Below are positions 1 to 35,003 of a stretch of 35,003 nt of DNA, in pieces (within the stretch, counting starts at the first letter, position 1; each line of letters opens with the position of its first letter). The position numbers and the translations under genes were made by a program. Source of the DNA: Balneolales bacterium (GTDB lineage: Bacteria; Bacteroidota; Rhodothermia; Balneolales; Natronogracilivirgulaceae); assembly GCA_007131625.1 (NCBI GenBank), contig SLQC01000040.1, positions 1 through 35,003 of the forward strand, read 5' to 3'. The notes beneath the pieces are model-generated. The model was not told where the DNA came from and did no database searches. It saw only the letters and a program-made list of their open reading frames with translations.

Positions 1-346
1 GAATCGGTGTTCTTGGAGTGGACTCATCGGTAATCCAACCATTCCCTGGATACGGGTAGTTTTTTTTGCGTGGTTCCGTTTTTTACCGGTAAATGGTAAC
101 ATTTCTGGGCGAGACCTAAACATTTTAGTGTAAGTAGTTTTACCTATGATATTTAGCGCATAAATTTTATAAATGTTACATTTAAAGGACAGTCAACTAT
201 CCTTAAACTACATTTTTTTATTAAACCAATTCTGGACTATTGTTGTTGAACTGTTATATTAACATTTCTGGTTTCAGTTTGTGGCGGTTCTCAGTTTGTG
301 GCGATTCTGCTACCATTATTAACCCAATAATTACCGGGGAAGTATT

Positions 347-1225
347 ATGAGTTACAATTCTAAACATCGATTTGTCATAGTATTAAGCACTTTCCATCTC
401 CAAAATGCGGTCCAGACAATGATAAAATGGTCATCGGTACTCATTTTATGGATTTTGGCTTGTTCGTTCTACGTCCAGGCGCAGGATCTTGATGTTCCCT
501 ATGTGAGCACACCTCAACAAGTGGTTGAAGGGATGCTGGACGCGGCCGATGTCGGGCCTGGTGATTATGTCATTGATCTGGGATCAGGTGACGGTCGTAT
601 TGTAATTGCCGCAGCAAAACGTGGAGCAGCGGGACATGGAGTGGATTTAAATCCTGTAAGAGTTGAAGAAGCGGAAAAAAATGCTATAGATTCCGGAGTT
701 TCTGACCGGGTCATGTTCTTTATAGGAGATTTATTCGAGTCAGATTTTAGTCAGGCCTCGGTCGTCACGTTGTATCTGCTAACTTCTGTTAACCGCGACC
801 TGCGTCCTCAATTATTTGAACAGCTTGAACCCGGAACAAAAGTTGTATCCCACGCTTTCGGCATGGGTTCATGGGAACCAGACAAACATATCAGCATAGA
901 TAATCGGAATATTTATTATTGGATCATACCGGCTTCTGTTGAAGGGAACTGGAAATGGATAACTGACGGCATACATTATGAAATGACTGCTACCCAGGAG
1001 TTCCAGAAAGTGTCGGCAACGATTGGCACGGGTGGAAATGAACTTCGGATAGAACAGTTCGACCTGAGGGGAGACAGAGTGAATATTATAGCTGAAAACC
1101 GGCAAAGTGGAAACCGCTTTGTTTTTAGCGGCAAGGTCAATGAAAACATGATGACAGGATCGGTCCAGATTCGGAATCAAAACGAGAAAAAAATTACTCC
1201 GTGGACTGCAACCCGTAATTTATGA
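347..1225 (+). CDS. Exported class I SAM-dependent methyltransferase-like protein (start may be 419, giving a signal peptide)
   Basis: Motif I-like VIDLGSGDGRIVIAAAKRGAAGHGVDLNP; internal Met at 419 followed by hydrophobic segment MIKWSSVLILWILACSFYVQAQ. Confidence 0.8.
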   Translation: MSYNSKHRFVIVLSTFHLQNAVQTMIKWSSVLILWILACSFYVQAQDLDVPYVSTPQQVVEGMLDAADVGPGDYVIDLGSGDGRIVIAAAKRGAAGHGVDLNPVRVEEAEKNAIDSGVSDRVMFFIGDLFESDFSQASVVTLYLLTSVNRDLRPQLFEQLEPGTKVVSHAFGMGSWEPDKHISIDNRNIYYWIIPASVEGNWKWITDGIHYEMTATQEFQKVSATIGTGGNELRIEQFDLRGDRVNIIAENRQSGNRFVFSGKVNENMMTGSVQIRNQNEKKITPWTATRNL

Positions 1226-2571
1226 AATCAGGCATCGAAAGTAGTCACCCACTCTATTCATTTACCACATTAAGTGCAGTAGCCGTTACAGTAGGAATCG
1301 TAGTTGGAGTTGGAATTTTTCGCCTGCCCCCGATAGTCGCCGAAAATTCCGATAGCGGTTTTCAGTTTATGTTTTTTTGGGTGACCGGTGGTGCTATTGC
1401 CCTGATGGGAGCACTCTGTTACGCCGAACTTGCATCCTCCAGGCCCGATGCCGGTGGTGAGTATATCTATCTGCGGCGTGCATTTGGACCAGCTATCGGA
1501 TTTCTCTTTTCCTGGGGACGGATGACTGTCATTCAAACGGGATCTATTGCTTTAATTGCATTTATACTGGGGGATTATGCTTCGAACATCATTCATCTCG
1601 GCAGATACAGTACTTCCATTTACGCTGTTTCTATGATAGTTTTATTAACAGGCCTGAATTTGTTAGGCACCAAACATTCCCGGCGGGTTCAAAATATATT
1701 TACCATTTCACTTGTGCTGATTTTAGTTCTTATATCTATTACGGGATTATTCTCCATTTCTCCTGAATTCCAATCGATATCCGGTTCGGTGGATCGAAGC
1801 AGTCGACTCTTTTCAGGTGGATCTCCCGGACTGGCCATGATTTTTGTAATGCTCACATACGGCGGCTGGAATGAAGCTTCCTATTTAACCGGAGAATTAC
1901 ACAATGTAAAGACCAACATTATTCGGGTACTTGTGCTCAGTATATGTTTGATCACGGGTCTATACCTGCTGGTAAATTATTCTTATCTCCATCTGTTAGG
2001 ATTGGAAGCACTTCAAACTACAGAAACGGTTGGCTCTGACTTAACCGAACTTGTTTTCGGAGCCGGCGGATCTTTGATGGTCACCTTTATTGTTATTGCA
2101 GCTTCCCTTTCTACAGCCAATGCAACAATTATCACGGGTGCCAGAACCAATTATGCACTTGGACGGGACTTCCAGCTTCTCGGGTTTCTCGGCCGCTGGA
2201 ACCGCAGAAGAAACACACCCGCCCATGCTTTAATTGTTCAGGGATTAGTCGCCTTATTATTAGTCGGGTTAGGTACATGGTCGCAGGGTACAGTGATAAC
2301 TATGGTGGATTATACGGCTCCGGTTTTTTGGTTATTCATGTTAATGATCACAACATCACTTTTTATTTTCCGATTCAGCAGCAATTCTGTCGCAGGGTCT
2401 TTTAAAGTTCCCGCTTATCCATTTATACCTTTGCTGTTTTTGGCAGCTTGCCTGTATATGTTGTACTCAAGTCTGGCATTTACCGGTATCGGGGCTATTG
2501 CCGGAGTTGGCATTCTCATAGCCGGGATTCCGGTGTATTACTTTTCCCGCAGCAATAGCAAGCAATTTTAA
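1222..2571 (+). CDS. APC family amino acid permease
   Basis: Multi-TM protein, N-terminal VGVGIFRLPPIVAENS and ALMGALCYAELASSRPDAGGEYIYLRRAFG typical of APC transporters; ATGA overlap with upstream CDS. Confidence 0.9.
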   Translation: MKSGIESSHPLYSFTTLSAVAVTVGIVVGVGIFRLPPIVAENSDSGFQFMFFWVTGGAIALMGALCYAELASSRPDAGGEYIYLRRAFGPAIGFLFSWGRMTVIQTGSIALIAFILGDYASNIIHLGRYSTSIYAVSMIVLLTGLNLLGTKHSRRVQNIFTISLVLILVLISITGLFSISPEFQSISGSVDRSSRLFSGGSPGLAMIFVMLTYGGWNEASYLTGELHNVKTNIIRVLVLSICLITGLYLLVNYSYLHLLGLEALQTTETVGSDLTELVFGAGGSLMVTFIVIAASLSTANATIITGARTNYALGRDFQLLGFLGRWNRRRNTPAHALIVQGLVALLLVGLGTWSQGTVITMVDYTAPVFWLFMLMITTSLFIFRFSSNSVAGSFKVPAYPFIPLLFLAACLYMLYSSLAFTGIGAIAGVGILIAGIPVYYFSRSNSKQF

Positions 2572-2620
2572 TGAATAGCATATCTGAAAACCATTTCCAC
2601 GAAGAGAGGATCCAATTGGC

Positions 2621-4168
2621 CTACCAGCTTCTCTTTCGATTCCAGTAGAGATTGATGTATTCTTCTCCGTCGAGTGCGTGATGCAGTGCACAGAGAGCAT
2701 GCATGAAATCGGCTCCCCCCGTTTTTGCTTCGTAATGCTCATGTTTATTACTTGCTTTCGGTAGCGGATTGCCTTCCTCCAAAAAATAGGATATTCCTAA
2801 TCTTCCAAAAAAGTCGGCGCGTTCCAGATATTGACGGTCCCTGGTTAAATAATACGCTTCCAGCAGCAAGGCAATGATGTTGCTGAATATTCTCGGGGTC
2901 ACAAACTGTTCCGGATCCGGTTTCACTGCAATGTATTTATTGGCTGCTGCAATGCCAAACGTTTTATACTTTTCAGCCAAATCCGGATAACCTTCGGCGA
3001 GTTGCAGATAGCGACCCAAAACCCGGTTACCATATTCGGCATGGATGCCATGACCATAACCTGTACTCCAGGTGCTTGAAAAGGGTTCATTCATACTACG
3101 TACCCGGGGTTCTCCGGTTTCGGAATGCAGAGTCGTGGCAAAGCCCCCGCCTTGCAATATCTCGTGAGAAGCTTTGAAGAAATTTTTATCCTGCCGTAGC
3201 GCCAGCTCTTTCATCTGCATGGCCAGCTGCGCATCAGCCCGGGAGACCAGCGGTATTGCCTCCCAAACAGACCGCGCCAATTCCAGGTTACTGAACGGCC
3301 AAACATAATCTGCTCCATCATGGGCAACCAGGTATCCGGTAGCTCCAATTTCCATATTGCGTTCCATGCGATTGACCATGACTCTGATGGCACGGAGCAT
3401 TTCGACCCGGTCGGTTCTTGATGCATTTTCCGGACGACTCCAGGCGTCAGCCCAAACTAGCATCATTTGACCTGCATATCTCGGAAAATCACTCCCTTTG
3501 CCCGGTCCGTGTTCGCTGTATGCAGCATGACGCGAAAAATCACCAGTTTCCTGGTCGGCCACTTGATGGTTCCACAAGCCCAGGGCAAATCGCCAGGCCG
3601 CGTCCGGTGCCAATTCGTAAACTTCGTCCCAAAAAGGCCATGCGCCGGCAATTTCATGATGATGGTAGCCACCTATACTATTGTTGCGAAAATCCCAATA
3701 GAGATGATCTCCCCAGGCAAGCAGTCCTGTCTCCGGACTCTGTGTATGAATGAAGAAATATTCCAATGCATGCTTGGCTTTTTCTGCATACACCGGGTCT
3801 CCCGAATTTTCCGAAAGATGATATAACAGCGGATAAAGTGCCATGTGATCCCAGGGATTGGCTCCACCCAGAGAACGGTCGTTCTCCCGAACTCCCTGTA
3901 TGCTACCGAATTCATCTTTTGATCCAAGTTGCAAGGATTCGCGGGAAAGAGCAGCGGCAAACAATGGAGTATGAACATCACCATACAAGTCGCGACCATG
4001 TTCAATCATAGCGTCCGCGTATTTGCGTGCCAGTTCCAGATAGTCCGGAGCCTGTTGAAACTCCTGACTGGTTCCTTGTCCAGATGTCGCTGTTCCCATT
4101 GGCGGTGGGATCAAAAAAAATATCCATAATATTGTTAATACACCCGTAACTTTATCCACTTTATCCAT
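2621..4168 (-). CDS. Secreted alpha/alpha-toroid-like (six-hairpin glycosidase/lyase-like) protein
   Basis: N-terminal signal-like segment, repeated helical pattern, NPWDHMALYPLLYHL, STGYGHGIHAEYGNRVLGRYLQLA; family assignment by resemblance only. Confidence 0.55.
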   Translation of the reverse strand: MDKVDKVTGVLTILWIFFLIPPPMGTATSGQGTSQEFQQAPDYLELARKYADAMIEHGRDLYGDVHTPLFAAALSRESLQLGSKDEFGSIQGVRENDRSLGGANPWDHMALYPLLYHLSENSGDPVYAEKAKHALEYFFIHTQSPETGLLAWGDHLYWDFRNNSIGGYHHHEIAGAWPFWDEVYELAPDAAWRFALGLWNHQVADQETGDFSRHAAYSEHGPGKGSDFPRYAGQMMLVWADAWSRPENASRTDRVEMLRAIRVMVNRMERNMEIGATGYLVAHDGADYVWPFSNLELARSVWEAIPLVSRADAQLAMQMKELALRQDKNFFKASHEILQGGGFATTLHSETGEPRVRSMNEPFSSTWSTGYGHGIHAEYGNRVLGRYLQLAEGYPDLAEKYKTFGIAAANKYIAVKPDPEQFVTPRIFSNIIALLLEAYYLTRDRQYLERADFFGRLGISYFLEEGNPLPKASNKHEHYEAKTGGADFMHALCALHHALDGEEYINLYWNRKRSW

Positions 4169-4334
4169 TTATTTAGTAGATTTTCAATGATCGCTTATCT
4201 GGAAACTCCGACTCCAAAATCAAAAAAAAACGCAACATTCCTGGTAAACAGGATCCCGTTAAATTACCAAATTACTTTCGATAACCCAATTTTAATCAAT
4301 CCTTTTACAGTCGAATTTACTAATCACCTATCAA

Positions 4335-5117
4335 ATGAAGATGCTCATGACAGAAAAACCGTGGCTGATCGCCGAAACCAACTTTAAAACGGTGAAAGAA
4401 ACAACCTATGATGTGGCCATTTTACCATGGGGTGCAACGGAACCGCACAACTATCATCTGCCCTATGCTACGGACAATTTTCAGTGTGATCATGTAGCTG
4501 CTGAAGCGGGTCGGCTTGCTTGGGCAAAAGGGGTAAAAACGGCCGTTTTACCGACTGTTCCTTACGGGGTTCAGACCGCCATGCTCGATCTGCCGTTATG
4601 TATCAACATGAATCCGTCGACCCAGGAAGCACTGCTCGGGGACATTGCCCGGTCACTGGAGGGTCAGGGAATCACCAGGCTGGTGATCCTGAACGGACAT
4701 GGCGGCAATGATTTTCACCAGATGATCCGGGAACTGAAACCTGATCTAAAAATTTTAATATGTACACTGAACTGGTATCAGGCAGCCGATTGGCACCGAT
4801 ATTTCGAGGAGCCCGGTGATCACGCCGGGGAAATGGAAACCAGTTCGATCCTGCACATTCGTCCTGAACTGGTCAGGCCGCTATCCGAAGCGGGTGATGG
4901 CAAGGAGCGAAAATTCCGAATCAAGGCGATGAAGGAAGGATGGGTCTGGACTCCGCGTGAGTGGTCTGAGATCTCGGATGATACCGGGGTCGGAAATCCG
5001 ATACAGGCTACAGCTGAAAAAGGTGCCCGGTTTCTTGAAGTTGCATCACGTAATATTGCCGAATTTCTGGTAGATTTGGCCGGGACAGATCCGGATGTAA
5101 TGTATGATGCGGATTGA
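4335..5117 (+). CDS. Creatininase family protein
   Basis: AILPWGATEPHNYHLPYATDNF and LVILNGHGGNDFHQMIREL match creatininase metal-binding motifs; DHAGEMETSSIL. Confidence 0.9.
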   Translation: MKMLMTEKPWLIAETNFKTVKETTYDVAILPWGATEPHNYHLPYATDNFQCDHVAAEAGRLAWAKGVKTAVLPTVPYGVQTAMLDLPLCINMNPSTQEALLGDIARSLEGQGITRLVILNGHGGNDFHQMIRELKPDLKILICTLNWYQAADWHRYFEEPGDHAGEMETSSILHIRPELVRPLSEAGDGKERKFRIKAMKEGWVWTPREWSEISDDTGVGNPIQATAEKGARFLEVASRNIAEFLVDLAGTDPDVMYDAD

Positions 5118-5216
5118 TATATTAACCGTAGAGTAAGCGGTCCAGGTTTTTAAATCCCGCATTTAAATATTTGTATGCATATGCTGGATACAGAATCAAT
5201 AGAAATTTCTTTCATT

Positions 5217-5235
5217 AAAAAAAGGCCCAACGGCC
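5217..5235 (-). terminator. Candidate intrinsic terminator of the minus-strand DUF4382 gene
   Basis: Minus strand reads GGCC-GTTG-GGCC followed by TTTTTTT, 78 bp past the DUF4382 stop. Confidence 0.5.
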
Positions 5236-5313
5236 AGTTGATGCCGTCTGTAGGGTATCAATCAGGCCGCCAGGCCTAAACCTGGAACTTTGGGTCGGAT
5301 TTGTTACAAGTTG

Positions 5314-6153
5314 TTATAAGTCAATGGTGCCAAGATCCGTGTCTTCGCCTGCCGTCACCTCGACATCGGGTATGACCTGACTTTCATATCCTTCCAAAGT
5401 GGGTTCAATCGACACATCATACGTGTTTTCGGGTAATCCGAGCAGCTGGAATTCACCGGTAATTTTCTCACTGCGTGTTGAAGAGACCGTGTCTTCACCA
5501 ACGATTGCATAAATCCAAGGTTCGGCTTCCGCCGGAGCCACAACACCACTGATAGTACCGGTTTCGATCAGGGCATAAGCTCGGATAACCGGTTTTAACA
5601 GATAAGGTTCGACCTTACTTTGTCCCCGGCCACGCTTTACTATGGAACGCTTAACATCAAAATCGAGCGCCAGTGTGGTGATCAATCCTTCCTGAATTTC
5701 CGCATCAATGTTCAGTTTTAAACCGGATTGCTGCGCGGAAGGTGTTTTGAGCTGATAGGTGCTGTCGTCGACCACAATCGTGTTATTGTTTCCAAGTATC
5801 AATCGGATTTGACGATAAGTGCCTTCATCCAACTCCGCTTCGCCAAGTACTTCCTGGGCGCCATTGATCAGTTCGAGCAGATTATATCGCTCCTGCGGTT
5901 CGCTGATCACAACCCATCCGGTACTTTCGTCGGCCTTGTTGTTCACTTCAACGCGTTGCACATCAATCCATACTTCCTGATAATTGCCGGGGTTGTCATG
6001 AAGTAACACCAGCATGGTTCCTGTACCTGCAGATGCTGATGGACGTGAAGTCTGTTCATCGCATGCTACAATGGAAAAAGCAAAAAGAACTGCAATACCT
6101 GCCGGAATAATTGCATTGGTAAATTGACTCATAATATATTTTAAGCAAATCAT
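5314..6153 (-). CDS. DUF4382-type lipoprotein
   Basis: Signal with lipobox-like FSIVACDEQ; GTMLVLLHDNPGNYQEVWIDVQRVEV..., YNLLELINGAQEVLGEAELDEGTYRQIRLIL pattern of DUF4382. Confidence 0.8.
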   Translation of the reverse strand: MICLKYIMSQFTNAIIPAGIAVLFAFSIVACDEQTSRPSASAGTGTMLVLLHDNPGNYQEVWIDVQRVEVNNKADESTGWVVISEPQERYNLLELINGAQEVLGEAELDEGTYRQIRLILGNNNTIVVDDSTYQLKTPSAQQSGLKLNIDAEIQEGLITTLALDFDVKRSIVKRGRGQSKVEPYLLKPVIRAYALIETGTISGVVAPAEAEPWIYAIVGEDTVSSTRSEKITGEFQLLGLPENTYDVSIEPTLEGYESQVIPDVEVTAGEDTDLGTIDL

Positions 6154-6188
6154 TTAATTATCCTCTTTTTTTTGATTTCTTGACACTC

Positions 6189-6218
6189 ATATGACGCTCA
6201 ATCGACCGAATGGTTACA
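6189..6218 (-). promoter_or_regulatory. Candidate ECF sigma promoter (-35 TGTAAC, -10 CGTCATAT) upstream of DUF4382 gene
   Basis: Minus strand TGTAACCATTCGGTCGATTGAGCGTCATAT; shares TGTAAC and GAGCGTCATAT with the site upstream of the ECF sigma gene, spacer 16 (GTAAC to CGTC). Confidence 0.5.
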
Positions 6219-6352
6219 ATAGTAAATATGCCATTCCGGAATTTGTCATTTTATAGTTCGGGTAAGGAAAAAATAATGTCTGAAAAGAAGAGAGTCGCGG
6301 GAAATGTGTTTACAAAATGGTGTATCAGGTAGGTGCATGCGCAACGGAATGA

Positions 6353-7321
6353 CTATCTATCCCGTCCGGGTGGTGTCTCCGGACGACGGCCACGGCCGGG
6401 ATGATCATCCCGGTCGCCATTTCTGTCAAGGCCAGGTGGTATGAATCCGGGCGGACCACCACCGACATTGCCCTGGAACAGATTTTCCAAAATATGTTGT
6501 GCAGGAATTCCCTCACCCAACTGATGCTGAATGCCTTGGGCAATATTCTCAATTGGCAACCGGCTTTGAAACTGTGCGGAACGAAATGCATCCGGCAGCT
6601 GCTGAATCTCCGTCGCGGAGAATCCGGCATTCAAAGCCCGTACAAGAATTCTGTTGCTCATCGACTGATCATCTTCGGAAGTGGGAAGGTCAGGTAATAC
6701 ACGAACAGCCGTGGCCACCGGTGTCATTCCGCTTCGCTCAGTAGCTCTTTCAGAGACGACCTGCTCCAGAAAATCCCTGATCGACTCTTCCCTGATATTG
6801 TGCTGTAACGCATAAGAGGTATTTTCAAGAACCATGTCCCGGTATGAACGGGCAGCCACACCTGCATCCCGGGAACCTCTTCCTTTTTCGATCATGGCTC
6901 GCACTTCATCCCTGGCCAACCAGGGATCGACCAGAGCCGCCGCCCTGGCAAACCCACTTTCCATCTGATCAAGGACCTGCCGAATAGTATGTGGGGGCAC
7001 ACGTTTTGCCATCCCTTCCATAGCTTTCAGCAAAACGGGATGCCAAGGCAGGTCTTGCTCAACCAGGGAGATCGCCGGAGCGACCATTCCGTTCACATCT
7101 TCAGGGGATATCTGCCGGTTTTGTGCCCTTGCAAAAAGAGTTTCGAGACGTTCCCGGTCGATACCGGCTGCTACCGCCTCATCATATACCGGTCGGTATT
7201 CATCCGAAATCTGTGCCGCAGCCGGTGATTCCAGGATCAGGATTATCACCACTAACAAAGGCAGTAGTATTCGCAGCCAGTGACGAAATTTGCAAGAATG
7301 TTCATAATATTTGTTTTTCAT
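6353..7321 (-). CDS. Secreted helical hypothetical protein with Gly/Pro/Arg-rich C-terminus
   Basis: Start chosen at 7321 (MKNKYYEHSCKFRHWLRILLPLLVVIILILESPAAAQ, signal peptide), 13 bp after the upstream CDS; tail GGGPPGFIPPGLDRNGDRDDHPGRGRRPETPPGRDR. Confidence 0.7.
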   Translation of the reverse strand: MKNKYYEHSCKFRHWLRILLPLLVVIILILESPAAAQISDEYRPVYDEAVAAGIDRERLETLFARAQNRQISPEDVNGMVAPAISLVEQDLPWHPVLLKAMEGMAKRVPPHTIRQVLDQMESGFARAAALVDPWLARDEVRAMIEKGRGSRDAGVAARSYRDMVLENTSYALQHNIREESIRDFLEQVVSERATERSGMTPVATAVRVLPDLPTSEDDQSMSNRILVRALNAGFSATEIQQLPDAFRSAQFQSRLPIENIAQGIQHQLGEGIPAQHILENLFQGNVGGGPPGFIPPGLDRNGDRDDHPGRGRRPETPPGRDR

Positions 7322-7334
7322 ATCAAACTCGTGC

Positions 7335-8723
7335 TCAATAGTCAATAAAAAGTCTACCGTTTTTACCGCCGAAGCCGTCTCTAACGGTAGATACATTATC
7401 AGGCAACTCCAGCCATTCGTGCCGGCTATTGGTTCGTTTCCTGATTTTGTATTCATATACCCCTGCAGACAGATCAAGTTCTACCCGGTACCGGTTCCTG
7501 CCAGTTCTGTGTAAAGGGATTCCGGGGTCATCCCAATCGATAAAATCTCCGGTTAAGTAGAGCGAAGCATTACCTTTGTATTGAACAGATAGTGTTGCCA
7601 GTAATTTCTGATTCTGATCCAGTGCAAGTTCCTGATCGCGCATCGGATCCGCCGAGTCCGGTTCATACTCCGGTTTTGGTTTTTGATCTTGCTCCTCTCG
7701 TTTTTGTGTATTCCAGCGTATCGATCGAATTTCACCGGTTCGCGATATCGGAAAGGATAACGGAATCTGAACACCAGCGGAAACCTGAAAATCTGAGACG
7801 ATGTCGTTGTCTTCACTTCCGAGCCAAAGGAGTCCGGAGAGTGTACCGGTCAGTGTAACCCAATCTGAATATGGATGGGATACACGGAGGAAAGTACGGA
7901 GAAACCGGTTTTCCAGCCTGATGACTTCATTGACCTGCGCAGTTTCGTTCTCACTGGTGACGGGTATACCTGCAATTGTACCCGGGATGATCAGGGCCCC
8001 ATTGCTCAGGTTACTCTGAAATTCCATCGAATACTGTTCCAGGCCTGTTTGAAGCACAATCGACATTCCGCTTCTGCGGTAGTGCACAGCAGCAACTGAG
8101 ATGGTGAAACCGTCGGCGGGGCGACGTAAATGGGCTAGGCTACTCTGAAAGGTCGTTCTCAATTGCCATCGGTATCTTGGCCAGTATTGGAATTCCAATC
8201 CATATGAGTCGTACCGGCGGGTTTCATCCGGCCGCACCAGTAAACCACGATAAGTCCGCCATCCGGATCCGGCTGAAATTCCAAGTTTTACGAACGGTGA
8301 GGGTACCCACTCCATTCCGGCAAAAAGCCAATTAATGTTACGGCTATAGGTGGATGAGTAGTAACTCCAACCACCGGATGCCCGTGCCGAGAAACCGGAC
8401 GCAATATGCTGTCGGAAAACGGGAGTGAGATATCCGCCGGTCCATGTAGGACGGTCATCGTAAAAATGGAGAAAATGTCCGGCTCCATAAAGGGTGGCAC
8501 TTCGTCCACTGCCTCTCCACCGAAATTGGCCGGCCGGCGACAGAGAAGTAAAGCCGGAAATCCGGCTACGATCCCACTCGGGAATAAAAGGCATCAGGTA
8601 GGTGTTCGACACGGAACCGCCTTCTGCCGACAGAGAGAAGTCGGTTTCCAGACTTTGAGCAATGGAATTGTTCCATACAATCAGGAGTAAAGCCATGGCG
8701 ATTCCAGTCGGAAAATATTTCAT
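7335..8723 (-). CDS. Beta-barrel-like outer membrane protein with C-terminal AMPK/CBM48-type (E-set) domain
   Basis: Start 8723 gives MKYFPTGIAMALLLIVWNNSIAQS signal; alternating amphipathic aromatic strands; C-term SLYLTGDFIDWDDPGIPLHRTGRNRYRVELDLSAGVYEYKIRKR...EWLELPDNVSTVRDGFGGKNGRLFIDY. Confidence 0.75.
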   Translation of the reverse strand: MKYFPTGIAMALLLIVWNNSIAQSLETDFSLSAEGGSVSNTYLMPFIPEWDRSRISGFTSLSPAGQFRWRGSGRSATLYGAGHFLHFYDDRPTWTGGYLTPVFRQHIASGFSARASGGWSYYSSTYSRNINWLFAGMEWVPSPFVKLGISAGSGWRTYRGLLVRPDETRRYDSYGLEFQYWPRYRWQLRTTFQSSLAHLRRPADGFTISVAAVHYRRSGMSIVLQTGLEQYSMEFQSNLSNGALIIPGTIAGIPVTSENETAQVNEVIRLENRFLRTFLRVSHPYSDWVTLTGTLSGLLWLGSEDNDIVSDFQVSAGVQIPLSFPISRTGEIRSIRWNTQKREEQDQKPKPEYEPDSADPMRDQELALDQNQKLLATLSVQYKGNASLYLTGDFIDWDDPGIPLHRTGRNRYRVELDLSAGVYEYKIRKRTNSRHEWLELPDNVSTVRDGFGGKNGRLFIDY

Positions 8724-9565
8724 CACAGATTGACTACTGCATTTTTGTTTCCAAAACCATCTTCCACAAAACGGTTGGCCAGAGGGTCGGTAGCCCATTG
8801 TTCACCGTCCTTGATGAACATATATCGATGTTCACCACGAGGCAACGGAATGGTGCCGGTCCAGGCAACGTCACCGTTAATCGATTGCCGGGTCAAAGTT
8901 ATGGGTTCCCAGTCGCTGAAATCACCAGCTACTGCGACCGATTCAGCATCATTATCAATATAGACAAACCGCATCATTACACGGTCTGTGGTCTCTTCGA
9001 CAATTTGTCGTACCGGGATGTCGCCGGGTGTATCCGGTTCGTCGTGCGTGGTGACGATAAACGGGGAGGCCACAATCAGTAGCAGGAGAGTGGCAGCGAT
9101 GCCTGCTGACCATAACGGCCGCCACATGACCGGACGTGGTTGCCAGAACCGGTTCCAGACTGATACTCGGTCATTGTTGCTGCGGCCTATGTTGCTGCCG
9201 ATTGGTTGATTGTCTTCCCTGGCGTTACCTGCCGGAACATATTCATCCTTTATTATATATGGAGCTTCCTTTTGAAAAATGGCGTTCATCACTCCGTCGA
9301 AAAAAGTATCAGGGACGGAGATCTTTTCTCTGATATCCGCTTGTTCCGATGTGGGAGTGACTGCGGTGACAGGATCAGTTGCGGTGTCTTCTGTCTGGCC
9401 GGTCCGGAAATCCGATGCCAGGTCTTGTCGCAACAGCAGATCAAATTTCAACAACGACCGCATCTCCGGGTCGTCGGCGATATGATGCAACACCTGTCGT
9501 TCTTCTTCACTGGTGAGTTCACCGTCAAGATAGCGTCGCAGCCATTCATCATTTACGGTACTCAT
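8723..9565 (-). CDS. Anti-sigma factor-like membrane protein with C-terminal AMPK/CBM48-type domain
   Basis: N-term NDEWLRRYLDGELTSEEERQVLHHIADDPEMRSLL; single TM AGIAATLLLLIVASPFIV; C-term SVAVAGDFSDWEPITLTRQ...LPRGEHRYMFIKDGEQWATDPLANRFVEDGFGNKNAVVNL; TGATG coupling to the downstream gene. Confidence 0.8.
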   Translation of the reverse strand: MSTVNDEWLRRYLDGELTSEEERQVLHHIADDPEMRSLLKFDLLLRQDLASDFRTGQTEDTATDPVTAVTPTSEQADIREKISVPDTFFDGVMNAIFQKEAPYIIKDEYVPAGNAREDNQPIGSNIGRSNNDRVSVWNRFWQPRPVMWRPLWSAGIAATLLLLIVASPFIVTTHDEPDTPGDIPVRQIVEETTDRVMMRFVYIDNDAESVAVAGDFSDWEPITLTRQSINGDVAWTGTIPLPRGEHRYMFIKDGEQWATDPLANRFVEDGFGNKNAVVNL

Positions 9566-10125
9566 ATTGGTAGCTCCAAATATTGTTTCAATTCTTTTCG
9601 AGCCCGGTGGACCCTGACTTTCAGGGCACCTACAGATACATCAAGTGCTTCGGATATTGCTTCGTACGACATGCCGTCCCGATATTTCATCAACAATGGA
9701 ATGGAGCAGCTTTCGCTAATGCGCTCAAGAGCATTTTGCAGTTGCCCCATCTGCTCACCAGTGGTGATGTTATCGTCTGATGACTGACCATCAGAGTACA
9801 TCTCGTGAGAGTGATCATCTGGAAACTCGGTAAAAACATCGTTATACCTCTGCCGGCGTCGGGTATGATCGATACAATGGTTTTGTGCCAGGCGGTAGAG
9901 CCAGGATGAAAATGCCGAATTTCCCTGATAGGATTGCAGCCGTTCGTATGCTTTTAAAAAAATCTCGTGCGCCATTTCATCTATCTGGTTGCTATTCTTT
10001 TCATACCGCTGAACAACATGGAAAACCAGCGATGCATATCGTTTCATGAGAATACGATACAAATCCTTATCCCCATTAGTGATGCGGGCTATGATATCCC
10101 GGTCAGGCTGGTCGACAAAATCCAT
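9562..10125 (-). CDS. RNA polymerase ECF sigma-70 factor
   Basis: VVQRYEKNSNQIDEMAHEIFLKAYERLQSYQGNSAFSSWLYRLAQNHCIDHTRRRQRYN and C-terminal YRDGMSYEAISEALDVSVGALKVRVHRARKELKQYL; ATGA overlap with anti-sigma gene. Confidence 0.95.
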   Translation of the reverse strand: MDFVDQPDRDIIARITNGDKDLYRILMKRYASLVFHVVQRYEKNSNQIDEMAHEIFLKAYERLQSYQGNSAFSSWLYRLAQNHCIDHTRRRQRYNDVFTEFPDDHSHEMYSDGQSSDDNITTGEQMGQLQNALERISESCSIPLLMKYRDGMSYEAISEALDVSVGALKVRVHRARKELKQYLELPI

Positions 10126-10212
10126 GGTATAAGATACTGTTGGCGTGAGTTCGTTATCGAAGCCAAACGAATGACAATGGTAAATTACCCACGAACGATC
10201 ATATCTGTTACA

Positions 10213-10243
10213 ATATGACGCTCGTAGTTCCGATTAAGTTACA
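10213..10243 (-). promoter_or_regulatory. Candidate autoregulatory ECF promoter (-35 TGTAAC, -10 CGTCATAT) upstream of ECF sigma gene
   Basis: Minus strand TGTAACTTAATCGGAACTACGAGCGTCATAT, spacer 17 (GTAAC to CGTC); same elements as at 6189-6218. Confidence 0.5.
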
Positions 10244-10306
10244 TTATTGAAAGACCCTTAATGGGTAGTGAAACTATAAAATCCCTTATATTAGAACCAT
10301 TCAGAT

Positions 10307-10366
10307 GGCTCTATTAATAGTGTAATCTCTGTAATTGGCTCTATTAATTGTGTAACCCCTGTAATT
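10307..10366. repeat. Two tandem 30-bp repeats abutting the M1 peptidase start codon
   Basis: GGCTCTATTAATAGTGTAATCTCTGTAATT / GGCTCTATTAATTGTGTAACCCCTGTAATT, 27/30 identical, directly before ATG at 10367. Confidence 0.9.
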
Positions 10367-12388
10367 ATGCTTTTTTTGCACAAATTTCAGTTTTTTATTT
10401 TACTTACCGCTTTTTTTACTTCTTGCATACCGACTGGTGAGATTCCGGAACCCGGTAGCGGACAGCTGGTTTCCGGTCAGGAAATGGGTATCCCCGAACG
10501 GCCACTTCCGCAGCAGGTCGTTCCACCAAACGAATACCGGAAAGCGGTAGATACGGAAACACGTACCCATGACGGCCGGCCCGGCCCTGCCTACTGGCAG
10601 CAATTTACCGAATACAATATCGACGTTACACTGCATGCCTCTGATCGCAGAATTTCAGCCGTTGCCCGGATCGCTTATCACAACCAGTCCCCTAACACAC
10701 TCCGCCAGTTGCATCTGGAATTGGTGCAGAATCTGCATGCCGAAGGTGCGATCCGTAATCGCCCTGCCGAGGTCACTGGTGGTATACGCCTGAACCGTGT
10801 CACAGCTGAGGGGATCGATTTGAGCAATGAACCGGGTGAACAGTACCGCTATGGCGTCCAGGGAACCCGCATGATTATTCACACCCCGGCACCTGTTGCC
10901 CCGGGAGAAACATCGGAACTTGAAATTGCGTACGAATTCAGGATTCCGCAACAGGGTGCAGGTGGACGGATGGGATATCACGACGACAATCTGTTTTATC
11001 TCGGTTATTGGTACCCGCATATGGTGGTCTATGACGATGTGTTGGGTTGGCACCCCGATCCGTATCGTGGACAAGCCGAGTTTTATCACGGTTTTGCCGA
11101 TTACCATCTGACTGTCCATGCACCGGAACAATGGCTTGTAATGGCGACCGGCGAATTACAGAATGCCGGCGATGTACTTGCACCGGATGTGATGCAACGC
11201 TGGGAGGAGGCAAAACAAAGCGACGAGCCGATACGGATCTATACTGCCGAGTCAGGAGAAATGGCTACAAGGTCTGTTGCGGAGGAAACGGCTGCAGGAT
11301 CTAGCGCAGAGGATGGAAAACTTACCTGGCAATTTTCCGCACAAAATGTTCGCGATGTCGCCTTCAGTGCAACGCGCGAGTCGAACTGGGACGCTGCCCG
11401 AACATCAGTTGGCGATCGCACGGGTGACGGCATTGATGATCACACTGTTATAAACGCTTTCTGGCGTGACCGCGCCCCGCTCTGGTCGGAAGTTGTCTCC
11501 TACCAGCAGCATGCCATTACGTTTTTGTCGGACCTTACCGGATTTGCCTACCCATGGCCTCATATGACAGCTGTCGAAGGAGGCGGTATCATAGGAGGCG
11601 GCATGGAGTATCCGATGATGACTATCATGGGCGATTATAACCAGCGCGGTCAAGAGGCCCTCTATTCGGTCACCGCACATGAACTGGCGCACATGTGGAT
11701 TCCGATGATCGTGAGCACCGACGAACGCCGGTACAGTTGGCTTGACGAAGGCAGTACCGTCTTCAGTACCGCTGAAGCGGTAATGGACTTCTATCCCGAG
11801 CGAAGACCCCATCAGGAAACACAAAGAGCCTACATCCGTGCCGCCCGACAAGGTAATGAAGGCCCGATGATGCAGCGGTCCGACTTTCACTACTCAACGA
11901 CACATTTTATCATCGCTTCCTACCGCAAACCGTCAGCGATTCTTGCCGCCTTGCGAAAAGTTCTGGGGGAGGATATTTTTTGGGAAGCCTATCGAGCTTT
12001 TATCGAAGAATGGGCGTTTAAACAAGCGTATCCATGGGACTTTTTCCGTACCTTTGAACGAATCAGCGGTCGCGATCTCTTCTGGTTCTGGTACAGCTGG
12101 TATTACGAAACATGGGTAATGAATCAGGTAGTGGATGAAGTGGAAGAGACAGAAAAAGGAACCCGTATTGTCATAAGAGACGACGGAAAGGTACCGATGC
12201 CGGTTTACATAACTGTGACCTATGATGGCGACAACCGGACGGAATACAAGATCCCGGTAGATCGTTGGCTTGGTGGAAAGCGAACAGCCGAAATAATCAT
12301 TCCGGAACGAAATGTGCGCCGGGTGGTGATCGATGTGAACATGGAGCTCCCGGACGTCAACCGGCAAAACGCTGTATGGGAGCGCTGA
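10367..12388 (+). CDS. M1 family metallopeptidase (lipoprotein-like)
   Basis: GGGMEYPMMTIMG, TAHELAHMWIPMIVSTDERRYSWLDEGSTVF (HExxH-x18-E), N-term FILLTAFFTSCIPTG. Confidence 0.92.
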   Translation: MLFLHKFQFFILLTAFFTSCIPTGEIPEPGSGQLVSGQEMGIPERPLPQQVVPPNEYRKAVDTETRTHDGRPGPAYWQQFTEYNIDVTLHASDRRISAVARIAYHNQSPNTLRQLHLELVQNLHAEGAIRNRPAEVTGGIRLNRVTAEGIDLSNEPGEQYRYGVQGTRMIIHTPAPVAPGETSELEIAYEFRIPQQGAGGRMGYHDDNLFYLGYWYPHMVVYDDVLGWHPDPYRGQAEFYHGFADYHLTVHAPEQWLVMATGELQNAGDVLAPDVMQRWEEAKQSDEPIRIYTAESGEMATRSVAEETAAGSSAEDGKLTWQFSAQNVRDVAFSATRESNWDAARTSVGDRTGDGIDDHTVINAFWRDRAPLWSEVVSYQQHAITFLSDLTGFAYPWPHMTAVEGGGIIGGGMEYPMMTIMGDYNQRGQEALYSVTAHELAHMWIPMIVSTDERRYSWLDEGSTVFSTAEAVMDFYPERRPHQETQRAYIRAARQGNEGPMMQRSDFHYSTTHFIIASYRKPSAILAALRKVLGEDIFWEAYRAFIEEWAFKQAYPWDFFRTFERISGRDLFWFWYSWYYETWVMNQVVDEVEETEKGTRIVIRDDGKVPMPVYITVTYDGDNRTEYKIPVDRWLGGKRTAEIIIPERNVRRVVIDVNMELPDVNRQNAVWER

Positions 12389-12665
12389 TTATGCACAAAT
12401 TCCCGGTTGGGATAAAACAGTTGTCCTCATTATCTTACTATTACAAATTTTTAATAATCATGAGCGAGCACATTCCGGAAACAAATGTAACTCAAAGTAT
12501 ACCATAGTAGTGGCTGATATTTGACAATAGATGATATAGCAGCCCGTTCGGCAGCAGGTTGAAAGCACGATGGAAAAAGACAAATGGAAGCAGACGGAAT
12601 GCCGAACAGACAGTAAATCAATCGGAGATGTGAACCCGTGAAGCAGCGGTAATCGGAGTAATTAA

Positions 12666-13922
12666 GTGAATAATAAAACAGAACTACCCTGGTACGGAAA
12701 ACTGATCCTGGTTCTGGGAGGAATTACACTCCTGATCTACGTGCTTATTCAGGCCAGCTCCATACTGGTACCGTTTCTCTTTGCTGTCTTTTTCGCCATT
12801 CTGCTCGCTCCGCTCTCTTCCCTGATCGAAAGATACCGCATCAACCGATTGTTTTCCTCCCTTTTTAGTGTGCTGATCGGCATCACCTTTCTCTCCGGTA
12901 TTATTTTCTTCTTTTATAATCAGCTGATTAGCTTCGCCCAGGATTTGAGTATGATCGAAGAACGGATCAATGAACTGTTTACTCAATTCTCTGAATTCTT
13001 CAACACTTATCTGGCAGTGGAACCGGATGCACAAATGGACTCGGTCTCGGATTCCATCGTCTCGTTTCTGCGTGACAACATGGAACCGTTAACTCGTGGC
13101 GTGATGACAGCCGCCACAACACTCACCATGTTCTTTCTGATACCGATGTATGTCTTTCTGCTGTTGATGTATCGGGATTTCCTGAAAAATTTCTTCCTGA
13201 TGGCATTCGCGCGCCGCGAAAAAAACAGCCGGGTAGAAATTATGATTAACAAGGTCCGAAGCGTTGTTCAGAACTACATCACCGGAATGTCCATCGTTAT
13301 CTGCATTCTGGCGGTCCTGAACAGCACCGCGCTATATATCATCGGAATTGATCACGCTCTGTTTTTTGGAGTCTTTGCCGCATTACTAAATGTCATACCG
13401 TTCCTAGGCCCGATTATCGGTTCCATCTTGCCGATCATCTACTCCCTGCTGGTCATGGACTCGCTCTGGTATCCGTTCGCAGTACTCGCCACATTTTACG
13501 TCATCCAGCTTTTTGAAAGCAATCTGTTTACTCCAATGATCGTCGGACAGCGAGTCAGTCTCAATCCGCTTGTTACTCTGCTTGCCATATTTATCGGGGG
13601 ACAAATATGGGGTCTGGCAGGCATGATCCTGTTCATCCCTGGACTTGCGATGCTTAAGGAAGTTTTTGACGAAGTGGACTCTTTGCGCCCATACGGTTAT
13701 TTGCTCGGCAAGGTCAAGACCAGGGAACAGACGGAGAAAGAGTATTTTTCGGGTAAGATGGCACGTTTCAAGGGATCGAGGAAGGGTGGTCAACAAAAAG
13801 AAACGACGAAGTCACGCAGCCGATCGGATGGCAAAACGAGTAATAAGTCAACCGTAGACAACAACAGAAATACACCGAAACTCCGGAAAAAAGTCCGTGA
13901 AGGGGGTGATCAGGAGGAATAG
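12666..13922 (+). CDS. AI-2E family transporter (PerM/YdiK-like), GTG start
   Basis: Multi-TM, IGIDHALFFGVFAALLNVIPFLGPIIGSILPIIYSLL, ESNLFTPMIVGQRVSLNPLVTLLAIFIGGQIWGLAGMILFIPG; basic C-terminal tail. Confidence 0.92.
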   Translation: MNNKTELPWYGKLILVLGGITLLIYVLIQASSILVPFLFAVFFAILLAPLSSLIERYRINRLFSSLFSVLIGITFLSGIIFFFYNQLISFAQDLSMIEERINELFTQFSEFFNTYLAVEPDAQMDSVSDSIVSFLRDNMEPLTRGVMTAATTLTMFFLIPMYVFLLLMYRDFLKNFFLMAFARREKNSRVEIMINKVRSVVQNYITGMSIVICILAVLNSTALYIIGIDHALFFGVFAALLNVIPFLGPIIGSILPIIYSLLVMDSLWYPFAVLATFYVIQLFESNLFTPMIVGQRVSLNPLVTLLAIFIGGQIWGLAGMILFIPGLAMLKEVFDEVDSLRPYGYLLGKVKTREQTEKEYFSGKMARFKGSRKGGQQKETTKSRSRSDGKTSNKSTVDNNRNTPKLRKKVREGGDQEE

Positions 13923-15769
13923 TCGATAACCCGACCGTACCGCAGGAAGTACTCACGCAGTCCCTTAACAATTATTTCTCCCACGTTATCCTGAAATTCC
14001 GGATCCAACAGTTTCATCTCTTCTTCCGGATGTGAAATAAAGCCGGTCTCGACCAGCACATTCGGCAGTTCCGTCAGGGCGTTCAGTGTGAAATTGAAAC
14101 CACCGAACAGACCGAAGTCTCGCAACGGCAATTCCAGCATATGGTTATGAATAATATTGGCGAGTGGCCGGAATGCTTCGTGGCGATAATAGGTGCTCGT
14201 GCCGTGGATAGCAAGCGGATTGACATCTGTTCCGATGGAATTCGCATGGATACTGACCAGCACATGGGCATCGGATGCGATGATCATCTCGCTCCGTTCC
14301 ACCAAAGAAACATAGATATCCCGGTCACGCGTCATTAAAACTCGCACACCTTCCTCTTCCAGTCTGTCACGTACTTTCCGGGCAATGTCGAATACAACAT
14401 CTTTCTCCTTTACGCCGGTGGACCCGAGCGCGCCCAGATTGTTGCCGCCGTGTCCCACGTCGATGGCTATGCTGATATCCTCGAGCGGCCGGTTTCGGGA
14501 AACGATCGTGGGTGGGCGCTGAACCTGTACCTGCAGGCTGCTGCCGACACCATACCTCACCTGATAGCCCCAGTGAATATCGTGCTCAAGATGAATCTGA
14601 AGCTGAAAATGGTTGGGGCCGACCTGATTCCAGTCAACACTTTTTATTCCCTTTGCGTTTTTCTGATGGGCGATCCAGTTTGTGTTGGAGTCGGCACCAT
14701 AGATATCAACTTCGATGGTGTTCGGACGGGTGCTCATTGCGGTAACATACGGTAGGCGCTGTGCCAGGGTTAGCGTTACCATGTCGTAATCGTCGTTTCC
14801 ATTGACGGTGATCGATCCGGTTGCAGAGCGCGGCAACGGCGTCTGTTCAGGCAGGAGTTTAACGAAGCGGGCCGGAAGATATCCCTCCAGATTATCCGAC
14901 AGCCGAACACGATATTGCACTCCTACCCGACCAATCACTTCAACCCGCACTCCTGATTCTAAAAAACCGAGGCGTGGTCCGCCAAGCCGGTCAGTGCCGA
15001 TCCCGGCATTCAAATGAGCTCGGCGGCCGTTTACTTCTGCTACTCGCGGGAAAGCATCCGGTGTAATGGAAACCGGAGTGCTGTTCGTCACCGTAATATT
15101 GCCCCGCCGATCGTCCCGCAAAGTATAGGTAATTCGGGCTTCATGTGCAAAATCATCCTCCCGGGTCGTATACCGTCCAACATAAATCCCGCCGATGCCA
15201 CCGGTTTTAGTAAGTGGTTGTTCCTGCATGGGGATATCCTTCGTAACGCCGTCAATTCTGAAATAGGCCCGCTGTCCGGCACTGCCCCGGAACTGAATCT
15301 CGATCACCTCGTCTTTACCCAATTCCAGGAGTTGTTCGGGTTTCATCATATCCTGCTCGATGACAAGCGGTATCGCCGGTGTGGTTTTAACCTCCTCAGG
15401 ACGAATGAAATAAAGATTTTTAGTCCTTGATTCACCATCAGCGGAAATCACCCGGATGCGTGATGTACTCTGACCGACAGGAACATCCACCAGTCCGGCA
15501 AAACCACCGCTGGGGAAAACCCGGACCTCCTCGTCGTTAATATAGGCGCGGGCGTCGGATTCGGTATTTCCGGCAATGCGATGACGTCCCTGTGCTGTAC
15601 TGGTTGTGTCGCTGCCAGGAATAACGATGTTTAGCCGGACAGTTTCTGTTTTCTTGTCCAAGTCATTGGCTGGCTGTTCACCCGGTGGTAGCGTATGGGC
15701 TAATGAAAAGAATAAAACGGCAAACAAAACTACAGCCAGTAGATAGTAATAGGTGCGGGGTGAGTGCAT
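13910..15769 (-). CDS. N-acetylmuramoyl-L-alanine amidase (Amidase_3) with SH3-like region
   Basis: IAIDVGHGGNNLGALGSTGVKEKDVVFDIARKV, VLMTRDRDIYVSLVERSEMI, DAHVLVSIHANS; start 15769 gives signal MHSPRTYYYLLAVVLFAVLFFSLAHT. Confidence 0.9.
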   Translation of the reverse strand: MHSPRTYYYLLAVVLFAVLFFSLAHTLPPGEQPANDLDKKTETVRLNIVIPGSDTTSTAQGRHRIAGNTESDARAYINDEEVRVFPSGGFAGLVDVPVGQSTSRIRVISADGESRTKNLYFIRPEEVKTTPAIPLVIEQDMMKPEQLLELGKDEVIEIQFRGSAGQRAYFRIDGVTKDIPMQEQPLTKTGGIGGIYVGRYTTREDDFAHEARITYTLRDDRRGNITVTNSTPVSITPDAFPRVAEVNGRRAHLNAGIGTDRLGGPRLGFLESGVRVEVIGRVGVQYRVRLSDNLEGYLPARFVKLLPEQTPLPRSATGSITVNGNDDYDMVTLTLAQRLPYVTAMSTRPNTIEVDIYGADSNTNWIAHQKNAKGIKSVDWNQVGPNHFQLQIHLEHDIHWGYQVRYGVGSSLQVQVQRPPTIVSRNRPLEDISIAIDVGHGGNNLGALGSTGVKEKDVVFDIARKVRDRLEEEGVRVLMTRDRDIYVSLVERSEMIIASDAHVLVSIHANSIGTDVNPLAIHGTSTYYRHEAFRPLANIIHNHMLELPLRDFGLFGGFNFTLNALTELPNVLVETGFISHPEEEMKLLDPEFQDNVGEIIVKGLREYFLRYGRVIDYSS

Positions 15770-15867
15770 CTTGATAATTGAAAAACATTCACGAATGTAA
15801 CACCTAATCAAAATAGAATAATTTTCGAAAATCGGAAGGATTTCGAAAAAAACTCAGATGATTTTTT

Positions 15868-17709
15868 CTACTTCACTGGTTGACTGCTTTTCTCCTTTTT
15901 TGCTTTTTTTTTCTCTAGCGTTTTTTCCCGCCGCATTTCCTTGGCTTTCTTTTTGTCAACTGACTCCATCAGCTTGACATGATCAACCTGCTTGTTGATC
16001 ACCATTTGCTGGGCAATTGAAAGCACATTGTAGATCAGATAGTAGAGACTGAGTCCGGACGACAACCGGTTGAATATGACCAGCAGCATCACCGGCAGCA
16101 CATATTGCATCATTTTAAGTGCCGGGTTAGGTGCGGTGTTGCCCTGACCCGAAACTTTCATTTGTACCACCATGGTAGCGGTCATCAGCAGAACAAAACC
16201 TGCGATATGGGCTCCCATAAACGGAATGGTAAACGGCAACTCCAGGATGATATCCGGTGCTGCAAGATCCGATGCCCACAAGAACGGCTCCTGGCGTACT
16301 TCAATCGCGTTCTGGAAAAATCTCCAGAATGTAATGAGGACCGGAATCTGGAGAAGGTTGGGCAGACAGCTGCCAAGAGGATTCACTTTGGCGGTTTTGA
16401 ACAACTTCATCGTAGCCTGCTGCTGCTTCTGAGGATCATCTTTGTACTTCTCCTTGATAGCCTCCATCTCCGGCTGCAGTTCGCGCATAGCCGCCATGCT
16501 CTCAAAACTCTTTTTGGTCAGAGGGTAGAGTACAATTTTGACCAGAATGGCAAACAAAATGATTGTGACACCCATGTTGCCGGTCAGCCCGCCGAAAAAA
16601 CTGAAAAAGGGAAGGATGACATACTTGACAAAGGGGTCTGAAAACCAGCGCATAAATCCGAATCCGGTATCGACCATATCGTAGGCGGCCACGTCAAAAT
16701 CCCGCAGCTGGTAATAGTCGAGCGGCCCCAGAAAGAACTGGTAATTGTAAGATAATGATTCACCCAGCCGGGTGCGGAGTGCGGTCGTATAGTGGTGCAC
16801 CGTTTCACCGTTGTCTGCGTCGATCGCATGCTCAGCACTGAGAATGGCGCCGTCGGTCTGCTCGCCGGATTTCATAATCTGAGTGAAAAACTTCGATTTA
16901 CTTGCCACCCAGGTGACATTTCCGGTGATAATACTTTCTGAATATCCGGTATCTGATGGCTGAAATTGCTCCAGAACGCCGCCTGCAAAGCTGTAAGCGG
17001 CGGTGTATTGCGCCTCCGATGCGATATCCCGTTCGGTCGGCGGAATGGCCGGCTTCCAGATCAATTCGAAACTGCGTCCGCTGATATATTGCTCGATACC
17101 TTGAAAATCGATGTTCAGATGAATCTGATAGCTGTTGGCGTCGATGGTGTAGGAGTAGATCATCTTGCTGCCGTCTTCCAACTCCAACTCGTACTGAAGC
17201 GTTACAGTTTCACCATGTGAAAGAGAAACGACCGGATCGTGCGAAACCGGATGAAACAGCAGATTGTCGGTTTCGATGTTGTAATTCTCTGTCGACAAAA
17301 ACTCCATAGAGTAAGCCGACCGGGTGGTGTCGGACATCAGCTGAACCTGTCCGGCATCCCATTTCAAATGTTCCTTAAGGTGAAAACTTGCAGGTCCTGC
17401 CCCGAGATTGGTAAACCGGGCACGGTAATAGGGAGTTTCAATCCAGGTAGAGATGGTATCAGTCACCGATTGGTATCCGAATAAGCCGAGCGTCTGGCGG
17501 TCATCGGCCGGTCGATCCAGGAGAACATCTTCTTCCTCTTCAAAACGCTGTTCCAGCCGCCCTTCGGTCTCGTATTCGGGAATAGTGTCGCGGGCAAGAC
17601 GCTCCTGGCGCTGGCGTTCGATCTCCTCCTGCGTGGGCATGGTGGTGTACATCCAGGCAAGCATCAGCCCGAAAATAAGTACAAATCCGATTACGGTATT
17701 ACGATCCAA
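15868..17709 (-). CDS. yidC: Membrane protein insertase YidC
   Basis: MDRNTVIGFVLIFGLMLAWMY; C-term MGVTIILFAILVKIVLYPLTKKSFESMAAMRELQPEMEAIKEKYKDDPQKQQQATMKLFKTAKVNPLGSCLPNLLQIPVLITFWRFFQNA. Confidence 0.98.
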   Translation of the reverse strand: MDRNTVIGFVLIFGLMLAWMYTTMPTQEEIERQRQERLARDTIPEYETEGRLEQRFEEEEDVLLDRPADDRQTLGLFGYQSVTDTISTWIETPYYRARFTNLGAGPASFHLKEHLKWDAGQVQLMSDTTRSAYSMEFLSTENYNIETDNLLFHPVSHDPVVSLSHGETVTLQYELELEDGSKMIYSYTIDANSYQIHLNIDFQGIEQYISGRSFELIWKPAIPPTERDIASEAQYTAAYSFAGGVLEQFQPSDTGYSESIITGNVTWVASKSKFFTQIMKSGEQTDGAILSAEHAIDADNGETVHHYTTALRTRLGESLSYNYQFFLGPLDYYQLRDFDVAAYDMVDTGFGFMRWFSDPFVKYVILPFFSFFGGLTGNMGVTIILFAILVKIVLYPLTKKSFESMAAMRELQPEMEAIKEKYKDDPQKQQQATMKLFKTAKVNPLGSCLPNLLQIPVLITFWRFFQNAIEVRQEPFLWASDLAAPDIILELPFTIPFMGAHIAGFVLLMTATMVVQMKVSGQGNTAPNPALKMMQYVLPVMLLVIFNRLSSGLSLYYLIYNVLSIAQQMVINKQVDHVKLMESVDKKKAKEMRREKTLEKKKAKKEKSSQPVK

Positions 17710-17721
17710 AATGATTGCTGT

Positions 17722-18045
17722 TTAAAAGTCGGTTGATAGTGAAGAGGTAATGATATTGTCTCGATTGGAGGTATTGCTGTTGTTGTGGGTGGAAGACTCC
17801 GGTGATTCAACAATACAGTTGCAGTGTACTTTTTTTCCGGGAACCGGATCCTCGCCTCCCTCGCTCCAGGGGTTACACCGGAACACCCTCCAGACAGCAA
17901 GGACGAATCCCTTCAGGACGCCATGAGTCTTAAGTGCTTCGATAGCATAGTGGCTGCAGGTGGGGTAATAGCGGCAGCTAGTGGGGAAATAAGGTGAAAT
18001 AAAAAACTGGTACATTCGTACGAGTCCGATCAGCAAGTATCTCAT
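17722..18045 (-). CDS. yidD: Membrane protein insertion efficiency factor YidD
   Basis: [69 protein letters not shown]; start 18045 set by homology, ATGA overlap with rnpA. Confidence 0.95.
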   Translation of the reverse strand: MRYLLIGLVRMYQFFISPYFPTSCRYYPTCSHYAIEALKTHGVLKGFVLAVWRVFRCNPWSEGGEDPVPGKKVHCNCIVESPESSTHNNSNTSNRDNIITSSLSTDF

Positions 18046-18455
18046 GTCGTACCTCCGGCTTTCAACTGTGAACGGACGGCAGCCAGCAATCTTTTGCATT
18101 CCAGCTCGATCGCCGAAAAAGGCGCATCTGCTTTTTTGACAATAAAGATTCCGTGAAAACCGATTTGTTCGGATTTTGCAACTTCTCTGATCATGTGTTG
18201 GTTTAGCCGGTAAGCTTCCCTCATACGGCGTTTGATCACATTGCGTTTGTGTGCTTTGCCAAGGCGTTTTCCTGCGATAAAACCCATCAGGCAAATTTCA
18301 GGTTGCCCGGGAAATACAAGATAGCGCAAATCCATGTTATGGTCCCGCACCACCCTGCCTTTACGGAACAACCGTTGAACGGGTTCACGTCCACGCAGGA
18401 TCCGGGATCGTGGTAAAATATATCTCCGCTCGTCGTTACTTGCGGAATCCTTCAT
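18042..18455 (-). CDS. rnpA: Ribonuclease P protein component
   Basis: [46 protein letters not shown] (RNR motif region). Confidence 0.95.
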
Positions 18456-18591
18456 CGCTGACGGTCAGACTGTGTCGACCTTTTGCCCGGCGGCGCTTCA
18501 GAACCTTGCGCCCGTTGGCAGTCTCCATACGGGATCGAAACCCGTGAGTATTACTGCGACTGCGCCGGCTTGGTTGATATGTACGTTTCAT
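18436..18591 (-). CDS. rpmH: 50S ribosomal protein L34 (absent from supplied ORF track, 51 aa)
   Basis: Translated by hand: [51 protein letters not shown]. Confidence 0.97.
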
Positions 18592-18618
18592 ATGTTTAAA
18601 ATATATAATTCATAAGGT

Positions 18619-18695
18619 CACATGGAACACCCATGGCTTTAATCATGCTCGTGTGTGTCTGTTATCCAGTCATGGGTGTTTCATCTGTTTTTTTT
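18619..18695 (+). repeat. Long hairpin A (19-nt arms, 31-nt loop) followed by T8
   Basis: CACATGGAACACCCATGGC (18619-18637) pairs with GTCATGGGTGTTTCATCTG (18669-18687), 18/19 including 2 G.U; TTTTTTTT 18688-18695. Confidence 0.75.
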
Positions 18696-18706
18696 ATTTC
18701 TAAGGG

Positions 18707-18777
18707 CAGATGTAATGTCCATGTCGAAAATAATCATGCTTTTGTGTGTCGAATTGCCGACATGGCCATTTCATCTG
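18707..18777 (+). repeat. Long hairpin B (20-nt arms, 31-nt loop), paralogous to hairpin A
   Basis: CAGATGTAATGTCCATGTCG (18707-18726) pairs with CGACATGGCCATTTCATCTG (18758-18777), 18/20; loop shares TAATCATGCTYKTGTGTGTC with A. Confidence 0.75.
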
Positions 18778-19035
18778 TTAAAAAAATGATTATAAATCGT
18801 TTTATCATTCGCTGCCTGTCAACCTGCCCAGACCGATTACGAAGTGAATTTAACAAAGACTTTAAAAATACAAGTTTTTTCGCAAAAATGAACCTTCAAT
18901 TCAGGCTATTTTTATAAGCTGTGCGTTGGGTAGTAACAGATACTCGTGAAACGGAAAACCATAATTTGAACAAACATTGATTTAACTGTATTTTTCAAGT
19001 TGTAAAAATATGAAATTAAATGGCCAAAGGCTGAT

Positions 19036-22000
19036 ATGCTAGACAAAATTTTTGCAGGAATTTCAAAAATAATGGGCTCAAAAAGTGAGCGCGACATCAA
19101 AAAAATTCAACCGATCGTTGATGAAATCCTCACTTACGAAGAGGAGATGAAACAACTCACTGACGACGAACTCAAGGGAAAGACGGAAACTTTTAAAGAG
19201 GAAATCCGGGATGTGACGGCGGCGACGCAGCAGCGCATCGACGAGATCAAAGCCGAACTCAGCACTATTCACACAAGCGAATCAGAAGAAATTGACAAAC
19301 GGAACGAGTTGGAAACCGAACTGGAAGAACTCGATAAAGAGTGGCTGGAGATCGCCGACGAGGTGCTGGATGACATTCTTCCCGAAGCGTTTGCCGTGCT
19401 GAAAGAGACCTGCCGCCGGTTTGTCGGAAAAAGCTGGAAAGTAGCCGGTAACGAGATCGAATGGGATATGATACCGTATGACGTTCAGCTTGTCGGAGCC
19501 GTAACGCTGCATCAGGGAAAAATCGCCGAGATGAAAACCGGTGAAGGTAAAACACTGGTAGCGATCTTTCCGACCTATCTCAATGCACTGGTCGGACGCG
19601 GTGTGCATATCGTCACAGTCAACACCTATCTGGCCCAGCGTGACTGTGAATGGAACGAGCCAATTTTCAACTTTCACGGACTGAAAGTGGATTGCGTCGA
19701 CCGCTACGAACCCAATACCGAAGCACGTCGGAATGCCTACAAAGCCGATGTCACCTACGGTACCAACAACGAATTCGGTTTCGATTATCTGCGGGATAAC
19801 ATGGTCATTAATAAAGATCAACTCGTGCAGCGTGGCCACCATTATGCTATCGTCGATGAGGTCGATTCCGTTTTGATCGATGAAGCGCGTACTCCGCTCA
19901 TCATCTCCGGACCGGTCCCTCAGGACAATCAAAATCAGAAATATTCCGAACTAAAACCGCGGGTTCAGAGGCTGGTTGAAGCACAGAAAAAACTCATCGC
20001 CAAATTTCTTTATGAAGCCGAGGAGGCGTATGAAAAAGGGGATGAACAGACAGCCGGACTCGCTTTGTTTCGTGCCCGACGCGGTTTTCCGAAGAGCAAG
20101 AAGTTTCAGAAAATGATGCAGGAACCGACATTGCAGAAATTAACACAGCAGACAGAATATCTCTATCTGCAGGACCAGGGTAAAAATATGCCTATTGTTG
20201 ACGAAGCTATGTACTACGCTGTCGACATGAAGCAGAACACTATCGAACTCACCGATATGGGGCGGGAACTCATCACGCCTTCCAGCGAGGACAAGGACTT
20301 TTTTGTGATTCCGGATATGGGTACCGAAACGTCGGAACTTGAAGCCGAACTGGATAAAAAAGAGCAGGAACAGATCTCGGAGATCATGCAAAATCCTGAT
20401 TTTAGTGAGGAGTACAAAGAGCAGCAGACTGAAAAGGTCAAAGAAGAGATCAAGAAGGAGCGGTCAGACCGCATGTCCGAGCTCTATCGTGTCTTCTCCG
20501 AGCGAAGCGAGCGTATCCACTCGGTAAATCAGCTATTGAAGGCATATACGCTGTTCGAGCGGGATGACGAGTATATTGTCTCGGAAGGTAAAGTGCAAAT
20601 TGTCGACGAGCATACCGGTCGGGTGTTGTCCGGAAGACGATACTCGGACGGGCTTCACCAGGCCATCGAGGCGAAGGAAGATGTGAAGGTCGAGGCTGCC
20701 ACCCAGACCTATGCCACCATTACCTTGCAGAACTATTTCCGAATGTATCACAAATTGGCCGGAATGACCGGAACGGCGGTGACCGAGGAAGGGGAATTTT
20801 TCGAAATCTACAAACTGGAAGTAATTGAAATACCAACCAACGTGCAGGTTCAAAGAGAAGATAATGAGGATCTCGTCTTTCGTACCAAACGGGAACGGTT
20901 CAATGCGGTCATCGAGAAAATCCAGGATTATCATGAAAAGGGCCAGCCTGTGCTGGTCGGAACCACCAGTGTGGAAACCTCGGAGACCCTGAGCAGGATG
21001 CTCAAACGGACCGGTATAGCGCACAATGTTTTGAACGCCAAACAGCACAAAAGCGAGAGTGAGATTGTGCGTCAGGCCGGGCAGAAGGGTGCGGTTACCA
21101 TTGCGACCAATATGGCGGGACGTGGTACCGATATTAAACTTGGCCATGGTATTCGTGAGCTTGGCGGACTCGCCATCCTGGGTACCGAACGTCATGAGTC
21201 ACGGCGGATTGATCTCCAGCTGCGGGGGCGTGCAGGACGACAGGGTGATCCCGGAGAATCCCAGTTTTATGTCTCCCTGGAAGATGATTTGATGCGCCTG
21301 TTCGGTTCCGAGCGGGTAGCCAATGTCATGGACCGCTTAAAATTTGAAGAGGGCGAAGTGATCCAGCATCCGTGGGTTTCCAAATCGCTGGAGCGGGCAC
21401 AGAAGAAAGTGGAGCAGAACAACTTCAGCATCCGGAAACGACAGTTGGAGTATGATGACGTGCTCAACAATCAGCGGAATGTGGTGTACGGATATCGCCG
21501 CCGGGCACTTCTGGGTGACGGACTGAGCAGTATGCTGCTGAACATGCTGGAGGATATGATCTCTGCTATCGTCAATGAACTTTATAAAGAGGGCGATTAC
21601 GACGGTATCCGCGAGCGGATGCTTCGGCTGCTGGCAGTTGATGTGGAAGTGGATCGTGAACATTGGTCCAATTTGCGCGAGGACGGGGTGATCGACCTGA
21701 TCTTTGAGGAAGCCGTCAAAACCTATCAGGAAAAAGAGCAGCGGCTCAGTACACCATTCTACAATGTGATCAAACAGGTTCATGAAAACGAAGCCGAAAA
21801 CAAGCCTTCCAATGTGCAGATCCTGTTTACCGATGGCGTCAAACGGATGCGTGTGGTCGTAAACATCGAAGAGGCAGTAAAAAACGAAGGCCGAGAAGTC
21901 GTGCGGGCACTTGAGCGGTCAGCGGTACTCTCGGTGATCGATGAAAAATGGATGGAACACCTTCGTGAGCTGGATACGGTGAAAGAAGGGATCGGTCTGC

Positions 22001-22401
22001 GGGCGTTTGGACAGAAAGATCCCCTTCTGGAGTACAAGCGCGAGGCGTTCAACATGTTCTCTCAGCTGCTTGAAGACATCAACAATGATGTAGTTTCACT
22101 CATCTGGCGTGCGGTTCCGGAAGTCGCAGCCGATCCAAAGCAACTGCAACACGGCAAACAGCCGGCAAGAAGCCGGGTTAATCTCGACAAACTTAAAACA
22201 CAGCATGATTCCGCTGAAAACATGGGTTTGCGGTTCGGCGGTGCTCGGTCAAACCAGAGTGGTGCGCAACAAGCAGCGGCAGCAGCCGGTCGAGGTGAAA
22301 GAACCAAGCGTCAACCGGTGGTTGTAGAAGAAAAAATTGGAAGAAACGACTCGTGCCCGTGCGGATCCGGCAAAAAGTACAAGAATTGTCATGGACGTTG
22401 A
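19036..22401 (+). CDS. secA: Preprotein translocase subunit SecA
   Basis: MKTGEGKTLVAIFPTYLNAL, VDEVDSVLIDEARTPLIISGP, GRAGRQGDPGESQFYVSLEDDLMRLFG; C-terminal SEC-C zinc motif CPCGSGKKYKNCHGR. Confidence 0.99.
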   Translation: MLDKIFAGISKIMGSKSERDIKKIQPIVDEILTYEEEMKQLTDDELKGKTETFKEEIRDVTAATQQRIDEIKAELSTIHTSESEEIDKRNELETELEELDKEWLEIADEVLDDILPEAFAVLKETCRRFVGKSWKVAGNEIEWDMIPYDVQLVGAVTLHQGKIAEMKTGEGKTLVAIFPTYLNALVGRGVHIVTVNTYLAQRDCEWNEPIFNFHGLKVDCVDRYEPNTEARRNAYKADVTYGTNNEFGFDYLRDNMVINKDQLVQRGHHYAIVDEVDSVLIDEARTPLIISGPVPQDNQNQKYSELKPRVQRLVEAQKKLIAKFLYEAEEAYEKGDEQTAGLALFRARRGFPKSKKFQKMMQEPTLQKLTQQTEYLYLQDQGKNMPIVDEAMYYAVDMKQNTIELTDMGRELITPSSEDKDFFVIPDMGTETSELEAELDKKEQEQISEIMQNPDFSEEYKEQQTEKVKEEIKKERSDRMSELYRVFSERSERIHSVNQLLKAYTLFERDDEYIVSEGKVQIVDEHTGRVLSGRRYSDGLHQAIEAKEDVKVEAATQTYATITLQNYFRMYHKLAGMTGTAVTEEGEFFEIYKLEVIEIPTNVQVQREDNEDLVFRTKRERFNAVIEKIQDYHEKGQPVLVGTTSVETSETLSRMLKRTGIAHNVLNAKQHKSESEIVRQAGQKGAVTIATNMAGRGTDIKLGHGIRELGGLAILGTERHESRRIDLQLRGRAGRQGDPGESQFYVSLEDDLMRLFGSERVANVMDRLKFEEGEVIQHPWVSKSLERAQKKVEQNNFSIRKRQLEYDDVLNNQRNVVYGYRRRALLGDGLSSMLLNMLEDMISAIVNELYKEGDYDGIRERMLRLLAVDVEVDREHWSNLREDGVIDLIFEEAVKTYQEKEQRLSTPFYNVIKQVHENEAENKPSNVQILFTDGVKRMRVVVNIEEAVKNEGREVVRALERSAVLSVIDEKWMEHLRELDTVKEGIGLRAFGQKDPLLEYKREAFNMFSQLLEDINNDVVSLIWRAVPEVAADPKQLQHGKQPARSRVNLDKLKTQHDSAENMGLRFGGARSNQSGAQQAAAAAGRGERTKRQPVVVEEKIGRNDSCPCGSGKKYKNCHGR

Positions 22402-22468
22402 CAAGCCGGGACTTTCGCAGGTTGATTAAATGCAATGATATACAGCTCTATTCAGCGAAAGCGATAAG

Positions 22469-23125
22469 TCAGTCTTGCATATGGAAAAAACTCCCGGTCT
22501 GACTCTGTACACCTTCGCCACGACCTTCCCCGCCACCCTGACCACGACCAGCTCCACTTCCGCGCCGGTGACCTTCACTCTCGCCGCCTTCTGGAGTTTC
22601 AAATCCGATACTGTTATGGGATCGGCCACCAGAAGCCACTCCACGATCAGAACTCTCGGAAGCTTCATGGCGGTAATTATCGCGAATGGCATGACTGCCT
22701 TCTTGCAGCCACCCGAATGGTGTAATAAGTGTAATAGCACCGACATACAGCACGACCGAAAACAGTACCGACGCTAATACCTCTTTTGGTATCCTGATCC
22801 GGGTGACCCATGAAACGGTTTCCGGTGATGTTTTCTCCTTACGACGATGGGCCCTTTTTTGCCTGATATAACACAAGAACGTCTTCCAGTTAAATACAAA
22901 TAAATGTATCACAGAAAGTATTAGTATGGCAAGAGCCGTTACCTGATGCAATGACGCCCATTGTGTCTTGGTCAAAGCGAGAACGGTCCAGCCGGTGGCT
23001 TCGGCAATACGACCGGATGGAGAGAAATACAATATGACACCTGATAAAGCCAGTCCGGCAAAACAAATAGTCATCAGGAGTGAGACAAAACCACGTGTGG
23101 AGAATGGTTGTCTGGTTTTTTTCAT
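22469..23125 (-). CDS. DUF4405-like small membrane protein with Gly/Glu/Arg-rich tail
   Basis: FVSLLMTICFAGLALSGVILYFSPSGRIAEATGWTVLALTKTQWASLHQVTALAILILSVIHLFVFNWKTFLCYI; tail GGESEGHRRGSGAGRGQGGGEGRGEGVQ. Confidence 0.75.
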   Translation of the reverse strand: MKKTRQPFSTRGFVSLLMTICFAGLALSGVILYFSPSGRIAEATGWTVLALTKTQWASLHQVTALAILILSVIHLFVFNWKTFLCYIRQKRAHRRKEKTSPETVSWVTRIRIPKEVLASVLFSVVLYVGAITLITPFGWLQEGSHAIRDNYRHEASESSDRGVASGGRSHNSIGFETPEGGESEGHRRGSGAGRGQGGGEGRGEGVQSQTGSFFHMQD

Positions 23126-23181
23126 TTGTTTAATTATTTTGAATTTTTAAGGCCATATGGAGCATCCGTGAACTGTCAAAT

Positions 23182-23257
23182 AAACTATCACCACAGCATT
23201 AAACTATCACCACAGCATTAAACTATAGCCACAGCATTAAACTATCGTCACAGCATT
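23182..23257. repeat. Four tandem 19-bp direct repeats in the divergent DUF4405-like/Rrf2 promoter region
   Basis: AAACTATCACCACAGCATT x2, AAACTATAGCCACAGCATT, AAACTATCGTCACAGCATT, contiguous. Confidence 0.95.
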
Positions 23258-23422
23258 ATATAATTGATGCAGCAAAGTTTCACTTCATAGACGAATCACT
23301 TGAATTTAAGTTCATTGATGTTTTGGTATCCAAAGTTTGTTCAAAGAGCGAAATGCAGTTTTTTCTAAGACCGGATTGTCTTAAATTAAACATCCATTCC
23401 AATTTCCATTTTCCAGTGTATT

Positions 23423-23878
23423 ATGGTTTTATCAAAGGCGTGTACCTACGGGATTCTGGCGTCCCTATATATCACCAGAGAGACCAATAAAAAAACCGGC
23501 TATGTTTCAATAGGCCGAATGAGCAAGGAGCTGCATATATCTTTTCATTTTTTGACGAAGATCCTGCAGGAGTTAACCTCGGCTGGACTTCTCACCTCGA
23601 TGAAAGGCCCGAAAGGCGGAGTGGCGCTAAAACAGGACGCCAAAGATATCACTCTGCTGGACATTGTCATCGCCATTGACGGAATGGAGCTGTTTTCGGA
23701 GTGCCTTCTGGGACTACCGGGATGTGGCAATGAAGAGCCGTGCGCCGTGCACAACGAATGGGGCGGAATCAGAGAGCAGCTATATCAAACTTTCCGAAGC
23801 AAAACACTGGCTACAACGACGCAGCAGATTGACGAGCAGAATTTGCGCTTTGCCCTGCCAGAGCTGCTGGATTCGTGA
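23423..23878 (+). CDS. Rrf2 family transcriptional regulator with three-Cys cluster motif
   Basis: LSKACTYGILASLYITRE, HISFHFLTKILQELTSAGLLTSMKGPKGGVAL, ECLLGLPGCGNEEPCAVHNEW. Confidence 0.95.
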   Translation: MVLSKACTYGILASLYITRETNKKTGYVSIGRMSKELHISFHFLTKILQELTSAGLLTSMKGPKGGVALKQDAKDITLLDIVIAIDGMELFSECLLGLPGCGNEEPCAVHNEWGGIREQLYQTFRSKTLATTTQQIDEQNLRFALPELLDS

Positions 23879-23897
23879 AAGAGATCATTCTGTAATA

Positions 23898-25043
23898 CTA
23901 CCGGAAAAAGTAGGTTATCCACATAACGGGAAAAAGGCGGCTCTGACGTTGGGTTGCGCCAACGGTTTTTTCCAGATCGCGTTGATATCGTATGAAAGAG
24001 TGCACATGTATCCGGCTTGTAGCATCCCATACATGACGAATTTCATACTGGATGAGATTGTTATCCAAAAAAGGTGAAATGGCAAAACTCATTGGTACAA
24101 ATGCTGCCAAAAAACCGATACTGTGGTCGGGTGCAAAATCTACATAATTAAGCGTGCTTGTTAATGCAGTGGCTCGTGCTTTATCACCATTTTCACCTGG
24201 TAGTCCGATTGCGATATTGTCTGGCCGGTTAAAATTATATCCGATTTCGTTTTCCCATAATAATTGAGCTTGACCGGAAAGGTTCCAGCCGAGTTTGGTT
24301 TTTACCGATGCCGTGATGTAGCCAGATGTTCTATCTTCTGTATTCATGACAATGCAGTTCGGTATATATAGAAAGTTCAATGTCAACAGTCGTAGGCGTT
24401 CATCAGGACGTATGCGATGGACAGCATTATACCACGACAAATGTGGCGTTGTTTCGGCTATATGAATCGGATACCGGTGTATATTGGATGGAGCGTTTCG
24501 ATGATGCCATTGCATGACCAAATTGGAATGCCATCCACCGTCAAAATTATAATGTAGTTGTACTCCGTCTACCCAATGAACATTAGGACCATTTCCTTCA
24601 AAACGAAACAGGGAATATTGGATAGCTCCGGGAACCGACCATATCACACTAGATGTCTGAAATCGACCGGCTTCAATGCTCAGCCTGGAGGTAGGACGGT
24701 AACGCAACGATGCGATATCAAATGCGCCTTCACCCGGCAACAATCCATTTTGATTCTCCCCGGTGGTGTGGAGGCCTGGTGATAATTTTCGGGTTTCGTC
24801 GCTCAATCGCATACCATACCGGGCTGAAATATCCAGGTTGTTATGAATGTGATATCGAACTCCTAAGCGCAGCCGAAGAAATGCAGATTGTTGATTTATT
24901 TCGACTCCGTCTCTGTCCGTACCGTGTTGCCAGGCACCTAACAGACGGGTATCTCCGATTAAATCAATTCGATCGTTAATGGGAATTTGTGACAATGCAG
25001 CAACGGGATAAAATAAGACAAGTAAAAATAGAAGAGACCTCAT
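23898..25043 (-). CDS. Outer-membrane beta-barrel (alginate-export/porin-like) protein
   Basis: Signal peptide MRSLLFLLVLFYPVAALSQ; AFLRLRLGVRYHIHNNLDISARYGMRLSDE, FDIASLRYRPTSRLSIEAGRFQ alternating strands. Confidence 0.7.
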   Translation of the reverse strand: MRSLLFLLVLFYPVAALSQIPINDRIDLIGDTRLLGAWQHGTDRDGVEINQQSAFLRLRLGVRYHIHNNLDISARYGMRLSDETRKLSPGLHTTGENQNGLLPGEGAFDIASLRYRPTSRLSIEAGRFQTSSVIWSVPGAIQYSLFRFEGNGPNVHWVDGVQLHYNFDGGWHSNLVMQWHHRNAPSNIHRYPIHIAETTPHLSWYNAVHRIRPDERLRLLTLNFLYIPNCIVMNTEDRTSGYITASVKTKLGWNLSGQAQLLWENEIGYNFNRPDNIAIGLPGENGDKARATALTSTLNYVDFAPDHSIGFLAAFVPMSFAISPFLDNNLIQYEIRHVWDATSRIHVHSFIRYQRDLEKTVGATQRQSRLFPVMWITYFFR

Positions 25044-25150
25044 AAATACTAATTACTATTAAGGTTAAAATTACATGCATTTGGTTTAATCATACGCAAA
25101 TGTGTCAATAGTTTCTGCCATATCAAATATTTCTGCTACAGATGTATCAT

Positions 25151-26293
25151 CTAGATAGCCATTTGGGTTCGAGCTAAAAAAATATGAGGGTTATCCGAGA
25201 TCCCCTCTCGCTCAGATGTGACATTTATGTAGTTAAACATAAAACGTACCCGATTATTAGCATACCAATTAAACCCAATGGTAACGTTACTTTGCTCCCC
25301 TCCGGTAATAGTACCATCGTTTAAATTGATGGTGCTATACCGAGCTGTTAGTTCAAATGCTCCATAAATTCCTTTTGGTGCAATCCCACCAAAGACTCCA
25401 TTTCGATAGCTACGCGATTCACCGGTTAGAAAGTAGCTGCCAGTTACATACCATCCGCTAAAATCAACATCAGCCAAATCAGAGCCACGTTCTGCACCTG
25501 TATACATCCATTCGGTTTGTAGTGATAAGGGGCCTCTAAGTAATGTTGTTTCAAACCCCAGTCGGTTGATGTGATTAACCTCCGTAATCTGATCCGTTTC
25601 TACCAAACGTATGGTACTCGGACTCGACTCAGGTCGTGTACTGAAATGGATCGTTCGGCTAGTCTTATCTGCCGGTCCTTCCCTGTGAGCAGCAATTCCG
25701 AAATGTATCAAACTGTTATCTGTCCGGACAGGTGTGGTGGTAAAACGGCCTCCGATTCCAAGACCTTCGTCTCCATCACTTGTTCGGGTTGCAGCACCTG
25801 CGCCCGGACCAAAGCCTGTTAATGACAAACTCCACATATCTCGATGAATACTGAATGTAAGTCCTAAATTGAATGCATTTGACAAAGTAGAGATCGGCAA
25901 AGCACGCTCTATCATCGGCAGATTATTTGAACTCATTAACCATTCAAGGCCATAGGGCTGTTTCATATGCCCGATGGTTACGTGACCTATATTCCAGCCG
26001 GTATAGCGTAGATAGAGTGCAATGGGTGATACCTGGCCGCTTTCGCCTAAACTGAATAAAAACTGATAGTTCCAGTCGGAATATAGTTTACCGTTAATAC
26101 CCGCCCATGCCCGACGCATCGCAAATCCATCACCAAGTTCACGCAAATCTTCGCGATGTAAAGCATAATCGAGATGAAAACGCATACTAGGAGATACCGT
26201 TACCCCGTCAGGAACCGATATTTGTGACGCTTGTGCCTCCTCATTCGCAGCAAAACAGAGAAGTAATATTATAAGTATTGTAAATCTTAGCAT
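25151..26293 (-). CDS. Phosphate-selective porin O/P-like protein
   Basis: Signal peptide; FAMRRAWAGINGKLYSDWNYQFLFSLGESGQVSPIALYLRYTGWNIGHVTIGHMKQPYGLEWLMSSNNLPMIERALP. Confidence 0.85.
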   Translation of the reverse strand: MLRFTILIILLLCFAANEEAQASQISVPDGVTVSPSMRFHLDYALHREDLRELGDGFAMRRAWAGINGKLYSDWNYQFLFSLGESGQVSPIALYLRYTGWNIGHVTIGHMKQPYGLEWLMSSNNLPMIERALPISTLSNAFNLGLTFSIHRDMWSLSLTGFGPGAGAATRTSDGDEGLGIGGRFTTTPVRTDNSLIHFGIAAHREGPADKTSRTIHFSTRPESSPSTIRLVETDQITEVNHINRLGFETTLLRGPLSLQTEWMYTGAERGSDLADVDFSGWYVTGSYFLTGESRSYRNGVFGGIAPKGIYGAFELTARYSTINLNDGTITGGEQSNVTIGFNWYANNRVRFMFNYINVTSEREGISDNPHIFLARTQMAI

Positions 26294-26623
26294 CTAAGGG
26301 TAAAGTCCATGATTAAACTTGTCGGTCGGTTAGCATTATACAGACTAATCTGAAACACGACCACCTTGCAAAGACAGCACAAATATGCAAAACTTGATTC
26401 AAGCAGACAATAATTTCAACATTTTTTTTCATCAATGCGGTATAATTTGCACTGCGACTATAAATGATGAACTGACCACATCGCCCCGGATTAAAGGATC
26501 AAACATGTACATACGTCATCAGCAGGTGAGTTGGAAGCATAAATATCCAGCTCAAGGTGAAGATGTAAACATGTCATTTTGTCACCCCGCCGGAAGAAAA
26601 ATGGAGTACCATTGTCAGAGTTC

Positions 26624-27109
26624 TCAACGAACAAGTGATATGGCAAGAAAAAGAATCACAAGTCCGAGTAGAAGATTGATCCGTCCGACCCATTTGGATG
26701 CCGCACGGTAACGGTTTGTGATGGGATGATCCGGATGAGTACTCATCATTTCAGCTGCTTTTCTCCCCAGCCAGAAGTCGTGCAATCCACTGAGAAGCAA
26801 AACAAAAGCGAAGAGTCCGATTTTATGTACAAGTAACATACCATAGCCCGATGTCCAGAAGTTCTGGTCGATCAGGTGAGAGAAATGGTAGCCCTTGCCC
26901 AAAAGTGCGGTAATACCTGTCAGAATCAACAGCGGAAACAGCACCCAGCTGATTCGACTGAATCGGGTTCCCAACTCAATGAAGAGGAGTCCTTTTTGTG
27001 CTGCGAGCTTGCGGCGTGTGGCAGGAACCAGAACGGCGGCCGTGAAGAGCATACCGCCGATCCAGAATGCCGCTATGATCACATGGATGAAAACCGACCA
27101 TTGATACAT
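26624..27109 (-). CDS. Small membrane protein, CopD-like
   Basis: FIHVIIAAFWIGGMLFTAAVLVPATRR, four predicted TM helices, LLVHKIGLFAFVLLLSGLHDFWLG. Confidence 0.7.
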   Translation of the reverse strand: MYQWSVFIHVIIAAFWIGGMLFTAAVLVPATRRKLAAQKGLLFIELGTRFSRISWVLFPLLILTGITALLGKGYHFSHLIDQNFWTSGYGMLLVHKIGLFAFVLLLSGLHDFWLGRKAAEMMSTHPDHPITNRYRAASKWVGRINLLLGLVILFLAISLVR

Positions 27110-27158
27110 GGTGATTCACAAGATTTTATGGTCAGAATTTTTTATACAAAATGGAGCT

Positions 27159-27881
27159 TTATAGTAAAGCCTGAGCCTTCCTGAACAAGATATTATTTTC
27201 CAGATGGACATGTTTGTGCAAATCTTCTTCAAAACCGGCAAGGTTTTGGTACAGGATTCGGTATGTGGTGCAAGCTTCTGCCGGAGGTGTGAAATCGTTG
27301 CTCAGTTCGCGAATTTCCGCAATGAGCTTTCCGGCGCCTTCATGGTCGTCTTCCATCAGATCCAATTGTCTGCGGAGTTCGTCCATGAGATCCTGATCCA
27401 CATCCTGACATGATTTCCGCAGCTCGGCTACCTTTTTGATGAGCGGGAATACTGTGTTCTCTTCAGCTTCCAGGTGATTAAGTAGTTCGTGTCCAAGACT
27501 GACAAACTTGTGATAGATTTCGACGTTTTCCGGGTGTCGTTCACCGTGTACACCCGCTACTTTCCGGGCATAGGCAGCTATTTCCTCTGTTTTTGATCGA
27601 ACAAACCGGTGATGGGTTTGTTCGATGTAATTGATCAGAAGGTCCGGCGTCCACTCACGATAATTTTCACCGCTGGAAGTGGTCTGCCAGGGCAGTTGCG
27701 TCAGTTTTTCGGCAACGATGGCTGTCTCAACCCCTTTTTTTGCGCAGGCCTCCGCCAGTGACTGGCCACCCCCGCAACAGAAGTCGATTCCGTATTCCCG
27801 GAATATTCCGGCGGCGTGATAGTTTAAGCTGACGATTTCACCGACGGAGCGGTTGTCAAATGTGCTTTCTAATGTATTCAT
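27159..27881 (-). CDS. ric: Iron-sulfur cluster repair di-iron protein (RIC / ScdA / YtfE / DnrN family)
   Basis: YHAAGIFREYGIDFCCGGGQSLAEAC; His/Glu ligands in HHRFV, GHELLNHLEAEENTVFPLI, DDHEGAGKLI, HKHVHLENNILF. Confidence 0.95.
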   Translation of the reverse strand: MNTLESTFDNRSVGEIVSLNYHAAGIFREYGIDFCCGGGQSLAEACAKKGVETAIVAEKLTQLPWQTTSSGENYREWTPDLLINYIEQTHHRFVRSKTEEIAAYARKVAGVHGERHPENVEIYHKFVSLGHELLNHLEAEENTVFPLIKKVAELRKSCQDVDQDLMDELRRQLDLMEDDHEGAGKLIAEIRELSNDFTPPAEACTTYRILYQNLAGFEEDLHKHVHLENNILFRKAQALL

Positions 27882-28070
27882 ATGGCTTGTATTTTAACAG
27901 TTTGTATTTATGATTTAAGAGTATTATAACCTAAAACGAATTCGTCCCAGATTCCGCCATTAGTGTTAATTGAAAATTTTCGGTATGGAAATCACTTTCT
28001 GCCGGGTAGTTCATAATTATTCAGGATATTCAAATAAAATCGAGGGTTTGATGATCTTCTATCAGAATTT

Positions 28071-28817
28071 TCAAGTTAGGTCAGTGATTTCAAATTCATA
28101 GGTGCATGCATATTCTCCATCGGCGATGTACGAGGTACGCACCATTTTCTGTTGGAACAGTCGTTCGTAAAACTTCGCCTCCAGTTTGCACGGCAACCGG
28201 GTTTCACGGATGGCCTGGCTGAACGGACAATTACACTCTCTGATTTTTACGGTTTGACGGGGTGCATCGCTTTTACTTTCGGTTTTTGTCCCTGAATGGA
28301 ACCCGAAATCGGTCACTGACTGAATTTCAGCCAATTCCCCTGGTTCTTTTACAGATTCCGCCAAGGTGCCGGATCCGATTTCAAATTCGGGCATGAACCC
28401 CTCTTCTTCCAGCATTTCGCAGAGAGTAGTGATTTTTTCCCGGATTCCAACGCGGGGAATATTCCGCAGTAAATCATGTGCTTTCTCAAGACGCTTCTCC
28501 CAATACGATTCAAAAAAATGTTCGATCATCGCCTCGTTTCCTTCCGATTTAAGATATTTCAACAGGCTGCGTAGCAGTTCACTTTCCGATGAGGGAAAGA
28601 GCCGATGGCCGCTGGTCGTCAACCGGTAGGAGAGTTTGGGGCGTCCCGGCCCCGACCGGAGGAAAATCCGGTGGATATATCCATCACGTTCCAGCTGTAG
28701 CAAATGCTCCCGCAGAGTGGTTTTTGACAAGTCGGTTCGGGCGGTTATTTCATCCATCGTCACCGATCCCTGACGCTTGATAATGTCCAGAAGTACTCTT
28801 TTTGATCCGGTAAACAT
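28071..28817 (-). CDS. SufR-like HTH regulator with C-terminal cysteine cluster
   Basis: HTH SVTMDEITARTDLSKTTLREHLLQLERDGYIHRIFLRSGPGRPKLSYRLT; C-terminal ECNCPFSQAIRETRLPCKLEAKFYERLF...DGEYACTYEF. Confidence 0.8.
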   Translation of the reverse strand: MFTGSKRVLLDIIKRQGSVTMDEITARTDLSKTTLREHLLQLERDGYIHRIFLRSGPGRPKLSYRLTTSGHRLFPSSESELLRSLLKYLKSEGNEAMIEHFFESYWEKRLEKAHDLLRNIPRVGIREKITTLCEMLEEEGFMPEFEIGSGTLAESVKEPGELAEIQSVTDFGFHSGTKTESKSDAPRQTVKIRECNCPFSQAIRETRLPCKLEAKFYERLFQQKMVRTSYIADGEYACTYEFEITDLT

Positions 28818-28920
28818 GATTTGGAATTAATGAACGGGAAATTTTGAATTGAGATTATGACCGATAGTATGTTATCGTTGGAGAAAGAGAAAAAGAGAAG
28901 AATCAGAAAAATATTTCATG

Positions 28921-28944
28921 TCCTTACGGATACAAATGTAAGGA
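28921..28944. promoter_or_regulatory. Inverted repeat, candidate operator between SufR-like regulator and nrfH
   Basis: TCCTTAC-N10-GTAAGGA, perfect 7-bp arms. Confidence 0.45.
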
Positions 28945-29320
28945 TCGGGCATAGTAAAAACAAATAAAACAGAAAAAACCGTTTTAATAATTTATACAAA
29001 ATTTGTTTATGTCGATGCTTCCACAAAAGCATCCTGTTTGATCCGGATTGCTCGAATAAAATCGGGTTGACAGGTTAATACTTTGGTAATCAAAAAGATA
29101 CGTTTATCGATAATCTTCGATTTTTATTGCGTATTAAGAGGTAAATTAATAGATTTCATCAGTGTGACAGACATTATTTCACAATTCGTTCACATACACT
29201 CTATAAAATATTACTATACCCGGTCGAGCAATACGATCCGATTTTGGAACCATTTGACACATTATACGGAATCCGTGTCCGATCAAATCCGCTCTTAATT
29301 ATTTTGCAAATATCGCACCT

Positions 29321-29908
29321 ATGAAAAGAGGCCGTTTAGCCATCAATTGGTTATTCCCGCCAGTACAGTGGCGCATACCGGTTATCGTACTGCTGGGAGC
29401 GCTGGTCGGATTGGGAGCGTACGCCTTTTTTGTGTCAAATGCGGTAAGCTACATGTCGGACTCTCCCCAAACCTGCGTGAATTGCCACGTCATGGCGCCG
29501 CACTATTCCACCTGGTTCCACAGTTCACACCGCGAAAACGCAACCTGTAATGACTGTCATGTGCCTCAGGATAATTTTTTAAGTCACTACTATTTCAAAG
29601 CGAAAGACGGAATGCGTCATGCATACATCTTTACAATGCGGAATGAACCTTTTGTGATCCGCATTCATGAACCTGGTCAACGTGTGGTGCAGCAAAACTG
29701 CAAACGGTGTCATGAGCATGAAAATCACCGGGTCAGTGTCTTTGAAGGGACTGTCGAAACAGCCAAATCCGGTCAGAACCGACTGTGCTGGGACTGTCAC
29801 CGTGAGGTACCGCATGGGGCGGTGACCAGCTCGGCCAGTGTTCCCTATACACACGTGCCATTGCCTCAGCCCCCTGTTCCCGACTGGCTGCGAGCCATTA
29901 TTGACTAA
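29321..29908 (+). CDS. nrfH: Cytochrome c nitrite reductase small subunit NrfH
   Basis: N-terminal TM, four CxxCH motifs (CVNCH, CNDCH, CKRCH, CWDCH), SYMSDSPQTCVNCHVM. Confidence 0.95.
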   Translation: MKRGRLAINWLFPPVQWRIPVIVLLGALVGLGAYAFFVSNAVSYMSDSPQTCVNCHVMAPHYSTWFHSSHRENATCNDCHVPQDNFLSHYYFKAKDGMRHAYIFTMRNEPFVIRIHEPGQRVVQQNCKRCHEHENHRVSVFEGTVETAKSGQNRLCWDCHREVPHGAVTSSASVPYTHVPLPQPPVPDWLRAIID

Positions 29909-29972
29909 ACCAAACAAAACTAATAATGCCATTTTTCACAAAACTGGCCTCTATCACATAACATTTACTATT

Positions 29973-31478
29973 ATGCAATCGCTGGGAAAAAAAATAGAAG
30001 AAAAACCTTGGATCGGCTGGATCGTCTTCTTTGTCACTATTGTGGTAGTGTTCCTGGCCGGACTCTTTACCTACACCATCGTAGAGCGCAGGACGGAAGC
30101 ACAATTTATTTTCCAGCCTGCACGCGATCTCGATTCGCTGGAACCCCGCATTGAAAAATGGGGCGAGGCATTTCCACGTCAGTTCAATACATACAATCAG
30201 ATGGCCGATACAACCTTTCGAAGTGAATTTCTGGGGTCTACCCGGTTGGATCTTCTGGAAAATAATCCACGTATGGTCATACTTTTTGCCGGATATGCGT
30301 TTTCTGTAGATTACAATCTTGCACGAGGGCACTTTTACTCGGTGACCGATGTCCGTGAGACACTGCGAACCGGTGCTCCCATGAAAGCGGGTGACGGACC
30401 GATGCCTGCAACCTGCTGGAGCTGCAAAAGCGCCGATGTCCCCAGATTGATGGCGGATATGGGCACCGATGAATTCTATGCCAGCTCCTGGTCGGAGCTT
30501 GGTCATGAGGTGGTCAATCCGATCGGCTGCGTTAATTGTCACGAGTCGGAGACCATGCAGCTGCGTATCTCCCAGCCGGCACTCATCGAAGCATTTGAGC
30601 GTCGGGGTGAGGATGTTAACGCAGCCACCCATCAGGAAATGCGATCCCTCACCTGTGCGCAATGCCACGTCGAATATTATTTTGGCCCAAACAACCGCCT
30701 GACCTTTCCCTGGGACAATGGACTTCAGGCCGCCGAAGTGGAAGTCTATAAGGACGCCATCGACTTTGCAGACTGGATTCACCCACTCAGTAAAGCTCCG
30801 ATGCTCAAAGCACAACATCCCGACTATGAGATTTTTAAAAGGGGGATTCACGCTCAGCGCGGTGTTTCATGCGCCGATTGCCACATGCCGTTCAAGACAG
30901 AAGGCGGAGTGAAATACACTGATCACCGGGTGCAGAATCCATTAAATAACGTAGCCAACGCCTGTCAGACATGCCACCGCCAGAGTGAGGCGGAATTGGT
31001 ACGGAATGTGAACAGTCGACATCGGGATGTCTATGAAGTACGGGAAAAACTGGAAACGGCTCTGATGAAGGCACATCTTGAAGCAGAATTTGCCTGGAAT
31101 CTTGGGGCGACCGAAGAGCAAATGGCTCCGGTTCTGCAAAATATCCGGAGTGGTCAATGGCGTTGGGATTACGGAGCGGCCAGTCACGGCGGAGCTTTTC
31201 ATGCACCGCAGGAGATGTTGAAAATTTTTGGTACAGGACTTGATTACGCCCAGGAGGCCCGGCTTGAACTGGCTCGGGTCGTGGCTCAAATGGGGCATGT
31301 AAATGAGATCCCGCTCCCGGATGTATCAACCAAAGAAAAAGCCCAGGCTTATCTGGGAATCGATCTGGACCAACGCCAGCGTGATAAAAACCGGTTCCTT
31401 CAGGAAGTGGTTCCGGAATGGCTTCGGGAAGCAGATGAGCGCTACAGCCGCTGGGATGCAGCAGAGCAGGGGCTCTGA
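29973..31478 (+). CDS. nrfA: Ammonia-forming cytochrome c nitrite reductase catalytic subunit NrfA
   Basis: Catalytic CWSCK plus CVNCH, CAQCH, CADCH, CQTCH; start at 29973 gives TM anchor WIGWIVFFVTIVVVFLAGLFTY. Confidence 0.97.
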   Translation: MQSLGKKIEEKPWIGWIVFFVTIVVVFLAGLFTYTIVERRTEAQFIFQPARDLDSLEPRIEKWGEAFPRQFNTYNQMADTTFRSEFLGSTRLDLLENNPRMVILFAGYAFSVDYNLARGHFYSVTDVRETLRTGAPMKAGDGPMPATCWSCKSADVPRLMADMGTDEFYASSWSELGHEVVNPIGCVNCHESETMQLRISQPALIEAFERRGEDVNAATHQEMRSLTCAQCHVEYYFGPNNRLTFPWDNGLQAAEVEVYKDAIDFADWIHPLSKAPMLKAQHPDYEIFKRGIHAQRGVSCADCHMPFKTEGGVKYTDHRVQNPLNNVANACQTCHRQSEAELVRNVNSRHRDVYEVREKLETALMKAHLEAEFAWNLGATEEQMAPVLQNIRSGQWRWDYGAASHGGAFHAPQEMLKIFGTGLDYAQEARLELARVVAQMGHVNEIPLPDVSTKEKAQAYLGIDLDQRQRDKNRFLQEVVPEWLREADERYSRWDAAEQGL

Positions 31479-31493
31479 AAACCGGTTTGATTT

Positions 31494-32786
31494 ATGTCGA
31501 ATGATCAAACAAATCGGATAGACACCACCAGGATAGGATATGTCCGGAAACCGGTATGGGTTCATCCGTGGGGATATGCCGAAGCGTTTGTGATTGCCGC
31601 TGCTGTACTTGTGATTGGGTTTGCACTTGAGTGGGTGACACCGGGAAAAAGTCTGTCTGCACCTTCCTGGCCATGGAACGGTTTGATTGGAGGCGTCATG
31701 CTACTGATCCCGATTGTGCTGCAGGTGACACTGCCGAAGAACCCAATGATACTCTGGATGAGCAGAATTCCGGCAAGCATGGGTGCAATCACCGCCGTAA
31801 CAATATCTGTATTGCTGATGGGACTTTTTGTCCAGGGCCAATCGTCACCTGTTGCCTGGGTCAACCGCCTCGGTCTGACCGAAATGACTTCAAGTTGGCC
31901 ATTTCTTATGAGCATCGCTTGGTTCCTTTTTGTGCTCGGCATGACGACGGTCAGGCGAAGCATCCCCCTGAAGAGAAAAAATATCGGATTTCTTCTGAAC
32001 CACCTGGGACTTTGGATTGTCGTTGCAGGCGGCATATTCGGAAGTGGTGATCTGCAGCGTGTAACCATGACCCTTGAACAGGGGCAGACCGTATGGTATG
32101 GAACCGACAGGGACGGCAATATGGTAGAAATGCCCCTCGCCCTTGAACTGAAAAGGTTTCATATGGAAGAATATCCGCCTAAAATGGGTGTATTGAACCA
32201 TGAAACTGGAAACCTGATAGTTCGGAATGAAAAGGATCTCGTGGAAATTGAAGCGGGTAGCACAGGAACAATGTCAGGCTGGCACTATCAAATCCACAAA
32301 TTCTATGGGGAATCGGGTCAGATCGGGGATCGCTATGAACCGATCAACGACTATGGAGCTGCCCCGTCTGCTCTGGTGGAAGCAACGAATCCGGATTCCG
32401 GCGACACACTCCGTGGCTGGATCTCGTGCGGAAGTTTTGCGATGAAACACCGGTTTCTTCAGCTGAATGAAGAATATTCACTGGCGATGACCGTCCCGCA
32501 ATCTAAACGGTACATGTCGCTGGTGCAACTCTATACAAAAAGCGGTGAAACAGGGCTGATCGATATCGAAGTCAATCAACCCCGGTCGGCAGAGGGATGG
32601 AAACTATATCAGTACAGCTATGACGACCGGTACGGGAAATGGTCACCAATCAGTGTGATCGAGGCGGTGCGGGACCCCTGGTTGCCTGTGGTGTACACCG
32701 GGTTCATTATGATGTTGTTTGGAGCCGGTTATATATTGTGGAAGGGTAAAGAAATGGCTAATGAAGCCGGGGAGGATGACCAATGA
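31494..32786 (+). CDS. ResB/CcsB-like cytochrome c biogenesis protein
   Basis: Multiple TM, GFLLNHLGLWIVVAGGIFGSGDLQRVTMTLEQGQ, YQIHKFYGESG; adjacent to CcsA-like gene. Confidence 0.85.
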   Translation: MSNDQTNRIDTTRIGYVRKPVWVHPWGYAEAFVIAAAVLVIGFALEWVTPGKSLSAPSWPWNGLIGGVMLLIPIVLQVTLPKNPMILWMSRIPASMGAITAVTISVLLMGLFVQGQSSPVAWVNRLGLTEMTSSWPFLMSIAWFLFVLGMTTVRRSIPLKRKNIGFLLNHLGLWIVVAGGIFGSGDLQRVTMTLEQGQTVWYGTDRDGNMVEMPLALELKRFHMEEYPPKMGVLNHETGNLIVRNEKDLVEIEAGSTGTMSGWHYQIHKFYGESGQIGDRYEPINDYGAAPSALVEATNPDSGDTLRGWISCGSFAMKHRFLQLNEEYSLAMTVPQSKRYMSLVQLYTKSGETGLIDIEVNQPRSAEGWKLYQYSYDDRYGKWSPISVIEAVRDPWLPVVYTGFIMMLFGAGYILWKGKEMANEAGEDDQ

Positions 32787-33577
32787 CCTGGACCGTTTAT
32801 CCTGTAGTGGCAGCCGTAACCTCGGGATTGTGGGGGTTATCTTTGATGATGTTATTAACCGGACGATTCAAGCCGAAAGTCATGCCATTGACTCATCTGT
32901 TCTTCTGGTCGGGAATGTTGGTGCTGACCGTTTTTATACTGGGACTCTGGGGAAGTCTGGACCGGCCGCCAATGCGAACGCTCGGAGAAACACGCCTTTG
33001 GTACTCTTTTTTCATGCCGTTGGTCGGATATCTTACATGGCGTCACTGGGGGTTGGGGTGGGTGCTTTCGTACAGCCTTCTGATGGCTGCTGTTTTTCTG
33101 ATGATCAATGTCCTCAATCCGGAAGTCCACGACCGAGCACTGATGCCGGCACTTCAGAGTCCGTGGTTTGTCCCCCATGTCATTGTCTATATTTTCGCCT
33201 ATGCCCTGTTGGCCGTTTCAGCCATAGTGGCAGTCAGAGTGCTTTGGGATGATCGCCGCGATTTGCTGAAACCGTCAACGCTTCTAATGGCCGACAACCT
33301 GGTCTATATCGGATTTGCTTTCCTGACTCTTGGTCTCATTTTTGGTGCCCTCTGGGGAAAAGAAGCATGGGGTCATTATTGGAACTGGGATCCCAAAGAG
33401 ATCTGGGCTCTTCTGACCTGGATCGTTTATCTCGGTTATTTTCATATCCGTGCCCATCGTCCCGGCAAGGTGCGCCCTGCCATGTGGACCCTGGCCTTTG
33501 CTTTTCTGGTTTTACTTGTATGCTGGTTTGGCGTCAACTATCTGCCATCCGCTCAGGGCAGTATCCATACGTATTGA
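32783..33577 (+). CDS. ccsA: Cytochrome c biogenesis protein CcsA (ResC-like)
   Basis: WWD-type motif GALWGKEAWGHYWNWDPKEIWALLTWIVYLGYFHIRAHR; ATGA overlap with upstream gene. Confidence 0.95.
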   Translation: MTWTVYPVVAAVTSGLWGLSLMMLLTGRFKPKVMPLTHLFFWSGMLVLTVFILGLWGSLDRPPMRTLGETRLWYSFFMPLVGYLTWRHWGLGWVLSYSLLMAAVFLMINVLNPEVHDRALMPALQSPWFVPHVIVYIFAYALLAVSAIVAVRVLWDDRRDLLKPSTLLMADNLVYIGFAFLTLGLIFGALWGKEAWGHYWNWDPKEIWALLTWIVYLGYFHIRAHRPGKVRPAMWTLAFAFLVLLVCWFGVNYLPSAQGSIHTY

Positions 33578-33583
33578 AGCTAA

Positions 33584-34486
33584 TCATGCCTGTAAAATAC
33601 ATAATATTAAATAGTAAGTGTTAATTCCGCAGTTAATATCAATGGATTCGATAACTGGCGGTTGTTCACCATATCCCTGTGCCACCCAAAAGAATGAACC
33701 GTCTTTTAAGCTGTTGTATACATTATTATAGTCCAGGTTATCAAGCAACTGGATTTGAAACCCGATATCACTGTGAATACCAGGTATTCGACTAAAATCG
33801 TAAGTTGAAGTCAACCAGACAGGACGCCATCCATTATCAGCCGGGGAACCATAATGTTTTAGTATATCGGAATAAATCTTTTTACTTCTTGGCCATCTTT
33901 CAGTATCCTTTGAAAGGGTATAGGAGGTAAATATTTCAAATCCATATATATGAGGATATTTATCTAAGTTATAGATATAATCTTCCAGTTCATTATTTTC
34001 GTATTCATTAATCCTTCCCGGATGAGCAAAAGAAACCAAGCCGCCATCCTCGCCAGAGGCAGCCAGAGTTTCTTCAAAGCTCATTCCATCGCCGTTAGCA
34101 TCAGTAAACAAAGTGATCAAATGATGTTGCCTCAGGCCTCCAAATTGAGGTTCTGATTCTGGAATGGCTAACATTCCCAAAGTCTCAGGATCCCGGTTCT
34201 CGTAACCAAAAGAGGAAAACTCCTGCCACGGCCAGGTTGTATTCCATCTGTCGGTAATAGCTAAAATATCATATCCCAGATCGTGGTAGAGGTCAACAAC
34301 TTCATGCGGGCTGAAATGACGACCCTCTCCACTTATAAGAGTATGTGTATGAAACTGCCCTTTCGCCTGGATCGTATTGCTCCAATCAAGATCATTATAG
34401 GGGCTTACCCATTCAATTTCAGTTTTCCGGTCACAGCCGGAAATCATTCCAATAATGGCCACCGTGTAAATAATGATCAATAACAA
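33584..34486 (-). CDS. PHP-domain phosphoesterase-like lipoprotein, probably 3'-truncated
   Basis: IIGMISGCDRK lipobox; AKGQFHTHTLISGEGRHFSPHEVVDLYHDLGYDILAITDR PHP signature; VSFAHPGR; abrupt C-term CGINTYYLILCILQA. Confidence 0.75.
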   Translation of the reverse strand: MLLIIIYTVAIIGMISGCDRKTEIEWVSPYNDLDWSNTIQAKGQFHTHTLISGEGRHFSPHEVVDLYHDLGYDILAITDRWNTTWPWQEFSSFGYENRDPETLGMLAIPESEPQFGGLRQHHLITLFTDANGDGMSFEETLAASGEDGGLVSFAHPGRINEYENNELEDYIYNLDKYPHIYGFEIFTSYTLSKDTERWPRSKKIYSDILKHYGSPADNGWRPVWLTSTYDFSRIPGIHSDIGFQIQLLDNLDYNNVYNSLKDGSFFWVAQGYGEQPPVIESIDINCGINTYYLILCILQA

Positions 34487-34932
34487 TGAAAATACAAAAC
34501 TTTATCTTTTCGGTAACATATCGTTTTACCCTCATTCTTATGAATTTGCAAAATATCCGACATGCCGGCCCGGGTATTCGTAATTCGCTGATCGAAACAT
34601 CGTGTATCACTTGCTAATGTCGAAGTTCTGTTGAGCTGCTGATAATGATTGTTAATATCAACGATATCACCCATATGCTTCACAAAAACAATACGCTGTG
34701 AATCGAGATTGTCCGCTAGCCAGATGGTGCGTGATTCAAATGCGGGGTTACGTGGCTCGCCACTCTCGTCATCTCTATTGGAGCTCGGTCCGTGATAGCG
34801 CTGGGTATCAGGAATCACAGCAATTGAAAAGGTTCCTTTCGGCGCTTCTGTCACTGCAGAAGCCGGGGCCATGCGTTTTGCCGCTACGCCGACGATTTCA
34901 CGATCTACGTGAACTCGCGCATAGCCGGACAA
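34477..34932 (-). pseudogene. Fragment of a metallophosphoesterase-like gene
   Basis: GTFSIAVIPDTQRYHG and NPAFESRTIWLADNLDSQRIVFVKHMGDIVDINNHYQ resemble the N-terminal half; later motifs (GNHD etc.) absent and tail appears non-homologous. Confidence 0.6.
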
Positions 34933-35003
34933 AGGGTGCTGGCTTCGATCACCTGCTTTGTAGAAAAGCGGCTCCGGCTAAAGGTGAACCGGACAAAGAG
35001 TGC

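Follow-up and report, generated by a model that had tools for sequence, protein, structure and literature searches.

The window, the 35,003-nucleotide stretch of DNA analysed here, carries on its minus strand, between positions 5314 and 10243, five genes in the order ECF sigma factor, anti-sigma factor, outer-membrane barrel protein (OMP), exported helical protein (HEL) and DUF4382 lipoprotein (Table 1). All five open reading frames were confirmed (5/5) at the places and in the order described by the initial annotation, together with the couplings that it reported: an ATGA overlap joins the sigma and anti-sigma genes, TGATG is common to the anti-sigma and OMP genes, and the OMP stop is followed after 13 nt by the HEL start. 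The DUF4382 gene is set off by a spacer of about 200 nt in which its own promoter lies, and the sequence predicts two transcription units: sigma-anti-sigma-OMP-HEL, and DUF4382 alone. The single co-transcribed block proposed earlier thus survives as co-regulation, which the shared promoter strongly indicates, but not as one unit.

Table 1. Features of the sigma factor cassette, numbered by position in the window.
Feature	Position	Strand	Evidence
ECF sigma factor, 187 aa	9562..10125	-	Pfam Sigma70_r2 1.9e-15, Sigma70_r4_2 5.6e-13; NCBIfam sigma70-ECF above cut-off
Anti-sigma factor, 280 aa, with ASD-like cytoplasmic N-terminus, a single TM and a CBM48 at the C-terminus	8723..9565	-	ATGA overlap with sigma; Pfam
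Anti-sigma transmembrane segment, about aa 152-171	9053..9112	-	Read from sequence; homologues also have a hydrophobic stretch ahead of the CBM
Anti-sigma periplasmic AMPK-beta-type CBM48, aa 199-280	8726..8971	-	Pfam AMPK1_CBM; PDB 4yef/1z0m by profile
Outer-membrane barrel, 462 aa, with signal peptide and C-terminal CBM48	7335..8723	-	TGATG coupling; AlphaFold2; Foldseek
OMP CBM48, aa 372-462	7338..7610	-	Pfam below cut-off; profile; model
HEL, 322 aa, exported and all-helical, with a disordered Pro/Gly-rich tail	6353..7321	-	AlphaFold2 pLDDT 88
DUF4382 lipoprotein, lipobox IVAC, 279 aa	5314..6153	-	Pfam DUF4382 7.3e-34
Sigma-gene promoter P1, GTAAC-N17-CGTCATA	10214..10242	-	Predicted from motif common to homologous loci
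DUF4382-gene promoter P2, GTAAC-N16-CGTCATA	6190..6217	-	Predicted; copy of sigma-gene promoter
Terminator-like hairpin 3' of DUF4382	5229..5248	-	Consensus scan; weak evidence taken alone

Domain architecture of the cassette proteins

The sigma factor has sigma regions 2 and 4 only and an anti-sigma gene next to it, as expected of the ECF group. The anti-sigma factor matches AMPK1_CBM at aa 205-279 (8.5e-9; 35.9 bits against the Pfam cut-off of 26.8), and its family profile retrieves AMPK-beta CBM chains from the PDB (1.9e-4), in agreement with the earlier proposal of a one-TM anti-sigma factor with a CBM48 tail on the periplasmic side. Its N-terminus matches zf-HC2 below the cut-off (8.6e-4) and shares a conserved Y-L-D-G-E-L...A-D-D-P-E-L-R motif in the family alignment. 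The zinc motif HxxxCxxC is absent from the window protein and its alignment, and is present as HIEGCIAC in an Elusimicrobia homologue (L188). The distance from the end of the TM to the G-x-F-x-x-W of the CBM has a median of 39 aa; at the Pfam thresholds used, by family match only, no autoproteolytic periplasmic domain was matched in the anti-sigma factor, whose linker is short.

The AlphaFold2 model of the OMP (pLDDT 82) comprises a barrel and a separate C-terminal beta domain (aa 374-460), and its best Foldseek matches are porins such as OmpG (2x9k/2iwv). AMPK1_CBM was found on this tail too, at aa 384-427 and below the cut-off (2.9e-4, 21.4 bits); Gemmatimonadota and Latescibacterota relatives of the tail pass it, and the OMP family profile retrieves AMPK-beta CBM chains from the PDB (1.2e-6). 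The profile match supports the second CBM48 that had been proposed at the end of a barrel-like exported protein, and the model shows a separate domain there. The barrel termini should face the periplasm. Nitrospirota barrels, considered as homologues of the Balneolota barrel, were rejected as unsupported (hhalign 3.8% and 0.3%), and the argument from fusion therefore holds by analogy only.

The two remaining products also correspond to what had been described: the AlphaFold2 model of HEL is all-helical, and the lipoprotein belongs to DUF4382 according to Pfam. HEL itself matched nothing significantly in Pfam, in the PDB or by fold, with nothing below E 0.001 in the PDB fold search.

Distribution, promoters and predicted regulon

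The module is far wider than one genus: the combination of sigma factor, CBM48-tailed anti-sigma factor and HEL is repeated in about 50 loci of at least 10 phyla. Outside the Balneolota set, 44 of 50 loci have HEL, and the HEL of the window is homologous to Nitrospirota HEL (hhalign 1.2e-17). HEL, given an accessory role in the initial annotation, is a more constant partner than the second CBM48. The second CBM48 varies among loci, being fused to a barrel, carried by a small exported protein that is often a lipoprotein, or sometimes absent, and it was not found in some Desulfovibrionaceae and Gemmatimonadota loci that have the CBM48 anti-sigma factor and HEL. Apparently the cassette has not been described before. 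Our literature search, which left out the 2021 ECF re-classification and with it a possible prior group, returned nothing joining an anti-sigma factor with AMPK1_CBM or a glycogen-binding domain, and nothing joining an ECF sigma factor to CBM48; isoamylase with anti-sigma and ECF gave only work on cyanobacterial sigma factors.

All five genes stay together in 28 of the 29 relatives' contigs long enough to test, which excludes a chance grouping and answers whether the genes are only rarely adjacent. It is very improbable that these are unrelated envelope genes, not functionally coupled, that came to be adjacent through ordinary operon drift. The DUF4382 gene does move, as drift would allow, lying downstream in Balneolales loci and upstream of the sigma gene elsewhere, namely in two loci of Gemmatimonadota type and in further families of the class, but it adjoins the module even where its position shifts, all five genes are kept in those 28 contigs, and the sigma and DUF4382 genes have a promoter in common.

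That promoter, TGTAAC-N16/17-CGTCNTA, lies 5' of the sigma gene in 32 of 33 related loci, 5' of the DUF4382 gene in 30 of 36 and 5' of the OMP gene in none (0/36). Taken together, 62 of 69 sigma and DUF4382 upstream regions carry the motif, against 0.015 expected after shuffling, and homologues from Nitrospirota, Deferribacteraceae and Eisenbacteria have it too. Positive autoregulation of the ECF sigma factor from an ECF-type promoter is the best reading of these upstream sequences. Strict whole-genome matches fall almost only inside the cassette, and the regulon is therefore predicted to be mainly the cassette itself. A regulon beyond it was considered and rejected, strict outside matches being at control level and those checked (G000 C61, C262) lying inside genes. 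One outside site was an exception, 39 nt 5' of a lipoprotein gene in one genome (G064); by Pfam its product is not a DUF4382 protein, and at best it resembles MbnP.

Glycan sensing and protein recognition by the CBM48 tail

The anti-sigma CBM48 has the highest mean pairwise identity in the cassette (0.67), compared with 0.48 for the sigma factor, 0.36 for the remainder of the anti-sigma factor, 0.50 for the OMP CBM48 and 0.33 for the barrel. All 75 anti-sigma CBMs retain the counterparts of AMPK-beta W100 and N150, and 66 of the 75 retain W133, while K126 has become Met in 66/75 and L146 has become Phe; the contig scan used the motif [DE]DGFGN[KR]N or RG[EQ]H[RHN]YMF, so that conservation of those letters in loci L122-L201 is partly selection, which touches the Met at the K126 position and leaves W100 and W133 outside the patterns. 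Balneolota OMP CBMs keep W100, W133 and N150 with K/R at 126. Because the W100/W133/N150-type site is retained, glycan binding is plausible, and because K126 is replaced by Met it may be altered. Conservation across the whole CBM48 domain could equally mean protein contact. Among the recurrent neighbours checked there was no glycan-processing gene; glycogen branching enzyme, tried as a correlate of the module, occurs in 97 of 98 relatives with or without it and is uninformative.

The cassette probably signals the condition of a sugar polymer or of a surface protein to the genome. With evenly balanced confidence, we propose that it is a self-contained ECF sigma module of the Gram-negative envelope that responds to a glycan and is under positive autoregulation. 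The anti-sigma factor would hold the sigma factor at the inner membrane, and its CBM48 would bind a glycan, alpha-glucan-like or another polymer fitting the Trp-Trp-Asn site, which could come from the periplasm or be supplied via the CBM48-tailed barrel in the outer membrane. When occupancy changes, the anti-sigma factor would become exposed to regulated proteolysis, and the freed sigma factor would raise expression of the cassette, giving more barrel/CBM48, HEL and surface lipoprotein. More tentatively, paired AMPK-beta-type domains at the inner and outer membranes may, with HEL, read a periplasmic or surface glycan and control little beyond the cassette and DUF4382, as a phylum-spanning, undescribed ECF class. 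From the earlier idea of trans-envelope sensing by paired CBM48 domains this keeps two AMPK-beta-type tails encoded by adjacent genes; strict pairing does not hold where loci lack the second CBM48, and the TM-to-CBM linkers are short, so direct contact across the periplasm would be hard.

A serious though less probable rival is that the anti-sigma CBM48, an E-set domain, recognises protein, docking HEL or the exported CBM48 partner with no sugar needed. HEL, as the most constant companion, persists where the second CBM48 was not seen; the CBM48 surface is conserved throughout (67% identity), more than a sugar site needs; the Met at K126 fits as well, and a regulon that is mostly the cassette is what a system keeping its own products in homeostasis should have. 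By analogy with RseA/RseB/DegS, which monitor misfolded porins, such a module might monitor the export or assembly of its own OMP. Against docking, the aromatic pair and N150 are retained, as a carbohydrate-binding site would lead one to expect, the linker holds the CBM near the inner membrane so that contact with an outer-membrane CBM would be strained, and mirror-tree partial correlations between the CBM48 and its partners single out no partner. It is unlikely that the tail is a stable cap without a sensing role, envelope stress signalling through general proteolysis: general site-1 proteases control many anti-sigma factors, but this tail is more conserved than the sigma factor and is retained across the phyla sampled (at least 10).

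Relation to known systems and significance

The glycan-responsive reading has a precedent in RsgI, the CBM-tailed, polysaccharide-sensing anti-sigma-I factor of Clostridium thermocellum (PMC12203970). Both are membrane anti-sigma factors with a cytoplasmic sigma-binding end, one TM, an extracytoplasmic CBM and their own sigma factor. In contrast to SigI/RsgI, the sigma factor here is a canonical two-domain ECF protein (r2 and r4_2), the CBM is of family 48 instead of CBM3/42, the cell envelope is a two-membrane one, the predicted regulon is the cassette and not cellulosome genes, and a second exported CBM48 and HEL are present; no RsgI family match or SigI-type sigma was found in the window proteins by Pfam or NCBIfam. 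The tails group by sequence with the AMPK beta subunit (Pfam AMPK1_CBM; PDB 1z0m, 4yef) and largely retain the W100/W133/N150 positions, but they are exported, on an anti-sigma factor, barrel or lipoprotein, whereas known members are part of a kinase subunit or of glycogen/starch enzymes, and most of the anti-sigma factors have Met in place of K126.

RseA/RseB/SigmaE likewise combines an ECF sigma factor, a one-TM anti-sigma factor, exported companions and OMPs tied to the signal; here, however, Pfam matches neither RseA nor RseB, a CBM48 forms the periplasmic part and the predicted regulon is local. FecI/FecR/FecA also groups genes for an ECF sigma factor, an anti-sigma factor and an outer-membrane protein, but Pfam found no FecR, STN or TonB-dependent-receptor domains in the anti-sigma factor or the OMP, and the barrel resembles a porin of OmpG size.

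Sensor domains whose class of ligand is known are rare among anti-sigma factors. If glycan sensing is correct, the sensor fold would be the one with which AMPK feels glycogen, which would give a direct handle on envelope sensing in all the phyla concerned. The module also places two uncharacterised groups, HEL and the DUF4382 lipoproteins, in a first context, and offers a clean TGTAAC-N16-CGTC promoter to test.

A five-gene cassette with two promoters

We establish here the architecture, synteny, common promoter, domain identity and conserved site of a minus-strand cassette in the Balneolales window. ORFs and Pfam/NCBIfam matches bore out the five genes of the initial annotation: an ECF sigma factor, an anti-sigma factor, an outer-membrane barrel protein (OMP), an exported 322-aa protein (HEL) and a DUF4382 protein. 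HEL has a predicted all-helical fold (pLDDT 88) with a disordered Pro/Gly tail, and family and fold searches matched it to no known family or fold. Two plus-strand ORFs flank the cassette, creatininase-like (4335-5117) and M1-type metallopeptidase-like (10367-12388), both named from sequence appearance only.

Cassette features in window coordinates
Feature	Position	Strand	Remarks
Promoter motif before sigma gene	10214-10242	minus	
ECF sigma	9562-10125	minus	ATGA overlap with anti-sigma gene
Anti-sigma	8723-9565	minus	TGATG coupling to OMP gene
OMP	7335-8723	minus	signal peptide, barrel, C-terminal beta domain
HEL	6353-7321	minus	13 nt after OMP
Promoter motif before DUF4382 gene	6190-6217	minus	
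DUF4382	5314-6153	minus	gap to HEL longer than HEL's 13 nt

The motif TGTAAC-N16/17-CGTCNTA precedes the sigma gene in 32/33 loci and the DUF4382 gene in 30/36 (62 of 69 together, versus 0.015 in shuffles). By contrast, it precedes OMP in 0/36 (Fisher p 7e-19, sigma versus OMP) and HEL in 3/40; these two counts serve as composition rather than intergenic controls because the upstream windows of OMP and HEL overlap coding sequence. A strict search of seven whole genomes returned both cassette sites in all five genomes that carry the module, plus few further matches, with none and two matches in the two genomes lacking the module; the motif read backwards gave 4-12 matches per genome. It also occurs in Nitrospirota, Deferribacteraceae and Eisenbacteria loci and was not found in the Gemmatimonadota loci examined. 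Since DUF4382 has its own copy of the sigma-gene promoter, the block forms two transcription units and not a single one. Most simply, both are under the cassette's own sigma, which, judging from the motif's conservation, would recognise it. In one relative, a lipoprotein gene that matches MbnP weakly has a cassette-type promoter 39 nt before it (L104:1501-1528; G064:C1:215662) and is possibly an extra regulon member in that genome.

Paired CBM48 domains and the conserved putative sensor

The anti-sigma factor combines an ASD-like cytoplasmic portion, without a zinc motif in the window protein, one TM at ~aa 152-171 and a C-terminal AMPK1_CBM, as suspected (Pfam 8.5e-9). For the second CBM48 proposed at the OMP C-terminus, a search with the family profile retrieves structures of AMPK-beta CBMs (1.2e-6), although the window copy's Pfam match falls below cut-off; relatives in Gemmatimonadota and Latescibacterota exceed it. 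In the predicted structure this domain stands apart from the barrel, which resembles porins such as OmpG. One OMP gene (L096 of G077, ORF 5210-6250) looks frameshifted, in genome or assembly, because its CBM48 tail lies in a different frame. Separate from the cassette, most relatives carry small stand-alone CBM48/AMPK1_CBM ORFs of ~100 aa (e.g., L002, G000:C21:3993-4202). An exported-looking 482-aa ORF (L005, G000:C397, 328-1776) ends in a segment that resembles AMPK1_CBM, with a sub-threshold score (8.7e-4).

Mean identity across 30 Balneolota-type loci is highest for the anti-sigma CBM48 (0.67), the most conserved cassette segment, followed by OMP CBM48 (0.50), sigma (0.48), HEL (0.37), the rest of the anti-sigma (0.36) and the barrel (0.33). 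Among 75 anti-sigma CBMs, equivalents of the AMPK-beta glycan-site residues W100 and N150 do not vary, W133 is retained in 66 and the K126 position is Met in 66. The DGFGN and YMF letters look conserved in part because of the scan patterns that picked the loci. We give roughly even chances to a CBM48 that reads a glycan, and somewhat lower ones to docking of a protein partner instead. The TM end and the G-x-F-x-x-W motif are only 24-58 aa apart (median 39), which places the anti-sigma CBM near the inner membrane and makes direct touch with the outer-membrane CBM strained; a polymer ligand or a soluble messenger (HEL) fits better than CBM-CBM contact across the envelope.

Distribution within and beyond the class

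The OMP family occurs in 35/98 relatives, and a CBM48-tailed anti-sigma adjoins it wherever contigs permit. The predicted neighbourhood held: 29 of these 35 loci lie on long enough contigs, and 28 of them carry all five genes, the exception (L101) having no DUF4382 within 5 kb. A profile search placed the anti-sigma in 26/117 genomes of the class, one copy each, in several families. Eight of these loci, outside the order, repeat sigma, anti-sigma-CBM48, OMP-CBM48 and HEL, with DUF4382 close by in six and upstream of sigma in five of the six. In L075, L076, L077, L079 and L095, additional copies of HEL and/or DUF4382 sit next to one another downstream of the cassette, as if HEL-DUF4382 moved or duplicated as a unit.

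Scanning genome contigs revealed relatives outside the phylum in Gemmatimonadota, Nitrospirota/Thermodesulfovibrio, Desulfobacterota-type lineages, Acidobacteria, Myxococcales, Latescibacterota, Eisenbacteria, Elusimicrobia, Rokubacteria and others. When all ORFs of 50 of these loci were clustered, CBM48 proteins recurred in 50, sigma in 47 and HEL in 44, and Balneolota and Nitrospirota HEL are homologous (hhalign, 1.2e-17). Gemmatimonadota, Latescibacterota and Eisenbacteria have the second CBM48 downstream and joined to the barrel, whereas Nitrospirota and deltaproteobacterial loci encode it before sigma as a small exported protein, several with a lipobox. Several loci yielded no second CBM48, so the proposed pairing is common but not universal. 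Nitrospirota have a separate barrel gene just downstream (BBP2_2-like, weak match), whose homology to the fused barrel was not detectable. In L190, a small lipoprotein encoded between the anti-sigma and HEL resembles a degenerate CBM48, by eye only. In the Elusimicrobia locus (L188:3021-6951), the anti-sigma retains a zinc-type HxxxCxxC motif; sigma is preceded by a barrel-like gene, and the anti-sigma is followed by a HEL-like ORF below detection threshold. In Desulfovibrionaceae-type loci (L192:7274-8119; matching ORFs in L195 and L197), HEL is followed by a TPR/OmpA lipoprotein and then by a further exported protein, which has a Gly/Ser-rich tail and matches HTH_38 weakly.

A candidate trans-envelope sensor

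Anti-sigma factors with a CBM tail sense polysaccharides in the RsgI system of C. thermocellum (PMC12203970), and the cassette anti-sigma may work by analogy. The cassette is nonetheless not a member of the RsgI systems, because its sigma is a canonical ECF, its CBM belongs to family 48, its host has two membranes and its predicted regulon is local. The cassette showed no FecR/TonB features, and the literature searched, with the main ECF classification paper outside it, held no description of CBM48 on an anti-sigma. The distribution of the cassette is unusually wide and uniform. In the mechanism we propose, the anti-sigma would hold sigma, its CBM48 would read a glycan or protein partner, and proteolysis would free sigma, which would then raise cassette expression.
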